DNA of 64,000 nt from Sediminicoccus rosea (GTDB lineage Bacteria > Pseudomonadota > Alphaproteobacteria > Acetobacterales > Acetobacteraceae), in contig NZ_CP137852.1 of NCBI RefSeq assembly GCF_033547095.1, positions 2,535,501 to 2,599,500 of the forward strand. The letters run 5' to 3'. Below are positions 1 to 64,000 of the stretch, in pieces. Numbering within the stretch: position 1 is the stretch's first letter; every line of letters starts with the position of its first letter. The translations under genes were made by a program, and so were the position numbers. Under the pieces are notes generated by a model. It was not told where the DNA came from and ran no database searches. It saw nothing but the letters and a program-made list of their open reading frames with translations.

Positions 1-2
1 GC

Positions 3-476
3 AATCCGGAGGAGGGCGAGCTTCGCCCGCAGCTGCTGGACCGCTTCGGCCTCTCCATCGAGGTGACGACGCCCTCCGACCTGCCGACCCGCATCGAGGT
101 CATCAAGCGGCGCGACGCCTTCGAGCGTGACCCGCCCGGCTTCTGCGCCCAGTGGCAGCCGGAGGAGGAGGCGCTGCGCGCCCGCATCCTCGCGGCGCGG
201 GACCTGCTGCCACGCGTCGAACTGGCCGATGACGTGCTGGAGATGGCGGCGAAGCTCTGCATGACCGCCGGCACGGATGGCTTGCGCGGCGAGCTGACGC
301 TGATGCGCACCGCGCGTGCGCTGGCCGCCTTCGAGGGCGCCACGCAGGTCAGCCTCGACCATCTGCGCCGGCTCGCGCCCATGGCGCTGCGCCACCGTCT
401 GCGTCGCAACCCGCTGGATGACGCGGTGGCCTCCACCCGCGTGGCCCGCGCGGTGCAGGAGGTCTTCGGGCCGTGA
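3..476 (+). CDS. bchI: Magnesium chelatase subunit I, 3' end (partial)
   Basis: This is the C-terminal part of the AAA+ ATPase subunit of Mg-chelatase, which works with BchD and BchH to insert Mg2+ into protoporphyrin IX, the first committed step of bacteriochlorophyll synthesis. The frame is open from the window edge and begins with residues reading NPEEGELRPQLLDRFGL, the family motif just after sensor 1. The helical lid domain follows, ending in the typical HRLRRNPLDD segment. The Walker motifs lie outside the window. The TGA stop (474-476) overlaps the GTG start of bchD by 4 bp, so the two subunits are probably translationally coupled. Confidence 0.95.
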   Translation, partial: NPEEGELRPQLLDRFGLSIEVTTPSDLPTRIEVIKRRDAFERDPPGFCAQWQPEEEALRARILAARDLLPRVELADDVLEMAAKLCMTAGTDGLRGELTLMRTARALAAFEGATQVSLDHLRRLAPMALRHRLRRNPLDDAVASTRVARAVQEVFGP

Positions 477-2155
477 ACACGCCGGCCCGGGGGCCATCGC
501 CGGGCGAGGATGCGGCCATGGCGGCCTGCCTCCTGGCGGTGGACCCTGTCGGCCTTGGCGGCGCCGTCCTGCGCTGCCGGCCCGGCCTGGAGCGCGACCG
601 CTGGCTGTCCCAACTCCGCGCGCTGCTCCCGGGCGACATGCCGCAGCGACGCCTGCCGCCGAATATCGGCGACGACGCGCTGCTGGGCGGGCTCGACCTC
701 ACCGCCACCCTTGCGCGCGGCCGCCCGGTGCAGGCCATGGGCCTGCTGGAGGCGACGCGCGCCGGCCTGCTCGTCATGCCGATGGCCGAGCGCCTTTCCC
801 GCGCCATTGTCGCCCGGCTGACGGCGGGGCAGGAGGCGCATGGCTACGCCATGGTGGCGCTGGACGAAGGCCAGGAGGACGAGGCTCCGCCGCCTGCCCT
901 GGCCGACCGCCTGGCCTTCCAGCCCGATCTCAGCGAGGCGCCTGCGGCGTGCCCCTTCACCGGCGGCCAGGTCGCGGCCGCGCGGGACCGTCTGCCGCGC
1001 GTGGTGAGCGATGACGCGCTGATCGAGGCCATCCTGGCCACCGCCATGGCCTGCGGCATCACCTCGCTCCGCGCGCCAGCGCTGGCGTTGCGGGCCGCCC
1101 GCGCCTCGGCCGCGCTGCATGGCCGCACCGCGCCGGATGCGGAGGACGCTGCGCGCGCCGTGCGCCTGGTGCTCGGCCCGCGCGCCCTCATGCTGCCCGC
1201 GCCCCCCGAGGAGGCGCCGCCGCCCGAGCAACCGCCCGAGCCGCCGCCTGAGAGCGAGTCCAAGGCTGAGCCGCGCAACTCCGACGCGATGGAGGACGTG
1301 GTCCTCGACGCGAAGCATGCCGTGCTGCCGGCGCAGCTCCTGGCCACGCTCGCCGCCGCCGGGCTGCGCGCGCGCGTAGCGACGGCGGGCAAGCAGGGGT
1401 CGGAGCGCATTTCGCTCAAGCGCGGCCGACCCATCGGCACCCGTCCGGGCGAGCCGCGCAACGGCGCGCGCATCGCGCTGCTGGAGACGCTGCGCGCCGC
1501 CGTGCCCTGGCAAAAGCTGCGCCCGCGCCCCGCCCATGCCGCCATTGCCGTGCGGCGTGAGGATTTCCGTATCAGGCGCTTCCGCGAGCACAGCGAAAGC
1601 ACCGCGATCTTCGTGGTGGATGCCTCTGGCTCCGCCGCCCTGCACCGGCTCGCCGAGGCCAAGGGCGCGGTCGAGCTGCTGCTGGCCGAATGCTATTCGC
1701 GGCGGGACCGCGTGGCCGTCATCGCCTTTCGCGGCAAGGCGGCCGAGCTGCTCCTGCCCCCCACGCAATCGCTGGTCCGCGCGAAGCGGGCGCTGGCTGG
1801 ACTTCCTGGCGGCGGGGCCAGCCCGCTCGCCTCGGGCATGGATGCGGCACTCGCCCTGGCGCGGCTCGAACGTCGTGCCGGGCGCACGCCGCTCATCGTC
1901 GTGCTGACGGATGGCCGCGCCAATATGGCGCGTGATGGCCGCACCGGTCGCCCTATCGCGGAGGAGGATGCGTTGGCCGTGGCCAAGCTGCTGCAGGCCG
2001 AGGCGCACAGCATCCTGGTGGTGGACACCGCGCCGCGGCCGCAGCCCTTCTCGGTCACGCTGGCCGCGGCCTGTGGCGGGCGTTGCCTGCCCCTGCCGCA
2101 GGCCGGCGCGCAGGCATTGGCGGGCACAGTACGCCTCGGGATGCAGGCGGCATGA
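473..2155 (+). CDS. bchD: Magnesium chelatase subunit D
   Basis: A 560-residue Mg-chelatase subunit that forms the two-tier ring with BchI. The N-terminal part (about 1-235) resembles the AAA+ fold but lacks recognisable Walker motifs. An acidic proline-rich linker follows (about 243-270), then a von Willebrand A domain with MIDAS DxSxS at residues 383-387 (DASGS). Length fits the family. The GTG at 473 overlaps the bchI stop as GTGA; an in-frame ATG at 518 is an alternative start. The gene ends with a 4-bp overlap with bchO. Confidence 0.95.
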   Translation: MNTPARGPSPGEDAAMAACLLAVDPVGLGGAVLRCRPGLERDRWLSQLRALLPGDMPQRRLPPNIGDDALLGGLDLTATLARGRPVQAMGLLEATRAGLLVMPMAERLSRAIVARLTAGQEAHGYAMVALDEGQEDEAPPPALADRLAFQPDLSEAPAACPFTGGQVAAARDRLPRVVSDDALIEAILATAMACGITSLRAPALALRAARASAALHGRTAPDAEDAARAVRLVLGPRALMLPAPPEEAPPPEQPPEPPPESESKAEPRNSDAMEDVVLDAKHAVLPAQLLATLAAAGLRARVATAGKQGSERISLKRGRPIGTRPGEPRNGARIALLETLRAAVPWQKLRPRPAHAAIAVRREDFRIRRFREHSESTAIFVVDASGSAALHRLAEAKGAVELLLAECYSRRDRVAVIAFRGKAAELLLPPTQSLVRAKRALAGLPGGGASPLASGMDAALALARLERRAGRTPLIVVLTDGRANMARDGRTGRPIAEEDALAVAKLLQAEAHSILVVDTAPRPQPFSVTLAAACGGRCLPLPQAGAQALAGTVRLGMQAA

Positions 2156-3036
2156 GCCTCGCTCTCACCCTCGCGCCCGAGGCGGCGAGCGCCGAGCCGC
2201 GGGAGGACTGGCCGCATCACGCCGCGAGCCGCTTCCTGCATGCGGGCGGCCTGCGCTGGCATGTGCAGATCATGGGCGAGGGACCGCCCGTGTTGCTGCT
2301 GCACGGCACCGGCGCTTCCACCCACTCCTGGCGCGGGATCATGCCCCTGCTCGCGCGGCATTATACGGTCATCGCGCCCGACCTGCCGGGCCAGGGCTTC
2401 TCGGGCGAGGCGCCGGCCGAGGCGCTTTCCATGGAGGGCATGGCCCGGGCCGTGGGCGCGCTGATGCAGGCGCTGCAGGCCGAGCCACGCCTCATCATCG
2501 GCCATTCCGCGGGGGCTGCCATCGCTGCGCGCATGTGCCTCGATGGGCTGGTGGCGCCCGCGCGCCTGGTCGCGATCAATGGCGCGCTGTTGCCGCTCGG
2601 TGGCTGGGCTGGGCAGGTCTTCTCGCCGCTCGCGCGTCTCATGGTGCGGCTGCCGGGCATGCCGCGCCTCTTCGCCTGGCGCGCGGCGGATCCGGTGGTG
2701 GTGCGCCGCCTGCTCGATGCCACAGGCTCGCATCTGGATGAGGAGGGGATCGCGCTCTACGCCCGCCTCTTCCGCCGGCCCGAGCATGTCGCCGGCACGC
2801 TCGGCATGATGGCCGCCTGGGACCTGCATGCGCTGCGGCGGGACCTGCCGCGACTCAAGACGCCGCTCCTGCTCGTCATCGGCCAGCAGGACAAGACCAT
2901 CCGGCCGACCGAGGCGCGGCGCCTTGCGCGCATCCTGCCGCAAGCGGAGATCCGCGCGCTGTCGGGCCTTGGCCATCTCGCTCATGAAGAGGCGCCCGAA
3001 GGCGTCCTGCACGCCATCCTGGAGGAACACCCATGA
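2152..3036 (+). CDS. bchO: BchO alpha/beta hydrolase
   Basis: A 294-residue alpha/beta-hydrolase found beside bchI-bchD in purple bacteria and presumed to assist Mg-chelatase; its reaction is not settled. The sequence shows the oxyanion-hole LLLHGTGAS motif, nucleophile elbow IGHSAGAA, and a C-terminal LGHLAHEE segment carrying the catalytic His. The ATG at 2152 overlaps the bchD stop (ATGA), which decides the start over an in-frame ATG 69 bp upstream. The 3' end overlaps crtB in the same way, so four genes are chained. Confidence 0.9.
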   Translation: MSLALTLAPEAASAEPREDWPHHAASRFLHAGGLRWHVQIMGEGPPVLLLHGTGASTHSWRGIMPLLARHYTVIAPDLPGQGFSGEAPAEALSMEGMARAVGALMQALQAEPRLIIGHSAGAAIAARMCLDGLVAPARLVAINGALLPLGGWAGQVFSPLARLMVRLPGMPRLFAWRAADPVVVRRLLDATGSHLDEEGIALYARLFRRPEHVAGTLGMMAAWDLHALRRDLPRLKTPLLLVIGQQDKTIRPTEARRLARILPQAEIRALSGLGHLAHEEAPEGVLHAILEEHP

Positions 3037-4061
3037 GCGACCGTTTCCAACAGGATCTCGCCGCCTGTCGAGACCTGCTGCGCGTCGGCTCCAAGAGCTT
3101 CCACGCGGCCTCGCTGCTGCTGCCGCGGCGCGTGCGCGACCCGGCCACGGCGCTCTACGCCTTCTGCCGCCTGGGCGATGACGCGGTGGATGATGCCGCC
3201 GACCCCTCCGAGGGGCTCGCGATCATGCGCGCGCGGCTCGATGCCGCCTATCGCGGCGCGCCCCAGGACCACCCAGCCGACCGCGCCTTTGCCCATGTGG
3301 TGGAGGCGCACGAGATGCCGCGCGAACTGCCCGAGGCGCTGCTCGACGGCTTCGCCTGGGACGCCGCCGGCCGCCGCTACGAGACGCTGGACGACGTGCA
3401 CGCCTATGCCGCGCGCGTGGCCGGAACGGTGGGTGCCATGATGACGCTGCTGATGGGCGTGCGCCGGCACGCCGCCCTGGCCCGCGCGACCGATCTTGGC
3501 ACCGCCATGCAGCTCACCAACATCGCGCGCGACGTGGGCGAGGATGCGCGCAATGGCCGCCTCTATCTGCCGCGCCAGTGGCTGCGCGAGGCCGATGTGG
3601 ACCCGGATGCCTTCCTGGCGAATCCGGTGTTCTCCGCCGGTGTCGCCAGCGTCACCGCGCGGCTGCTGGCCGAGGCGGGGCGGCTCTACACGCGTGCCGA
3701 ATCCGGCATCGCGATGCTGCCGCGCGACTGCCGCCCGGCGATCCGCGCTGCGCATCGCATCTATGCCGAGATCGGCGCCGAGGTGGTGCGCGCGGGGCAT
3801 GACAGCGTCTCGCGCCGGGCCGTCGTTTCCTCACGCCGCAAGATGGCGCTCCTCGCGCGTTCCTGGCTGCCGGCGATGCCGCGGCGTGCCGTCGCGCCCG
3901 AGCCGCCGCTCGCCGCCAATGCCTATCTCGTGCAGGCCGTGCCGGCCGAGGAACTTGCCATCGCGGAGCAGAGCCTGGGCGAGCGGATCGGCTGGGCGAT
4001 CGAGCTCTTCGCACAGCTCGAGGAACGGCAAAAAATCGCGCAGCGCACCGCGCAATCCTGA
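3033..4061 (+). CDS. crtB: Phytoene synthase
   Basis: A 342-residue head-to-head prenyl synthase that condenses two geranylgeranyl diphosphates to phytoene, the entry to carotenoids. Both aspartate-rich motifs are present: DDAVD at 49-53 and DVGED at 167-171. The segment AMQLTNIARDVGEDA is diagnostic. Its ATG overlaps the bchO stop by 4 bp. In Rhodobacter crtB usually follows crtI; here it is joined to the bchIDO group and no crtI lies in the window. Confidence 0.95.
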   Translation: MSDRFQQDLAACRDLLRVGSKSFHAASLLLPRRVRDPATALYAFCRLGDDAVDDAADPSEGLAIMRARLDAAYRGAPQDHPADRAFAHVVEAHEMPRELPEALLDGFAWDAAGRRYETLDDVHAYAARVAGTVGAMMTLLMGVRRHAALARATDLGTAMQLTNIARDVGEDARNGRLYLPRQWLREADVDPDAFLANPVFSAGVASVTARLLAEAGRLYTRAESGIAMLPRDCRPAIRAAHRIYAEIGAEVVRAGHDSVSRRAVVSSRRKMALLARSWLPAMPRRAVAPEPPLAANAYLVQAVPAEELAIAEQSLGERIGWAIELFAQLEERQKIAQRTAQS

Positions 4062-4066
4062 TCGCT

Positions 4067-4080
4067 TTGCGCCACATCAA
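4067..4080. promoter_or_regulatory. FNR/FnrL-like site upstream of bchE
   Basis: TTGCGCCACATCAA matches the FNR consensus TTGAT-N4-ATCAA at 8 of 10 informative positions; the right half is perfect and the left half is TTGcg. It is centred about 62 bp before the bchE start in the short crtB-bchE gap. Oxygen-independent BchE is a known FnrL target in Rhodobacter, so the placement makes sense. Binding is inferred. Confidence 0.4.
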
Positions 4081-4135
4081 GGAGGCACGCCGCACCCGCA
4101 CCTAGCTTCCCGGTGGAAGCCACGAAAGGTGCAGC

Positions 4136-5749
4136 ATGCGGATCGTCCTCGTTCATCCGAACTACCATTCGGGCGGTGCGGAAATCGCAGGCAACTGGCC
4201 ACCCGCATGGGTTGCCTATCTCGCGGGATACCTGAAGGCCGCGGGCTACACCGACATCACCTTCATCGACGCGATGACCAACAACCTGGAAGACGACCAG
4301 GTGCGGGACATGCTCGCGAAGGCGCAGCCCGATGTGATTGGCGCGACCGCGATCACGCCCGCGATCTACAAGGCGGAAGCCCTGCTGAAGCTCGCGAAGG
4401 AGGTGTGCCCAGATGCCGTCACGGTGCTGGGCGGCATCCATGGCACCTTCATGTACCAGCAGGTGCTGGCCGAGGCCCCCTGGATCGACGCCATCGTGCG
4501 CGGGGAGGGCGAGCAGGTCTTCCTCGACCTCGTCCGCTGCGTGGATGGCGGCAACTGGATGGAGGAGCGGCGCAAGGTGAAGGGCCTTGCCTTCCTCGAG
4601 GGGCAGCAGGTCATCGCCACGCCCGCGGCCCCCACCATCAAGGATCTGGACCGCATCCAGCCCGACTGGGGCGTGCTGGAATGGAGCAAGTACATCTACA
4701 TCCCGAAGGGGCGGCGCGTCGCGATCCCGAACCTGGCGCGGGGCTGCCCCTTCACCTGCTCCTTCTGTAGCCAGTGGAAGTTCTGGCGCGACTATCGTGT
4801 GCGCGACCCGAAGAAGGTGGTGGACGAGATCGAGACGCTGGTGCGCGAGCATGACGTGGGCTTCTTCATCCTGGCGGATGAGGAGCCCACCATCCACCGC
4901 AAGAAGTTCATCGAGTTCTGCCAGCTCATGATCGAGCGCAACCTGCCGGTGGAGTGGGGCATCAACACCCGCGTCACCGACATCCTGCGCGACGAGGAAC
5001 TGCTGCCGATGTACCGCAAGGCGGGCCTCGTTCATATCTCGCTCGGCACGGAGGCGGCGGCGCAGCTGAAGCTCGACCGCTTCAACAAGGAGACGACGGT
5101 CGCGCAGAACAAGAAGGCGATCGACCTGTTGCGCAAGAACGGCATCGTCTCCGAGGCGCAGTTCATCGTGGGGCTGGAGAACGAGACGGTCGAGACGCTG
5201 GAGGAGACCTACCAGATGGCGCGGGACTGGAATCCCGACATGGCGAACTGGGCCATGTACACGCCCTGGCCCTTCAGCGACCTGTTCCGCGAGCTGGGCG
5301 ACAAGGTCGAGGTCTTCGACTTCGACAAGTACAATTTCGTGACGCCGATCATGAAGCCCGACGCGATGGATCGCGCCACGCTGCTCGACCGCGTGATGCA
5401 CAATTACCGCCGCTTCTACATGAACAAGGCGCTGTTCCAGTATCCCTGGACGCGTGACAAGCGGCGCCGGAGCTACCTGCTGGGCTGCCTCAAGGCCTTC
5501 CTGAAATCGGGCTTCCAGCGGACCTTCTACGACCTGGGCAAGGTCGGCTATTGGGGGCCGCAATCGAAGAAGAAGGTGGACTTCCACTTCGACAACACGC
5601 GCAAGCTCGATGCCGAGGCGCGCGATTGGAAGAACGCCCCGCCCCGCAAGCGCGAGGTGGTGAAGGCCTGCGGCGGCGGCGACCAGCAGATGACCGAGGC
5701 CGAGATGGAGGCCCAAGGGGGGGCGGTGAAGCCGGCGCCGCGTGTCTGA
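4136..5749 (+). CDS. bchE: Anaerobic Mg-protoporphyrin IX monomethyl ester cyclase
   Basis: A 537-residue cobalamin-dependent radical SAM enzyme that builds the isocyclic ring E without oxygen, with the keto oxygen coming from water. The N-terminal B12-binding domain begins with [14 protein letters not shown] and spans about 1-140. The radical SAM cluster motif CPFTCSFC gives Cys204, Cys208 and Cys211 (CxxxCxxC). The C-terminal region ends in a proline/alanine-rich tail. The gene overlaps bchJ by 8 bp. No oxygen-dependent AcsF cyclase is visible in the window, although one may exist elsewhere. Confidence 0.95.
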
Positions 5750-6326
5750 AGCCCGGATCGGCCCCAACGCCATCATCCGGGTGGCGGAGGCGCTGACCGG
5801 GATGCAGGGTAGGGGTGTCGCGGCCGATGTCTTCGCGGCGGCAGGCCTGTCCGAGGCGCTGCGGGATCCGCCACAGGGCATGGTGCCCGAGGCGCAGGTG
5901 GTGCGGCTGCACACCGCGCTGCGCGGCCTGCTGGGCGTGAGCACCGCGCGCGCGATCGGCGCCGAGGCGGGGCGGCGCACGGCGCATTACCTGCTGGGCC
6001 ACCGGGTGCCGCGCCCGCTCGTGATGATGCTGCCCTGGCTGCCAGCCTGGCTCTCGGCGCGCATACTGCTCGGTGCGATCTCCAGGCATTCCTGGACCTT
6101 CGCGGGGAGTGCGGCCTTCTCGGCCCGCGCCGCGCGGCCGGTCGAGGTGGGGCTGGCCGGCTGTGCCATCTGCCGTGGCGCGCATGAGCCGGGCCCGCTC
6201 TGCGACTATTATGGCGAGACGCTGGCAGGCCTGTTCCGCGCCCTCGTCTCGCGCGATTGCATGGCCGCCCAGACGAGCTGCGCCGCCGCGGGTGCGGCGG
6301 CCTGCCGCTTCGAGCTGGCCTGGTAA
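5742..6326 (+). CDS. bchJ: BchJ, V4R-domain bacteriochlorophyll accessory protein
   Basis: A 194-residue protein with a C-terminal V4R-like domain containing the motif GCAICRG and further cysteines. BchJ was first proposed as a divinyl reductase, but that activity is now assigned to other enzymes; it is better seen as a tetrapyrrole-binding accessory protein. The GTG start at 5742 lies inside the end of bchE (8-bp overlap), implying coupled translation. The gene ends the rightward transcript at a hairpin at 6353-6381. Confidence 0.85.
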
Positions 6327-6352
6327 AACTCACTTCAGCCCTCACAAGCACC

Positions 6353-6381
6353 AAAGGCCAGGGCCGCCGCACCTGGCCTTT
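6353..6381. terminator. Bidirectional stem-loop between bchJ and pufC
   Basis: A perfect 10-bp stem, AAAGGCCAGG (6353-6362) with CCTGGCCTTT (6372-6381), surrounds a 9-nt loop. The stem ends in AAA/TTT, so it has a short U tract in either direction. It sits between the converging bchE-bchJ and puf transcripts, where a two-way terminator is expected. Confidence 0.75.
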
Positions 6382-6400
6382 CCGTATGGGCACCTGGCCA

Positions 6401-6434
6401 AGAAAAAGCGCGGGAAGCTCTCGCCGCCCGCGCT
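6401..6434 (-). terminator. Rho-independent terminator of the puf operon
   Basis: On the - strand AGCGCGGG pairs with CCCGCGCT (8-bp perfect stem at 6427-6434 and 6407-6414, 12-nt loop), followed at once by a T tract. It begins about 24 bp after the pufC stop, the classical layout of an intrinsic terminator for the leftward photosynthesis superoperon. Confidence 0.8.
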
Positions 6435-6457
6435 GTTGGGGAGAAGGTGGCCCGGCG

Positions 6458-7522
6458 CTAGTTGCGCGCGGGCTGCTCCAGGCCGGCCCGCCGCGGCAGC
6501 GGGTTCAGCTCAGGGTAGTCCTGCAGCATCCGCGCGCCGCGCAGGGGCTCGTTGATGCCCTGGTGGCAGGTGGTGCAGTTCACCTTCAGCGTGTCACCGA
6601 GCGGGCCCAGGCGGTGCGGCGGGAACTCAGGCCGCAGCGGCTCGATGTAGTCGTTGTTGATGGCCCGCACCATGCGGATGCCGTGCCAGGCCGTCACGCG
6701 CTGCGGCGTGCTGTCCTGCCAGCCGGAGAAGTTGCGGCTGTTGTGGCAGAAGGTGCAGTTCACGCCGAGCGAGGAGGACATGTGCATCATCAGCGAGTAG
6801 GTCCACTCGGTGCCGAGGATGCTGGCATTGTTGTCCGCCTGGCGCGAAGTGGAGGACTGCACGCCGATCGGATTGTCACGCAGCAGGTAGGGCGTGAAGG
6901 GATCGGTCGGCAGGCTGCTCAGGGCATTGGCCGCCACCGGGCGGTTCTGCTCCGGCGCGGTCGAGAGCAGGCGATGGAGGCGGGCATTGGGCGGGGAGGT
7001 GGCCCACACCGCCGCCGGAACCGCCTGGCCACGGTGGCAGGTGTAGCAGGTGACGCCCACCTGCTGGACGTGGCTGTTGTAGGTGGTGTTGATCGTCTGC
7101 ACCATCTGCAGCATGCGCCGCGCCACCGTCTTCTGGTACATGCCCTCGGCCGCGAAGTTGCCCTCGACATGGCAGCCATTGCAGCCCTGGTTCGGACCTT
7201 CGCCGGGATACACCCACTCGGTCATCGCCTGCATGATGCGGCCGAACTGCTCGACACTGAGATGACCGAGCACGCGGACGTTCTCGTAGATCTCCGAGGC
7301 GCGCGGGCTGGTCGGATCATCCTCCGCCGGCTCGAGCGCCGGCGGGGCCTGGTTGCGGGCGGTGAGCGCCGCCACGGTGCGGGGGTTGTCCACTCGCCCC
7401 ATGGAGGTGCCGCGGAAGCCACCCTGCTCGGTCGCGACCGGCGGCCGTTCGAAGGTGACGACGAAGAAGGCCAGGGCCGCCACCGCCGCGACCACGCCGC
7501 CGAAGATGAGATTGAATTTCAT
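6458..7522 (-). CDS. pufC: Photosynthetic reaction center cytochrome c subunit (tetraheme)
   Basis: A 354-residue periplasmic tetraheme cytochrome that re-reduces the special pair. Four CxxCH sites are visible: CNGCH (114-118), CYTCH (159-163), CTFCH (256-260) and CTTCH (316-320). The N-terminus has one hydrophobic segment (about 4-23) with no Cys after it. The protein is therefore probably held by an uncleaved signal anchor and not by the diacylglycerol-cysteine known from Blastochloris viridis. The ATG at 7522 has GAGGAG upstream. It lies 14 bp after pufM and ends the puf operon. Confidence 0.95.
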   Translation of the reverse strand: MKFNLIFGGVVAAVAALAFFVVTFERPPVATEQGGFRGTSMGRVDNPRTVAALTARNQAPPALEPAEDDPTSPRASEIYENVRVLGHLSVEQFGRIMQAMTEWVYPGEGPNQGCNGCHVEGNFAAEGMYQKTVARRMLQMVQTINTTYNSHVQQVGVTCYTCHRGQAVPAAVWATSPPNARLHRLLSTAPEQNRPVAANALSSLPTDPFTPYLLRDNPIGVQSSTSRQADNNASILGTEWTYSLMMHMSSSLGVNCTFCHNSRNFSGWQDSTPQRVTAWHGIRMVRAINNDYIEPLRPEFPPHRLGPLGDTLKVNCTTCHQGINEPLRGARMLQDYPELNPLPRRAGLEQPARN

Positions 7523-7536
7523 GTCTCGCTCTCCTC

Positions 7537-8493
7537 TCAGCGGCCGGGCACGGGGATGACACCCCACACCGCCGGATAGGCCGGTGCGAAGCGCTTCTCG
7601 ACCGCCCACAAGTACCAGTTGTCCACCACGGTGCCCGTCAGCAGGATGCCGATGCCGCCGGTAATGGGCGTCAGGATGGCGAACCACCAGGCCCAGCGGT
7701 GGATGCTCTCGTAGGTCGCGTTGAAGCCCATGGTCCAGCGCCAGAAGATGCCGGCACGCTCGGCCGCGGTGCCGCGATCCACCGCCTGCTCCACCTCACG
7801 CTCGCCGCCGAAGCGGCCCACGGCCAGGATCGTGGCGCCATGCATCGCGAAGAGCAGCGTGGAGCCGTAGAGGAAGACGATCGAGAGCGCGTGGAACGGG
7901 TTGTAGAAGAGGTTCCCGTAGCGGATGGAGAAGGCCGCGGTCCAATCCAGGTGCGGGAAGATGCCGAAGGGCACCGCCTCGCTCCAGGAGCCCATCAGGA
8001 TCGGGCGGATGAAGCCCAGCACCAGGTAGAGCCAGACCGCGCCCATGAAGGCGTAGAAGGTGTGCTGGCCGAGGCCCAGAGCCGCCGCACGGCGCCAGAT
8101 CCGCGCCGCCCAGAGGAACATGGAGGCGGTCAGGAAGAAGCCCGCCGCCAGCCACCAGCCACCCTCGGCGAGGGGCGGGATCCGCAGCCCATGCTTGGGC
8201 AGCGGCGCCTCGAGCGCCAGCCAGGGCAGCAGCTTGATGAACTGGACGACGTTCCAGTTCACCGAGGCCAGCATGTTGAGCCCGATGATCTCAAAGGCGA
8301 TGAAGCCGCAGAGGATCGAGAGCACGCCGAGGTTGCCCAGGTAGAAGGGCCCGATCTGCGCATCCGCGAAGTAGCCCAGCAGCCGGCTGGTCATCGGGTG
8401 TCCGATCCGGGCGTCGTTGCCCGGAGGGAGCTTCACGCCGGGATAGTGCGGCCCGGATGGCTGCAGCCGCGTGAAGAGGTATTGGTATTCCAT
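7537..8493 (-). CDS. pufM: Photosynthetic reaction center M subunit
   Basis: A 318-residue membrane subunit that with PufL binds the special pair, bacteriopheophytins, quinones and non-heme iron. Five hydrophobic helices are visible. The segments [21 protein letters not shown] and ESIHRWAWW carry expected chlorophyll and iron histidines. The start [11 protein letters not shown] at 8493 was chosen because family members begin with this sequence; upstream frame extension is spurious. It lies 17 bp after pufL. Confidence 0.97.
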
Positions 8494-8510
8494 TGTGGCG
8501 TCCCTTCCTC

Positions 8511-9335
8511 TCAATTCCAGATCGGCAGCTGAAGCCACCAGTTCCACCATTCCGGCCAGCCGCGGGTCCAGAACGGACCGCTGATGACGATGCACACCGC
8601 GCTCCAGAAGCCGGCCGAGAGTGCGACGAACAGGCCGAGGCGGTGAATGCCCAGCGTGCCGATCGAGTAGCCGATGAAGTCGCGGTAGAAGGTGTTCTCA
8701 TGCTCGGGAGTCTTCACCGGCTCCCCCTTGGCGGGGTTGATCGCGGCCAGCACGAGCGAGGCATGGAGCGAGAGCGCGAGGGTCGTGGTGAAGAAGAAGG
8801 TCACCGCGATCATGTGCGCCGGATTGTAGTGGAAGTGCAGGTACTGGTACCCGACGTTCGACACCCAATCGAGGTGGCTGAAAATGCCGTAGGGGAAGGC
8901 ATGTCCCCAGGCGCCCATCAGCACGGGGCGGATCACGACGAGCGTGATGTAGGCGAAGACCGCCATGCCGTAGGCCCAGGGGATGTGCATCCCCATGCCG
9001 AGCTTGCGGGCGATTTCGGCCTGGCGGAGAGCCCAGGAGACGAAGGCGCCGATCGCGCAGATGGTGATGGCCTGCCACAGGCCGCCCTCGTACATCGGCG
9101 CGAGGCCGAGGCCGTATTTCAGGTCGGGCGGGGCGATGTTGATCAGCCAGGGATTCCAGGTGCCGCCATGCGCGGCGCCCACCAGAATCAGGCCGACACC
9201 GACCAGGGTGAAAAAGATCGTCGTGACGCCGAAGAAGCCGACATAGAAGGGTCCGACCCAGAAGTCGAAGAGATCCCCTCCCACCAGCGTTCCGCCGCGG
9301 ACGCGATATTTTTGTTCGAAACTCAGCATCGCCAT
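8511..9335 (-). CDS. pufL: Photosynthetic reaction center L subunit
   Basis: A 274-residue reaction-center core subunit. It begins [20 protein letters not shown], the near-invariant family start, and contains [20 protein letters not shown] with the bacteriochlorophyll-binding histidines. Five transmembrane helices can be traced. It is separated from pufA by 224 bp rich in stem-loops, which suggests that its message is processed away from the LH1 message. Confidence 0.97.
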
Positions 9336-9393
9336 GGATTGATGCTCCTGTCAGGGCAGCGCCGAAGCCCGCCCGGGTGTGTCGTCATCCTCG

Positions 9394-9414
9394 GCAGCGG
9401 GCGACGCCCGCTGC
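9394..9414 (-). promoter_or_regulatory. Strong stem-loop in the pufA-pufL gap (1)
   Basis: GCAGCGGGCG pairs with CGCCCGCTGC around a single central base, giving a very stable hairpin 59 bp before pufL. It has no T tract, so it is more likely an mRNA stabiliser or processing element than a terminator. Comparable pufA-pufL hairpins in Rhodobacter block 3'-5' decay of the LH1 mRNA. Confidence 0.6.
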
Positions 9415-9470
9415 GCATGCCTCGCCCACTGCCGTGGAGCGACACTCTTCGCCCGGGCTGGGAGGGGATC

Positions 9471-9496
9471 GGATCACGCCCCGAAGGACGTGATCC
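9471..9496 (-). promoter_or_regulatory. Stem-loop in the pufA-pufL gap (2)
   Basis: GGATCACG (9471-9478) and CGTGATCC (9489-9496) form a perfect 8-bp stem with a 10-nt loop. It is the middle of three hairpins between LH1 and reaction-center genes. Confidence 0.6.
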
Positions 9497-9534
9497 GCAT
9501 GCCCTCGTCAGTACGAGCAGCGAGACCCGCGAGC

Positions 9535-9550
9535 GCTTCCCGGAGGAAGC
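9535..9550 (-). promoter_or_regulatory. Stem-loop just after pufA (3)
   Basis: GCTTCC and GGAAGC form a 6-bp stem with a 4-nt loop, 9 bp downstream of the pufA stop on the - strand. Its position directly behind pufA suits a block to 3'-5' exonucleases. Confidence 0.5.
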
Positions 9551-9559
9551 CCTCGTGGA

Positions 9560-9739
9560 TCAGCGGCCGACCGGCTGCCCGGGGGTGAAGGTCGGCGTGG
9601 TCGCGCACCAGCCCAGGTGGTCGCAGTAACGCGGCGAGCTGAGCACGGCGAAGTGAATCACCGCGGCGATGCCGACGACACCAAGGGTGCCGAGGACGCC
9701 GACGCGGAGGGGATTCACCACCATCCAAATCTTATGCAT
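9560..9739 (-). CDS. pufA: Light-harvesting LH1 alpha polypeptide
   Basis: A 59-residue core-antenna polypeptide. It begins MHKIWMVVNPLRVGVLG, has one membrane helix and the bacteriochlorophyll-ligating His at residue 29 (VIHF). The ATG at 9739 has GAGGAG about 10 bases upstream. After His29 the sequence reads FAVLSSPRYCDHLGWC: position +11, usually the Trp that hydrogen-bonds bacteriochlorophyll, is Asp here, with Tyr at +9 and Trp at +15, and two Cys flank the region. Position after pufB and the N-terminal motif make the identity firm. Confidence 0.93.
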   Translation of the reverse strand: MHKIWMVVNPLRVGVLGTLGVVGIAAVIHFAVLSSPRYCDHLGWCATTPTFTPGQPVGR

Positions 9740-9776
9740 TGCGAATTCTCCTCACGATTGAGAATGCCGGGCTCCC

Positions 9777-9806
9777 GATCAGGACCGGGCGGCCCGGCGG
9801 CTGATC
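9777..9806 (-). promoter_or_regulatory. Palindromic stem-loop between pufB and pufA
   Basis: GATCAG and CTGATC bracket an inner CCGGGC/GCCCGG pair, giving a nearly continuous 30-nt hairpin. It overlaps the pufB stop codon (9805-9807) and precedes the pufA ribosome-binding site by about 25 nt. It could protect the pufB message or pace translation of pufA. Confidence 0.55.
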
Positions 9807-9990
9807 ACAGGAACATCCGCCAATCGGGCGGAACCACCTGGGTCCCGTAGACGAGCGGACGCCAGAGCCAGACGAGGATGTGCGCGCCCATCGAGGCGAA
9901 CACGGAGAAGATCCAGCCTTGCATCACCAGGCGGTGAATTTCACGCGCCTCGGCTTCCGTCACACCGGACCTCGTAGTCACATCGGCCAT
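9805..9990 (-). CDS. pufB: Light-harvesting LH1 beta polypeptide
   Basis: A 61-residue core-antenna polypeptide. It shows the conserved EIHRLVMQGWI segment (His19), the bacteriochlorophyll-ligating His37 in GAHILVWLWRPL, and one membrane helix. The ATG at 9990 follows GGAGGT with good spacing and gives the expected MADVTT start; an ATG 15 bp upstream is less likely. It is the first puf gene, downstream of bchZ, with no pufQ in between. Confidence 0.96.
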   Translation of the reverse strand: MADVTTRSGVTEAEAREIHRLVMQGWIFSVFASMGAHILVWLWRPLVYGTQVVPPDWRMFL

Positions 9991-10053
9991 GAATTTGACC
10001 TCCAACCGGCCTTGCGGCCATTACCGTGCAAGTCCCGCGCGGCAAGGATGTGC

Positions 10054-10069
10054 GTGGCGAAAACGCCAC
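10054..10069 (-). promoter_or_regulatory. Stem-loop between bchZ and pufB
   Basis: GTGGCG, an A4 (T4 on the - strand) tetraloop and CGCCAC make a small stable hairpin in the 136-bp bchZ-pufB spacer. It may be an RNA processing or 5'-stability element for the puf transcript. No T tract follows it. Confidence 0.4.
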
Positions 10070-10126
10070 CCACGGCTGACGGCCCGGTGTTGCCAGGCAG
10101 ACAGAGGGTGAGGGGGAGAGGCGCGC

Positions 10127-11584
10127 TCATGCGGGCACCGTCTCCACCGATCTTGATTCAGGAATGCGCAGCGTCTCAGCCACGCGCGCGCGCGTGATCC
10201 GCGCCTCGCCCCGGTCGCGCGCCGCCTGCTCGACCTCTTCGCGCATGCGCTTGGCGGCAGAGATGCGGATCAGGAAGGGCTCGCGCTCCACCAGCGCATC
10301 CAGCAGCGCCTGGGCATCCTCCTCCCACACATCGGAGGGACGCGCCGGCGTCGCCGGGATCTTGTCCATCTCGGTGCCGAGCGGGAGGATGTGGAACAGC
10401 GCGTCGAACAGCGCGTTGCAGTATTCCTGGATGATGTAGGTGGCGCCCGCATACCCCATGTAGGGCGTGCCGGTGGCGCGGCGGATGATGGCGCCCGGGA
10501 AGCTGGCCGGGATGTAGGCCGCGCGGGTGCCGGCTTCCGCCATGTACATGCGCTCGTTGAAGCTGCCGAAGACGACGAGGCCCGGCTTCTTCATCGCCTC
10601 GCGAGTCGCGGCATTGTCGGGCTTCTGGCCTGCACGGCGCTCGGCCGCATAGGCGCAGGGGATGCCCATCTCCTCGGTGAGGAACTGCTGCAGGCCATGC
10701 GTGTAGGTGTGCGTGGCCACCACGGAGTAGGGGGCGGAGGCGAAGAAATCCTGCGTGACCGAACGCCAGAGATCCCACATGGGCTTCAGCGTGGTGTGCT
10801 TTTCGCGCTCGATGAAGGGCTCGGGGTCGAGGCCGGTCAGCTCGCCCAGCTTCCGCAGGAAGTTCGTCGTCGCGAACATGCCGATCGGCGCCTGGAGGTA
10901 CGGTCGCTCCAGCTCCTCGCAGAGCTTGCGGCCGAACTCGCGGTACATGCAGATGTTCACATCCGCATTCGGCAGCTTCGCGATATCCTCGACGTGGCTG
11001 CCCAGCGGGAAGACCAGGTTGATCTCGCAGCCGATGCCCTCGACCAGGCGGCGGATCTCGGCGAGGTCCGACGGCATGTTGAAGGTGCCGTAGATCGGGC
11101 CGATGATATTGACGCGCGGCGTCTCGCCTTCCTTGCGGACGCGCGGCTTCATCTTGCGGCCCTTGGCGCCGAACTCCGTCCAGAGCCAGTTGATGGCGCG
11201 GTCCGCGGCCTGCCACTGATCCTCGTCGATCGTGCGGCAGATGAAGCGCTGCAGGTTGCTGCCCTGGGGGGTCACGCCACCACCGATCATCTCGGCGATG
11301 GAGCCGGTGACGACCACGGCCGGCAGTTCCGGGTCCTGCGTCGCGGCGGCGCGGCGCATATTGGGCTCGGTGCCGTTCTGGCTGAGGCTTTCCTCATCGA
11401 GGCCGGTGACCACGATGGGCAGCTCATGCGGCGGCAAGCCGTCCGTGTAGTGGAGCACGGCGGTGACGGGCAGGTTCTCGCAGCCCACCGGACCGTCAAT
11501 GACGACGCGCATGCCGCGCACCGCCGAGAAGGCATAGATGGCACCCCAGTAGCCGCCGGCGCGATCGTGATCGAGGACGAGCAT
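10127..11584 (-). CDS. bchZ: Chlorophyllide a reductase subunit Z
   Basis: A 485-residue nitrogenase-like catalytic subunit (NifK-like) that with BchY forms the component reducing ring B of chlorophyllide a. The start [15 protein letters not shown] at 11584 and the segment [15 protein letters not shown] are family signatures. It begins 4 bp after bchY and leads into the puf genes, as in other purple bacteria where bchCXYZ transcription reads into puf. Confidence 0.95.
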
Positions 11585-11588
11585 GGCG

Positions 11589-13100
11589 TTACGTCCCCAC
11601 CGCTTCTTCGGCCTTGGCCTTGGCCGCGCGCAGCTTGCGCTGGCGGTCGCGAAAGCCCGGCGGGTCCACCGGCTTCTCGCGGAAGCCGTAGCCCGCGCCA
11701 TCGGGCGTGCCGACGCCCTCGAAGAAGCTGACCATGCGGCTGAACCGCTCCCGCCCCTTGGTCTGGGCCGCGACGATGCCAGCCATGGAGCCCGCACCCG
11801 CGATGGAGAACAGCGGCCGCGCGCTGACCATGTTGGTGAAGTAGAGGGCCGGAATGCCCATCTCCTTCGCCTTCTGCACGAGCGGCGTGGTGCCGAGCGC
11901 AAGGTCGGGCTTGGCTTCCTTCATGGCGGCCAGATCCTGCTCGAGCGAGGCGCGGTACTGCACGTGGCAGCCCTGGGCCTTCAGCCACTCGGCGTCGGCG
12001 GCACTCCATTCGGTGCGGGGGCAGGCGGTGCCGACATAGGGCACCTCGGCGCCGGCCTCGATCAGCAGGCGGGCCACCAGCAGTTCCGAGCCCTCATAGC
12101 CGGAGACGGTGATGCGCGCGTTGATGGGATTGGCGGCGAGCACGGCGCGGATGGCGGGAAGCACGGCCTGGCGGGCGGCCTCGCGTTGGGTTTCCGGCAC
12201 GCCGGCGGCGATGCCGATCGCCTCGATCCAGGCGGCGGTGCCTTCCACGCCGACAGGACCAGAGCCCACCACGTTGCGGCCGGCCGCGCGGAATTCCCGC
12301 ACGCTGGCGGTGTAGAAGGGATGCAGCGCGGCGACGGCCACGGAGTCCAGCGCGGAGTAGAGATCACGCCACTCACGGCAGGGCGCCTGCGCGCCGGCGG
12401 CGAGGCCCATCGGCGCGAGGATCTGGCCGATGCCCACGGGGTCGGCCGGGAAGAGCTCACCAACCAGGCAGATGTTGCGCGCTTCGTCGCTGTGGTTGCG
12501 CGGGCGCGCAACGGGGCCTTGCTCGGCCTCGTTGCGGGCGTAGCGCAGCATGGCGCCGGTCAGCACGTCCTTCGCCTCGGCATGCGTCGGCACGCCAAAG
12601 CCCGGCACGTCGATGCCGATGATGCGGACGCCGTTGATCTCCTTGGGCAGCAACTCGAGCGGCACGCCGGAGGCGGTGGGGACGCAGAGGTTGGTGACGA
12701 CGACGGCGTCATAATCCTCGGGCTTCGCCGTCTCATGCACGGCGTCGCGGATGTCCTCGAAGAGCTTGCCGGTGACCAGCGTCTCGGAGTTGAAGGGCAC
12801 GTAGCCCACCGTCCGCTTCGCCCCGTAGAAATGCGAGGTGAAGGTCAGCCCATAGACGCAGCAGGCGCTGCCCGAGAGGATCGTCGCCACCCGGCGCATC
12901 CGAAGGCCCACGCGCAGGCTGCCGAAGGCCGGGCACATGCTCTGCGGCTGGTCATGCGGACCCCGCGGGTAGTCCTTCATCAGCTGGTCCATCACCTCCG
13001 TCTTGCCGGCGGCGCGGGCCGCGGCGTCGAAGGTCTCGCGGCCGCCGTGGCAAGGCTGGCCGCTGGGGTCCGGAGGGCTGGCTGGGGGGAGGGCATCCAT
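11589..13100 (-). CDS. bchY: Chlorophyllide a reductase subunit Y
   Basis: A 503-residue NifD-like subunit of chlorophyllide a reductase. Cys-containing segments near the N-terminus ([30 protein letters not shown]) resemble the cluster-binding part of BchY. TAA stop at 11589-11591; the start at 13100 is 3 bp from the bchX stop, so the genes are tightly packed. Confidence 0.95.
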
Positions 13101-13103
13101 GCG

Positions 13104-14075
13104 TCAGACGCCCTCGTAGACCACTTCGAGGGAGGGCTTGTTCAGCACGTCGGTGCCGCACATGTCCTCCATCGTGGCCGGCTGCAGCGTTACGCCGCGG
13201 CCCACTGCATCTCCCTTGAACAGGTTCAGCAGGTTCTCGTGGCTCAGCGGCGTGGGGCGCAGCGGGGGGGCTTCCGCCACCTGCACGCCCAGTGCCTCGA
13301 AGAGCGGCGCCCATTGGCCACCGGGCGAGCCCACGATCTCGTAATTGGCGCTCTTGCGACGGATGTCGTCATCGGCCGGAATGGCGGCCAGAACCGGGAT
13401 GCCGACGGCGGCGGCGAAGGCCTGCGCCTCGCCCGTGCCGTCATCCTTGTTGATGACCAGGCCGGCCACGCCGACATTGCCGCCGAGCTTGCGGAAGTAA
13501 TCCACCGCCGAGCAGACGTTGTTCGCCACATAGAGCGACTGCAGGTCGTTGGAACCCACGACGATGACCTTCTGGCACATGTCGCGTGCGATCGGCAGGC
13601 CGAAGCCGCCGCAGACCACGTCGCCCAGGAAGTCGAGCAGGACGTAGTCGAAATCCCATTGGTGGAAGCCCAGCTTCTCCAGCAGCTCGAAGCCGTGGAT
13701 GATGCCGCGCCCACCGCAGCCGCGACCGACTTCCGGCCCGCCCAGCTCCATGGCGAAGACGCCATCGCGCTTGAAGCAGACATCGCCGATCTCGACCTGC
13801 TCGCCGGCCGCCTTCTTGCGGGACGAGGTCTCGATGATGGTGGGGCAGGAGCGGCCGCCGAAGAGCAGCGACGTCGTGTCGCTCTTCGGATCGCAGCCGA
13901 TCAGCAGGACGCGCTTGCCCTGTGCCGCCATCATGTAGCTGAGGTTGGCCAGCGTGAAGGACTTGCCGATGCCCCCCTTGCCGTAGATCGCGATGATCTG
14001 CGTTTCCTTCTTCGCCGGAATCACCTCCATCGAGGCGTCGTCGGAAGGCTGCATGTTCCCGGGGACAGCATTCAT
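13104..14075 (-). CDS. bchX: Chlorophyllide a reductase iron protein subunit X
   Basis: A 323-residue NifH-like ATPase that delivers electrons to BchYZ. The P-loop GKGGIGKS is at residues 32-39. Cys residues in GRGCGGRG and DVVCGGFGLP supply the bridging 4Fe-4S cluster of the dimer. The ATG at 14075 overlaps the bchC stop (ATGA) and has GGAG about 11 bases upstream; an in-frame ATG 15 bp further up is less likely. Length fits BchX and exceeds BchL because of the N-terminal extension. Confidence 0.95.
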   Translation of the reverse strand: MNAVPGNMQPSDDASMEVIPAKKETQIIAIYGKGGIGKSFTLANLSYMMAAQGKRVLLIGCDPKSDTTSLLFGGRSCPTIIETSSRKKAAGEQVEIGDVCFKRDGVFAMELGGPEVGRGCGGRGIIHGFELLEKLGFHQWDFDYVLLDFLGDVVCGGFGLPIARDMCQKVIVVGSNDLQSLYVANNVCSAVDYFRKLGGNVGVAGLVINKDDGTGEAQAFAAAVGIPVLAAIPADDDIRRKSANYEIVGSPGGQWAPLFEALGVQVAEAPPLRPTPLSHENLLNLFKGDAVGRGVTLQPATMEDMCGTDVLNKPSLEVVYEGV

Positions 14076-15001
14076 GCGTGTTTTCTCCAATCGAGGACCA
14101 TCTTGAGACAGCGCGCATCGCCGAAGGCGGTGCGGTAGGCGTCGGGCGCGTCACCAGCGTGCTGGCGATGCGTGATCAGGTGGTCGAGCGAGAGCTTGCC
14201 CTCGGTGATGAGCTGGTTCAGCGCTGCCATGTCCTGCGCCTGCCATTCGGCGGCGATGCGCAGCCGCATCTCCCGCATGAAGGCGGGGGCGAAGGCGAAG
14301 GAGAGGCGGTCGTAGAAGCCCGCCAACGTAATCTCGCCACCCGGGGCGAGGCGCGCCACGAGCTGGTCGAGGATGTTCTGGTCGCCGCTCGCATCGCAGA
14401 TGCGGCGATAGTCGCGCCGCGCATCCGCATCGGGCGCCTGGACCGTGTAGCCCTCGGCACCTTCCGCGCGGTCGGGGCTGAGTTCCCAGACATTCGGCGC
14501 CGGATGGCCCATGGCGATGGTGATGCGTGCCAGCAGCCGCCCCAGCACGCCATGGCCGATGATCAGCTCCGGCGGATGGTCCACGATCGCGTGGTAGGCA
14601 GTGGCGGCGAGGGCGAGGAGGATGGCGGTGTCGCCCAGCGACTCGTCCACCGGGATGACGCGGGCTCCCGGCGTGACCAGGCGCCCGGCCGCGCCGCCGA
14701 AGAGGCCGCGGACGTCACGGAAGCCGCGCGAGCCGGGGATGAACACGCGCCGGCCGACGGATTGGCCCGAGGCCGGGCCGGCCTGGACGATGCGACCGAC
14801 GCTCTCATAGCCGGGCACCAGCGGGTAACCCATTCCGGGGAAATTCGGCATGCGGCCGAGCCAGAGGAGCTTTTCCGTGCCCGTGCTGATGCCGGACCAT
14901 TCGACATGGACCACCACATCCTCGTCACCCGGGGGGATGAGGTCGACGCGCTGGAGCTGCAGTTGCTCCGGCTGGGTCATGAGGACCGCGATGGTGTCCA
15001 C
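14072..15001 (-). CDS. bchC: 3-hydroxyethyl bacteriochlorophyllide a dehydrogenase
   Basis: A 309-residue zinc-free MDR-type dehydrogenase that oxidises the C3 hydroxyethyl to an acetyl group. Family features include EWSGISTGTEKLLWLGRMP and FPGMGYPLVPGYESVG near the N-terminus. The GTG at 15001 follows GGGAG by about 10 bases. It heads the bchCXYZ-puf segment and has its own promoter candidate with two PpsR boxes. Confidence 0.95.
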   Translation of the reverse strand: MDTIAVLMTQPEQLQLQRVDLIPPGDEDVVVHVEWSGISTGTEKLLWLGRMPNFPGMGYPLVPGYESVGRIVQAGPASGQSVGRRVFIPGSRGFRDVRGLFGGAAGRLVTPGARVIPVDESLGDTAILLALAATAYHAIVDHPPELIIGHGVLGRLLARITIAMGHPAPNVWELSPDRAEGAEGYTVQAPDADARRDYRRICDASGDQNILDQLVARLAPGGEITLAGFYDRLSFAFAPAFMREMRLRIAAEWQAQDMAALNQLITEGKLSLDHLITHRQHAGDAPDAYRTAFGDARCLKMVLDWRKHA

Positions 15002-15034
15002 GGATGGTTGGCTCCCTTTCAGGGACGGAGCGTC

Positions 15035-15062
15035 AATCTAGAGCGACGGTAAGAAGTGTCAA
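15035..15062 (-). promoter_or_regulatory. Sigma-70-type promoter candidate for bchC
   Basis: On the - strand TTGACA (15062-15057) is followed after 16 bp by TAGATT (15040-15035). The -35 hexamer lies inside a PpsR box, so bound PpsR would compete with RNA polymerase. The start would fall about 25-30 bp before the GTG of bchC. Confidence 0.5.
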
Positions 15063-15074
15063 GCAAAATGGACA
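15057..15074. promoter_or_regulatory. PpsR/CrtJ box upstream of bchC (1)
   Basis: TGTCAAGCAAAATGGACA matches the TGTc-N10-gACA consensus fully. It overlaps the -35 TTGACA of the bchC promoter candidate. Confidence 0.75.
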
Positions 15075-15090
15075 TTCGATCTCTGCCACA

Positions 15091-15108
15091 TGTCACGCCG
15101 ACGCAACA
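15091..15108. promoter_or_regulatory. PpsR/CrtJ box upstream of bchC (2)
   Basis: TGTCACGCCGACGCAACA keeps TGT-N12-ACA, 16 bp from the first box and overlapping the end of crtF. PpsR commonly binds paired sites cooperatively, and two sites at bchC are known in Rhodobacter. Confidence 0.6.
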
Positions 15109-16226
15109 AGGACACGTGTGAGCAGGGGGGTCGCGGTCGGCAGCAGCCGGGGTTGTCGGAAGCCTGCTGCCTCCAGCATCGCGCTCAGCCTCGCCGGTGT
15201 GCGCGGACGGCCGGTGCCCATCGCCCTGAGGTAGAAACCGAAATAGGCGGCCCCCATGGCCTCGGCGCCCGGCGTCTCGGCCATGGGCTCGGCCACCAGC
15301 AGCGTGCCGCCCTGGGGCAGGGCGGCATGGGCCGCGCGCAGCATGCGGGCCACATCCTCCTCGTCATGGTCGTGCAGCACGCGGACGAAGCTGATGATGT
15401 CGGCGCCCTCGGGCAGGATTCCCGCGTGGAAGTCGCCGCCCACGGCGCGCGCCCGATTCGCCATGCCGGCCGCGGCGAAGCGCGCCTCGGCCCGGGCGGC
15501 AACGGCGGGCAGGTCGAAGAGGATGACGTTCAGCGCGGGATGCGCGGAGGCGACGGCGCGCAGGAAGGAGCCATCGCCCCCGCCCACGTCCAGCAGGCAC
15601 CGGTGCTTGGAAAAGTCATAGGCATCCAGCACTTCGGAGGAGATCATCGGCTGCGAGGCCGCCATCAGCGCCGTGTAGGGCGCGACATCCGCATCGCCGA
15701 GCGCCTCGGGCCGCTCGACGCCGGCATAGGGCCAATAGGCGGCGAGCTTGCCGCCGCCGCGCTCGCCCCGCAGCAGCGCCACGGGGTCGGTCAGGTCGGC
15801 GTAGAGCATCGCATGGTGGGTCACCATGGATTCGATGGCGGCGTTGCCCACCATCACCGCGCCCAGCTGCCCGAGCGCCCAGCGGCCGTTCCGGCGCTTG
15901 GTCAGGCCGAGCGACTCGGCGGCTTCCAGGAGCTGCGCGGCGGCGTCGGCGGGCAGGCCCAGGCGGTGCGCCAGCGTGCGCTCCTCCTGCGGGCCTTCGG
16001 CCAGGATGGTGAAGAGATCCAGCCGCACGCAGGCATAGAGCACCTGCGAATAGACGAAGCCCGCCGCCAGATCGAAAAGCGCGCGCGCCCGGCGCCGCGC
16101 CATGCCGCGGGTGAGGGGGAAGCGGCCGGCCCAGCGACGGAAATCGGCGCTCGCCACCAGCCGGTCATGCCAGGCGGCCAGACGGTCGCGCCAATTCAGG
16201 GGGGAGGTCAGGGCCAGGCTTTTCAA
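15093..16226 (-). CDS. crtF: Demethylspheroidene O-methyltransferase
   Basis: A 377-residue SAM-dependent methyltransferase that methylates the 1-hydroxy group of spheroidene/spirilloxanthin-series carotenoids. It shows the small N-terminal dimerisation domain with FDLAAGFVYSQVLYACVRL, the SAM motif LLDVGGGDGSFLRA, and RVLHDHDEEDV near the C-terminus. The first codon appears to be TTG at 16226, without a clear ribosome-binding site. The next ATG (Met42) would remove a conserved WRDRL-containing segment, so the TTG or a nearby start is preferred. It begins 11 bp after the crtE stop. Confidence 0.9.
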   Translation of the reverse strand: MKSLALTSPLNWRDRLAAWHDRLVASADFRRWAGRFPLTRGMARRRARALFDLAAGFVYSQVLYACVRLDLFTILAEGPQEERTLAHRLGLPADAAAQLLEAAESLGLTKRRNGRWALGQLGAVMVGNAAIESMVTHHAMLYADLTDPVALLRGERGGGKLAAYWPYAGVERPEALGDADVAPYTALMAASQPMISSEVLDAYDFSKHRCLLDVGGGDGSFLRAVASAHPALNVILFDLPAVAARAEARFAAAGMANRARAVGGDFHAGILPEGADIISFVRVLHDHDEEDVARMLRAAHAALPQGGTLLVAEPMAETPGAEAMGAAYFGFYLRAMGTGRPRTPARLSAMLEAAGFRQPRLLPTATPLLTRVLVASA

Positions 16227-16237
16227 GGAGATCGCAC

Positions 16238-17104
16238 TCAGTAGGCGTGGGCGGGCAGGGTCTTGGGCACCAGGCGGCGCGCCTCTTGCCGCATCAGCGC
16301 GCCCAGCTCGGCGCGGCCGGGGCAGGGCGGGATCGCCTCCACCGCCAGATCCGCCAGCTCCTCCAGGCGCTTGACCGCGCCCTTCAGGCCCAGCTCGCGC
16401 ACCGCGCTCGGCCGGTCATGCGCCGCATCCTGGCCGACCGGCTTGCCAAGCTGCTCGGCATCGGAGATCGCATCGCCGATGTCGTCGGCCACCTGGTAGG
16501 CCTCGCCCAGGCGCAGGCCCACGGCGTTCCAGGCCTCGACCGGCCCGCCGGCGGCGGCGGCACCCGCCATGGTAGCGCCGGCGAAGAGGGCGGCGGTCTT
16601 GGCGCGATGATAGGCCGCGACATCCACGCGCTTCTCGCATTCCCAGGCCTGGCCCGCGACGATGCCAAGCGGCGTGCCGACGGAATCGCCCACGATCCGC
16701 ATCACCGCACCCAGCCGCTCGGGGTGGGCGCAATGCGCCGCGGCCCGCGCGATGGTCTGGAAGGCGAGGACGATCAGCGCATCGCCCGCCAGCAGGGCGA
16801 GCGGCTCGCTGAAGGCGCGATGGACGGTGAGGCGCCCGCGCCGCGTCGCCGCGTCGTCGAAGCAGGGCATGTCGTCATGCACGAGCGAGGCGCAGTGGAG
16901 CATCTCGATGGCGGCGGCCGTCGCATCCACCAGGACGGGGTCATCCATGCCGCAGGCGGCGGCGGCGGCGAGGCAGAGGCGCGGGCGCACCCGGGCGCCG
17001 CCCGGGAACACGGCGTGATGCATGGCGAGCGAGAGCAGGGGCGGCGTGGCCCCGGGCACCAAGGCCTCGGTCAATTGCCGTTCGATGCGACGGTTCGCGT
17101 CCAT
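16238..17104 (-). CDS. crtE: Geranylgeranyl diphosphate synthase
   Basis: A 288-residue trans-prenyltransferase that supplies GGPP for carotenoids and for the bacteriochlorophyll phytyl/geranylgeranyl tail. The first Asp-rich motif is DDMPCFDD (77-84), with a second, DDIGD, near residue 205. The ATG at 17104 (MDANRR) has GGGAG 7 bases upstream; a longer frame reaching 17173 has no such site and would overlap the regulatory boxes. First gene of the leftward superoperon, divergent from crtC. Confidence 0.93.
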   Translation of the reverse strand: MDANRRIERQLTEALVPGATPPLLSLAMHHAVFPGGARVRPRLCLAAAAACGMDDPVLVDATAAAIEMLHCASLVHDDMPCFDDAATRRGRLTVHRAFSEPLALLAGDALIVLAFQTIARAAAHCAHPERLGAVMRIVGDSVGTPLGIVAGQAWECEKRVDVAAYHRAKTAALFAGATMAGAAAAGGPVEAWNAVGLRLGEAYQVADDIGDAISDAEQLGKPVGQDAAHDRPSAVRELGLKGAVKRLEELADLAVEAIPPCPGRAELGALMRQEARRLVPKTLPAHAY

Positions 17105-17151
17105 GGAGGTGCTCCCTTCGGAAAGGGGAAGATGGCACTCTCCTGATTGAC

Positions 17152-17169
17152 TGTCACGTTCAATTGACA
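17152..17169. promoter_or_regulatory. PpsR/CrtJ box in the crtE/crtC divergent region (1)
   Basis: TGTCACGTTCAATTGACA is a perfect TGTc-N10-gACA site. A TTGACA hexamer (17164-17169, + strand) overlaps its right half, the usual arrangement for PpsR repression. Confidence 0.75.
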
Positions 17170-17195
17170 GCAATCTCGTGTCTGCACGAAAAAAC

Positions 17196-17213
17196 TGTCA
17201 ACCGATCCTGACC
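17196..17213. promoter_or_regulatory. Degenerate PpsR-like box near crtC (2)
   Basis: TGTCAACCGATCCTGACC departs from TGTc-N10-gACA only at the last base. It starts 26 bp after the first box and contains TTGACA on the - strand, facing crtE. It could be the second half of a cooperative pair controlling both directions. Confidence 0.45.
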
Positions 17214-17260
17214 ATCCCGGTCGGGCAACGAGCGACCCGCAGGGTCCAGGAGATGCGCCC

Positions 17261-18235
17261 TTGCCCTTGGACGATCCCGATGCCTCCCTGGGGGCCGCCT
17301 TCGGCTCCGGCCTCGGCCCCGGCTTCCACCACACCCCGCCGCGCGACGGCTATGCCTGGTGGTACCTGGACGCGTTGAGCGAGGATCACCGGCACGGGCT
17401 GACCATCATCGTCTTCCTGGGCTCGGTCTTCTCGCCCTACTACGCGATCGCCCGCCGGCAGGGCCCGGCCGACCCCATGAACCATTGCTGCATCAACGTG
17501 GCGCTCTATGGCAGCCCCGCGCGCTTCGCCATGACCGACCGGCCCGCCAGCGCGCTCAAGCGCGATGATGTCAGCATCACCATCGGGCCGTCGGCCATGC
17601 GCTGGGACGGCAAGGTGCTCACGCTCGACCTGGACGAGGTGGCGGTGCCGCTGCCGCGCCGCATCCGCGGCAAGGTCCGCCTGACGCCGGGGCCCATGAA
17701 TCGCCGCGTCTTCACGCTGGACGCGGCCGGCCACCACCATTGGCGCCCGATGAGCGCCGCCGCGAAGGTCGAGGTGGAGCTGGAGCATCCGGGCCTCTCC
17801 TGGAAGGGGCATGGCTATTTCGACAGCAACTGGGGCTCGGCGCCGCTGGAGCGCGACTTTCAGGAATGGGACTGGTGCCGCGTGCCGCTGAAGGAGGGTG
17901 CCGCCATCCTCTATGATGCGCGCCGCCGCGACGGCACCCGCCAGCAGCTGGCACTCCGCTTCCACGAGGATGGCCGCATCGAGGAGATGCCCGTGCCGCC
18001 CGACGTCATCATGCGCCGCTCGATGTGGGGCATCCGCCGCGCGACGCAGAGCGAGGCGGATGCGCGCATCGTGAAGACGCTGCTGGACACGCCCTTCTAT
18101 GCCCGCTCCGTCCTGGAAACGACGCTTTGCGGCGAGCGCGCCATGGGCGTGCATGAGAGCCTGGATTGCGACCGCTTCGCGGCCCTGCCCATCCAGCTCA
18201 TCCTGCCGTTTCGGGTTCCGCGCCGATGGATCTAG
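17261..18235 (+). CDS. crtC: Carotenoid 1,2-hydratase (hydroxyneurosporene synthase)
   Basis: A 324-residue CrtC-family protein that adds water across the C1-C2 double bond of acyclic carotenoids, giving the substrate CrtF methylates. Conserved segments are GYAWWYLDALSEDHRHGLTI, FLGSVFSPYYA and YFDSNWGSAPLE. No ATG fits the frame; a TTG at 17261 has AGGAG 7 bases upstream and gives a proper N-terminus. No crtD follows, so 3,4-desaturation must be encoded elsewhere if spirilloxanthin is made. Confidence 0.9.
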   Translation: MPLDDPDASLGAAFGSGLGPGFHHTPPRDGYAWWYLDALSEDHRHGLTIIVFLGSVFSPYYAIARRQGPADPMNHCCINVALYGSPARFAMTDRPASALKRDDVSITIGPSAMRWDGKVLTLDLDEVAVPLPRRIRGKVRLTPGPMNRRVFTLDAAGHHHWRPMSAAAKVEVELEHPGLSWKGHGYFDSNWGSAPLERDFQEWDWCRVPLKEGAAILYDARRRDGTRQQLALRFHEDGRIEEMPVPPDVIMRRSMWGIRRATQSEADARIVKTLLDTPFYARSVLETTLCGERAMGVHESLDCDRFAALPIQLILPFRVPRRWI

Positions 18236-18270
18236 GATAGGGCCGCGCGCTTCAGCCCGGAGGAACCACC

Positions 18271-19068
18271 ATGCTCGAACAATCCCCCATGCCCGTCCTG
18301 GACATTCCGTCGCTGCGCGACAAGGTCTCGCCCGCCGAGTGGCAGGCCCGTGTGAACCTCGCCGCCTGCTATCGCCTCATCGCGCTCTACGGCATGAGTG
18401 ACATGATCGCGAACCACATCTCCTGCCGCGTGCCGGGCGAGGAGGGCGCCTTCCTCATCAACGCCTATGGCCTTCTTTATGAGGAGATCACCGCCTCCTC
18501 CCTCATCAAGATCGACGTAAAGGGCAATATCCTGCTCAAGCCGGACTTCGGCGATCTCAACTACGGCGTGAACCGCGCGGGCTTCGTCATCCATGGCGCC
18601 ATCCATGAGGCGAGCCACGAGATCGACTGCGTGATCCACACGCACACCTGGCCGGGCATGGCCGTCTCCTCGCTGGAATGCGGCCTGCTGCCGATGAACC
18701 AGACGGCGATGCGCTTCCTCAAGATCGGCTATCACGACTATGCCGGCGTCGTCCTCGACACCGCGATGCAGGCCAAGCTGGTCGAGGATCTCGGCAGCAA
18801 CAACGCGCTGATCCTGCGCAACCACGGGCTGCTGACCGTGGGCCGGACCATCGCCGAGGCCTTCAACGCGATGCATCGCCTCGAGCTGTCCTGCCGGGCG
18901 CAACTCGCGGCACTCGCCTGCAACGCCAAGATCATCCAGGTCCCACAGCATGTGCTGGAGGAGACCTACATGAACTACCAGCCGCAGACGCGCCGGCCCT
19001 ATGGCGTGATGGAATGGCCGGCCCTGCTGCGCCGGCTGGACCGGCTGGACCCCAGCTTCCGGAACTGA
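18271..19068 (+). CDS. Class II aldolase/adducin family protein
   Basis: A 265-residue cytosolic protein of the class II aldolase/adducin family. The zinc-binding HTHTWPG motif and a later NHG (ALILRNHGLLTVG) are both present, so it may be a real aldolase or epimerase; the substrate cannot be told from sequence. The ATG follows a good ribosome-binding site (GGAGG). It follows crtC by 35 bp, near the right edge of the photosynthesis cluster, but has no recognised role in pigment synthesis. Confidence 0.85.
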   Translation: MLEQSPMPVLDIPSLRDKVSPAEWQARVNLAACYRLIALYGMSDMIANHISCRVPGEEGAFLINAYGLLYEEITASSLIKIDVKGNILLKPDFGDLNYGVNRAGFVIHGAIHEASHEIDCVIHTHTWPGMAVSSLECGLLPMNQTAMRFLKIGYHDYAGVVLDTAMQAKLVEDLGSNNALILRNHGLLTVGRTIAEAFNAMHRLELSCRAQLAALACNAKIIQVPQHVLEETYMNYQPQTRRPYGVMEWPALLRRLDRLDPSFRN

Positions 19069-19076
19069 AGGCGGCC

Positions 19077-19773
19077 TCAGGGAAAGGGCAGGCGGATCCG
19101 CTCGCGGAACCAGAAGCTGCCCTCGGGCCACCGGGCTCGCGTGGTCGGGCGGCCGGCGGTCGCCCAGGGGAACGCCCCGGCGATCCGCAGGCTCTCGCCG
19201 GGGGCCACGTCCTGCCGCAGGGTGCTACGCGCCATCCCGCTGGCTGCGCGCACGGCCGGCGACGCAGGTGTTCCAGCCGCGATCATGCCCGTCTCGCGCG
19301 GCAGATGCGTCAGCTCGTCGCGCGTGAATGGCTTCCCCAGCGTGCCGTGGCGGGCCATCCCGGCGTCCAGCCCACCCTCCGGCGCGCTGTCGCCCGGGTT
19401 TCAGCAGATCTCGCCCACCACGGCCCTCTGCACTCTCGGTGCCAGGAGGCCGAAGACGTGGCACGCGGCCTTCCGCTCATCGATCACGTGCGGCAGGCCT
19501 TCCATCATGCCGCGCAGGAATTCCGCGCGGGCCGGCATGTTGGAGTCCCGCTTGGCCCGGGCGCGCTCGATGCGCCGCTTCGCGGTGTCAGCATGTCCGG
19601 GCCCGGCTCCAGCAGCATGACGCGGCGGCCGATCATCAGGAACGCCTCGGCCAGCCATCCTCGCCCCGGGCCGGCATCCACGCTGGTGCCGCCCGCCAGG
19701 TCGAGCTTCTGGATGATGTTCAGCGCGTTGCAGAGGGCGCGGAAGCAATGGACCTGGCCGCGCGCCGCAGCGC
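19077..19773 (-). pseudogene. Degraded SAM-dependent methyltransferase
   Basis: Read leftward, one frame gives a methyltransferase-like motif I, VDAGPGRGWLAEAFL, then MIGRRVMLLEPGPDML. After that the coding sense moves to the next frame (AKRRIERARAKRDSNMPARA, then FLRGMMEGLPHVIDER), is cut by TGA at 19401-19403, and resumes in that second frame with HGTLGKPFTRDEL to the end. A frameshift near 19595 plus an in-frame stop, and a 5' end running into the neighbouring gene, mark this as a remnant. It fills the whole space between the aldolase and the export operon. Confidence 0.65.
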
Positions 19774-21927
19774 CTATTCCCGCAGCACGACGACGTCCCC
19801 GGGCGAAAGACCCTCGCGGATCTCGATGCCCTCGGGTGTGCTGATGCCGAGTGTCACGGGGCGCGAAACCACGCGCCCGCCCTCGCGCACGCGCACGATG
19901 CGGCTGCCGCCCTCGTCGCGCACCGCATTGGGCGGCAGCACCACCGCATCCTCGCGCTCATGCGTGATGATGGCGAGGCTGGCCGACATGCCGACGGCGA
20001 GCCGGGCGCGCTGCTCGGGCGTCAGGTCGGTGATGGCGATGCTGACCGCGAAATTGGGCATGCCGCGCCCCATGCCACCCTGTTCGGAGCTGGCCTGCGC
20101 GGCGACGGAGGCGACGCGGCCGCTCAGCACCTCGCCGGCGAAGGCATCGCCCGTCACGGTCACGTTCTGGCCCGGCCGCACCTGGTTCACGTCGATCTCG
20201 TCCACCTGGCCGCGCACCAGGAAGCCGGCGAGGTCGCCGATGCCGAACATGGTCTGCCCGCGGGAGACACGGGAGCCGGCCTCGATGGTCTCGGCCCGGC
20301 CCTGGCCGCCCTGGCGCTCGGGCGGCAGCAGCACCACGCCCGAGACGGGGGCGCGGACCTCGGCGTTCCGCAGGTCGGTCTCCAGCTCGCGCACGCGCGT
20401 CTCGGCATTGGCGAGCTCAAGCTCGGCGGTGCGCAGATGCAGCTCGCTGCCGCGCTCCATCGTCGCGGCCAGATCCTGCTGCGCCGCCTGCAACTGCAGT
20501 TCCTGGTTGCGCTGCTGCTGGACGAGGTTGCGATGCTCCTCTGCCGGGATGATGCCGCGGCTCAGCAGCATCTGGCTTTGTTGCAGCCGGGCGCGGAGGT
20601 TGCTGGTCTCGAGCTCGGCCGCCGCCAATTGCCGCCGGGCGCGCGCCACCTCGAAGCCATTGGCCCAGCCGCGCAGTTCCTCGACGCGCTGGCGGGCGCG
20701 GATCTCGGCGGCGCGGGCCTCGCGCAGGCGCGTCTCCACATCGCCGCGGTCCATCCGCAGCAGCACGTCGCCCTGCGTCACTGCGCCGCCATAGCGGAAC
20801 AGCCGCTCGCGCACCGTGCCGTCATAGGGGGCGACGACGCTGACATTGGCGCCCGGCTCCAGCACGCCGACGACGGCGATGCGCGCGCTGACGGGCTGCG
20901 CCGTCGCCGTCATGGTCACGGTGCCGCTGGCCGCCCCGGCCGCGAATTCATCGGGGCCGGCGGGCGAGAACCAGGTCCAGGCGGCGACGCCGAAGACGCC
21001 GAGGAAGGCCGCAACCACCGCCGCGATCCGCAGGGCCGCGATGCGCCGCGCGATGCGGGCCGAGCGCGTGGCGGAATCCTCGAGCTTGAGGAAGGCGTCC
21101 TGCAACTGCGTGTATTGCGAGGCGAGTTCCGCCTGCAGGCGCTCGGTCTCGGTCACATCGGTGAAGACGGCGGTGATGGCCGGCCGCCCCGCATGGGGCC
21201 CGGTCTGCACGCGCCAGCTCGTCGCCTCGACCGAGAGGCGGCGCTCGCCCGGGAAGTCGAGCACGCGGCGGCCCTGCGGCGCCTCCTCCTCCTGGAGGGG
21301 GGCAAGGACGGCGTCGATGAAGTCATCTGTGCCGTCGCGCTCGCTCAGCAGCAGGGCGAGGCTCTGGCCGATCGCCTCCTCGGCATCAATGCCCAGGATG
21401 CGGGCGGCGGCGGGGTTCACCGTCATCACCCGCGCATCTGGGCCGATGGCGAGAACGCCATCCGTCATCACATCCAGCGCGCGGCGATAATCGAGCGAGA
21501 GGCTCTCGTCGCGCCCGCGCCGTGCCGCCTCGCGCTCCGCGGCGTCCAGTTCGGCGCCGGCACGGGCGGCGAGGCGGGAGAGGCCCTCTCGCTCGGCCTC
21601 GGTCAGGCGGCGGGGCTTGCGGTCCAGCGCCAGCAACGCGCCGCGGCGGCCGGGCAGGGGGGCAATGGCGGCGAAGCGCAGCGCGGTCTCGCCCGCCACC
21701 AGCGGGTGGGCGACGAAGCGCGGATCGGCGGTGAGGTCGGAAATCTCGGCCAGAGCGTCGTCGGCTGCCGCGCTGAAGGGCTCGCCCGCGAGGTTCGCGC
21801 CGGTCACGGCGAGCAGGCCGCCTTCGCGCAGGGCCACCGCGCCGATCGGGGCCGCGCAGATCAGGGCGGCGAGCCGCGCGATATCGTCGAGGCCCGGCGC
21901 GAAGGAACCGGCTGACGCGTCAGTCAT
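19774..21927 (-). CDS. GAF-PAS-HlyD fusion: sensory periplasmic adaptor of a tripartite exporter
   Basis: A 717-residue protein with an uncommon layout. Residues about 10-125 look like a GAF domain. Residues about 148-262 form a PAS domain (LDVMTDGVLAIGPDARVMTVNPAAARILGI), ending in a linker that starts TDVTETERLQAEL. A short coiled coil leads to one membrane helix (about 298-321). The rest is a HlyD/MacA-type adaptor: a lipoyl half-motif near 352-395 (VVAPYDGTVRERLFRYGG), a long alpha-hairpin (about 395-520), the returning half (RAPVSGVVLLPP) and a beta-barrel. GAF and PAS would face the cytoplasm, the adaptor the periplasm. It overlaps the TolC-like gene by 8 bp and is last in the operon. 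Confidence 0.85.
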   Translation of the reverse strand: MTDASAGSFAPGLDDIARLAALICAAPIGAVALREGGLLAVTGANLAGEPFSAAADDALAEISDLTADPRFVAHPLVAGETALRFAAIAPLPGRRGALLALDRKPRRLTEAEREGLSRLAARAGAELDAAEREAARRGRDESLSLDYRRALDVMTDGVLAIGPDARVMTVNPAAARILGIDAEEAIGQSLALLLSERDGTDDFIDAVLAPLQEEEAPQGRRVLDFPGERRLSVEATSWRVQTGPHAGRPAITAVFTDVTETERLQAELASQYTQLQDAFLKLEDSATRSARIARRIAALRIAAVVAAFLGVFGVAAWTWFSPAGPDEFAAGAASGTVTMTATAQPVSARIAVVGVLEPGANVSVVAPYDGTVRERLFRYGGAVTQGDVLLRMDRGDVETRLREARAAEIRARQRVEELRGWANGFEVARARRQLAAAELETSNLRARLQQSQMLLSRGIIPAEEHRNLVQQQRNQELQLQAAQQDLAATMERGSELHLRTAELELANAETRVRELETDLRNAEVRAPVSGVVLLPPERQGGQGRAETIEAGSRVSRGQTMFGIGDLAGFLVRGQVDEIDVNQVRPGQNVTVTGDAFAGEVLSGRVASVAAQASSEQGGMGRGMPNFAVSIAITDLTPEQRARLAVGMSASLAIITHEREDAVVLPPNAVRDEGGSRIVRVREGGRVVSRPVTLGISTPEGIEIREGLSPGDVVVLRE

Positions 21928-23419
21928 TCAGCGAAATCCGCCATGTCTCCAGCGTGGTGCCCAGCACCTGGTCGAGCTGTGTCAGCGCATTGGCATAGGC
22001 GATCACGGCCGACAGCTCGGCGCTTTCGGCCGATTGCAGCGAGCCCTGGAAGGAGACGACCTGGAAGTTGGAGGAGCGGCCGGCCTGGAGCTTCACCAGC
22101 TCGGCCTCCAGCTGCTGTCCGGCCAGCTCGCGCGCGCGCCGCGCCAGCTCGGCCTGGCGGCGCAGCGTGTCGATGTTGCGGACCACGTCCTCCACCGCCT
22201 GGCGCAACCGGTCGCGCGCCTGCTCGATCGCGAGCTCGGACTGGCGCAGCGCGATGGTGGCGTTCACTTCCGGCTGCTCGCGCGCGATCTGGCCGAGCGG
22301 GATGTTGAACTGCAGGCCGATGTTGAAGTCGTTGCGGACCTCGGCCAGCGCGCCCAGCGTGCGCGCGAGATCGGCGCGCTGCGCCGCCCAGCCCGTGCCG
22401 GCGACGAGGGAGACGTCCCACAGGCGCTGGTTGCGCGCGACATCGAGGTTGATGCGGTTGACCTCGACCGCGAGCAGCGTGCGGAGGTAGTCGGGCTGGT
22501 TGGCGGCGGCGACGGCGAGCGCGCGCTGCGGGTTCACCCGGGCGGATTCCGCCGCCGGCCGCTCCACCGCCCAGATCCTCTGGTTCTGGTTCACCGCGAG
22601 CAGGGTGAGCAGCGCAAGCCGCGCCGCCTCATGCTGGTTGCGCGCGCCGACGAGCTGCAGCTCCTGCTGCGCGATGCTGGTCTCGGCCTGGATGAGCTCC
22701 ACCTGGGCGAGGCGGCCCGCGGCGAAGAGCGCCTGGTTGACGCTGGCGAGCTCGCGCGCGCGGCGCAGCGCCTCGGTCGCGATGCGAAGCTGCTCCTGCG
22801 CCTGGAGCAGGGTCCGGTAGCCGGTGATGGTCTGGGTGATCTGGTCCGCGACCAGCGACTTGAGCTGGAGCTTGCTGTTCTCCTCCTGGATGCGCGCGAT
22901 GCGCACCGGCGCCATGGCGAAATCCACCCCGCCGCCGGCCAGCAGCGGCTGGATCACCTGGAAGGTCGCGCGCCCCTGGCCGCTCGGGCTCTGGCCGCGC
23001 GTGTTGCTCTGCACGCCGAGCCAGCCGAACTGGAATTGCGCGCCGGTGGGGGCCGCGATGTTCACGACGGGGCCGAGCGTCGCCTGGGTCAGGTTGGTGC
23101 CGTTGGAGCGCGAGCGGGTGACGCCGCCGGTCACGCCGAAGCGCGGGTCGAAGGTCGCCTCCGCCACGCGGAGCGAGAAGCGGTCGGCCACGCGTTGCAG
23201 ATACTGGCTGCGGATCGCCCGGTTGCTGCGCAGCGCGAGGAAGACCGCCTCCGGCAGGGTGAGCGGGATGCTGCCCTCGGGCATGTTCGCCGTGGGCATG
23301 GAGGTGTTGGCGCGCGGGGCGGGCCGTTCCCGCGCCTGCTGCGCAGAGGCCGGCGCCGCCGCGAGGGAGGTGGCGCAAAGGGCGAGCGTCACGCCGAGTA
23401 TGGCCTTGCCTCCCCGCAT
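21920..23419 (-). CDS. TolC-family outer membrane efflux protein
   Basis: A 499-residue outer-membrane channel. An N-terminal signal peptide (to about ASAQQ) is followed by two internally related OEP domains rich in alanine, glutamine and leucine helices (IAQQELQLVGARNQHEAARLA; RLRQAVEDVVRNIDTLRRQA). The ATG at 23419 lies 9 bases after AGGAG; a GTG 6 bp upstream is the alternative. It is third in the ATPase-permease-channel-adaptor operon. Confidence 0.88.
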   Translation of the reverse strand: MRGGKAILGVTLALCATSLAAAPASAQQARERPAPRANTSMPTANMPEGSIPLTLPEAVFLALRSNRAIRSQYLQRVADRFSLRVAEATFDPRFGVTGGVTRSRSNGTNLTQATLGPVVNIAAPTGAQFQFGWLGVQSNTRGQSPSGQGRATFQVIQPLLAGGGVDFAMAPVRIARIQEENSKLQLKSLVADQITQTITGYRTLLQAQEQLRIATEALRRARELASVNQALFAAGRLAQVELIQAETSIAQQELQLVGARNQHEAARLALLTLLAVNQNQRIWAVERPAAESARVNPQRALAVAAANQPDYLRTLLAVEVNRINLDVARNQRLWDVSLVAGTGWAAQRADLARTLGALAEVRNDFNIGLQFNIPLGQIAREQPEVNATIALRQSELAIEQARDRLRQAVEDVVRNIDTLRRQAELARRARELAGQQLEAELVKLQAGRSSNFQVVSFQGSLQSAESAELSAVIAYANALTQLDQVLGTTLETWRISLND

Positions 23420-23559
23420 TAGCACCGTCTCCTTAATTGCGCTTCGTGCAAACTATCCCATCCTCCGGGGTTGGCCCGCAAGCCTCGGCCCGGATGGTTT
23501 TGCCGATCGGGGTGATCGTCCCCCTCGACCGCGCGCGCGGGCTGGTGTTCCCTTCCGGC

Positions 23560-23784
23560 ATGATCCGCGCCGCCGCCCTGCTGCTCCTGCTGGTTCCCGC
23601 CTGCGCGCCGCCCGCGACCCTGCGCGAGCCGGTCATCGGCGCAAGCTTCGAGCCGGTCCGTGCGCCCCTGCCGCCCTTGCCGGCGGTGATGGAATTGACG
23701 GGCGATCCGCCCATCGCCCTGCCGGACCCGGCCAGCTTCACTCCGATCGCAGCGCCTCGATCGGGTCCAGGCGCGCGGCCATGA
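23560..23784 (+). CDS. Putative small lipoprotein
   Basis: A possible 74-residue lipoprotein: MIRAAALLLLLVPAC is a short signal sequence ending in a lipobox-like VPAC, followed by a proline-rich tail. It lies divergent from the TolC-like gene, and its 3' end overlaps the end of the permease gene by 47 bp in the opposite direction. No ribosome-binding site stands out, and a longer in-frame start exists at 23437. The signal sequence is the only support. Confidence 0.35.
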   Translation: MIRAAALLLLLVPACAPPATLREPVIGASFEPVRAPLPPLPAVMELTGDPPIALPDPASFTPIAAPRSGPGARP

Positions 23785-24910
23785 CGGCCGGGTAGAAGCC
23801 GAAGAAGACGCCGACGGCGAGCGAGACGCCCGCGCCGAGCGGTGCTGCGATGGGCGAGAAATGCACGGGCCAGCCGGACATCCAGGCGAAGCCCACGCCG
23901 CCGGCATAGCCCAGCGCGACACCCAGCGCCGCGCCGAGCAGCGAAAGGATCAGCGCCTCGCTCAGGAAGAGGCGCCGCACATCCCGCCGCCTGGCCCCGA
24001 TGGCCAGCCGGATGCCGATCTCGCGCTTCCGCTCGGCCACCGACATCAGCATGATGTTCATGACGCCGACACCGCCCAGCACCAGCGCGATGCTGCCGAC
24101 CGCGCCGAGCAGCAGCGCCACGAGGCGCACCTGGCTGTTCATGCCGGCGATGAGCTGCCGGGCCGAGAGCACGTTCAGCGTGGAATCCCGCATCCCCGGG
24201 CCCAGGTGCTGCTGCAATTGCTGGGCCGCCAGCTCCGGATCGGCATCGCCGCGCAGGCGGGCGACGGCCATGGAGAGCGAGGGCGCCGCCATCACGCGCC
24301 GCGCATTGGGCACCGAGAGGAAGAGGGTGCTGTTCACATCCATCGGCAGCATGGGGTTCATCAGCACCGGCTCGATGACGCCGATCACGGTGAAGACATA
24401 GCGACTGACCCGGATCTGCGAACCAACGCGAATGGGCGAGAAGGGGGTGGAAAGCTGCTGCGCCAGGTCCGAGCCGAGCACGGCGTGCAGCTCGAACCGG
24501 TCATGCGGGGAGAGGAAGCGGCCCTGCGCCATGGGCAGGCGGCCCACATCGGCGAAGCTGCCGGTGGCGCCGATGAAGCCGGCATTGCGCGTCTGTCCTT
24601 CATAGGTGACGGGCCCGCCACCGATCATGAAGGGCGCGATCTCGCTCACCGTCGGCACCATGAGGGGCACGCTCTCGATATCGCCCAGGCGGAAATTGCC
24701 GAGGCCCTGCGGGCTGTCGGCGCGCAGCACCAGCGTGTCGGTGCCCATCTGGCGGAACTGCCGGATCGTCTCCTGCCGGGCCATGGTGCCCGCATGCAGC
24801 ATGGAAATCACCGCGCCCGCGCCGACGACGATGCCGATCAGGGCGAGCAGGCTGCGCTGCCAGGAGGCCAACAGGTTGCCGGCCGCTTCCATGAGCGTCT
24901 GGCGGATCAT
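23738..24910 (-). CDS. MacB-type ABC transporter permease
   Basis: A 390-residue inner-membrane permease of the MacB/FtsX family. An N-terminal helix (LLALIGIVVGAGAVISML) precedes a large periplasmic MacB_PCD domain (about 45-240). Three C-terminal helices follow, with the family segment MLMSVAERKREIGIRLAIGA. It lacks the fused ATPase of E. coli MacB; that is encoded separately 55 bp upstream. Confidence 0.92.
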   Translation of the reverse strand: MIRQTLMEAAGNLLASWQRSLLALIGIVVGAGAVISMLHAGTMARQETIRQFRQMGTDTLVLRADSPQGLGNFRLGDIESVPLMVPTVSEIAPFMIGGGPVTYEGQTRNAGFIGATGSFADVGRLPMAQGRFLSPHDRFELHAVLGSDLAQQLSTPFSPIRVGSQIRVSRYVFTVIGVIEPVLMNPMLPMDVNSTLFLSVPNARRVMAAPSLSMAVARLRGDADPELAAQQLQQHLGPGMRDSTLNVLSARQLIAGMNSQVRLVALLLGAVGSIALVLGGVGVMNIMLMSVAERKREIGIRLAIGARRRDVRRLFLSEALILSLLGAALGVALGYAGGVGFAWMSGWPVHFSPIAAPLGAGVSLAVGVFFGFYPAVMAARLDPIEALRSE

Positions 24911-24965
24911 GTCTGCGCCACCGGTACACGCCTCCGGCTATCCGCCGTCCGTTGATCGGGGGCGC

Positions 24966-25652
24966 TCATGCGTGCTCCAGCGCCATCTGGTCGGCGAGGC
25001 GCCCCTGGGTGAGCATCAGGCGGCGGCGGCAGCGGGCGGCGACGCCGGGGTCATGGGTGATGATCAGCACCAGCACGCCGAGGTCCCGGTTGATCTGCTC
25101 GAACAGGCCCATGATCTCGCGGCTGACGGTGGGGTCGAGCGCGCCGGTCGGCTCGTCGGCCAGCAGGATGGCGGGCTCGCCCACCAGGGCGCGGGCGATG
25201 GCCACGCGCTGCTTCTGCCCGCCCGAGAGCATGTTGGGCACATGGTTCAGGTGCTGGCCGAGGCCCACGCGCTCCAGCATCACCTCGGCGCGGCGGCGCG
25301 CCTCGGGCTCGGGCGTGCCGCGATACATCAGGGGCAGGGCCACGTTCCGCCAGGCGTTCAGCCGCGGCATCAGGAAGAATTGCTGGAAGACGAAGCCGAT
25401 CATCTTGTTGCGCATGGCCGATTGCGCGTCGGCCTCCGCGGCCAGCACATTCTCGCCGCGGATGCGATAGGTGCCGGAACTCGGCCGGTCCAGCAGCCCC
25501 ACGATGTTCATGAAGGTCGTCTTGCCGGAGCCCGAGCCGCCCATGAGGGAGACGAGTTCCCCCGCCTCGAGGTCGAGGTCGATGCCGTGCAGCACCGTGC
25601 GCTCGGTGGGACCGATCTTGAATTTACGGGTGATGCCGCGGAGCTCAAGCAT
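24966..25652 (-). CDS. ABC transporter ATP-binding protein (MacB/LolD type)
   Basis: A 228-residue ATPase with Walker A GGSGSGKTT, Q-loop FVFQQFFLMPRL, signature LSGGQ, Walker B ILLADEPTGALD and H-loop ITHD. It is probably the motor for the permease immediately downstream and the first gene of the export operon. Its start is 30 bp after the stop of lpxB. Confidence 0.93.
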   Translation of the reverse strand: MLELRGITRKFKIGPTERTVLHGIDLDLEAGELVSLMGGSGSGKTTFMNIVGLLDRPSSGTYRIRGENVLAAEADAQSAMRNKMIGFVFQQFFLMPRLNAWRNVALPLMYRGTPEPEARRRAEVMLERVGLGQHLNHVPNMLSGGQKQRVAIARALVGEPAILLADEPTGALDPTVSREIMGLFEQINRDLGVLVLIITHDPGVAARCRRRLMLTQGRLADQMALEHA

Positions 25653-25682
25653 GCGGGAAGGCTAGCCGAGGCCGGGCGCGCG

Positions 25683-26792
25683 TCAAAGCTGTCTCAGCAC
25701 GGCATCAGCCGCCGCCTCGCTCGGCAGGCCGTGCTCGGGGCGGAGGCGGGCGAGCGCCCGGGCGAAGCCCTCGCGCTGGCGGGCGACGGCCTCATCCTCC
25801 TCGAACAGCCGGGTCAACCCGGCCGAGATCCGCACCGGCTCGCAATGCGGCAGGAGGAATTCCGGCACCACCGGCTCATCCAGCAGCAGGTTCACGAGGC
25901 TCGCGTATTTCAGGCGGAACAGCCGCCGGATGATGAAGTTGGAGACCGGGTTGAAGGTATAGGCGATGACATGCGGCAGGCCGGCCACCGCCGCCTCCAG
26001 CGAGGAGGTGCCGGATTTGATCAGCCCCGCGCGGGCGGCGGCGAAGGCATCGGCCTTGTCCTGCGGGCTGCGGACCATGCTGACCGGCCGGCCCCATTCG
26101 GCGGCGCGGGCGCGCACTGTCTCCTCCACCGTGCCGGCCAGGCCGATGATGGGGTGGATGTCGGCGGGCAGGCGCTTCAGTGATTCGGCGAAGATGGGCA
26201 GCAGGCGCTTCACCTCGCCCCGCCTGCTGCCCGGCATGATGATCAGGCGGCGGCCCTCGCCGGGCGCGCGTTCGGCCACGCCATGGGCGGCCTCGCTTTC
26301 CAGGATCGGGTGGCCCACGAAATCCACGGGGATGCCGGCGGCCTCGAAGATCGGCGCCTCGAAGGGCAGCAGCGCCAGGATGCGGTCCACCCGCTGCGCG
26401 ATCTTCTTCACCCGGCCCGGCCGCCAGGCCCACACCTGGGGGGCGACGTAGTGGATGACGGGGATGCCGAGATGCCGCACGCGGGCGGCCAGGCGCAGCG
26501 TGAAGCCCGGGCTGTCGATGGTGATGATGAGGCGCGGGCGGCGGGCCGTGATGTCGGCCACCGTTTCCTCCATGCGCCTCTTCAGGCGCAGGATGCTGGG
26601 CAGCACCTCGGCAACGCCCATCAGCGCGAGCTGACGGATGTCGAAGAGCGAGACGAAGCCCTGCTCGGCCATGCGCTCGCCGCCGATGCCGGCGAAGTCC
26701 AGGCTGGCGTCGCGCGCGCGGAGCGCGGCGATGAGGCGCGCGCCCAGGATGTCGCCCGAGGCCTCGCCGGCGGCGATATAGAGCAGCGTCAT
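25683..26792 (-). CDS. lpxB: Lipid-A-disaccharide synthase
   Basis: A 369-residue GT-B glycosyltransferase that joins UDP-2,3-diacylglucosamine and lipid X into the lipid A disaccharide at the inner face of the inner membrane. Recognised from YIAAGEASGDILGARLI at the N-terminus, APQVWAWRPGRVKKI, and the C-terminal IKSGTSSLEAA motif. It overlaps the nitrilase gene by 4 bp (ATGA). It is apart from the usual lpxD-fabZ-lpxA cluster, none of which is in the window. Confidence 0.93.
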   Translation of the reverse strand: MTLLYIAAGEASGDILGARLIAALRARDASLDFAGIGGERMAEQGFVSLFDIRQLALMGVAEVLPSILRLKRRMEETVADITARRPRLIITIDSPGFTLRLAARVRHLGIPVIHYVAPQVWAWRPGRVKKIAQRVDRILALLPFEAPIFEAAGIPVDFVGHPILESEAAHGVAERAPGEGRRLIIMPGSRRGEVKRLLPIFAESLKRLPADIHPIIGLAGTVEETVRARAAEWGRPVSMVRSPQDKADAFAAARAGLIKSGTSSLEAAVAGLPHVIAYTFNPVSNFIIRRLFRLKYASLVNLLLDEPVVPEFLLPHCEPVRISAGLTRLFEEDEAVARQREGFARALARLRPEHGLPSEAAADAVLRQL

Positions 26793-27661
26793 GCGAATTC
26801 GGCCGGCACGGGGCGCGGGATGGGCGCACGCGGCCAGTCGCGGTGGTTGCGCACGGCGCCATCCGTCCGCACCGCTTCCAGCCGCGCGGGGTCAAGTTCT
26901 GTGATCAGCAGGCCGGGCGCATCCAGGGCGCGTGCGGCGACCACGCCATCCTCGGCGAAGCCGCGATCCACCGGGCCGAAGACGCTGGCGGCGCCGTGGT
27001 TCTCATCCAGCGCCACCGAGGCAGCAAAGCCGCCGACCGTGGGGGCGAGGGCGACGAAGCACTGGTTCTCCATGGCGCGGGCAGCGGCGCCGATCCGCAC
27101 GCGGTGGAAGCCGTGCAGCGTGTCCGTGCAGGTGGGCACCAGGATGAGCCAGGCGCCGGCCTCGACCTGGGCGCGGACCAGCTTGGGGAATTCCGCATCA
27201 TAGCAGATGGCGATGCCGATGAGCCCCCAGGGTGTCGCGAAGACCTGGGGCGGCGCGCCGGCCGAGACACCCCAGCGCTCATCCTCGAAGCGCGTCATCT
27301 GCCGCTTGTCCTGGAAGGCCGTGCGGCCATCGGGCGCGATCAGCGGCGCGCGGTTGATGATGCGCGCGCCATCGCGCATGGGCAGGCTGCCCGGCTGGAG
27401 CCAGAGGGCGCGGCGCAGTGCCACCTGCCGCATGGCGGCGAGGATGGCATCCGCCTGCCCGACCATCGCGCGCAATTCGGTGGCCGCATCGGGCGCCCCG
27501 CCGGCGAGCGCGGCGCCCAGCTCCACGCAGGCATATTCGGGCATGTGCAGCAGGTCTGCCCCCGCGCGCTTCGCCTCGGCGGCCCAATGGTCGAGCTTCG
27601 CGGCATAGGCCGCGACATCGGGCGTGGGCTCCACCGGCCAGGCGAGGGTGGCGAGCCTCAT
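26789..27661 (-). CDS. Carbon-nitrogen hydrolase (nitrilase superfamily)
   Basis: A 290-residue amidase-type enzyme with a complete Glu-Lys-Cys triad: Glu42 (HMPEYACVE), Lys119 (FQDKRQM) and Cys153 (IAICYDAEFP). The substrate is unknown. It is coupled by 4-bp overlaps both to the preceding GNAT gene and to lpxB. In some bacteria a GNAT domain and this kind of hydrolase are fused in one protein, which supports a joint function of the pair. Confidence 0.88.
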   Translation of the reverse strand: MRLATLAWPVEPTPDVAAYAAKLDHWAAEAKRAGADLLHMPEYACVELGAALAGGAPDAATELRAMVGQADAILAAMRQVALRRALWLQPGSLPMRDGARIINRAPLIAPDGRTAFQDKRQMTRFEDERWGVSAGAPPQVFATPWGLIGIAICYDAEFPKLVRAQVEAGAWLILVPTCTDTLHGFHRVRIGAAARAMENQCFVALAPTVGGFAASVALDENHGAASVFGPVDRGFAEDGVVAARALDAPGLLITELDPARLEAVRTDGAVRNHRDWPRAPIPRPVPAEFA

Positions 27662-28248
27662 GCGAGCGCCTTCAGCCAGAAGGAGAGCGAATGGGGCGTG
27701 GGTTTGCTGTCGCCGATCTCCGTCCAGTCGAAGATGCAGGAGAGCTCCGGGTGGTGCGTGTAGCCGCGCTTGCGCCAGAAGGCGTCGAGCGGCGTGTAGC
27801 TGGCCGGGCGGCGCGGGTCGTTCATGTTGCGCACCACGGCGCAGAAGGTGGCGTGGGGCAGGCCGAGGCTTCGCGCATGCGCCTCGCGCGCCGCAAAGAA
27901 GGCGACGCCCAGGCCCTGTCCGCGCCAGGCGGGCAGCAGCACCGATTCCCCGAAATAGGCGTATTCCAGCGGATTGCGGCCCGCCGCCTCGAAGCAGGCA
28001 CGCACCGGGCCGTGCGTGGCCGCCATGGGCTGGCAGGTGGCGGCGCCGACGATCTCCGCGCCGTCGCGCGCCAGGATCACGGCGGCCCCCTGGTCCTCGG
28101 CATAGTGGCGCAGGTAGCGCGCCTCCTCGCCCTCGGGCGCCTCGTAGAGATAGGGCCATTCGGCGAACACGGCGGCGCGCAGCCGGGCCAGCGCCGGCAC
28201 ATGCGGCAGCAGCGCGGCCCCCGTGACGGTCTCGATCAGGACTTTCAT
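27658..28248 (-). CDS. GNAT-family N-acetyltransferase
   Basis: A 196-residue acetyltransferase with an acetyl-CoA-binding segment of the form LLPAWRGQGLGVAFFAAREAH. The start MKVLIETVT at 28248 was chosen because extension upstream runs antisense through the GTPase gene. It overlaps the nitrilase start as ATGA. Acceptor unknown; probably acts with the hydrolase. Confidence 0.82.
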   Translation of the reverse strand: MKVLIETVTGAALLPHVPALARLRAAVFAEWPYLYEAPEGEEARYLRHYAEDQGAAVILARDGAEIVGAATCQPMAATHGPVRACFEAAGRNPLEYAYFGESVLLPAWRGQGLGVAFFAAREAHARSLGLPHATFCAVVRNMNDPRRPASYTPLDAFWRKRGYTHHPELSCIFDWTEIGDSKPTPHSLSFWLKALA

Positions 28249-28270
28249 TCCGCGGCCTCCGGCAAGACGC

Positions 28271-29251
28271 TCATGCGGCGGCCGCCAGGAAGGCGCGCAA
28301 GCCATCCTCCACCACGCGCGGCTCCAGGTCGCGCAGGATGAAGACGAGGCGGCTCGACCGATCATCGCCCTCGGGCCAGGATTCCAGCATGCGGGGCGGG
28401 TGGAAGCTGTGCTGCACGCCATGCATCACCACCGGGCCGCGCTGGCCCTGGAGGTTCAGCACGGCCTTCATGCGCAGCACGTGGCTGCCCTGCGTCATCG
28501 CCATCATCTCCAGGTAGCTGGCGACACCCTCCCAGGGGAGGGGCGCGTCGAAGCGCAGGCAGAGCGCGCGGATGCGCGCGTCATGCCGGTTCACGTCATG
28601 GTGGTGATGGTGGTGGTGATGTCCGGCGGCCGCGATCCAGTCGCTGATCTGCGGCAGCTTGCCATCGCTGGAGAAGGGGCCGGCGTTGATGAGCTGCGCG
28701 GCCTCGACCTCGCCCGTCAGGATCGGCGCCATCGGGTTCAGCGCCGAAAGCCGCGCGAGGAGCGGCGCGGGGTCGGCCAGATCGGTCTTGGTGATGACGA
28801 TGCGGTCCGCAACGGCGGCCTGGCGCAGCGCCTCGGGCTGCTCATCCAGCGTCGCCATGCCATGCACCGCATCCACCAGCGTCACCACGCCATCGAGGCG
28901 GTAGTCGCGCAGCAGCAGCGGATCGCTCATCAGCGTCTGCAGGATGGGCGCTGGGTCGGCCAGGCCCGTCGTCTCGATCACGACGCGGGCCACCGGCTCC
29001 GGCCGCGCCGCGAGGTCGCGCAGGGCGCGGGAGAGGTCGCCCCGGATGGTGCAGCAGAGGCAGCCCGCGGCCAGCAGGACCGTGTCCTCGTCCAGCCGCT
29101 CCACCAGCAGGTGGTCGAGGCCGATCTCGCCGAATTCATTGATCAGCACGGCGGTACCGGCCATCTCGGGCTGGCGCAGCAGCCGGTTCAGCAGCGTGGT
29201 CTTGCCGGCGCCGAGGAAGCCGGTGAGGAGGGTGACGGGGGTCTGTTTCAT
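28271..29251 (-). CDS. COG0523 (CobW-type) GTPase, putative zinc chaperone
   Basis: A 326-residue G3E GTPase with Walker A GFLGAGKTT, the metal-binding GCLCC motif (Cys64, Cys66, Cys67), guanine-specificity motif TKTD and a C-terminal CobW_C domain. Eight consecutive His (211-218) followed by DVNRHD form a metal-binding loop. Position next to hisI and divergent zur points to zinc supply to a client enzyme. It overlaps the hisI stop by 4 bp. Confidence 0.88.
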   Translation of the reverse strand: MKQTPVTLLTGFLGAGKTTLLNRLLRQPEMAGTAVLINEFGEIGLDHLLVERLDEDTVLLAAGCLCCTIRGDLSRALRDLAARPEPVARVVIETTGLADPAPILQTLMSDPLLLRDYRLDGVVTLVDAVHGMATLDEQPEALRQAAVADRIVITKTDLADPAPLLARLSALNPMAPILTGEVEAAQLINAGPFSSDGKLPQISDWIAAAGHHHHHHHHDVNRHDARIRALCLRFDAPLPWEGVASYLEMMAMTQGSHVLRMKAVLNLQGQRGPVVMHGVQHSFHPPRMLESWPEGDDRSSRLVFILRDLEPRVVEDGLRAFLAAAA

Positions 29252-29679
29252 GCGCCGTAGAGGCTTTCGGGGCTGACGAGCGGGGCCGCGATCTCGGTGA
29301 GCTCGCCATCGCGTGGGGCGAGGAAGAAGCAGTTGCGCCGCCCGGTGTGGCAGGCCACGCCCTTCTGGTCCACCAGCAGCAGCAGCGTGTCCCCGTCGCA
29401 ATCGAGGCGGAGGTCCACCACCTTCTGCACCTGGCCCGAGCTCTCGCCCTTGCGCCAGAGGCCGCCCCGGCTGCGGCTGTAGTAGCAGGCGCGGCCGGTG
29501 GCCAGCGTCTCGTCCAGGGATGCGGCGTTCATCCAGGCCATCATCAGCACCTCGCCCGTGTCATGCTGCTGGGCGATGGCGGGCACCAGGCCGCGCGTGT
29601 CGAAGCGGACCGCGGCGAGGAGGCGCGCGCGGGCGGTTTCATCGGGAATGGGCAAGGGGGGAGGGGTGCCGGTCATCAT
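29248..29679 (-). CDS. hisI: Phosphoribosyl-AMP cyclohydrolase
   Basis: A 143-residue enzyme that opens the purine ring of PR-AMP in histidine synthesis; active as a zinc-dependent dimer. The zinc Cys residues are all present (Cys94, Cys110, Cys117), with Asp residues of the CDGD segment for Mg2+. It is therefore a normal zinc enzyme and not a zinc-independent substitute. No other his gene is nearby. Two consecutive ATG codons (29679, 29676) could start it. Confidence 0.9.
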   Translation of the reverse strand: MMTGTPPPLPIPDETARARLLAAVRFDTRGLVPAIAQQHDTGEVLMMAWMNAASLDETLATGRACYYSRSRGGLWRKGESSGQVQKVVDLRLDCDGDTLLLLVDQKGVACHTGRRNCFFLAPRDGELTEIAAPLVSPESLYGA

Positions 29680-29720
29680 CCTGCACTATATGGCATTGCG
29701 GAACCGCGAGTGAGGCCCCG

Positions 29721-30170
29721 ATGGACATCGAAGCGACCCTGGACCGAGCGGCCGAGCAATGCGCGGCGCGCGGGTCGCAGCTGACGCCGCTCCGGCGGCA
29801 GGTGCTGCGCCTCGTCCTCTCGGCCGGGCAGCCCATGGGGGCCTATGCGCTGCTGGACAAGCTGCGCGAGGAACGCGGCGTCGCCGCCCCGCCCACCGTC
29901 TATCGCGCGCTGGATTTCCTGCTGGAACAGGGGCTGATCCACAAGCTGGAGCGGCTGAACGCCTTCCTCCCCTGCATCGAGGCCGGCCACGCCCATGCCG
30001 GCCATGACCACCAGCACCAGTTCCTGATCTGCGGCCGCTGCGGTGCGACCACCGAGCTCACCGACCATGCGGTGGCCCATGCGCTGGAGGCGGCCGCGGC
30101 CCGGGCCGGCTTCAAGCCGGGTCGGATGACGGTGGAGGTGGAGGGCATCTGCGCGAAGTGCCAGGACTGA
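29721..30170 (+). CDS. zur: Zinc uptake regulator, Fur family
   Basis: A 149-residue Fur-family repressor. The DNA-binding helix region reads PPTVYRALDFLLEQGLIHKL, a His-rich loop AGHAHAGHDHQHQFLIC follows, and two Cys pairs (CGRC and CAKC) give the structural zinc site. The HKLERLNAF segment and the zinc-type neighbours favour Zur over Fur. Divergent from hisI with only 41 bp between, so both may share one operator, but no clear palindrome is visible there. Confidence 0.85.
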   Translation: MDIEATLDRAAEQCAARGSQLTPLRRQVLRLVLSAGQPMGAYALLDKLREERGVAAPPTVYRALDFLLEQGLIHKLERLNAFLPCIEAGHAHAGHDHQHQFLICGRCGATTELTDHAVAHALEAAAARAGFKPGRMTVEVEGICAKCQD

Positions 30171-30189
30171 GCCCGGCGCCGCCCACCCG

Positions 30190-31143
30190 CTAGCCGCCCG
30201 CGGCCTCGGGCACCATGAGCACCGCCGGGAGGCCCGGCGCCAGCGCCGCGCGGCCCAGCCGGTCGAAGCGCAGCAGGCGCGTCGCGGCGAGGCCCGCCAT
30301 CGTCTCGATGGCCAGCGGCAGCACCTCGATCGCCTGGCCCCCAGGGGCGGCGGGCCGCACCAGCCCATGCTCGGCGAGGCGCAGCACCACGCGCCGCATC
30401 TGCGTCCGCGAGAGGCCGAAGCGCGCGGCGTGCTCGGCATAGGGCAGGGCCACCATGCCCGGTTCCGGCTTGCGGTCGCTCCAGGGCAGGGCATGCAGCA
30501 GGGCGCAGAGCACGACATACCCGCCCTCCGTATCGGCGACGGCGGCCAGGGGCGGGAAGCGAAGCACCATGCTCGGCTCCTCGATGATGGCACGCGCGCG
30601 CAGCAGCGAGAGGCGCCAGAAGAAACCGGGGTCCGACTCGAGCCGGGCCCGCAGACCCTCGCCGCGCCCGAGCATGGCCAGCGCCTCCAGGTGGAAGCCG
30701 ACCCGCGTCTGCACCTGCGTGACCAGTGGCTCGGCCGGCTCAAGCCGCCGCTGCCGCCGGTCATTTCCGGGCGGCGCGGGGCGCACGAGGTTGGAGCGCC
30801 GCAGCAGGCCGAGATTGGTCTCGGCGCGGCCATGGCTCATCAGGCCGAGGGGCACGCAGATCTGCTTCAGCCGGGTCAGGGTCAGGCCGGGCCGTGCGGG
30901 GTCGAGCAGATGCTCCGCGTGCAGGGCCAGGGCGAAGATGGTGAAGAAGTGCCGGCCCTCATCGGCGTTCAGCTTGTTGATCAGCCAGCCATCCTGGAGC
31001 CGGAGAAAGCCATCCAGGATGTGCCGCAGGGCCGCGGGAAGCGCCGGATGGGCCAGCAACGCATCCAGCCCCGGCTCGTGATCCGGGCTGGGGGATGAGG
31101 CGCTGCGGGGCGCGAGATCATGCAAGGTGGAAACCTCTGGCAA
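30190..31143 (-). CDS. Putative two-winged-helix transcriptional regulator
   Basis: A 317-residue protein with no firm family assignment. Two segments look like winged helices: about 85-125 (RLKQICVPLGLMSHGRAETN) and about 230-285 (HAARFGLSRTQMRRVVLRLA). No signal peptide or membrane helix. The apparent start is TTG at 31143; a TTG six codons later is possible. It is divergent from the giant autotransporter across 323 bp that contain a perfect palindrome, so control of that gene is a reasonable guess. Confidence 0.6.
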   Translation of the reverse strand: MPEVSTLHDLAPRSASSPSPDHEPGLDALLAHPALPAALRHILDGFLRLQDGWLINKLNADEGRHFFTIFALALHAEHLLDPARPGLTLTRLKQICVPLGLMSHGRAETNLGLLRRSNLVRPAPPGNDRRQRRLEPAEPLVTQVQTRVGFHLEALAMLGRGEGLRARLESDPGFFWRLSLLRARAIIEEPSMVLRFPPLAAVADTEGGYVVLCALLHALPWSDRKPEPGMVALPYAEHAARFGLSRTQMRRVVLRLAEHGLVRPAAPGGQAIEVLPLAIETMAGLAATRLLRFDRLGRAALAPGLPAVLMVPEAAGG

Positions 31144-31466
31144 TCTGTGGGCGCCGCCGGCCCGGGACTTCCGGTGCGGCCGGGACGCGGCGCGCCAGAA
31201 TTAGGCGGTTTCGTGCCGCCGCCAACAGCCCAGCCCGGCCGGCAGACCCTGCGCCGGCGTGGCGACCGGCTGAGGCCGCGGCCATCCGCGACTCCCTTCG
31301 CCCATTGCTCCCAGTTTTGGCCGCGGCGGCGCGGTGGCCGCCCGGCGGCCGTCATGTCAATTTTGACATTCCCTGCTCAGGTCGCGGCAAGCCGACGCGC
31401 CCGGGGCAGGGCGGCACGGCAGGCCCGGGCAATTCGCACCGGCATGCGTCCATCGGGGAAGAGAGA
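31144..31466. other. Intergenic region between regulator and autotransporter
   Basis: A 323-bp divergent spacer. It is very GC-rich except around 31350-31370, where one 16-bp perfect palindrome lies. TTGACA occurs in both directions within that palindrome, but no good -10 hexamer was found at 16-18 bp. GGGGAAGAG just before 31467 can serve as ribosome-binding site for the autotransporter. No small ORF was convincing. Confidence 0.5.
31354..31369. promoter_or_regulatory. Perfect 16-bp palindrome, candidate operator
   Basis: ATGTCAATTTTGACAT is a perfect inverted repeat of 7-bp arms around TT, the only AT-rich stretch of the divergent spacer. It is about 98 bp before the autotransporter start. 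The size and symmetry suit a dimeric regulator, possibly the winged-helix protein on the other side. It is not a PpsR box, as the TGT-ACA gap is 8. Confidence 0.5.
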
Positions 31467-34400
31467 ATGAACCAGCCAGTCCAGACGCGCATGCGCCGCC
31501 TTTCCCTTCGCCATGCCCTGATGGTCTCGACCGCGCTGCTGGTCCTCCCCGAGGCCACTCTCGCGCAGGAGGTGTCCTGCCCGGTCGATTCCGTGAACTG
31601 CACGGTTCCCGCCGGGAACTTCAACACGCCCTATGCCGGGCAATCCTTCAACGGCACGCCCGTCACCTTCGTGAACAACGGCACCTTCAACGTGACGACG
31701 CCGCAGACGGCGACCTTCCTGGGAGCCCTGCAGTCCATCGCCAACGGGCAGAGCGGGGCCAGTTCCAGCAGCGGCAACGCCGGCTCGGGCACCGACGGCC
31801 CTACCATCTCCTTCACCAATGCCGGCATGGTCACGCATTCCATCTCCAGCCTGATCAATGCCACCAATGTCGCCAACACGGTGTATGCCGCTTCCATCGG
31901 CGGCAATGGCGGCACCGACTCCAATGCTCAGGCCAATGCCGGCAACGCGGGGGCGGGCAGCGCCGCCACCCTGGCGAACTCCGCCACCATCACCGTGAAC
32001 CAGGCCGGCGCCTCCGTCGGCACGCCGAGCACGCTGCTGAGCGGCGCCGCGCTCCTGGTGGACAGCGTGGGCGGCAATGGCGGCAACGTGACCTCCCAGG
32101 GCCCTGACAGCAACCAGAACCCGACCTACCACACGGCGAATGGCGCGCCCGGCGCCGCGGCCGGCAGCGCGACGCTGACCAATTCAGGGACGGTGAGCGT
32201 CTCGCTCGGGCAGCCTCTCGTCTCGATCGGCTACTGGGGCGCGGGCGCCCGCTCGCTCGGCGGCGCGGCGGGCACTGGCAATGACGGCCAGCCCGGCGGC
32301 AATGGCGGGACCGCCACCGTCATCAACACGGGCAATGTCGGGGTGGCCTTCACCTGGAATTCCACGCAACTCTCGGCCTCCAATTCGCTGACGCCCACCC
32401 AGGGCGGCTTCGCGGTCGTCGCGTCGAGCCAGGGTGGCGCCGGCGTCATGTCGGTGAACAGCGGGAACAATGGCGGCAGCGGCGGCAATGCCTCCAATGC
32501 CAGCGTCCTGGTGGATGGCACCGCCCGGCCAGCGAACCTGCCCGTCACCATCACGCTCAACACGGGCTATACCCCCGGCAGCGGCGTCCCGCCGATCGCG
32601 GCCGCCGTCGCCGCGCTCAGCCGGGGTGGCAGTGGCGGCTCGGGCTATGATTCCTCGACGGGCGGCTTCGGCGGCGCCACGGGCTCGGCGCAGGTGGCGC
32701 TGCTCGGCGCCGTGCAGGTCCAGGCCTCCGGGAACTCGACCTATGGCGTGCTCGCTGCGGCCCAGGGCGGGGTGGGCGGCAGTACCGGCGTCGCGCAGGA
32801 CAACAGCAAGGCCGGGGATGGCGGCAGCACGGGGACGGCGAATAGCGGCGTGAATGCTGCCACCGTCACCATCGTCGGGGCCACGGTCGCCACCACCGGC
32901 TTCACCTCGCACGCCGTCGCCGCCATCAGCCAGGGCGGACCGGGTGGCGTCGGGCTGGACTACAAGCAGACCGGCGGCCTGGTGCAGAATGGCGGCGTCG
33001 GCGGCAATGGCGGGAATAACGGCGCGATCCGCATGGACATCGCGGCCACCACCATCACGACCACCGGGGAAGACTCCATCGGCGTCCTGGCCATCACCCA
33101 GGGTGGCTGGGGCGGCAATGGCGGCAACCTGACATCGGGCGAGGGCAACTCGGGCCCGGGCGGCGCGGGCGGTCAATCGGCGCCCATCGTCGTGAACATC
33201 AATGCCGGCACGACCATCACGACCGGCGCCGATGGCTCGCACGGCGTCTCCGCCTCATCCCTCGGTGGTGGGGGCGGGACGGGCGGCGCGGTGAATGTCC
33301 TGCTCGGCGCGGGCCTCGGCAATGGCGGCGCGGGTGGCGGGGGCTATGACGTCACGGTGACGCTGGCACCCGGCACCGGCGTGATGGTCAACGGCCTCCA
33401 GGCCATCGGTGTGCTGGCCCGCAGCGTGGGCGGCCCGGGCGGTGCCGGAGCCCTCTACAACTCCCAGGGCGGCATCTCCAGCAACGCGGCCAATGGCGGG
33501 CCGGGCGGCAATAGCGGCACCGTCCTCATCACCAGCGGTGCCACGATCTTCACCCGGGGCAATGCGGGGCATGGCCTGGTCGCGCAATCGGTGACCGGGA
33601 CCGGCGGCACGGGCGGCACGGGCGCGGGCGTCGTCTATGCGCCGGCCGGCTCTGGTGGGTCGAGCGGTTTCACCGGCTCGGCGACCATCAACAACAGCGG
33701 CTTCATCCAGACCGTGGGCGCCGGGGCGAATGCCATCCAGGCGCAGTCCATCGGCGGCGATTCCGGCTCGGGCGGCAGTTCGAGCGGCGGCCTGGTTACC
33801 TTGGGCGGCTCGGGCTCGGCCGCGGCGAATGGCAATTTCGCCAATGTCACGCACACCGGCAGCATCACCACCTTCGGCCAGAACAGCCTCGGCATCCTGG
33901 CGCAGTCCATCGGCGGCGGCGGCGGCAATGGCGGCGATTCGAGCGCCGGGCTGAGCGCGGTCGGCGGCACCGGCAGCGGCGGCGGCGCGGGCGACACCGT
34001 CACCGTGAACGTCAACGGCAGCATCACCACCCTTGGGCAACTGGCGCATGGCGTGGTCGCGCAATCCATCGGCGGCGGCGGCGGCAATGGCGGGAATGCC
34101 TCGGACACGGGCGCCTTCGTGGCCCTCGCGATCGGCGGCTCCGGCGCGGCCGGTGGGACGGGCGGCGCGGTGGTGCTGAACGCCACGGGCGGGACCATCA
34201 ACACCTACGGCTCGAACGCCATCGGCATGGTCGCGCAATCCATCGGCGGTGGCGGCGGCACGGGCGGCGGCGCCTATGCGCTGGCGGGGGGGCTCGGCTT
34301 CTCGGCGGGCGTCTCGATCGGCGGCAATGGCGGCGCGGGCGGCAGTTCGACCAATGCCAACGGCCCCGCCGTACAGGCGACGCTCAACGCCATCACCATC

Positions 34401-37400
34401 TCGACCGGGCTGTCCACCCGGGCCGGCACCAACACCAACCCGGTGGATGCGCATGGCCTCGTCCTGCAATCCATCGGCGGCGGCGGCGGCGCGGGCGGTT
34501 CGGCCTCCGCCGCGGCCCTCACGGCCGCTATCCCCATCCCGGATACGGACACCAGCTACTCCGCGGCGCTCACCTACGCGATGGGCGGCAAGGGCGGCAC
34601 GGGCGGCGCTGGCGGCTATGTCTTTCTCACGCTCGGCGGCGCCAGCAGCATCACCACCCAGGGCCAGGGCTCGCATGGCGTGCTGCTGCAATCCATCGGC
34701 GGCGGCGGCGGCGCGGGCGGCGATTCCTCCGCCATGGCAACCACCCTCTCCCTGGCCTCGGCGACCGACCGGGAGAACTTCTCGCTGTCCACGAGCGTCG
34801 CGGTGGGCGGCGGCGGCGGCACGGGCGCGACGGGCGGCCCCATCACCGCCAACATCAATGGCGGCGTGATCACGACCTATGGCGACTTCGCCAATGCGCT
34901 GGTGGCGCAGAGCATCGGCGGTGGCGGCGGCAATGGCGGCGTCGGCTCCACCACCACGCAGAGTTTCGGCAGCACCGCCTCGCTGGGACTGGGGATCGGC
35001 GTCGGCGGCACCGGCGGCACGGGCGGCAACAGTTCCGTGGTCCAGGTCAACCTGGCGGCCGGTGCCACGCTGCAGACCTATGGCGCGGGCTCGGTCGGCC
35101 TGATGGCGCAGAGCATCGGCGGCGGCGGCGGTACATCCCAGGGCTCGACGGTCAATCTCGGTGGCGCCGTGGATGGCGACGGGAACGTCACCCGCGCGGC
35201 GCAGATCAGCGTCAGCGTGGGCGGCACCGGCGGCGCCGGCGGCGATGGCGGCCTTGTTGTGGCCAACATGGCCGGCACGATCGCCACCAGCGGCGGCGAT
35301 TCGGCGGGCGTCGTCCTGCAGAGCATCGGCGGTGGTGGCGGCGTGGGCGGCACGGCGGGCGCGGATGCCTCGGCCGACAACCCGGTCTCGCCTGTCGCCA
35401 AGGCACGCCAGGCGGTGACCAACGCGATCACCGGCAGCAGCACCCAGGGCTATTCGGCGAGCGTCGCGGTGGGCGGCAATGGGGGCGCGGCGGGACAGGG
35501 CGGCGCCATCAACTACAGCCAGTTTGGCCGCATCACGACGCAGGGCGACTGGTCGCGCGGCGTCGTCCTGCAGAGCATCGGCGGCGGTGGCGGCATGGGT
35601 GGCATCGCCACCTCGAACAGCAGCGGATCCAGTTTCGCGGCCTCCTTGGCGGTCGGCGGCGGCGGCGGTGCGGCGGGCGCGGGCGGGGCCATCACCATCC
35701 AGATGGCTCCGGGCAGCGTGATCAGCACGGGCGTGGCCGGCATCTCGGGCTATGGCGCCTTCGGCCTGCTGGCGCAGAGCATTGGCGGCGGCGGCGGCAC
35801 GGGCGTGGATGGTTCGGCGCAGTCGCAAAGTGACCTCGCGCTTGGCGCGGGCGTGGGGGGCAACGGCGGCGCGGCGGGCAATGCCGGCTATGTGAGCTTC
35901 TCGGGCACGACCACCATCGTGACCGCGGGTGCCGTCGCCGCGGGGCTCGTGCTGCAATCCATCGGCGGCGGCGGTGGGCTGGCCGCGCGCGGCTCCACGC
36001 TTTCGGCCAGCTATGGTGACACGAACCTGAAGACCACCCTCCAGGTGGGCGGGCAGAGTGGCAGTTCGGGCGACAGCGGCGGCATCGGCATAAATGCCAG
36101 CCTCACGATCCAGACGGCCGGCGCGCACGCCTATGGCATCCTGGCCCAGGGCATCGGCGGCGGCGGCGGCTTCGCCTTCACCGAGAATGGCACCACCGTC
36201 CAGTTCGCCAATGTCGGCGGCACGGAGGGCGGAGGCAGCGGCTCCGGCTCGGGCGGTGGCATCTCGATGACTTTGGCGGGTGGCGGCATCCAGACCTCGG
36301 GCTTCGCCGCGCATGGCATCGTCGCCCAGTCCATCGGCGGCGGCGGCGGCATCGCGGGGCTGCCGGCCAGCAACGCGGTCACCATGTCCACCACCAACTA
36401 CGCGGAGCTCGAGCCGCAGACGGTCGTGCCCTCCGGGGCTGGGGGCTCGGTCAACATCACCTCCAGCACGCCCATCACCACGCGGGGCGACCTCGCCTAC
36501 GGCATCCTGGCGCAGAGCATCGGCGGCAGCGGCGGGCTGGTGGTCAACAGCAACCAGCTGTACGCGGGTGTCACCTTCATGCCGCTGTACGGCCAGACGG
36601 GAAGCAGCCGCGCGGAGGCGGTGAACATCATCCAGAGCGCGCCGATCGTAACCTCCGGCCTCAATTCCGTGGGCATCTTCGCGCAGTCGCGCGGCAGCGG
36701 CGGGGATGGCTCGGTCAGCGTCGGGATCCAATCCACCGTGCAGGGCGGCTCGGGGCCGCAGGGTGTCGGCGTCTGGGTGGACAGTTCTAACACCGCCAAC
36801 ATCGTGAGCATCACCACCACGGGCAGCCTCTCCGCGCTCTCGGGCAATGCGCTGCTGATGACGGCCGGCCAGGCGGTGAACAACGGCACCGTCACGGGCA
36901 ATGTCACCATCGGGAACAACGGCACCTTCACCAACAACGGGCAGTACAACCCGGGCACCACGGCCAATGTCGGGCTGCTGGTGAACACCGGGCGCATCGC
37001 CATCGCCTCGCACACCGCCTTCGGCGTGACGGCGGTAAGCGGCGCCTTCACCCAGACCAGCACAGGCCGCCTGATTCCCGATGCCGATTTCGCGGGCGGC
37101 CGCTCGGACGTGATGACGGTGGCCGGCGCCGCGAGCCTGGATGGCCGGGTGCGGCCGCGCATCAGCTCCGTCCTGCCCAATGTGGAGCTGCCCTTCCTCG
37201 TGGTGGGCGGGCCCGTCACGGGCCAGATCACGGGCGACCAGACCGAGATCTTCGGCTATGACGTGAGCCGCAAGGGCGGCACCTTCTCGGTCTCGGCCAA
37301 TGCGGATTTCACGCCCGCCGGCTACAATCTGAGCCGCGATGGCAGCTTCGTCGCGAACTACATGCAGGCGGCCTGGGATGTGGGCGGACAGGGGCTGGGC

Positions 37401-38423
37401 AGGCTCTTCGCCACGCTCGGCAACCTCGCGGATACGGGCGGGCAGGCGGCCTATAGCGCGGCGCTGCGGCAGATCTCGCCCAACAGCGCCTTCGCCCCGG
37501 GCGCGCGGCTCGCCGCCGGGGCGCGGGCCTTCGCCAATGCGGCGATGAGCTGCCCGCAATTCGACGGCACGACCAGCATGCTGGTCGAGGGCGAGTGCAT
37601 CTGGGGTGGGCTGACCGGGCGGACCGCCGCGCAGGCGGGCACGGACGGCATCTCCAGCTTCCGCCTGAACTCCACCACCTGGCAGGTGGGCGGGCAGCGC
37701 AACATGGGCGGCGGCTGGTTCCTCGGCGGCTCCATCGCCTATGAGAACAGCCGCCTCAGCACGACGGACGGGCTGAACAGCGGCCGCGGCCAGGCGGGCT
37801 TCGGCGCCATCACCGGCAAGTACCAGACCGGCCCCTGGCTCTTCTCCGGCGCCGTCTTCGGCGGCGGGGGCGAGTTCAACAGCACGCGCACCATCACGCT
37901 GCCGGGCTTCGGCTCGATCGCGCGGGGCAGCCCGACGCTGGCGCAGGTGGGCGGCGCGCTGCGCGCCACCTACACGATCGGCCGCGAGGAATTCTACCTG
38001 CGGCCCTCGATGACGCTCAGCCTCGTGCATGCGCGCAGCGGCGCCTATCGCGAGAGCGGGGCGGGGCTGCTCAACCTCGACGTGGCGGCCGCCTCCAACA
38101 CGGTGGCGGGGCTGACGCCGGCGCTGGAGCTGGGTGGGCGCGTGAACCTGCAGGATGGCACGGTGCTGCGGCTCTTCACCTCGGCGGGCGTCAGCCTGCT
38201 CAGCTCGGGCGACTGGACCCAGCAGAGCCGGCTGGTCGGCGCGCCGGCCGCCGCAGGCCGCTTCTCGAGCCAGGTGCAGACCGACCAGGTGGTGGGGCGC
38301 GTCGTGGCCGGCGTGCAGGTCTATGCCACCAACCGGCTGGAGCTGCGCCTCCAGTATGAGGGCGAGTACAGCGCGAACCTGACCGGCCATGGCGGGTCCT
38401 TCGCGCTGGCCTACCGCTTCTGA
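31467..38423 (+). CDS. Giant glycine-rich autotransporter adhesin-like protein
   Basis: A 2318-residue type V secreted protein. The start MNQPVQTRMRRLSLRHALM gives a signal peptide cut near LAQE; upstream in-frame extension has no secretion signal. The passenger (about 45-2000) consists of repeats in which a helix-like G(I/V)(L/V)(A/V)QSIGGGGG element is followed by roughly 60-90 residues of glycine-, asparagine- and threonine-rich beta-helix sequence. About 27 degenerate repeats can be counted. The C-terminal part (about 2040-2318) is the autotransporter beta-barrel, ending in FALAYRF with terminal Phe. No protease motif was seen. Likely role: cell-surface structure or adhesion (inference from the class). 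Confidence 0.9.
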   Translation: MNQPVQTRMRRLSLRHALMVSTALLVLPEATLAQEVSCPVDSVNCTVPAGNFNTPYAGQSFNGTPVTFVNNGTFNVTTPQTATFLGALQSIANGQSGASSSSGNAGSGTDGPTISFTNAGMVTHSISSLINATNVANTVYAASIGGNGGTDSNAQANAGNAGAGSAATLANSATITVNQAGASVGTPSTLLSGAALLVDSVGGNGGNVTSQGPDSNQNPTYHTANGAPGAAAGSATLTNSGTVSVSLGQPLVSIGYWGAGARSLGGAAGTGNDGQPGGNGGTATVINTGNVGVAFTWNSTQLSASNSLTPTQGGFAVVASSQGGAGVMSVNSGNNGGSGGNASNASVLVDGTARPANLPVTITLNTGYTPGSGVPPIAAAVAALSRGGSGGSGYDSSTGGFGGATGSAQVALLGAVQVQASGNSTYGVLAAAQGGVGGSTGVAQDNSKAGDGGSTGTANSGVNAATVTIVGATVATTGFTSHAVAAISQGGPGGVGLDYKQTGGLVQNGGVGGNGGNNGAIRMDIAATTITTTGEDSIGVLAITQGGWGGNGGNLTSGEGNSGPGGAGGQSAPIVVNINAGTTITTGADGSHGVSASSLGGGGGTGGAVNVLLGAGLGNGGAGGGGYDVTVTLAPGTGVMVNGLQAIGVLARSVGGPGGAGALYNSQGGISSNAANGGPGGNSGTVLITSGATIFTRGNAGHGLVAQSVTGTGGTGGTGAGVVYAPAGSGGSSGFTGSATINNSGFIQTVGAGANAIQAQSIGGDSGSGGSSSGGLVTLGGSGSAAANGNFANVTHTGSITTFGQNSLGILAQSIGGGGGNGGDSSAGLSAVGGTGSGGGAGDTVTVNVNGSITTLGQLAHGVVAQSIGGGGGNGGNASDTGAFVALAIGGSGAAGGTGGAVVLNATGGTINTYGSNAIGMVAQSIGGGGGTGGGAYALAGGLGFSAGVSIGGNGGAGGSSTNANGPAVQATLNAITISTGLSTRAGTNTNPVDAHGLVLQSIGGGGGAGGSASAAALTAAIPIPDTDTSYSAALTYAMGGKGGTGGAGGYVFLTLGGASSITTQGQGSHGVLLQSIGGGGGAGGDSSAMATTLSLASATDRENFSLSTSVAVGGGGGTGATGGPITANINGGVITTYGDFANALVAQSIGGGGGNGGVGSTTTQSFGSTASLGLGIGVGGTGGTGGNSSVVQVNLAAGATLQTYGAGSVGLMAQSIGGGGGTSQGSTVNLGGAVDGDGNVTRAAQISVSVGGTGGAGGDGGLVVANMAGTIATSGGDSAGVVLQSIGGGGGVGGTAGADASADNPVSPVAKARQAVTNAITGSSTQGYSASVAVGGNGGAAGQGGAINYSQFGRITTQGDWSRGVVLQSIGGGGGMGGIATSNSSGSSFAASLAVGGGGGAAGAGGAITIQMAPGSVISTGVAGISGYGAFGLLAQSIGGGGGTGVDGSAQSQSDLALGAGVGGNGGAAGNAGYVSFSGTTTIVTAGAVAAGLVLQSIGGGGGLAARGSTLSASYGDTNLKTTLQVGGQSGSSGDSGGIGINASLTIQTAGAHAYGILAQGIGGGGGFAFTENGTTVQFANVGGTEGGGSGSGSGGGISMTLAGGGIQTSGFAAHGIVAQSIGGGGGIAGLPASNAVTMSTTNYAELEPQTVVPSGAGGSVNITSSTPITTRGDLAYGILAQSIGGSGGLVVNSNQLYAGVTFMPLYGQTGSSRAEAVNIIQSAPIVTSGLNSVGIFAQSRGSGGDGSVSVGIQSTVQGGSGPQGVGVWVDSSNTANIVSITTTGSLSALSGNALLMTAGQAVNNGTVTGNVTIGNNGTFTNNGQYNPGTTANVGLLVNTGRIAIASHTAFGVTAVSGAFTQTSTGRLIPDADFAGGRSDVMTVAGAASLDGRVRPRISSVLPNVELPFLVVGGPVTGQITGDQTEIFGYDVSRKGGTFSVSANADFTPAGYNLSRDGSFVANYMQAAWDVGGQGLGRLFATLGNLADTGGQAAYSAALRQISPNSAFAPGARLAAGARAFANAAMSCPQFDGTTSMLVEGECIWGGLTGRTAAQAGTDGISSFRLNSTTWQVGGQRNMGGGWFLGGSIAYENSRLSTTDGLNSGRGQAGFGAITGKYQTGPWLFSGAVFGGGGEFNSTRTITLPGFGSIARGSPTLAQVGGALRATYTIGREEFYLRPSMTLSLVHARSGAYRESGAGLLNLDVAAASNTVAGLTPALELGGRVNLQDGTVLRLFTSAGVSLLSSGDWTQQSRLVGAPAAAGRFSSQVQTDQVVGRVVAGVQVYATNRLELRLQYEGEYSANLTGHGGSFALAYRF
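33903..36350 (+). repeat. QSIGGGGG repeat block within the autotransporter
   Basis: From the first to the last exact copy there are 12 in-frame QSIGGGGG units (first codon 33903, last unit 36327-36350). Irregular variants such as QSIGGDSG, QGIGGGGG, RSVGGPGG and SQGGAGV extend on both sides. At DNA level the units share CA(G/A)-(A/T)(G/C)C-ATC-GGC-GGC-GGC, so slippage or recombination could change repeat number. Confidence 0.85.
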
Positions 38424-38440
38424 GGCGGGAGCGGCCTCAG
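38420..38440. terminator. Convergent stem-loop between autotransporter and mocA-like gene
   Basis: CTGAGGC and GCCTCAG form a perfect 7-bp stem with a 7-nt loop; both stop codons lie in the arms. There is no T tract, so termination strength is uncertain, but the position between converging genes only 13 bp apart fits a shared terminator. Confidence 0.45.
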
Positions 38441-40110
38441 CCCTTGCGGCTCGGGCCCGCCTTCCCGAAGCCGGGTGCGGCCTTCAGTGAATCCACCGTG
38501 TCGAAGTCGCGCAGCACGCCGTCATCGGCGACCTCCACCTCGATCAGGCGGTCGGCATGCTTGCCGACCAGCTGGCGGGCGCCGACATCGCCGGTGATGG
38601 CCATCATCTCCGGCAGGAACTCGCGGCCCCACAGAACCGGGTTGCCCTGCTTGCCGCGGAAGGTGGGCTGGACGATGGCGCGGCCCTCCTCCGGGTCGAA
38701 GGCGGCGAGCAGCCGGGCCATCACGGCGCTGTCCACCAGCGGCATGTCGCCCAGCGCCACCAGCACGCCCTCGGGCTCGGGCGGCAGCGCGGCAAGGCCG
38801 GCCTTGAGGCTGGCGGAAAGCCCCTCGGCGTAGTCCTCGGCATGGACGAAGAGGATGGGGCGGCCAGCGAGCGCCTCCTCCACCCGTTCGCGCTCATGGC
38901 CGGTGACGACGAGGACGGGGCGCACGCCGCTTGCGATCACATTGTCCACCACGCGCGTCACCATGGCGACGCCCTGGGCATCGGCCACCAGCAGCTTGTT
39001 CAGCGGCGCCATGCGGCGCGAGCGACCGGCGGCAAGGACGAGGCCCGCCACCTGGCGCGGGCGGCGCGGGGCCTGGGCGGGCGGCGGGGCCTGCGGCGCC
39101 TTGGCGCGGGGCAGGGGCCGCGTCTCGATCTCCTTCAGCAGCCCGCCGACACCCATGCCCATGATGTCCCGCGCGCGGACCGGCAGGCCCGCGAAGAGGC
39201 GCTGCAACACCCAGTCGAAGCCATTGAGCTTGGGGCTGCGGGCGCAGCCGGGCAGCACCATGGCCGGAACCTCGCTCCCCGCGGGGCCCACGGAGCCGAG
39301 GCAGATCAGGTTGCCCGGGTCCACCGGCATGCCGAAATGCTCGATCCGCCCGCCCGCCTTCACAATGGCCGCAGGGCCGACATCGCGCCGGTCCACGGTC
39401 GCGGAGGCGCCGGCGATCAGCAGCATCTCCGCCCCCTGGCGCAGCAGCCGGCGCAGCGCATCGGCCGTGGCGGCCGTCTCGTGCCGCACACGCTCCACCG
39501 GGAGGAGGCGGCCCATCAGCGCCTCGATGCGGGCCCCCGTCACCTCGACGGCGCCCTCCATGACGCTCTCCTTCACGCCGGGCAGTTCGGTCAGTACCAG
39601 TCCCACCTTGAGCGGCCGGAAGGGGTGCAGCGTCAGCACCGGGTGCTGGCGGAGCAGCACCTCGGCGACGCCGAGTGCCGCGCCCGGCACGGCGAAGGGG
39701 ATGATCTTCAGCGTGGCCAGCATCTCCTTGGGCTGGACCATGCTGAAATTGGGCAGGGTCGCCAGCGTGATGCTCTCATCCAGCGCGTTCAGCCGGTCCA
39801 CCAGGGCCGCATCGACCGTGAGCAGGCCGGTCGTCTCGGCCACCAGGTTCACCCGCCCCGTCGCGGCGCGGCTGCGGGCGATGAGGGGGGAGAGCAGGGC
39901 ATCGGCCAGGCGGCCCGCGGCCTCATCTTCCGGCACGTCGCCCTGGCCGAGGCGGGCGGCGATGACCTCGCCCAGGCCGGCGGCGCGGAGTGCGGCGATG
40001 GCCTCGGCATCCAGCACCGTGCCCTTCTTCAGCACGCGCTCCTTCAGGCGGACGCTGTGCGCGAGGATGGCGCCCTCGGCTTCGTCCAGCGGCGTCGGGC
40101 CAAAGATCAT
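38437..40110 (-). CDS. Molybdopterin-binding / molybdenum cofactor cytidylyltransferase fusion
   Basis: A 557-residue two-domain protein. Residues about 1-335 are a MoeA/MogA-like molybdopterin-binding region (ESVMEGAVEVTGARIEALMG; LLIAGASATVDRRD). A proline/alanine linker (about 335-352) leads to a MocA-type nucleotidyltransferase with LVLAAGRSRRM near 357-367 and ALGDMPLVD later. It probably makes MCD for xanthine-dehydrogenase or CODH-type enzymes. Last gene of the coupled maturation set; overlaps xdhC by 4 bp. Confidence 0.88.
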   Translation of the reverse strand: MIFGPTPLDEAEGAILAHSVRLKERVLKKGTVLDAEAIAALRAAGLGEVIAARLGQGDVPEDEAAGRLADALLSPLIARSRAATGRVNLVAETTGLLTVDAALVDRLNALDESITLATLPNFSMVQPKEMLATLKIIPFAVPGAALGVAEVLLRQHPVLTLHPFRPLKVGLVLTELPGVKESVMEGAVEVTGARIEALMGRLLPVERVRHETAATADALRRLLRQGAEMLLIAGASATVDRRDVGPAAIVKAGGRIEHFGMPVDPGNLICLGSVGPAGSEVPAMVLPGCARSPKLNGFDWVLQRLFAGLPVRARDIMGMGVGGLLKEIETRPLPRAKAPQAPPPAQAPRRPRQVAGLVLAAGRSRRMAPLNKLLVADAQGVAMVTRVVDNVIASGVRPVLVVTGHERERVEEALAGRPILFVHAEDYAEGLSASLKAGLAALPPEPEGVLVALGDMPLVDSAVMARLLAAFDPEEGRAIVQPTFRGKQGNPVLWGREFLPEMMAITGDVGARQLVGKHADRLIEVEVADDGVLRDFDTVDSLKAAPGFGKAGPSRKG

Positions 40111-40781
40111 TTGCCGCGCCTGCGCGCCACGATCTGCGCGATGACGGAGAGCGCGATCTCGGGCGCCGTCACCGCGCCGATGTCGAGGCCGACCGGTGCG
40201 GCAATGCGCGCGATGGCAGCCTCGTCATGGCCCATCTCCTTCAGCCGCTCCACGCGCTTGGCATGGGTGCGCTTGCTGCCGAGGGCGCCGATGTAGAAGG
40301 CGGGGCTCTTCAGCGCGACATCCAGCGCCGGGTCATCGAGCTTGGGGTCATGCGTCAGCGTGACCACGGCGGTGCGGGCATCGGGTGCCAGTGCCGCCAT
40401 CGCCTCATCCGGCCACTCATGGTTCAGCGCCACGCCGGGGAAGCGCTCCTCGGTCGCGAAGCTGCCGCGCGGGTCGATCACGGTGACGGCGAAGCCCATG
40501 GCGGCGCCGAGCGGCGCCAGCGCCTGGCCCGCATGCACCGCGCCCACGATGATGAGGCGCAGCGGCGGGTTGAAGGGCTGGAGGAACCAGCTCTCGCCAT
40601 CCAGCGCGAGCGTCGCGGTGCGGTCCGAGTTCAGCGCCTGCTGCGCGGCATCGGCCAGGGCGCCCGGCAGCGCATCCTCGGGCCAGAGATGCTGCTCGCC
40701 ATCCGAAAGCCGCGTCAGCAGCACGACGGGGCGCTGCGCCGCGCGCGCGGCCTGCAGGCGGGAGAGGAGTTCCGGCGTCAT
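40107..40781 (-). CDS. XdhC family protein, Rossmann-domain part
   Basis: A 224-residue protein matching the C-terminal half of XdhC, which holds Mo cofactor and mediates its sulfuration before insertion into the target enzyme. The nucleotide-binding-like segment RLIIVGAVHAGQALAPLG and the tail YIGALGSKRTHAKRVERL are characteristic. The N-terminal XdhC/CoxI domain is encoded separately just upstream, with overlapping ATGA. Confidence 0.87.
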   Translation of the reverse strand: MTPELLSRLQAARAAQRPVVLLTRLSDGEQHLWPEDALPGALADAAQQALNSDRTATLALDGESWFLQPFNPPLRLIIVGAVHAGQALAPLGAAMGFAVTVIDPRGSFATEERFPGVALNHEWPDEAMAALAPDARTAVVTLTHDPKLDDPALDVALKSPAFYIGALGSKRTHAKRVERLKEMGHDEAAIARIAAPVGLDIGAVTAPEIALSVIAQIVARRRGK

Positions 40782-41092
40782 CCGAGTTTTTCCACGAAGA
40801 CCTTGAGCTTGCCGCCGCAGGCGAGGCCCACTTCCCAGGCGCGCTCATCGGAGATGCCGAAATCGAGCAGCTGCGGCTTGCCGTCGCGCATGGCCTGCAT
40901 CGCCACATCGGCGACCGCGCCTTCGATGCAGCCGCCCGAGACGGAGCCCGCCATCCGGCCCGAGGCGGTGACGGCCAGCATCGAGCCCGCCGGGCGCGGG
41001 CTGCTGCCCCAGGTCTCGACCACCGTGGCGAGCGCGACTTGCTCGCCCTCGGCGGCCCAGGTGGCGGCGGTGGCCAGGATGTCCTCGCTCAT
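40778..41092 (-). CDS. XdhC/CoxI family protein, N-terminal part
   Basis: A 104-residue protein equal to the XdhC_CoxI N-terminal domain, with ETWGSSPRPAGSMLAVTASG and GSVSGGCIEGAV. Together with the next gene it makes a two-piece XdhC. Both ends overlap neighbours by 4 bp, so equal translation of the two halves is likely. Confidence 0.87.
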   Translation of the reverse strand: MSEDILATAATWAAEGEQVALATVVETWGSSPRPAGSMLAVTASGRMAGSVSGGCIEGAVADVAMQAMRDGKPQLLDFGISDERAWEVGLACGGKLKVFVEKLG

Positions 41093-42294
41093 CGGCGCTT
41101 CTTCTCCCCCAATGCCTCGATCAGCTCGCGCAGGCTCGCGAGGTTATGGACCGGGCGGAATTCGTGGACATGCGGCAGCATGGCCTTGATGCCCTGGGAT
41201 TTGGGTTGGAACCCCGCATATCTCAACAGGGGATTGAGCCAGATCAGTCGCCGGCAGGAACGTTTCAGCCGGTCGGTGGCCTCGGCGAGGCCGCGGCCGC
41301 CCTCGCGGTCCAGCCCATCGGTGATGAGCAGGACCACGGCGCCCTGGCCCAGCACCCGGCGGCCCCAATGCCGGTTGAAATCCTCCAGAGCCTCGCCGAT
41401 GCGCGTGCCGCCGGACCAGTCGGGCACCATGTGGGAGACCATCTCGAAGGCGATCTCGGGGTCGCGGTGCTTGAGCTGGCGGGTGATGTTGGAGAGCCGC
41501 GTGCCGAAGAGGAAGCTGTGCACCCGCTCGCGGTCATTCGTCACCGCATGCAGGAAATGCAGCAGGATCTGCGCGTAGCGCGCCATGCTGCCGGAGATGT
41601 CGCAGATGGCGACGAGCGGCGGCGGGCGGGTGATGCGGCGGCGGCGCAGGATGGCGCGGAACTCGCCGCCCTGGCGGGTGGTGGCGCGCAGGGTCGCGCG
41701 CATGTCCACGCGGGGGCCGAGCGGGTCGGTGCGGAAGCGGCGCGTCGGCCGCTCATCCAGCGGCAGGACGAGGCGGCGGATCTCTTGCTTCGCGGCATTG
41801 ATCTCGGCGGCGCTCATCGCCTCGAAATCCATGGTCTGGAGCCGCTCGCGCTCCGAGACGGTCATGGCGGCGTCGAGCTGGCGGGGCTGTTCCTCGGGGG
41901 GCGGCGGCGGCGGCTTGGGGCGGTCCCCCGCCATGGCCTCGGCGATGCGCCGGCCACCGGGCTTGGATTTCTCCTCGGGCTTCTGCGCCTCCATCAAGGC
42001 GAAGGCGGCGGCGGCGGCGGCACGCTCGGGGTCGCGCCAGAACAGCTCGAAGGCGGCGTCGAAGATCTCCGCCTGCTCATGCCGGCGCAGCAGCGTGGCC
42101 TTGAGCGCGGCGCGCACGCTCGCGCGGTCGCCCAGCTCGATCAGGGTCAGCGCCTCGGCCGCCCCCAGCGCGTCGCCGGGCCCGACCTGCATGCCCGCGC
42201 GGCGGAGGAGACGGACGAATGCCAGGAGATTGGGCGCCAGGGCCGCTGATGCCGTCGCCGCCCGTTCCACACCCCTTGCGCCCGGAATCAGCAC
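41089..42294 (-). CDS. coxE: CoxE-like VWA domain protein
   Basis: A 401-residue VWA protein; in CODH clusters CoxE works with the MoxR-type ATPase CoxD in building the copper-molybdenum active site. MIDAS motif DISGSM lies in ICDISGSMARY, with VVLLITDGLDRE further on; a poly-proline stretch (KPPPPPPEE) splits the protein. The GTG at 42294 has GGAG 9 bases upstream. Overlaps the XdhC N-domain gene by 4 bp. Confidence 0.87.
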   Translation of the reverse strand: MLIPGARGVERAATASAALAPNLLAFVRLLRRAGMQVGPGDALGAAEALTLIELGDRASVRAALKATLLRRHEQAEIFDAAFELFWRDPERAAAAAAFALMEAQKPEEKSKPGGRRIAEAMAGDRPKPPPPPPEEQPRQLDAAMTVSERERLQTMDFEAMSAAEINAAKQEIRRLVLPLDERPTRRFRTDPLGPRVDMRATLRATTRQGGEFRAILRRRRITRPPPLVAICDISGSMARYAQILLHFLHAVTNDRERVHSFLFGTRLSNITRQLKHRDPEIAFEMVSHMVPDWSGGTRIGEALEDFNRHWGRRVLGQGAVVLLITDGLDREGGRGLAEATDRLKRSCRRLIWLNPLLRYAGFQPKSQGIKAMLPHVHEFRPVHNLASLRELIEALGEKKRR

Positions 42295-42328
42295 CGCCCT
42301 AGGCTCCGCTCAAGGTTGAGGAGCCAAC

Positions 42329-42808
42329 ATGAAGCCTGTCCTGTCCGTGCTCGTCGGAGCAATCCTGTCCTGTGCCCTGATCGTTCCCACGGCGCAGGCG
42401 CAACGCCGCGACGAGAAGGTCGGCCGCGTCGGCAACGTGGACATCCTGCGCGTCTGGGAGGGTGGCCGGTTCGACCGCTGCTACGGCTTGGTTCCCGGGC
42501 TCGGCGGCGGCTTCCGCGTGTTCTGGAATGTCGGCCGGAACTACATCATCACCATGCCGGCCGTCGGCACCGGGCGAACGGTCCAGGTCGCGGTCACCAC
42601 GCCGCGCGGCATGGTCCAGACGGGGGGCGGGCTGATCGGCCCGCGCACCGTGGTCGAGCTGAACAACCAGCAGACACAGCAGATCATGTCCTTGCGCGGG
42701 CGCTTCGAGGTGGATGTGCAAGGGACGATCTTTCCCTACCAGCTTCAAGGCGTGACGATGGAGCAGGTCTTCGTCGCGGTCGAGAACTGCGCCCACCGGA
42801 ACAGCTGA
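42329..42808 (+). CDS. Secreted protein of unknown function
   Basis: A 159-residue protein with a clear signal peptide (MKPVLSVLVGAILSCALIV, cut near AQAQ) and a small all-beta-looking domain with two Cys after cleavage (FDRCYGL and VENCAHR) that may form a disulfide. No family recognised. It sits on the opposite strand between coxE and coxD, splitting an otherwise continuous set, and has GAGGAG before the ATG. Confidence 0.7.
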   Translation: MKPVLSVLVGAILSCALIVPTAQAQRRDEKVGRVGNVDILRVWEGGRFDRCYGLVPGLGGGFRVFWNVGRNYIITMPAVGTGRTVQVAVTTPRGMVQTGGGLIGPRTVVELNNQQTQQIMSLRGRFEVDVQGTIFPYQLQGVTMEQVFVAVENCAHRNS

Positions 42809-42831
42809 CAGCCGGCCGGCGGGCGCGGCGT

Positions 42832-43722
42832 TCACGCGCTTTCGCGCGCTTCCGCCACCAGGCGAGCGGCTTCCTCGCCCTTCAGCTTGGCGATGTCGTC
42901 CTGGTATTTCAGCAGGACGCCCAGCGTCGCATCCACCGAGGCCGGCTCCAGTTCGCGCGCATCGAGGGCAGAGAGGGCATTGGCCCAGTCAATCGTCTCG
43001 GCCACGCCGGGCAGCTTGAAGTAGTCCCCCTCGCGCAGCTTCTGCACGAAGGCGACCACCTGGGCGGACAGCGTCGCGGAGACCGCGGGCGCGCGCAGCG
43101 CCAGGATCGCCTTCTCCCGCGCCGCATCGGGGTAGTCCACCCAATGGTAGAGGCAGCGGCGGCGGATCGCGTCATGCACCTCGCGCGTGCGGTTGGAGGT
43201 GATGATGACCACCGGCGGCGTCTCGGCGCGCAGCGTGCCCAGTTCGGGCACAGTGATCTGGAAATCGGCCAGGACTTCGAGAAGGAAGGCCTCGAACGGT
43301 TCGTCCGCGCGGTCGAGCTCGTCGATCAGCAGGACGGCTGGTTCGCCCTCCAGCGCCTGGAGCAGGGGGCGGGATTCGAGATAGCGGCGGTCGTAGATCG
43401 AGCTCTCGATGTCGGCCACATTGCCCGCGACCTCGGCCAGGCGGATCGCCATGAGCTGGCGCGCATGGTTCCACTCATAGGCCGCGGCGGAGAGATCCAG
43501 CCCGTCATAGCATTGCAGCCGCACCAGCTTGCGCGGGAGCTGCGCGGCCAGGACCTTGGCGATCTCGGTCTTGCCGGTGCCGGGCTCGCCCTCGAGGAAG
43601 AGCGGCCGGCCCATGCGGAGCGCCAGATGGACCGTGGTGGCGAGCGCCGTGTCCGCGACATAGCCGCCGGCGGCGAGAAGCCCCGCCGTCGCCGCCACAT
43701 CGACGGGCAGGTTCCGGCTCAC
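42832..43722 (-). CDS. coxD: MoxR-type AAA+ ATPase, CoxD-like
   Basis: A 296-residue AAA+ chaperone with Walker A GEPGTGKTE, Walker B VLLIDELDRAD and sensor 1 VIITSNRTRE. MoxR ATPases pair with VWA proteins, here CoxE. The GTG at 43722 overlaps the coxG stop (GTGA); a TTG 30 bp upstream is an inferior choice. Confidence 0.87.
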   Translation of the reverse strand: MSRNLPVDVAATAGLLAAGGYVADTALATTVHLALRMGRPLFLEGEPGTGKTEIAKVLAAQLPRKLVRLQCYDGLDLSAAAYEWNHARQLMAIRLAEVAGNVADIESSIYDRRYLESRPLLQALEGEPAVLLIDELDRADEPFEAFLLEVLADFQITVPELGTLRAETPPVVIITSNRTREVHDAIRRRCLYHWVDYPDAAREKAILALRAPAVSATLSAQVVAFVQKLREGDYFKLPGVAETIDWANALSALDARELEPASVDATLGVLLKYQDDIAKLKGEEAARLVAEARESA

Positions 43723-44321
43723 GAGGACAGGAAGATCAGGTAGAGCACCCAAAGCATCGCGCCGCTGCCGAGCCAGAAGAAGAGAGGCATGCCCATGAAC
43801 TCCGTGGGGATGAGAGAGAAGATCGAGATCGCAGCCGGCGCGGGGGCCGGGGCGGGTGCGGCGCCGGGGGCCTCCACCTTCGGCGCCAGGGCCGCGGCGA
43901 AGCGGTCGAAGAACTGGTCGGCCATCTGCTTGGCGGTGCTGTCGATCAGGCGTGCGCCGAGCTGCGCCATCTTGCCGCCGACCTGCGCCTTCACGCTGTA
44001 GCGCAGCAGGGTCTCGGTCGGGCTCACGGCATCCAGCGCCACGTCGGCGCCGCCCTTGGCGAAGCCCATGGCGCCGCCATTGCCCTCGCCGCTGATCGTG
44101 TAGCTGGCCGGCGGGTTCAGGTTCTCGAGCTTCACCTTGGCGGTGAACTTCGCCGCCATCGGGCCGATCTTGATGGCGAGCTTCGCCGCCAGCTCGGTGT
44201 CCGAGACCTTCTCGATGGATTCGCAGCCGGGAATGGCGGCCTTGAGCGCATCGGGGTCATTCAGCGCTTGCCAGACCAGCTCGCGCGGGGCGGCAATCTG
44301 CCGCTCGCCATTCATTTCCAT
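43719..44321 (-). CDS. coxG: CoxG-like SRPBCC protein with C-terminal membrane anchor
   Basis: A 200-residue protein. The N-terminal 145 residues are a CoxG/SRPBCC domain (MNGERQIAAPRELVWQALND; IPGCESIEKV). A proline/alanine linker follows, then one C-terminal helix (PLFFWLGSGAMLWVLYLIFL). In Oligotropha CoxG recruits CODH to the membrane, and the tail anchor suits that. First gene of the set; overlaps coxD by 4 bp. Confidence 0.87.
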   Translation of the reverse strand: MEMNGERQIAAPRELVWQALNDPDALKAAIPGCESIEKVSDTELAAKLAIKIGPMAAKFTAKVKLENLNPPASYTISGEGNGGAMGFAKGGADVALDAVSPTETLLRYSVKAQVGGKMAQLGARLIDSTAKQMADQFFDRFAAALAPKVEAPGAAPAPAPAPAAISIFSLIPTEFMGMPLFFWLGSGAMLWVLYLIFLSS

Positions 44322-44458
44322 GTGGATACTCCGCCAATCGCCCCGTTATTAGGGGTGGCGCTGCCCGGGCGCAAACCCCCCCGCCGCGCGGCCCTGGCGC
44401 ATTGACGCGGCCGGTCCATTCGGGAAAAGACCTTCACGGTCCTGTCCGGAGCTTCATC

Positions 44459-45850
44459 TTGCACGCCTTGCCCCTAGCCCTGCTGCTCGCCTGCCTTGCC
44501 GGCCCGGCCGAGGCCGCGGCGATCGACGGGCGGCAGCTCGGCCTCGTCTGGACGCTGCCCTTCGCAGGCATCCTGCTATCTATCGCCCTCATGCCGATCC
44601 TGACGCCGGGCTTCTGGCATCATCATTACGGCAAGGTGGCGGCCTTCTGGGGCGGCTTCTTCCTGCTGCCCTTCCTCATCGCCTTCGGCCCCGCCATGGC
44701 GGCGCAGGAGGTGGTCTTCGTCGCGGTGCAGGAATACATTCCCTTCATCGTCTTGCTGCTGGCGCTCTACACCACGGGCGGCGGGGTGCTGCTGCGCGGC
44801 ACGCTGGTCGGCACGCCGCTCACCAACACGGCGCTGCTCGCCATCGGGACCATTCTGGCGAGCTTCATGGGCACGACCGGCGCCTCCATGCTGCTGATCC
44901 GCCCGGTGCTGCGGGCGAACCAGCACCGCACGCGCAAGGTGCACATCTTCGTCTTCTTCATCTTTCTCGTCTCGAACATCGGCGGCAGCCTGACACCGAT
45001 CGGCGATCCGCCGCTCTATCTCGGCTTCCTCAAGGGCGTGTCCTTCTTCTGGCCGACGACGCACCTCTTCCTGCCCTTCCTGTTCTGCGCCGTGATCCTG
45101 CTCGCCATCTTCTACGCGCTGGACAGTCTCCTCTACGCCCGCGAGCCCGCCCGCCCGGCCGACACCGCCCCGCGCGAGAAGCTCAGCATCGAGGGCTGGC
45201 CCAATGTCTGGCTGATCGGCGTCGTGGTGCTGGGCGTGCTGCTGCAGGGCATCTGGAAGCCAGGCGACGTGCAGATCCTGAGCGAGACCGTGGGCCTCGA
45301 GCGTGTCGTCGCGATCGGCATCTTCCTCGCCGTCACGGTCGTCTCGATGCTGATCACCTCCAACGCGCTGCGCGAGGCCAATGGCTTCGCCTGGGGCGCG
45401 ATGGCGGAGGTCGCGAAGCTGTTCGCCGCGATCTTCCTCTGCATGGGGCCGGTTCTGGCCATCCTGAAGGCGGGGCCCGAGGGCTCGGCCGCGGCGCTGG
45501 TCGCCCTCACCTCCGACGCGTCGGGCGCGCCCATCCCCTGGGTCTATTTCTGGATGTCCGGCGTGCTGTCCAGCTTCCTCGACAATGCGCCGACCTACCT
45601 GGTCTTCTTCAACCTCGCGGGCGGCGATCCGAACTACCTGATGACGCAGGGGGCGGCGACGCTGACCGCGGTCTCGGCCGGCTCGGTCTTCATGGGGGCC
45701 AACTCCTATATCGGCAATGCGCCCAACTTCATGGTCAAGGCGATCGTCGAGGAGAATGGCGTGCGCATGCCCTCCTTCTTCGGCTATTGCGCCTGGGCGC
45801 TGATCTTCCTGGTGCCGCTCTTCGTGCTGGTGACCCTCATCTTCTTCTGA
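44459..45850 (+). CDS. NhaD-type sodium:proton antiporter
   Basis: A 463-residue polytopic membrane protein with about 12 hydrophobic helices. Features of the NhaD/ion-transporter superfamily include ALLAIGTILASFMGTTGASM, FLVSNIGGSLTPIGDPPLYL and SSFLDNAPTYLVFFN. The TTG at 44459 follows GGAG by 7 bases and opens a signal-like helix; a TTG 57 bp upstream is less supported. The transported ion cannot be fixed from sequence alone. Confidence 0.87.
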   Translation: MHALPLALLLACLAGPAEAAAIDGRQLGLVWTLPFAGILLSIALMPILTPGFWHHHYGKVAAFWGGFFLLPFLIAFGPAMAAQEVVFVAVQEYIPFIVLLLALYTTGGGVLLRGTLVGTPLTNTALLAIGTILASFMGTTGASMLLIRPVLRANQHRTRKVHIFVFFIFLVSNIGGSLTPIGDPPLYLGFLKGVSFFWPTTHLFLPFLFCAVILLAIFYALDSLLYAREPARPADTAPREKLSIEGWPNVWLIGVVVLGVLLQGIWKPGDVQILSETVGLERVVAIGIFLAVTVVSMLITSNALREANGFAWGAMAEVAKLFAAIFLCMGPVLAILKAGPEGSAAALVALTSDASGAPIPWVYFWMSGVLSSFLDNAPTYLVFFNLAGGDPNYLMTQGAATLTAVSAGSVFMGANSYIGNAPNFMVKAIVEENGVRMPSFFGYCAWALIFLVPLFVLVTLIFF

Positions 45851-45917
45851 GGGCTCCCTTCTTCTGTCCGGGGGGGCGGGTTAAACTCGGGCCAACCGTT
45901 AGAGGAAGGCCAAACCC

Positions 45918-46809
45918 ATGCCCTATGTGATCGGCGCCGATCTGCCCCAGGAACCCGCCGGCGAGCGCTTCCGCGCCCTGCTGGACCGCCCCGAGATCCT
46001 CGGCATGCCGGGGGCCCATCTCGGCATCGCGGGGCTGCTGGCCAAGAAGCATGGCTTCGAGGCGCTCTATCTCTCGGGTGCCGCCATGTCCGCCTCCATG
46101 GGCCTGCCCGACCTCGGCATGATCACCATCGAGGATGTGTGCTTCTTCATCCGCCAGGTGGCGCGCTCCACCGGCCTGCCGCTGCTGGTGGACGGCGACA
46201 CGGGCTATGGCGAGGCGCTGAACGTCATGCACATGGTCCGCGCCTTCGAGGATGCGGGGGCAGGGGCCGTCCATCTGGAAGACCAGCTGCTGCCCAAGAA
46301 GTGCGGTCACCTGAACGACAAGAAGCTGGCCAGCGCCGATGAGATGTGCGCCAAGGTCGCCGCCGCCCACCGCGCCCGCCGCCACCTCTACATCATCGCC
46401 CGCACCGATGCGGTGGCGAGCGAGGGGATGGATGCCGCAGTCGCCCGCGCGCAGCGCTACCTCGAGGCCGGCGCGGATGCGATCTTCCCCGAGGCGCTGA
46501 CCACGGTGGAGATGTTCCGCGAGTTCCGGGCCCGCATGCCCGGCGTGAAGCTGCTCGCCAACATGACCGAGTTCGGCCGCACGCCCTTCCTGACCAAGGA
46601 GGAGTTCCAGGCGCTCGGTTATGACATGGTGATCTGGCCGGTGACGCATCTTCGCATCGCCGCCAAGGCCTGGGACCAGCTCTATGCCCAGATCGCGGCC
46701 GAGGGCGGCGCGCAGAATGCCGTGGACCGCATGCAGACCCGCGCCGAACTCTACGAGACCATCGGCTACCACAAGTATGAGGAGCTGGATGCGAGCCTGG
46801 TGCGGACCA

Positions 46810-46835
<26 letters not shown>
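45918..46835 (+). CDS. prpB: Methylisocitrate lyase / PEP mutase superfamily
   Basis: A 305-residue TIM-barrel lyase of the ICL/PEPM superfamily that most resembles 2-methylisocitrate lyase (pyruvate plus succinate from 2-methylisocitrate). The metal site DGDTGYGEALNV and the catalytic LPKKCGHLNDKKL loop with Cys are present. GAGGAAGG precedes the ATG. No prpC or prpD is nearby, so the propionate role is likely but not proven; other 2,3-dimethylmalate or oxaloacetate activities are possible. Confidence 0.82.
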
Positions 46836-47205
<370 letters not shown>

Positions 47206-47216
47206 CTCATCGCAAC

Positions 47217-48368
47217 GTGACGCGCGCCCCGCTGTTGCACCGGGGCGGCCGAAAGGGCGCATCCTTGGCTGACCCCCTCCTCATCGGCTCGGAAATCTAC
47301 CGCCGCTCCACCTATGGCCCGAAGCATCCGCTCGCCATTCCGCGCGTCTCCACCACGCTCGACCTGATCCGTGCGCTGGGGTGGCTGCCCGCCGCCCAAT
47401 ACCGCGACAGTCCCATGGCACAGGTGCAGGAACTCACCCGCTTCCATGACCCGGGCTACATCGCCGCCCTCCAGCGCGCCGAGGCGGCACAGGGCGTGGA
47501 CCCCGAGGATCGCGAGCGCTACCGCATCGGCGCCGATGGCAATCCCGTCTATCGCGAGGTGTTCCGCCGCCCTGCTACCAGCGCGGGCGGCGTGTTGCTG
47601 GCGGCCCGGCTGACGGCGGAGGGGGGGGTGGTGCATGTGCCGGGCGGGGGCACGCATCATGGCCTGCGCGATCGCGCCAGCGGCTTCTGCTACGTGAATG
47701 ACGCCGTGCTCGGGCTGATGGAATGGCTGGGGCAGGGGCTGACCCGCATCCTCTACCTCGATATCGACGCGCATCACGGCGATGGCGTGGAGATCGCCTT
47801 CGCGGAGGAGCCCCGCGTCACCACCCTCTCCATCCATGAGGCCGGGCGCTGGCCCTTTTCCGGCGCGCGGCACGCGGCGCCGCATGCGCTGAACCTGCCG
47901 GTGCCGCCTGGCTTCAACGACAGCGAGATGCGCGCCCTGCTGCATCACCTGGTGCTGCCGCTGGTCGCGCGCCTCAGGCCCCAGGCCATCATGCTGCAAT
48001 GCGGGGCGGATGCGCTGGAGGAAGATCCCCTGGCGCGTCTCGGCCTTTCCAACAACGCCCATGCCGAGTTCATCGCGGCGGTGAAGGGAGCCGCCCCGCG
48101 CTTCATCCTGCTGGGCGGTGGCGGCTACAATCCCTGGACCGTCGCGCGCTGCTGGGCGCGGGGCTGGGCCACGCTGAACGACCTGCCGGTGCCCGCCCGC
48201 CTGCCCGGGCCGGCCGAGGCGGTGCTGCGGGCGCTGACCTTCCACCGCGCCGCCGGCCGCAACCCGCCGGAGCATTGGTTCACCACCCTGGCCGATGAGC
48301 CGCGCGAAGGCCCGATCCGAGACGAGATCCGGGCCCTTCTCGCGCAGGGGCTGGAAGCTGTGGCATGA
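47217..48368 (+). CDS. AcuC-type histone-deacetylase-like amidohydrolase
   Basis: A 383-residue zinc deacetylase resembling AcuC, which removes acetyl groups from acetyl-CoA synthetase and other proteins. Key segments: GTHHGLRDRASGFCYVND, DIDAHHGDGVE (zinc ligands) and LQCGADALEEDPL. GTG at 47217 is taken as start; a TTG at 47265 (before ADPLLIGSEIYRR) is also plausible. It starts 11 bp from the divergent permease gene and overlaps the next gene by 4 bp. Confidence 0.88.
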   Translation: MTRAPLLHRGGRKGASLADPLLIGSEIYRRSTYGPKHPLAIPRVSTTLDLIRALGWLPAAQYRDSPMAQVQELTRFHDPGYIAALQRAEAAQGVDPEDRERYRIGADGNPVYREVFRRPATSAGGVLLAARLTAEGGVVHVPGGGTHHGLRDRASGFCYVNDAVLGLMEWLGQGLTRILYLDIDAHHGDGVEIAFAEEPRVTTLSIHEAGRWPFSGARHAAPHALNLPVPPGFNDSEMRALLHHLVLPLVARLRPQAIMLQCGADALEEDPLARLGLSNNAHAEFIAAVKGAAPRFILLGGGGYNPWTVARCWARGWATLNDLPVPARLPGPAEAVLRALTFHRAAGRNPPEHWFTTLADEPREGPIRDEIRALLAQGLEAVA

Positions 48369-48850
48369 TGCACGCCATGAAGCGCCTCCTCCTCGCCCTC
48401 GCCCTGATCCTTCCCGGCCTCGCCAGTGCCCAGCCCGGCGTGGACCGTCCGCAACCACGCCTCGCGGAAGAGCCCATGGTGATCGTGACGCGCGACGGCA
48501 CGCGCCACGCCTTCCGCGCCGAGATGGCGCTGCAATCGGCCGAGCAGATGATCGGCATGATGTTCCGCACGACCATGGCGCCGGACGAGGCGATGATCTT
48601 CGACTGGGGCGCCCCCCGCGAGAGCAGCATGTGGATGCGGAACACGCTCATCCCGCTCGACATGCTCTTCGTCGCCGCCGATGGCCGCATCCATCGCATC
48701 CACGAGCGCGCGGTGCCGCAGAGCCTCGCCACGATCGACAGCCGCGGCCCGGTGCGCGCCACCATCGAGGTGCCGGGCGGCACGGCGGAGCGGCTGAACC
48801 TGCGCGTGGGTGACCGCGTCCTGCAGCGGATCTTCGGCAACGCGCCGTAA
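48365..48850 (+). CDS. Secreted DUF192 protein
   Basis: A 161-residue protein with a signal peptide (MKRLLLALALILPGLASAQ) and a DUF192 domain, shown by MIGMMFRTTMAPDEAMIFDW and MWMRNTLIPLDMLFV. The function of this periplasmic family is not established. ATG 48365 overlaps the deacetylase stop; ATG at 48368 or 48377 are alternatives. Confidence 0.85.
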   Translation: MMHAMKRLLLALALILPGLASAQPGVDRPQPRLAEEPMVIVTRDGTRHAFRAEMALQSAEQMIGMMFRTTMAPDEAMIFDWGAPRESSMWMRNTLIPLDMLFVAADGRIHRIHERAVPQSLATIDSRGPVRATIEVPGGTAERLNLRVGDRVLQRIFGNAP

Positions 48851-48859
48851 GGACGGCGA

Positions 48860-49300
48860 TCAGCGCGGCAGCCGCGAGGAGTGATGGTCGGCGATGCGCC
48901 AGAGGCCATCGGTGCCTTGCACCATCACCATGCTGAAGCGGGATGGCTCCTCGCTCATCGTCCCGTCCGCCGCGCGGCGCAGGAAGGTGTAGTGGCCCGA
49001 GGCGACGGCCACGCCCGGCGCCAGCTCACGCAGCGCGAAATCGCCGAAGCGCACGTCAATGCCCGCCGCCCCCGGCCGCACCCGCGCGAAATAGGCGGTG
49101 ATGGCGGCGGTTCCCACTGTCTGCGCACGGCTCACCGAGCCCCAGAGCCGCGCATCCTCCGTGTATTGGCTGGCGGCGCGCGCGCCGTCATTCGTCGCAT
49201 AGGCGGCCGCCCAGGCGCCCAGCAGCGCGGCGGGATCGGGCGCGGCGGCCTCCGCCGTGCCGGCCGCCAGCAGCAGCGGCAGGGCGAAGGCCGCGCGCAT
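48860..49300 (-). CDS. Secreted SnoaL-like (nuclear-transport-factor-2 fold) protein
   Basis: A 146-residue protein with a signal peptide (MRAAFALPLLLAAGTAEAA) and a cone-shaped NTF2-like fold, judged from AWAAAYATNDGARAASQYTE and the ending WRIADHHSSRLP. Ligand or catalytic role unknown. Its ATG shares one base with the dipeptidase stop (TGATG), so it belongs to that operon; a GTG one codon earlier is possible. Confidence 0.75.
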   Translation of the reverse strand: MRAAFALPLLLAAGTAEAAAPDPAALLGAWAAAYATNDGARAASQYTEDARLWGSVSRAQTVGTAAITAYFARVRPGAAGIDVRFGDFALRELAPGVAVASGHYTFLRRAADGTMSEEPSRFSMVMVQGTDGLWRIADHHSSRLPR

Positions 49301-50286
49301 CACGCCGCCCCCCGCAGCACCTGCCGCCAGACGCGCAGGAAATTGCCCGACCAGAGCAGCCCGACCTCGCGCGCGCCATAGCCGCGCCTGGCCAGTTCCG
49401 CCGTGATGTTCTGCGTCTCCGCCGCATTCGACCAGCCGGCCACGCTGCCCCCGCCGTCGAAGTCGGACGAGATGCCCACGTGATCGAGGCCGATGCGGCG
49501 AATCGCATGCTCCACATGGTCCACGAGGTCGGAGACGCTCGCCTGCGTCACGCCATTGGCGCCCGGCGCCTTGAGGAAGGAGGCGACGGCCGTGACCTGC
49601 GCGACGCCGCCCACCTGGCGGATCATGTCCAGCTGCTCGTCATCCAGGTTGCGCGGATGGGCGCAGAGCGCGGCGCAGGCGGTGTGCGTGACGGCGATGG
49701 GCACGCGGGAAAGCTCCGCCGCCTGCATCATCCCCGCCTTCGAGACATGCGCGCAGTCCAGCATCAGCCCCACGCGGTTCATCTCGGCGATGGCGGTGCG
49801 GCCGAGCGCCGAGAGGCCGCCATGCTCGCTCTCGGAATCATTGAGGTTGCGGCGGGGCCGGGCGCTGTCGGACAGGTCGTTGTGCCCGTCATGCGTGAGC
49901 GTGAGGTAGATGGCGCCGAGCTTGCGCCACTGCGCGATGCGCCCGAGGTCATGGCCCATGGCATAGCCATTCTCGACGGCCGAGAGCACGGCCGGCAGGC
50001 CGGCGGCGAAGCTTGCCTCCAGCTCCTCCGGGGTCGCGCAGAAGCGGGTGGTGACGCCATCGGCGCGGCCGCGGATGTGGCGCAGCATGGCCTCGGCCCG
50101 CGCGGCGGCGGCGGCATGGCCCGCGTGGTCGCGCGCGCCCTGGCCGACATAGGCGATGAAGACGGCGCCGCTCATCCCACCGCGCCGCATCTTCGGCAGG
50201 TCCACGCATTGGCCCGTCTCGCTCAGCCAGTCGGGTGTCTCGGGCCAGCGGATATCGATATGCGTATCGAGCACGAGGGGGTTCAT
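49300..50286 (-). CDS. Membrane dipeptidase (M19 family)
   Basis: A 328-residue renal-dipeptidase-type metalloenzyme that cleaves dipeptides, including D-amino-acid ones. Zinc ligands are visible in LDTHIDI (His-x-Asp), the bridging Glu in LSAVENGY, and His in DCAHVSKAG and VTHTACAA. Lacks a signal peptide, so cytosolic. The ATG at 50286 overlaps the stop of the upstream deacetylase gene by 4 bp. Confidence 0.9.
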   Translation of the reverse strand: MNPLVLDTHIDIRWPETPDWLSETGQCVDLPKMRRGGMSGAVFIAYVGQGARDHAGHAAAAARAEAMLRHIRGRADGVTTRFCATPEELEASFAAGLPAVLSAVENGYAMGHDLGRIAQWRKLGAIYLTLTHDGHNDLSDSARPRRNLNDSESEHGGLSALGRTAIAEMNRVGLMLDCAHVSKAGMMQAAELSRVPIAVTHTACAALCAHPRNLDDEQLDMIRQVGGVAQVTAVASFLKAPGANGVTQASVSDLVDHVEHAIRRIGLDHVGISSDFDGGGSVAGWSNAAETQNITAELARRGYGAREVGLLWSGNFLRVWRQVLRGAA

Positions 50287-51311
50287 CGCGCGTCTCCGAA
50301 GCCGGTCAGGAAGCGTTCCAGCAGGCTTCCCAGGATCTCCACATTGTAGCCGCCCTCCTGGCAGATGGCGGTGGGCAGACCGAGCGCGCCGATGGCGGCC
50401 CCGGCCCGGGCGAAGCCATCCGCGGTCACCTTCAGCGCGGCCAGCGGCTCGAACTCGCTCGCGTCGAAGCCGAGGGGGACCACCAGCGCCTCCGCGCCGA
50501 AATCGCGGATGGCGGCGATGCCGTGGTCGAGCGCGGCGAGCCAGCCCTCGTCGCCCGTGCCGAAGGGCTGCGGCAGGTTGAGGTTGGCGGCGCCCTTTTC
50601 CTCGGCGAAGCCGACATACCAGGGGTAGTAGCGGCCGGGATCGGCGTGGAGCGAGACGGTCAGCACATCCTCCCGCTCCCAGAAGATGCCCTGGGTGCCG
50701 TTGCCATGGTGGCTGTCGATGTCGAGCACCGCCACGCGCTTCGCCCCCGCATCGCGCAGCCGCTGCGCGGCGAGCGCGCTGTTGTTGATGTAGCAGTGGC
50801 CCCCGGCGCGGCCGGCATAGGCGTGGTGGCCGGGCGGGCGGCAGAGCGCATAGGCCACGCCACCTTGGGCGGCCACATCGGCCGCGGCGAGGGCGCAGCC
50901 GGCGGCGCCGATCGCGGCCGTCCAGGTGCCGGAGCCGATGGGGCAGGCGGTGTCGGCCGTGTGCGCGCCGGCCCGGGCGATGACGTGTTCCGGCTTGCGG
51001 TGGGATTGCGCCAGCATCTCCGGCGTCGGGTGGATATTGGCGACGATCTCGCGCCCCGCCTCGGGCAGGGCGGCCCAATCCGCGGCGGCATGTTCCAGGA
51101 AATCGAGGTACTCCGCCGTGTGCAGCGTCCGCAGGGCCGCCTGGGAGGCGGGCGGCGCCACTGCGGGCGTGATGCCGAGGGCGGCCAGCCCCGCGCGCAG
51201 CGAGGCGGCGCGGGCGGGCACCTCGTAATTGGCGCGGACCTGGCCGCGCATGAGGAAGAATTCCGGCGCGTGCAGCGCCTCATCCGGATGATGGAAGGCC
51301 TTCATGCGCAT
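50283..51311 (-). CDS. Acetylpolyamine-amidohydrolase-like histone deacetylase family protein
   Basis: A 342-residue zinc deacetylase beginning MRMKAFHHPDEALHAP, which resembles bacterial acetylpolyamine amidohydrolases more than AcuC. Active-site segments are CRPPGHHAYAGRAGGHCYIN, DIDSHHGNGTQGIF and LGFDASEFEPL. The start is 51311 or the ATG two codons on. It is divergent from the ArgE-like gene with 48 bp between and coupled to the dipeptidase. Confidence 0.87.
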   Translation of the reverse strand: MRMKAFHHPDEALHAPEFFLMRGQVRANYEVPARAASLRAGLAALGITPAVAPPASQAALRTLHTAEYLDFLEHAAADWAALPEAGREIVANIHPTPEMLAQSHRKPEHVIARAGAHTADTACPIGSGTWTAAIGAAGCALAAADVAAQGGVAYALCRPPGHHAYAGRAGGHCYINNSALAAQRLRDAGAKRVAVLDIDSHHGNGTQGIFWEREDVLTVSLHADPGRYYPWYVGFAEEKGAANLNLPQPFGTGDEGWLAALDHGIAAIRDFGAEALVVPLGFDASEFEPLAALKVTADGFARAGAAIGALGLPTAICQEGGYNVEILGSLLERFLTGFGDAR

Positions 51312-51359
51312 GAGTGAAGCCTGCCCGCGGGGCCTCGACAACCTCGCGCGCGCCCGCCC

Positions 51360-52661
51360 ATGCTGCGGGTCATGACCCCACTCGATGCCGGCGCGCGACG
51401 CGCCATCCTGGACGCCTGCGATTCGCTGCGTGAAGAGAGCCTGGACTGGCTGTTCCGCCTGGTCCGCTGCCCCTCCACCCTCGGCAACGAGGCCTCGGCC
51501 CTGAACGAGATGGAGCGGCTCTATCGCCATCTCGGCCTCACGCCCCAGCGGATCCCGACGGATCCGGCGAAGCTGGCCGACCACCCCGGCTTCTCGCCGC
51601 CGCTGATCGACTATGCCGGGCGGGACAATGTGGCCGCGATCCATCGCCCCACATCGGCGAAGGGCCGCAGCCTGGTGCTGCAGGGCCATGTGGATGTGGT
51701 GCCGGAGGGTGCCGCCGACATGTGGGAGACGCCGCCCTACGCGCCCAGCATCCGCAATGGCCGCGTCTATGGGCGCGGCGCGGGCGACATGAAGGCGGGC
51801 ATCGTCAGCTATGCCATGGCCTTCGCCGCCCTGAGGCGCGCCGGGCTGCAACCGGCCGCCGAGGTGCAGATGCAGGCGGTGATCGAGGAGGAATGCACCG
51901 GCAATGGCGCGCTCGCCACCATGCTGGCGCTGCCCAAGGCCGATGGCGTGATCATCCCCGAGCCCGGGCCAGGGCTGGATGCGCTCTACACGGCCGAGGT
52001 CGGCGTGGTCTGGGCCTGGGTAACGGTGAGCGGCCGGCCCGCCCATGTGCGGGACATGCAGGCCGGCATCAACGCGATCGAGGCCGCCAACATCATCGCC
52101 GGCGCCTTCAAGGATTACGAGGCCGAGCGCAATCGCGGGGAGCATATCCACGCCGCCTTCCATGGCGTGAACCACCCGGTGAATGTGAATCTCGGGACCA
52201 TCTCCGGTGGCGAGTGGAATTCCTCGGTGGCAACGCGCTGCCGCATCGGTCTGCGCGTCGGCGTGATGCTCGGCTACTCCGCGCGGCAGACCAAGGCCGA
52301 CATCGAGGCGCTGGTGGCCAAGGCCGCCACGCATGAGCGGCTGCGCGGCGCGCAGGTGAAGCTGGAATTCAAGGGCTTCATGGCCGATGCCTGCGTGTTT
52401 CCAAAGGACACGGCGATCAGCGCGTTGGCCCAGCGCAGCTATGCCGAGGCGACGGGTGGCACGCTGCGCGACTATCCCGCGACGGGCCTGACCGATGGGC
52501 GGCACTTCGTGCTCTACCAGGGCACGCCCTGCGCCGTCTTCGGCCCGGATGCGCAGGACATCCATGGCATTGACGAGAGTGTCGGCATCGAGAGCATGCA
52601 TGGCATCACGCGCAGCATCGCGCTGACCATGGCCGAGTGGTGTGGAGTCGAACATGCATAA
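51360..52661 (+). CDS. ArgE/DapE-family deacylase (M20 peptidase)
   Basis: A 433-residue zinc amidohydrolase with the metal-binding segments LVLQGHVDVVPEG and GRGAGDMKAGIVS, and the catalytic EEE in AVIEEECTGNG. A dimerisation lid with PAHV follows in the middle third. Substrate not evident; N-acyl amino acids are typical. An ATG four codons on is an alternative start. Overlaps the next gene by 8 bp. Confidence 0.87.
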   Translation: MLRVMTPLDAGARRAILDACDSLREESLDWLFRLVRCPSTLGNEASALNEMERLYRHLGLTPQRIPTDPAKLADHPGFSPPLIDYAGRDNVAAIHRPTSAKGRSLVLQGHVDVVPEGAADMWETPPYAPSIRNGRVYGRGAGDMKAGIVSYAMAFAALRRAGLQPAAEVQMQAVIEEECTGNGALATMLALPKADGVIIPEPGPGLDALYTAEVGVVWAWVTVSGRPAHVRDMQAGINAIEAANIIAGAFKDYEAERNRGEHIHAAFHGVNHPVNVNLGTISGGEWNSSVATRCRIGLRVGVMLGYSARQTKADIEALVAKAATHERLRGAQVKLEFKGFMADACVFPKDTAISALAQRSYAEATGGTLRDYPATGLTDGRHFVLYQGTPCAVFGPDAQDIHGIDESVGIESMHGITRSIALTMAEWCGVEHA

Positions 52662-53907
52662 CCTTCCCCTGTCCGGCGCCCGCCTCTGGGACAGCCTGAT
52701 GGAGATGGCCAGGATCGGCGGCACGGCGAAGGGTGGCTGCAACCGCCAGACGCTGACCGATGTGGATGCCGAGGGCCGCGCGCTCTTCCAGCGCTGGGCG
52801 GAGGCGGCAGGCCTGACCATGAGCCTGGATCGCCTGGGCAACATGGTCTTCCGGCGCGAGGGACGGAATCCGAGCCTGCCGCCGGTCGCCATCGGCAGCC
52901 ATCTCGATACCCAGCCCACCGGCGGCAAGTATGACGGCGTGCTGGGCGTGCTGGCGGGCCTCGAGATCATGCGCGCGCTGCACGAGGCGGGGGCCGAGAC
53001 CGAGGCGCCGCTGCTGCTGATCAACTGGACCAATGAGGAAGGCTCGCGCTTTTCGCCGCCCATGATGGGCAGCGGCGGCGCCATGGGCGTCTTCACCGAG
53101 GCCGAGATCCTGGCCAAGCGCAGCCAGGATGGCGCCGTCTTCGGCGAGGAGCTGCGCCGCATCGGCTGGCAGGGCAGCGCCGACCCGGCGGAGCTGCAGA
53201 AGGTCGGCCACTACCTCGAACTCCATATCGAGCAGGGCAAGCTGCTGGAGGATGGGGGCTTCGACGTCGGCATCGTGACGCACGCCCTGGGCCAGACCTG
53301 GTTCGAGGTGGTGGTGGAGGGCGAGGAAGCGCATGGCGGCTCGCCCATGGCCGGCCGGCGCGATGCGCTCATGGCCGCCGCCCCCCTGATGGCGGCGGTG
53401 GAGGAGATCGCGCTCACCACGCTCGCCCCCTCGGGCGAGAAGGGGCGCGGCACGGTGGGCGTGGTGGAGATCTACCCCTCCAGCCGCAACATCGCGCCCA
53501 GCCGCGTCTTCTTCACCATTGACACGCGCCATGGCGATCCGGCGGCGCTGGAGGAAATGGAAGCGCGCTTTCGCGCCCGTGCCGCGGAACTCGCGCTGGA
53601 GCGGGGTGTGACGATCACCGTCACGCGCTTCTGGCACTCGCCGCTGACGCCCTTCGACGCCGCGCTGATCCAGCGCGCGCGGGACAGTGCCACGGCGCGC
53701 GGCTTCAAGTGGCGCGACATCCCGACCGGCATCGGCCATGACGCGGTCTATATGGCCCGGCGCGTGCCCACGGTGATGGTCTTCTGCCCCTGCCATGGCG
53801 GCCTCAGCCACAATGAGGCCGAGAGCATCACGCCCGAATGGGCCACGGCGGGCCTGCAGGTGCTGGCCGATGCCGCGCTGGCCACGGCGGGGCTGGTCCG
53901 GCCGTGA
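52654..53907 (+). CDS. Zn-dependent hydrolase, N-carbamoyl-L-amino-acid hydrolase type (1)
   Basis: A 417-residue M20-family hydantoinase/carbamoylase. GSHLDTQPTGGKYDGVLG and TNEEGSRFSPPMMGSGGAMG hold metal and substrate residues, and HIEQGKLLE is diagnostic. Family members hydrolyse N-carbamoyl or N-formyl amino acids or ureides. ATG at 52654 gives MHNLPLSG. It is followed by a paralog starting inside its stop codon (GTGA), pointing to tandem duplication. Confidence 0.88.
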   Translation: MHNLPLSGARLWDSLMEMARIGGTAKGGCNRQTLTDVDAEGRALFQRWAEAAGLTMSLDRLGNMVFRREGRNPSLPPVAIGSHLDTQPTGGKYDGVLGVLAGLEIMRALHEAGAETEAPLLLINWTNEEGSRFSPPMMGSGGAMGVFTEAEILAKRSQDGAVFGEELRRIGWQGSADPAELQKVGHYLELHIEQGKLLEDGGFDVGIVTHALGQTWFEVVVEGEEAHGGSPMAGRRDALMAAAPLMAAVEEIALTTLAPSGEKGRGTVGVVEIYPSSRNIAPSRVFFTIDTRHGDPAALEEMEARFRARAAELALERGVTITVTRFWHSPLTPFDAALIQRARDSATARGFKWRDIPTGIGHDAVYMARRVPTVMVFCPCHGGLSHNEAESITPEWATAGLQVLADAALATAGLVRP

Positions 53908-55136
53908 ACCTGCCGCTCTCCGCTGACCGTCTCTGGCAGCGGCTGATGGAGATGGCGGCCATCGGCCCCATTCCCGGCGGCGGCAACAACCGCCCCGCGC
54001 TCTCGGCGCTGGATGGGCAGGCGCGGCATTTGCTGGCGCGCTGGGGCGCGGAGATCGGGCTGACGCTCACGGTGGATCGCCTCGGCAACATGGCGCTGCG
54101 GCGGGAGGGGCGGGACCCCAGGCGCAAGCCCGTGCTGGTGGGCAGCCATCTCGACACCCAGCCCACCGGCGGCAAGTTCGACGGACCCTATGGCGTGCTG
54201 GCGGGCCTCGAGATTCTGCATGCGCTGCATGAAAGCGGCACGGTCACCGAGGCGCCGATCATCCTGGTGAACTGGACCAGCGAGGAAGGCTGCCGCTTCA
54301 GCCCCTCCATGATTGGCGCGGCCGGCGCCATGGGCGTGCTCGGCGAGGCCGAGGTGCTGGCCCGTCCCGCGCTGGATGACGGCCAGCCCTATGGCGCCGC
54401 ACTCGTCGCCACCGGCTGGAACGGCACGGCCGACCCCGCGGGCTTGCAGGACGCCGCTGCCTATTTCGAGGCGCATATCGAGCAGGGCTCGGTGCTGGAG
54501 AGCGGGGGTTACGACCTCGGCATCGTCACCGGCGGTTTCGCCACCGAGCGCGCGCTGGTCACGGTCACGGGCGAGACGAGCCATGCCGGCACCACGCCCA
54601 TGGAGATGCGGCGCGACGCCGTGCTGGCGGCGGCCGAGATGATCTCCGCCGGCGAGGCCATCCTGCATCGTATCGCACCCGAGGCGCGGATGACGGTGTG
54701 CCGGTTCCTGGTGGATCCCGGCGCGGATGGCGTGGTGCCGGGCGAGGTGCGCTTCGCCTTCGAATACCGCCACCCCTCCGACGCCGTGCTGGCGCAACTG
54801 CTGGCCGAGGCTGACGCCGCCATGGCCGGCATCGCCGCGCGCCGTGGCCTGAGCGTGCGGCGCGAGCCTTATTGGAGCTTCGCTGCCGTGCATTTCGACG
54901 CGGGGCTCGCCGCCCGCCTGCGTGCCAGCGCCGACCGCCACGGCTATCGCCATCGCGACATCCTCTCGGGCGCCGGGCATGACGCCTATCACGCGGCGGC
55001 GCGCATGCCGGCGGTGATGCTCTTCATCCCCTGCCATGGCGGCATCAGCCACCACCCGAGCGAGTCCATCTCACGCGACTGGGCGGAGAAGGGGCTGCGC
55101 GTACTGGCGGACGCCGTGCTGGAGACGGCGCGTTGA
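53904..55136 (+). CDS. Zn-dependent hydrolase, N-carbamoyl-L-amino-acid hydrolase type (2)
   Basis: A 410-residue paralog of the preceding enzyme, with the same layout: NLPLSADRLWQRLMEMAAIG, GSHLDTQPTGGKFDGPYG, TSEEGCRFSPSMIGAAGAMG, HIEQGSVLE. The two differ widely between motifs, so they probably differ in substrate. The GTG start at 53904 overlaps the upstream stop. Confidence 0.88.
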   Translation: MNLPLSADRLWQRLMEMAAIGPIPGGGNNRPALSALDGQARHLLARWGAEIGLTLTVDRLGNMALRREGRDPRRKPVLVGSHLDTQPTGGKFDGPYGVLAGLEILHALHESGTVTEAPIILVNWTSEEGCRFSPSMIGAAGAMGVLGEAEVLARPALDDGQPYGAALVATGWNGTADPAGLQDAAAYFEAHIEQGSVLESGGYDLGIVTGGFATERALVTVTGETSHAGTTPMEMRRDAVLAAAEMISAGEAILHRIAPEARMTVCRFLVDPGADGVVPGEVRFAFEYRHPSDAVLAQLLAEADAAMAGIAARRGLSVRREPYWSFAAVHFDAGLAARLRASADRHGYRHRDILSGAGHDAYHAAARMPAVMLFIPCHGGISHHPSESISRDWAEKGLRVLADAVLETAR

Positions 55137-55633
55137 CGCCCATACTGACCAGCGAGCGGCTCACCCTGCGCGAATTCCGCGCCGAGGATTTCGAGCCCTT
55201 CGCCGATTTCTGGGGCAGCGAGGCCTCGCGGTTCGTGGGCGGGCCCTGCACCCGTGCCGATGCCTGGCGCCGCATGGCCATGTATGCCGGCCATCGCGTG
55301 CTGCGCGGCTATGGCATCTGGGCGGTGGAACTCACCGGCGAGGGCAGCGTGGTTGGCCAGGCGGGGCTCTGGTTCCCCGAAGCCTGGCCCGAGCCCGAAA
55401 TCCACTGGACACTCTTCCCCGCCCATCAGGGCCGGGGCTATGCCACCGAGGCCGCGCGCGCCATCCGCCGCCACGCCCGGGATGATCTGGGCTTCACGCG
55501 CCTGGTGAGCTGTATCGAACCCGCCAATGAAGCCTCCGTCCGGGTCGCCCTGCGGCTGGGCGCGACGCGCGAGGGCTCCGTCACGGTGCCACCGCGGGTC
55601 ATGGATCTCTATCGCCACAACATGGATTTCTGA
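55133..55633 (+). CDS. GNAT-family N-acetyltransferase (RimJ/RimL type)
   Basis: A 166-residue acetyltransferase: LTSERLTLREFRAEDFEPFA at the start, acetyl-CoA loop HQGRGYATEAARAI, then IEPANEASVRVALRLG. The TTG at 55133 overlaps the upstream stop (TTGA), with GGAG 8 bases before it. Substrate unknown; could acetylate an amino acid product of the neighbouring hydrolases. Confidence 0.85.
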   Translation: MTPILTSERLTLREFRAEDFEPFADFWGSEASRFVGGPCTRADAWRRMAMYAGHRVLRGYGIWAVELTGEGSVVGQAGLWFPEAWPEPEIHWTLFPAHQGRGYATEAARAIRRHARDDLGFTRLVSCIEPANEASVRVALRLGATREGSVTVPPRVMDLYRHNMDF

Positions 55634-55635
55634 AC

Positions 55636-57195
55636 ATGCGCATCGCCGTCGCCGGCTTCCTGCACGAGAGCCATTCCTTCGCACCCCGGGCGACCGAGTG
55701 GGTGAATTTCCTGACGCCCGGCGGACTGCCCGCGCTGCAACGCCCGGCCGCGATGATGGAGGGGCTGAAGGGCACTTCCACCTGCGCCTGGGGCGGCATC
55801 ACCGAAGCGATGAAGCATGGCGCCACCATCGCGCCGCTCGGCTGGTGCTTCGCGAACCCCGCCGGCCCGGTGACGCGCGAGGCCTTCGAGCGCATCAGCG
55901 CGATGATCGTGGATGCGCTCTCGGTCGCGCTGGAGGAGGGGCAGCTCGACGGCGTCTTCCTCGACCTGCACGGCGCCATGGTGAGCGATGACTACCCCGA
56001 TGCCGAGGGCGAGCTCATGCGCCGTGTGCGCGCCGTGGTGGGGCCCGCCATGCCGCTCGCCATCACGCTCGACCCGCATGCCAATATGACGCGGCAGATG
56101 GCGGAGCTGGCCGATGTCATCGTGCCCTACCGCACCTATCCGCACGTGGACATGCTGGCGGTGGGCATGCGCGCCATGGCGCTGCTGATCCAGCGCATCC
56201 AGCGCGGTGCGCCCTGGGCCATGGCCTTCCGGGAACTCGACTTCCTCATCCCCATCACCAGCCAATGCACCATGGTGGAGCCGATGGCGGGGGTCATGGC
56301 GACGCGGCTGGAGATCGAGGCCGGGATCGTCGAGCTCGCCTATTGCTTCGGTTTTCCCTACGCGGATTTCCCCGGCTGCGGCCAGGCCATCGCCGCCTAT
56401 GCCGAGACGCCGGAAGCGGCGAGCGCCGCCGCCGCCGCGCTCGCCAAGGAGATCTCGGCGCGCGAGGGCAGCTTCGCCGGCGCCGTGCAGCCGGCGGCCA
56501 AGGCGGTGGCCGAGGCGATCCGCCTCGCCGGCTCCAAGCCCGTCATCATCGCCGACACGCAGGACAATCCCGGCGGCGGCGGCCATGGCGATACGACCGG
56601 GCTGCTCGCCGAACTCATCGCCCAGGACGCGCAGGGTGCCGTGCTGGCACCGATGAACGACGCCGAGAGCGCGGCGGCCTGCCATGCGGCGGGGGAGGGG
56701 GCGACCATCACCCTCGAACTCGGCGGCAAGAGCGATGGCGCGCCGCTGACCGTGACGGGCGTGGTCGAGAAGCTCGGCGATGGCCGCTTCACGCTGACCG
56801 GCCCGATGGGCAAGGGCAATCCTGCGGATCTCGGCCCCTCCGCGCTGCTGCGGATCGGCGGTGTGCGCGTCGTCATCGTCAGTCGCAAGATGCAGGCGCA
56901 TGACCAGTCCATCTTCCTGCAACTCGGCGTGGACCCGGCGCTGCAGAAGATCGTGGCGGTGAAGTCCAGCGTGCATTTCCGCGCGCATTTCCAGCCGATC
57001 GCGGCGAGTGTTCTGGTGGCCGCCGCCCCCGGCCCGGTGGTGGCGGACCCGGCAACGTTGCCCTTCACCGCGCTGCGCGAGGACATGCGCCTGCGCCCGG
57101 GCGACAACCGCCGCTTCGGCTGGCAGAAATACCGCCAGCCCAAGAAGGGGCCGCAATCCGTGCTGGAGATCCCGGAAAAGCCGGCGGAGGAATGA
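55636..57195 (+). CDS. M81 family metallopeptidase (MlrC-like)
   Basis: A 519-residue protein of the MlrC family; in Sphingomonas MlrC degrades linearised microcystin products, but most homologs act on unknown substrates. N-terminal IAVAGFLHESHSFAPR and the segments FLDLHGAMVSDDYPD and TLDPHANMT contain likely zinc residues, and ADTQDNPGGGGHGDTTG is conserved. Last gene of the hydrolase run, 2 bp after the GNAT stop. Confidence 0.87.
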   Translation: MRIAVAGFLHESHSFAPRATEWVNFLTPGGLPALQRPAAMMEGLKGTSTCAWGGITEAMKHGATIAPLGWCFANPAGPVTREAFERISAMIVDALSVALEEGQLDGVFLDLHGAMVSDDYPDAEGELMRRVRAVVGPAMPLAITLDPHANMTRQMAELADVIVPYRTYPHVDMLAVGMRAMALLIQRIQRGAPWAMAFRELDFLIPITSQCTMVEPMAGVMATRLEIEAGIVELAYCFGFPYADFPGCGQAIAAYAETPEAASAAAAALAKEISAREGSFAGAVQPAAKAVAEAIRLAGSKPVIIADTQDNPGGGGHGDTTGLLAELIAQDAQGAVLAPMNDAESAAACHAAGEGATITLELGGKSDGAPLTVTGVVEKLGDGRFTLTGPMGKGNPADLGPSALLRIGGVRVVIVSRKMQAHDQSIFLQLGVDPALQKIVAVKSSVHFRAHFQPIAASVLVAAAPGPVVADPATLPFTALREDMRLRPGDNRRFGWQKYRQPKKGPQSVLEIPEKPAEE

Positions 57196-57213
57196 GCGCT
57201 TGGGCGGCGCGGC

Positions 57214-58842
57214 TCAGGCCGCGCTCGCCATCTCCCGCCCGCGGATGAAGTCGCTGGCTTTCTCCGCGATCATCAGCGTCGTGGCATAGGTGTTGGCGCT
57301 GACCATGGCCGGCATGATGGAGGCGTCCACCACGCGCAGCCCGGTCATGCCGTGCACCCGCAGCCGGTCATCCACGACCGCCGTCGGGTCCTCGGCCGGC
57401 CCCATGCGGGCGGTGCCGATCAGGTGGTAGGTGGTGCTGCCATTCTTGAAGGCGAAGTCCAGCAGCTCGTCATCCGTCTGCACATCGGGGCCGGGCAGCG
57501 TCTCCTGGTCCACGAAGGGGGCGAGCTCGGGCGTGGAGAGCATGCGGCGCAACAGGCGCATGCCGCCGATGTGCACGCGGCGGTCCATCTCGTCGGAGAG
57601 GTAGTTGGGCTGGATCTCCGGATCCTCGAAGACGTCCGTGCTGCGCGCGCGCACCCAGCCCTTGCTCTCGGGGCGGTGCTGCCAGGCGCCGGCGGTCATG
57701 CCGGGATAGTCGTCCAGCACATAGACCATGCCCTCCTTGTAGGAGCCGGGCGTGAAGACGCATTGCAGGTCCGGCTGGTCCAGCCCCTCGAAGCTCTTCC
57801 AGAAGACGTGGGCGTGGCTGGGCGCGGTGGCGAGGATGTTGGGCTGGCCCGTGCCCCAGCGCAGCAGCTGCTTGCCGAGGTTGAGGCCCTTCGAGAGTTC
57901 GTTCAGCGTCATCGTGCCCGGCTTGGCGCGCATGACGAAGCGGCTCGCATAGTGGTCGCGGAAATTCTCGCCGACGCCGGCGAGCTCGTGCTGCACCGCC
58001 ACACCCAGCTTCTGCAGCAGCCAGCCCGGGCCGATGCCCGAGACCTGCAGCAGCCGCGCGGTGTTGGCCGTGCCGCCGGAGAGGATCACCTCGCGCCGCG
58101 CGCGCACCTCGACGGGCTTGCCGCCGCGCTCGGAGAGGTAGCGCACGCCGACGGCGCGCTTGCCCTCCAGGATGATCTCGCAGGCCCGGGCATTGGTCCG
58201 CAGCGAGAGGTTGGGCCGGTTCAGCGCATTGTGCAGGAAGGCACGGTAGGCGCTGACGCGGCGGCCGTTCAGGATGGCACGCTGGAAATAGCCGACACCC
58301 GCCTGGTCCCCGCTGTTGTAGTCGGGGTTGCGCGGAATCCCGAGGCCGACGCAGCCGGCAATGAAGGCCTCGGTCACCGGATGGATCCAGTCCATGTCGG
58401 TGACGGGAATGCCCTCGGTGCGGCCGCGCCGCTCGGGGTCGCCATAGCCGATGCGGCGTTCGGTGCGCATGAAGTAGGGCAGGCAATCGGCGTAGCCCCA
58501 GCCGCGATTGCCACGCTGCGCCCAATGGTCGAGGTCGTTCGGCTGTCCGCGGTTGTAGATCATTCCGTTGACGGAGGAGGAGCCGCCCAGCGTGCGGCCC
58601 TGGACGGTGGCGATGCGCCGCCCGCCCGTGCGTTCGGTGGGTTCGGTGCTGAACTGCCAGGTCACACCCGGGTCCTTCAGCGTCTTGATGAAGCCGGCGG
58701 GGATGTGGATGAAGGGGTTGCGGTCCTTGGGGCCGGCTTCCAGCACGCAGACGCTGGATTGCGCGTCCTCGCTGAGGCGTGCTGCGAGCAGCGAACCCGC
58801 CGCCCCGCAGCCCACGATCACATAGTCGAATTCATCCGCCAT
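57214..58842 (-). CDS. GMC-family FAD-dependent oxidoreductase
   Basis: A 542-residue flavoprotein resembling choline dehydrogenase or alcohol dehydrogenases. It has the FAD-binding start FDYVIVGCGAAGSLLAARLS, GRTLGGSSSVNGMIYNRGQP (GMC signature 1), and a C-terminal NTYATTLMIAEKASDFI. Substrate unknown. ATG 58842 chosen because it precedes the dinucleotide fold directly. Convergent with the M81 gene. Confidence 0.9.
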   Translation of the reverse strand: MADEFDYVIVGCGAAGSLLAARLSEDAQSSVCVLEAGPKDRNPFIHIPAGFIKTLKDPGVTWQFSTEPTERTGGRRIATVQGRTLGGSSSVNGMIYNRGQPNDLDHWAQRGNRGWGYADCLPYFMRTERRIGYGDPERRGRTEGIPVTDMDWIHPVTEAFIAGCVGLGIPRNPDYNSGDQAGVGYFQRAILNGRRVSAYRAFLHNALNRPNLSLRTNARACEIILEGKRAVGVRYLSERGGKPVEVRARREVILSGGTANTARLLQVSGIGPGWLLQKLGVAVQHELAGVGENFRDHYASRFVMRAKPGTMTLNELSKGLNLGKQLLRWGTGQPNILATAPSHAHVFWKSFEGLDQPDLQCVFTPGSYKEGMVYVLDDYPGMTAGAWQHRPESKGWVRARSTDVFEDPEIQPNYLSDEMDRRVHIGGMRLLRRMLSTPELAPFVDQETLPGPDVQTDDELLDFAFKNGSTTYHLIGTARMGPAEDPTAVVDDRLRVHGMTGLRVVDASIMPAMVSANTYATTLMIAEKASDFIRGREMASAA

Positions 58843-59040
58843 GGCGCTTCCCCCGGTGTCGGCGGAGCCTAGCAAGAGGAATGCAGCCGAGCCAACACGG
58901 GGGAGGGCTGCGCCCCACCGCCTCTTGCCGTGCGTTTCATCTCGTCTCAAGATTTATATGAGGCAAGGCAAAGGCGGGATGGCGCGGGGCGGTCGTGACC
59001 GTTTCCCTCGGCGCTCCGCGTCGGAAAGGACCAGAGGGTG

Positions 59041-60609
59041 ATGCGGCTTGGGATCGGAAGGGCGGCCCTGGCCGTCCTGGCTTTGGCACAGGTCACGCTC
59101 CTTGCTCTCCCGGCCTTCGCGCAGCAGAGCAGCTGGGTCTGCTTCATCGAGGGCGGCAAGCGCGAGCCCGCGCATTTCGAGCCCAATGGCAATGTCTATG
59201 TCGGCCGCCACGCGACGACGGAGGGTCTCGCCTTCACCGAGGCCATCGAGGCCTGCGAGCGGGGCGAGGGCAACCGCGCCGCCTGCCAGGGCCAGATGAC
59301 GCCGGGCGCGATCTGCCGCGAGATGGATGCGCAGCGCGCCGCCGCCTACCAGCCCGTCTTTCGCCGCCCGATGAACGTGACGCCGGGCGACTACCAGTGC
59401 GAGGCGCGCGGCACGGCGCCGATCGGCTATGGGGTGGGCTGGAACGGCCAGTTCCATTCCACCACCAACCCCGACTACCAGGCCGCGCGCCGCGCCATGG
59501 AGGCGCTCTGCACCAGCGCCACCTGCGAGCCGATGCGCTGCTTCCGGCGCTCGGGCACGCCACCGCAGCAGACGCAGCCCCAGCCAGCGGCGGGCGGTGG
59601 TGGAGGCGGCGGCACGCCGGCCGCACAGAATTTCCAGCCCGGCCAGGTGCAGTATTTCTGGCGCCAGGTCGGCGGCAATTGGCGCGGCCAGACCATTCAG
59701 AGCAACGTCCAGGCCTGCAACTACGCGAGTGCGGAGGCCTGCGATGCCGGCAATGTCCGCGCCTATGCCCCCGGCGCCACGCAGTCGCTGCATCTCAATG
59801 GCTGCAACGCGCCGCCCATCCAGGTGCAATGCGTGGTGGAGGCACGCAGTGCGCCGCCACCGCCCCCCCGGCCGGTGACGCCCCCTTCAGCGGGCGCGCC
59901 CCCACCGCCTTCGCCCGACTCCTTGGCCCAGCCGGGCCGCCCGGGCTGGACGGTGGATGCCCGCAACGGCTGCTGGGTGTGGAACGATGTTCCCCGTCCT
60001 GGCGAGACGGTCACCTGGGATGGCGCCTGCCCGCGCGGCCCGGCTGAAGGGCCGGGCAGCGGCGAGTGGCGCTGGACAGCGGATGGCCAGGCGCGCGTGG
60101 CCCGCTTCGAGGGCCCGCGGCGCGAGGGACGTGCGCATGGCCCGGGTATCTACATCTTCGCCAACGGCAACCGCTATGACGGCATGTACCAGGATGGCCG
60201 CCAGCAGGGGCGCGGCGTCTACACCTGGGCCAATGGCGACCAATATGAGGGCGCTTTCGTGGATGGCCGCCGCACCGGCCGCGGGACCCTCACTCGGGCC
60301 AATGGCGACCGTTATGTGGGCGAGTACCTCGATGGGCAGCGCCACGGTCAGGGCCGGCAGACCTTCGCGGGGGGCGACACCTACGAGGGCAGTTTCCTGG
60401 GCAACAAGTTTCATGGCCAGGGGGTCTATGTCTGGCGAAGCGGCAATCGCTACTCGGGCGAGTGGAAGGCGGATCGGCCCGATGGCCAGGGCGAATTCTA
60501 TGTCGCCACGACACGCAGCACCTATCGCGGCACCTGGGTCGATGGCTGCTATCGCGGCGCGGATGGCCGCCGGGCCTCGGCGGCGCGTCCCTTGAGCGAG
60601 TGCCGGTAG
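59041..60609 (+). CDS. Secreted MORN-repeat protein
   Basis: A 522-residue exported protein. Signal peptide MRLGIGRAALAVLALAQVTL to about AFAQ. A cysteine-rich region (about 30-170) is followed by proline-rich linkers and then at least five MORN repeats (from YDGMYQDGRQQGRGVYTWAN to YSGEWKADRPDGQGEF), with one degenerate repeat before them. In bacteria MORN proteins are poorly understood. It converges on flgH with 16 bp between and is not part of that operon. Confidence 0.85.
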   Translation: MRLGIGRAALAVLALAQVTLLALPAFAQQSSWVCFIEGGKREPAHFEPNGNVYVGRHATTEGLAFTEAIEACERGEGNRAACQGQMTPGAICREMDAQRAAAYQPVFRRPMNVTPGDYQCEARGTAPIGYGVGWNGQFHSTTNPDYQAARRAMEALCTSATCEPMRCFRRSGTPPQQTQPQPAAGGGGGGGTPAAQNFQPGQVQYFWRQVGGNWRGQTIQSNVQACNYASAEACDAGNVRAYAPGATQSLHLNGCNAPPIQVQCVVEARSAPPPPPRPVTPPSAGAPPPPSPDSLAQPGRPGWTVDARNGCWVWNDVPRPGETVTWDGACPRGPAEGPGSGEWRWTADGQARVARFEGPRREGRAHGPGIYIFANGNRYDGMYQDGRQQGRGVYTWANGDQYEGAFVDGRRTGRGTLTRANGDRYVGEYLDGQRHGQGRQTFAGGDTYEGSFLGNKFHGQGVYVWRSGNRYSGEWKADRPDGQGEFYVATTRSTYRGTWVDGCYRGADGRRASAARPLSECR

Positions 60610-60625
60610 CGGCGCGCGGCCGACC

Positions 60626-61357
60626 TCAGAAGGGCGAGATGATATCGAGCAGTTGCTGCCCGAGCCGCGGCTGCTGGATGTCGGAGAGCGATCCCCGCCC
60701 GCCATAGGAGATGCGCGCCTCGGCCAGCCGGTCATGCCGCACCGTGTTGTCGCTCGCGATGTCCTGCGGGCGGAGGATGCCTTGCAGCGAGAGCTCGCGC
60801 ATCTCGTTGTTCACCCGCACCTCCTGCCGCGCCATCACCACCATGTTGCCGTTGGGCAGCGTCTGCGTGACGGTGCCGGCGAGGCGGAGATTCACCGTCT
60901 CGTTCCGCCGCACATTGCCGTTGCCGTCGCTGTTGCCGGCGCTGTCGGTGTTGAGCAGGGCCGCGGGGTCGGCGCCGGGCGGATAAAGGCGGCGGGGCAC
61001 GCGTTCCTGGCCGTAGAGATTGACCGCGGCGGCCGTCTCGCTGCCGGTGCGGCTGCGCTGCGTGCGATTGGCGAGCTGCGCGTCGTCGTCAATCGTGACG
61101 AGGATGGTGATGAGGTCCCCCACCTGGGCCGCGCGCTGGTCGCGCAGGAAGGTGCGGCTGCCCGGGCGCCAGAGCGAATTGGCCAGCGGCGGCGCCTCCT
61201 GCGGGGCCGGCATGGGCATGGAGACGGGGCGCCAGCGCGGGTCCTGCGTCGGGTCCGTCACCGGCGTGAAATCCGGCGCGCGGCCGATGCGCGAAAGGCG
61301 CTCGGCCTGGCCGCAGGCGGCCAGCGCCAGCGGCAGAAGAATCAGGGCGGCCTTCAT
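60626..61357 (-). CDS. flgH: Flagellar L-ring protein
   Basis: A 243-residue outer-membrane lipoprotein that forms the L-ring bushing around the rod. The lipobox LALAACG gives the acylated Cys at residue 15. Family segments are SLWRPGSRTFLRDQRAAQVG, DLITILVTI and the C-terminal RISYGGRGSLSDIQQ. It overlaps flgA by 4 bp and ends the flgFGAH run. Confidence 0.95.
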   Translation of the reverse strand: MKAALILLPLALAACGQAERLSRIGRAPDFTPVTDPTQDPRWRPVSMPMPAPQEAPPLANSLWRPGSRTFLRDQRAAQVGDLITILVTIDDDAQLANRTQRSRTGSETAAAVNLYGQERVPRRLYPPGADPAALLNTDSAGNSDGNGNVRRNETVNLRLAGTVTQTLPNGNMVVMARQEVRVNNEMRELSLQGILRPQDIASDNTVRHDRLAEARISYGGRGSLSDIQQPRLGQQLLDIISPF

Positions 61358-62313
61358 CGCGCGGCCACCGGAATGGCGCCCATGGCGACGCGCACGCGCC
61401 CCGGCGCGATCGCCACCCCCTCGACGATGTTGCGGCTGGCGAGGTTCATCACCGGAACCGTGGCGCCGCGCGCGGCGGACTCCAGCGCGCGCCCCTGCGC
61501 GGTAAGGGAGAGGCCGTTCGCCTCGAGCTGGAGCGTCACCAGCGCATTCTTCTGCACGATGGAGGGCGGGCCGAGATCCACCAGCGCGAAGCCCTGGTCG
61601 GCCGCCATGGGCCGGCGCAGCTCCTGGCCCACCACCTGGGCAAGCTGTTGCGCCTGGCCCGGGCGCACGCGTTCGGCGCGCAGCCGGGTGAGGCGCGCAT
61701 CATGGGGGCCGATCACCTCGCCCAGCGCCAGGCGGCGCGTGGCAACCACGACCGGCACGGTGACGACGGCGCGGCCGGCGAGGCGCATGCGCTGCGTGCC
61801 CGCGCCATCGGCCAGCACCACCAGCGTCGCCTGGAAGCGCGCGCCGGGCTGCTCGACGGTGACCCCTTCCAGCGCCAGCTGGAACCAGGACTGCGCCGGG
61901 ATCATCGGAGGAATCAGCCCGGGCAGCTCGATCTCCATCTCGGGCTCGATGCCGTGGCGCGTGAGTTCGTCGCGCAGCAGCGCCTCGATCTCGTTGCGCG
62001 GCACGGTGCGGCCGGGGCGCTCGATCACGATGCGCTCGGTGCCCGTGAGCGGCCGCCAGTTCACGCCGTTCTGGCGCGCGATGTTGATCAGGTTCTGGGT
62101 TTCCAGGACCATCCGGCGGCCCGGCTGCGGGCTCGCTGCGATGACGCGCCCCGCCTGCGGGCCGGCATGGTCGAACAGGTCGGACAGGCGCAGCACCTCG
62201 CCGTCCAGCAGGGCATGCGGGCGCAGGATGGCGGGCGGCGGCGGCGCGTTCTGCGCGCGCGCGGCCATGGGCCAGGCGAGGGCGCCGAGCGCCAGGAAGT
62301 GGCGCCGCTTCAT
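61354..62313 (-). CDS. flgA: Flagella basal body P-ring formation protein
   Basis: A 319-residue periplasmic chaperone for P-ring assembly. Signal peptide MKRRHFLALGALAWPMAARA; C-terminal SAF-like domain with RRLALGEVIGPHDARLTRLR and the ending NLASRNIVEGVAIAPGRV. The ATG at 62313 shares one base with the flgG stop; TTG one codon earlier is an alternative. It is longer than E. coli FlgA because of the N-terminal domain. Confidence 0.92.
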   Translation of the reverse strand: MKRRHFLALGALAWPMAARAQNAPPPPAILRPHALLDGEVLRLSDLFDHAGPQAGRVIAASPQPGRRMVLETQNLINIARQNGVNWRPLTGTERIVIERPGRTVPRNEIEALLRDELTRHGIEPEMEIELPGLIPPMIPAQSWFQLALEGVTVEQPGARFQATLVVLADGAGTQRMRLAGRAVVTVPVVVATRRLALGEVIGPHDARLTRLRAERVRPGQAQQLAQVVGQELRRPMAADQGFALVDLGPPSIVQKNALVTLQLEANGLSLTAQGRALESAARGATVPVMNLASRNIVEGVAIAPGRVRVAMGAIPVAAR

Positions 62314-63098
62314 CAACGCAGCCTCGTCAGGGTGCTGAGCATCTCGTCGCTCGCGGTGATGACGCGGCTGTTCATCTCATAGGCGCGCTGCGCGGTGATC
62401 AGCGAGGTGATCTCCTGCACCGTGTTGACGTTACTCGTCTCGATGAAGCCTTGCATGACCGAGCCGTGGCCCGGCTGGCCGGGTGCGGCCGCCTGTGGCT
62501 GTCCGGAGGCTGGCGTGGCGAGGAAGAGGTTGTCGCCCACCGCCTCAAGGCCGCCCTCATTGGCGAAGATCGCGGTCTGGATCTGGCCCACATTCTGCGG
62601 CGCCACCTGCCCGTCGAGGCGCGCCAGCACTTCGCCGCTCGCATTGATGGTTACGTCGCGCGCGGCGGCCGGGATGGTGATGCCGGGCTGCACCACGAAG
62701 CCCTCGGCGGTGACCAGCACGCCCTCGGGGCTGAGGGCGAAGGTGCCGTCGCGCGTATAGGCGATCTCGCCGGAGGGCATCTGGATCTGGAAATAGCCAT
62801 TGCCGCGGATGGCGAGGTCGAAGCGGTTCTCCGTCTGCTGCAGGTTGCCCTGCTCGGAGATGCGATAGACGGCGGCGGTGCGGACACCGAGGCCCACCTG
62901 CGCGCCCGAGGGCAGCACGCTGCCCGTGTCGTTGCTCTGCGAGCCCACGCGGCGGAGGTTCTGGTAGATCAGGTCCTGGAACTCGGCGCGGCGGCGCTTG
63001 TAGCCGGTGGTGCCCATATTCGCGAGGTTGTTGGAGATGACCTCGACGTTGGTCTGCTGGGCCAGCATTCCCGTGGCGGCGATGGCGAGTGAGCGCAT
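62313..63098 (-). CDS. flgG: Flagellar distal rod protein
   Basis: A 261-residue rod protein. N-terminal MRSLAIAATGMLAQQTNVEV and the rod motif NNLANMGTTGYKRRRAEFQD, with the C-terminal SNVNTVQEITSLITAQRAYE, are standard. Exported by the flagellar type III system, so no signal peptide. Starts 15 bp after flgF. Confidence 0.97.
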   Translation of the reverse strand: MRSLAIAATGMLAQQTNVEVISNNLANMGTTGYKRRRAEFQDLIYQNLRRVGSQSNDTGSVLPSGAQVGLGVRTAAVYRISEQGNLQQTENRFDLAIRGNGYFQIQMPSGEIAYTRDGTFALSPEGVLVTAEGFVVQPGITIPAAARDVTINASGEVLARLDGQVAPQNVGQIQTAIFANEGGLEAVGDNLFLATPASGQPQAAAPGQPGHGSVMQGFIETSNVNTVQEITSLITAQRAYEMNSRVITASDEMLSTLTRLR

Positions 63099-63113
63099 GG
63101 GTCAGGCGTCCTT

Positions 63114-63857
63114 TCAGCTACGGCGGCGGAGCAGGCGGTCCACGGCGCTCTGCTGCCGCTCCCCTTCGCGCTCCAGGAATTGGGTGGCGAACTGGAACTC
63201 GCGCAGCTCGGCCATCATGCGCGTCATCTCAAGGACGGATTGCACGTTGCTGCCCTCCAGCGCGCCCTGCACCACCTGTGGGCGGGCGACCTCCTCCGGC
63301 GCCTGGCCGGCCGCATCCAGGTGGCGGTCGCCCTCGGCGCGCAACTGCTGCTCATCGGCGAAGCGCACGATGCGGAGCCGGCCGACCACGCCATTCTCGG
63401 TGCGGATGGTGCCATCGCCCTGCACCTCGATGCGCGTGTCGCCGGGCGCGACGGCGATCGGGCGTGAATCCGTGTTCAGGACGGGCGCGCCCGTCGCGTC
63501 CACGATCTGGCCATCGGCGCCGATGGCGAAGCGCCCGGCGCGGGTGTAGCGCTCGCCGCGCGGCGTCTCGACGACGAAGAAGCCCGCGCCCGAGATCGCG
63601 ATGTCGAGCGGATTGCCGGTGGCGCTGATGGCGCCGGGCTGCGTCTCGCGCCAGCTCGCACGGTCCCAGGCGTAGCCGACATTCCCGGCGCCGTTCGGGC
63701 CGTGCACGCGACCCTGCCGCTCGACATGCTCGGCAAAGACCGGGCGCGCCGCGCGATAGCCGGGCGTGTCGGCATTGGCGAGGTTGTTCGCCGTCAACTG
63801 GCTCGCGCGCATCTGGGCCGAGAGGCGCGAGAGCACGATGTAGCCTGGGCTGTCCAT
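63114..63857 (-). CDS. flgF: Flagellar proximal rod protein
   Basis: A 247-residue rod protein with the N-terminal motif NNLANADTPGYRAARPVF and the C-terminal coiled segment SNVQSVLEMTRMMAELREFQ. ATG 63857 (MDSPGYIVLSRLS) has GGAGGG directly upstream. First gene of flgF-flgG-flgA-flgH, preceded by a sigma-54-type promoter candidate. Confidence 0.95.
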   Translation of the reverse strand: MDSPGYIVLSRLSAQMRASQLTANNLANADTPGYRAARPVFAEHVERQGRVHGPNGAGNVGYAWDRASWRETQPGAISATGNPLDIAISGAGFFVVETPRGERYTRAGRFAIGADGQIVDATGAPVLNTDSRPIAVAPGDTRIEVQGDGTIRTENGVVGRLRIVRFADEQQLRAEGDRHLDAAGQAPEEVARPQVVQGALEGSNVQSVLEMTRMMAELREFQFATQFLEREGERQQSAVDRLLRRRS

Positions 63858-63890
63858 GATCCCTCCGGGGCGGTGCTTCGGGGGTGGTGG

Positions 63891-63906
63891 CGCAAGCGCC
63901 GTGCCA
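63891..63906 (-). promoter_or_regulatory. Sigma-54 (-24/-12) promoter candidate for flgFGAH
   Basis: On the - strand TGGCACGGCGCTTGCG matches TGGCACG-N4-TTGCW except at the last base, with exact -24/-12 spacing. The start site would be about 23 nt before the flgF ATG, leaving room for its GGAGGG site. Sigma-54 control of rod and hook genes is known in Caulobacter and Rhodobacter. Confidence 0.6.
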
Positions 63907-64000
63907 CGCCGCGCGGCGCCGGAAGGGCACGCCTTGCCGCGCGGGGCGGGCAAAGCCTGCCCGGTCCCGGCAAGGCGCGCCGCCGCAAGGCTTCGTTAAC

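Follow-up and report, generated by a model that had tools for sequence, protein, structure and literature searches.

Exporter adaptors of the MacA type can carry a PAS domain on the cytoplasmic side of their single membrane helix, and proteins with this order of parts (PAS, linker, membrane helix, adaptor body) are found in six families of the Alphaproteobacteria. Tentatively, and with somewhat less than even confidence, we suggest that the MacA-like adaptors include a distinct family in which anchoring through PAS came first and whose members act as one-component sensor-pumps. In such pumps, the cytoplasmic PAS domain would set activity through a phase-locked transmembrane coiled coil, a GAF domain would be a swappable second input, and plain adaptors would be those in which the switch was lost.

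Gene context and domain architecture

The window is the whole stretch of Sediminicoccus rosea DNA that was analysed (64,000 nucleotides), from a genome (G000) close to Roseococcus. It encodes together an adaptor, a MacB-fold permease, an ATPase and a TolC-family channel. The ATPase is separate from the permease, and the adaptor is the last gene of the four-gene set (ATPase, permease, TolC, adaptor). The features are listed below by position in the window.

24966..25652, minus strand: separate ABC ATPase, 228 aa, MacB/LolD-like (Pfam ABC_tran, E 1.5e-32)
23738..24910, minus strand: MacB-type permease, 390 aa, ATPase domain not fused (Pfam MacB_PCD and FtsX)
21920..23425, minus strand: TolC-family outer-membrane channel, 501 aa (Pfam OEP, E 7.1e-37)
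21920..21927, minus strand: overlap of the tolC stop and the adaptor start, 8 bp
19774..21927, minus strand: putative sensor-adaptor gene, 717 aa, single ORF with ATG start, stop at 19774-19776
21547..21882, minus strand: GAF-like region, residues 16-127 (Pfam 20.5 bits, below cut-off; decaying in the window's clade)
21139..21492, minus strand: PAS domain, residues 146-263 (Pfam 42.1 bits)
21037..21159, minus strand: helical linker, residues 257-297, from the D(V/I)T motif to the membrane
20968..21042, minus strand: single membrane helix, about residues 296-320 (hydropathy and positive-inside charge)
19777..20967, minus strand: periplasmic MacA-like part, residues 321-717 (Pfam HlyD_3, HlyD_D23)

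The top NCBIfam matches of the 228-residue ATPase are MacB (N part) and LolD, both under their cut-offs. Judged by these assignments, the adaptor, ATPase, permease and TolC genes form a candidate tripartite pump of the MacAB-TolC type, and a gene set of this type recurs, whole or partial, in the loci of relatives. The 8-bp overlap of the adaptor with tolC given in the preliminary description is confirmed (21920-21927). The same overlap is found in four relatives (L031, L106, L121, L123), and in PAS-bearing loci of five other families (L113-L117) the adaptor start overlaps tolC by 4 bp.

About 290 residues precede the membrane helix, comprising the GAF-like region, the PAS domain and a charged linker. 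Pfam and hydropathy thus bear out the earlier description of a MacA-like adaptor with an N-terminal extension of this size. PF00989 gives a strong PAS match over residues 146-222 (E 9.9e-11, 42.1 bits against a cut-off of 22.6), PAS_4 matches residues 151-263 (E 4.8e-9), and the body matches HlyD_3 (E 3.3e-15) and HlyD_D23 (E 1e-13), both well above cut-off. The extension had been read as GAF then PAS, with a Pfam search proposed as the check. The PAS half of this reading stands, whereas the GAF half is weak for the window adaptor, where PF01590 stays just under its cut-off (E 7.6e-4, 20.5 bits against 22.4) in a region that is decaying in its own clade. Relatives that align with this region show that it descends from a true GAF domain, two of them scoring well above the GAF cut-off (L015, 53.2 bits; L012, 46.5 bits).

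The most hydrophobic 19-residue stretch begins at residue 296 and is flanked asymmetrically, with five K/R and two D/E in the 15 residues ahead of it and no K/R and two D/E in the 15 that follow. This placement of the basic residues predicts a cytoplasmic N terminus. By NCBIfam, the adaptor is of the RND_mfp type (TIGR01730, 105.3 bits against a cut-off of 94.9) and falls short of the MacA equivalog (PRK11578, 34.8 bits against 342). The closest solved chains by profile are MacA for the body (9qgy, 5nik, 3fpp) and WalK for the PAS domain, the latter match being limited to the first part of the domain. As first described, a helical linker and one membrane helix join the sensor-type domains to a MacA-like body next to a separate ATPase, permease and TolC, and no kinase is fused to the adaptor.

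Three further stretches of the window are recorded here as side observations. A 74-residue lipoprotein-like frame (23560-23784, plus strand) lies between permease and tolC, antisense to the operon; its signal and Cys were judged by eye, it has no Pfam match, and tblastn finds matches in 12 loci of 11 genomes, three of them weak. At 19080-19750 (minus strand) there is the remnant of a broken methyltransferase gene, which is intact (417 aa) in Roseococcus sp. SDR (L031:12173-13426). Finally, a 2442-codon open frame without Pfam match (31095-38423, plus strand) may be open by chance, the DNA being GC-rich.

Distribution among relatives

Within the genus, 13 of 21 members have the adaptor (in two pieces in G002), one (G012) has fragments only and seven show none, two of these seven being less than 75% complete. 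The G012 fragments (contigs C1 and C19) have an internal stop and are perhaps a decaying copy.

Across 299 Acetobacteraceae genomes, a full-length model and an adaptor-only model retrieve the identical 11 adaptors; five more matches of the full-length model lie in other proteins and are confined to GAF and a portion of the PAS region. Nine of the 11 adaptors carry the PAS domain, either with GAF (G000, G008, G025, G030) or alone (G016, G115, G296, G329 and G245, the last cut by a contig end). The two without PAS are G064, which is plain, and G198, which has a GAF remnant seen by eye and by weak BLAST, undetected by Pfam.

Applied to 385 class genomes at E 1e-60, the adaptor-only model recovers the window adaptor and five adaptors from five further families, all five with a PAS domain before the helix that scores above a Pfam cut-off. 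Searches within orders (11, 36 and 43 genomes) added five genomes with six adaptors, each matched over PAS and body. One genome, G1059, carries two PAS-adaptors (L127 on C77, L128 on C66). At the level of the phylum (398 genomes, E 1e-45), the ten matches are the window, a GAF-bearing adaptor in G846 and eight plain adaptors, classed as plain by frame length, with the N-termini read for five. The G846 protein (L118:11010-12920) has the order GAF, linker, membrane helix and adaptor, comes from another class of the phylum, and may show another way in which an adaptor came to bear a sensor.

Plain adaptors occur in the same class too (G1037, and on Azospirillum and Rhizobium plasmids), so the PAS domain is frequent in the class and not universal. 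Among 72,556 plasmid records, 23 show a match to the window protein; none extends over 80% of its length. The best of these matches begin at residue 317 or later, some others cover only the GAF/PAS of other proteins, and the four adaptor-bearing plasmid records that were read are all plain. Relatives lacking the PAS retain the same gene set, and the domain is therefore dispensable for a pump of this kind.

The preliminary description had proposed a survey for GAF/PAS-membrane helix-HlyD proteins. The PAS architecture proves to be conserved and old, lying in six families beside TolC, and beside permease and ATPase where the contig allows. Relatives that start at the membrane helix, named there as counter-evidence, were found among distant members and in G064; the closest relatives keep the extension.

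Origin of the PAS domain

A profile of PAS plus linker, built from nine Acetobacteraceae adaptors, separates the adaptor from other proteins in 5/5 genomes outside the family (81-102 bits against at most 42.1), and its best score is 35.8 in five genomes without a PAS adaptor. With a PAS-only profile from the Acetobacteraceae, the adaptor ranks first in 10/10 extra-family genomes with a PAS-adaptor (42.1-77.1 bits), the narrowest margins being 67.2 against 42.1 (G688) and 42.1 against 34.9 (G1091). Separate fusions of unrelated PAS domains would not give such a ranking. Thus, as judged from profile scores, the adaptor PAS has a common origin across six families of the class.

A tree rooted on four other adaptors, and leaving out four long rows (two distant plain adaptors, one Azospirillum and the GAF-bearing one), has PAS-bearing proteins in all its deepest family branches (node 99/99). 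Plain adaptors form one inner branch (93/97) together with, elsewhere, the G064/G198 pair, and three changes suffice to explain the distribution, namely one gain and two losses of PAS. Because the deepest rooted branches carry PAS, most plain members look like losses. The unrooted tree of all 35 rows likewise needs three changes. With long outgroup branches and four rows left out, the position of the root is likely, not final.

Selection on the two N-terminal domains

The two domains evolve at very different rates relative to the periplasmic part of the same protein. For GAF, dN divided by periplasmic dN is 4.7 (window-L002), 4.9 (window-L003) and 5.3 (L004-L005). For PAS, the corresponding ratios (95% ranges in brackets) are 0.21 (0-0.70), 0.42 (0.08-1.02) and 0.22 (0-0.60). 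In the pair window-L006 the ratios are 7.8 for GAF and 1.01 for PAS, and in three pairs among L007-L009 they are 0.45-0.94 for GAF and 1.35-1.89 for PAS. That is, the GAF/PAS dN ratio is above 1 in 4/4 window-type pairs and below 1 in 3/3 L007-L009 pairs, with ranges that exclude 1. GAF is losing constraint in the window's clade with PAS held, and the reverse is seen in the sister clade. PAS constraint is even tighter than that of the pump part itself in two or three of the four window-type pairs. Moreover, omega was computed for eight pairs, and in the six drawn from the window's clade and L006 it lies at 0.04-0.15 for PAS.

GAF is also missing altogether in G002, G010 and G016, and G016 retains the tolC overlap that fixes the start. 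Since GAF decays in the window's clade and is missing in several relatives, PAS, not GAF, is the core of the architecture; GAF, by its sequence pattern, appears as a lineage-specific extra.

Length of the linker

We defined linker length as the distance, between aligned columns, that separates the motif Asp (D(V/I)T or DIS) from the Arg300 column; most rows have Arg in this column, and a few have Gly or Gln. In the window adaptor, the distance runs from Asp257 and measures 43 residues. Linkers of 43 or 50 residues, one heptad apart, are found in 29/29 proteins: the first 23 have one or the other, and the six found after the rule was seen all have 50. The 29 linkers are not independent, as many rows belong to one close clade and three of the later six are 61-71% identical to L060; on the tree, the seven-residue step occurred at least two times. 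Linker lengths with a heptad period are reported for LOV and BPhy receptors (PMC6798134).

Two other checks of the linker speak against a stronger claim. Five of eight conserved linker residues fall on the best heptad stripe, which is not beyond chance (p ~0.25 across seven registers), and the central ERT signature that defines the S-helix (PMC1592074) occurs in 0/29 linkers.

Signal, ligand and neighbouring genes

The exporter genes adjoin what looks like a photosynthesis gene cluster, with genes at 14-18 kb that we take to be BchC, CrtF, CrtE and CrtC. Such crt/bch neighbours recur in L031, L121 and partly L123; no such neighbours appeared in L106 (G016), nor in the parts examined of L104, L105 and L108-L111, which come from other genera. 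Phototrophy was considered as the signal and rejected: Photo_RC is present in 11 of 26 adaptor genomes and tracks neither domain. Specifically, GAF-PAS adaptors occur without a reaction centre in G008, G025 and G030 (99-100% complete) and in G001 and G007 (86-89% complete), and PAS occurs without GAF but with a reaction centre in G010 and G296. In the PAS alignment of 23 rows, no His or Cys column reaches 40%, and one Trp column stands at 13/23. There is accordingly no LOV-type Cys and no constant His for haem in this alignment, a pattern that would argue against LOV chemistry and a constant haem His, not against other ligands. The light-linked signal suggested in the preliminary description is weakened on both counts.

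The neighbouring genes were also considered as a clue to substrate, and this candidate was dropped. A LysR regulator follows the adaptor in G329, G115 and G025, and the other three loci scanned with Pfam have unrelated genes there. No shared biosynthetic neighbour was seen in 21 annotated loci, in which most neighbours are unnamed and six loci were Pfam-scanned.

Proposed mechanism and alternatives

We put forward, at about even confidence, that the protein is a one-component sensor-adaptor that adjusts a MacB-type tripartite exporter. PAS domains would dimerise in the cytoplasm beneath the adaptor ring and bind a small molecule or partner. Binding would alter the twist of the coiled-coil linker, and this twist would pass through the membrane helix to the membrane-proximal domain, where it would raise or lower the degree to which the adaptor stimulates the ATPase or docks with TolC. 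GAF, where present, would supply a second input ahead of PAS. MacA is reported to stimulate ATP hydrolysis by MacB and to interact with the transporter through its membrane segment (PMC4338810). Gating of the pump by a cytoplasmic signal is what we infer from these sequence patterns.

Several other explanations bear on the same data. The PAS domain and coiled coil may serve only to hold two adaptors together or to bring the adaptor to the cytoplasmic ATPase, with no signal sensed. PAS domains often dimerise, the ATPase is a separate small protein on the cytoplasmic side, and the lack of a widely shared His or Cys in the PAS alignment also suits a scaffold. A fixed docking surface, however, would predict neither the swap of constraint between GAF and PAS in sister clades nor a GAF that is present, decaying or absent among close relatives; PAS may act as a scaffold all the same, and we regard a pure scaffold as unlikely. 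Alternatively, PAS, with or without GAF, may recognise the export substrate or a precursor of it, and no independent signal; HlyD uses its small cytoplasmic part in this way for the protein that it secretes. Gain and loss of GAF and PAS among relatives could then track changing substrates, but the usual view is that MacB-type pumps take up their substrates on the periplasmic side, and the annotated loci offer no common biosynthetic neighbour (with the limits on naming and scanning given above). We consider such a substrate gate unlikely. The trade of constraint between GAF and PAS favours sensing over both scaffold and substrate recognition.

It is very improbable that the N-terminal domains are functionless relics. 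The window-clade GAF, with a dN about five times that of the periplasmic part and a score under the Pfam cut-off, could be read in this way; relic status fits GAF at most, as the low PAS omega and the persistence of PAS in six families speak against it for PAS. There is hardly any chance that the extension is an annotation artefact with the true start at the membrane helix. Plain adaptors do exist (L048, L055), but the start shares 8 bp with the tolC gene within the genus and 4 bp in other families, and the PAS frame is under purifying selection. Together with the conserved architecture, these overlaps and this selection uphold the earlier judgement that an artefact is unlikely. The sensor-adaptor remains our preferred reading.

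Comparison with known systems

According to a 2026 review, MacA has no cytoplasmic domain and adapts at the level of transcription (PMC13328181). A 2021 review notes sizeable cytoplasmic parts in adaptors linked to ABC and MFS transporters, of which very little is known; neither 'PAS domain' nor 'GAF' appears in its opening part (PMC8277102). Our literature searches on the architecture, which lay mostly within openly accessible text, found no PAS- or GAF-bearing adaptor. The individual parts are known. Their combination, a MacA-like adaptor with a cytoplasmic PAS that is probably ancestral in its family, did not turn up in the literature searched. If the proposal is true, a sensor built into the adaptor would make the pump directly switchable without a kinase or regulator, and linker phase and PAS ligand would offer a means of testing how signals travel outwards across the membrane to a machine that spans the envelope.

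Among the closest known systems is MacA of MacAB-TolC, which shares the periplasmic body, single membrane helix, MacB-type permease and TolC partner. It differs in having no cytoplasmic domain (PMC13328181); in the window adaptor, the membrane helix comes after a GAF-like and a PAS domain, and a gene of its own encodes the ATPase. HlyD of type 1 secretion, according to the same source (PMC13328181), is alike in having an N-terminal cytoplasmic part ahead of one membrane helix. The HlyD part is small, however, and the transporter here is of the MacB type. To our knowledge, the cytoplasmic part of HlyD has no PAS domain. The G846 adaptor (L082) likewise joins a sensor domain and linker to a MacA-like body beside TolC, ATPase and permease; it differs in its better-preserved GAF (47.5 bits), the absence of PAS and its place beside a GAF-GAF-GGDEF gene. 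Finally, PAS sensor kinases of the WalK/AtoS type share the PAS domain, the D(V/I)T motif and the helical linker, and the AtoS and WalK NCBIfam models match the window adaptor at low score. Unlike these kinases, the adaptor has no kinase, cyclase or DNA-binding output, and its signal would run outwards into a pump adaptor.
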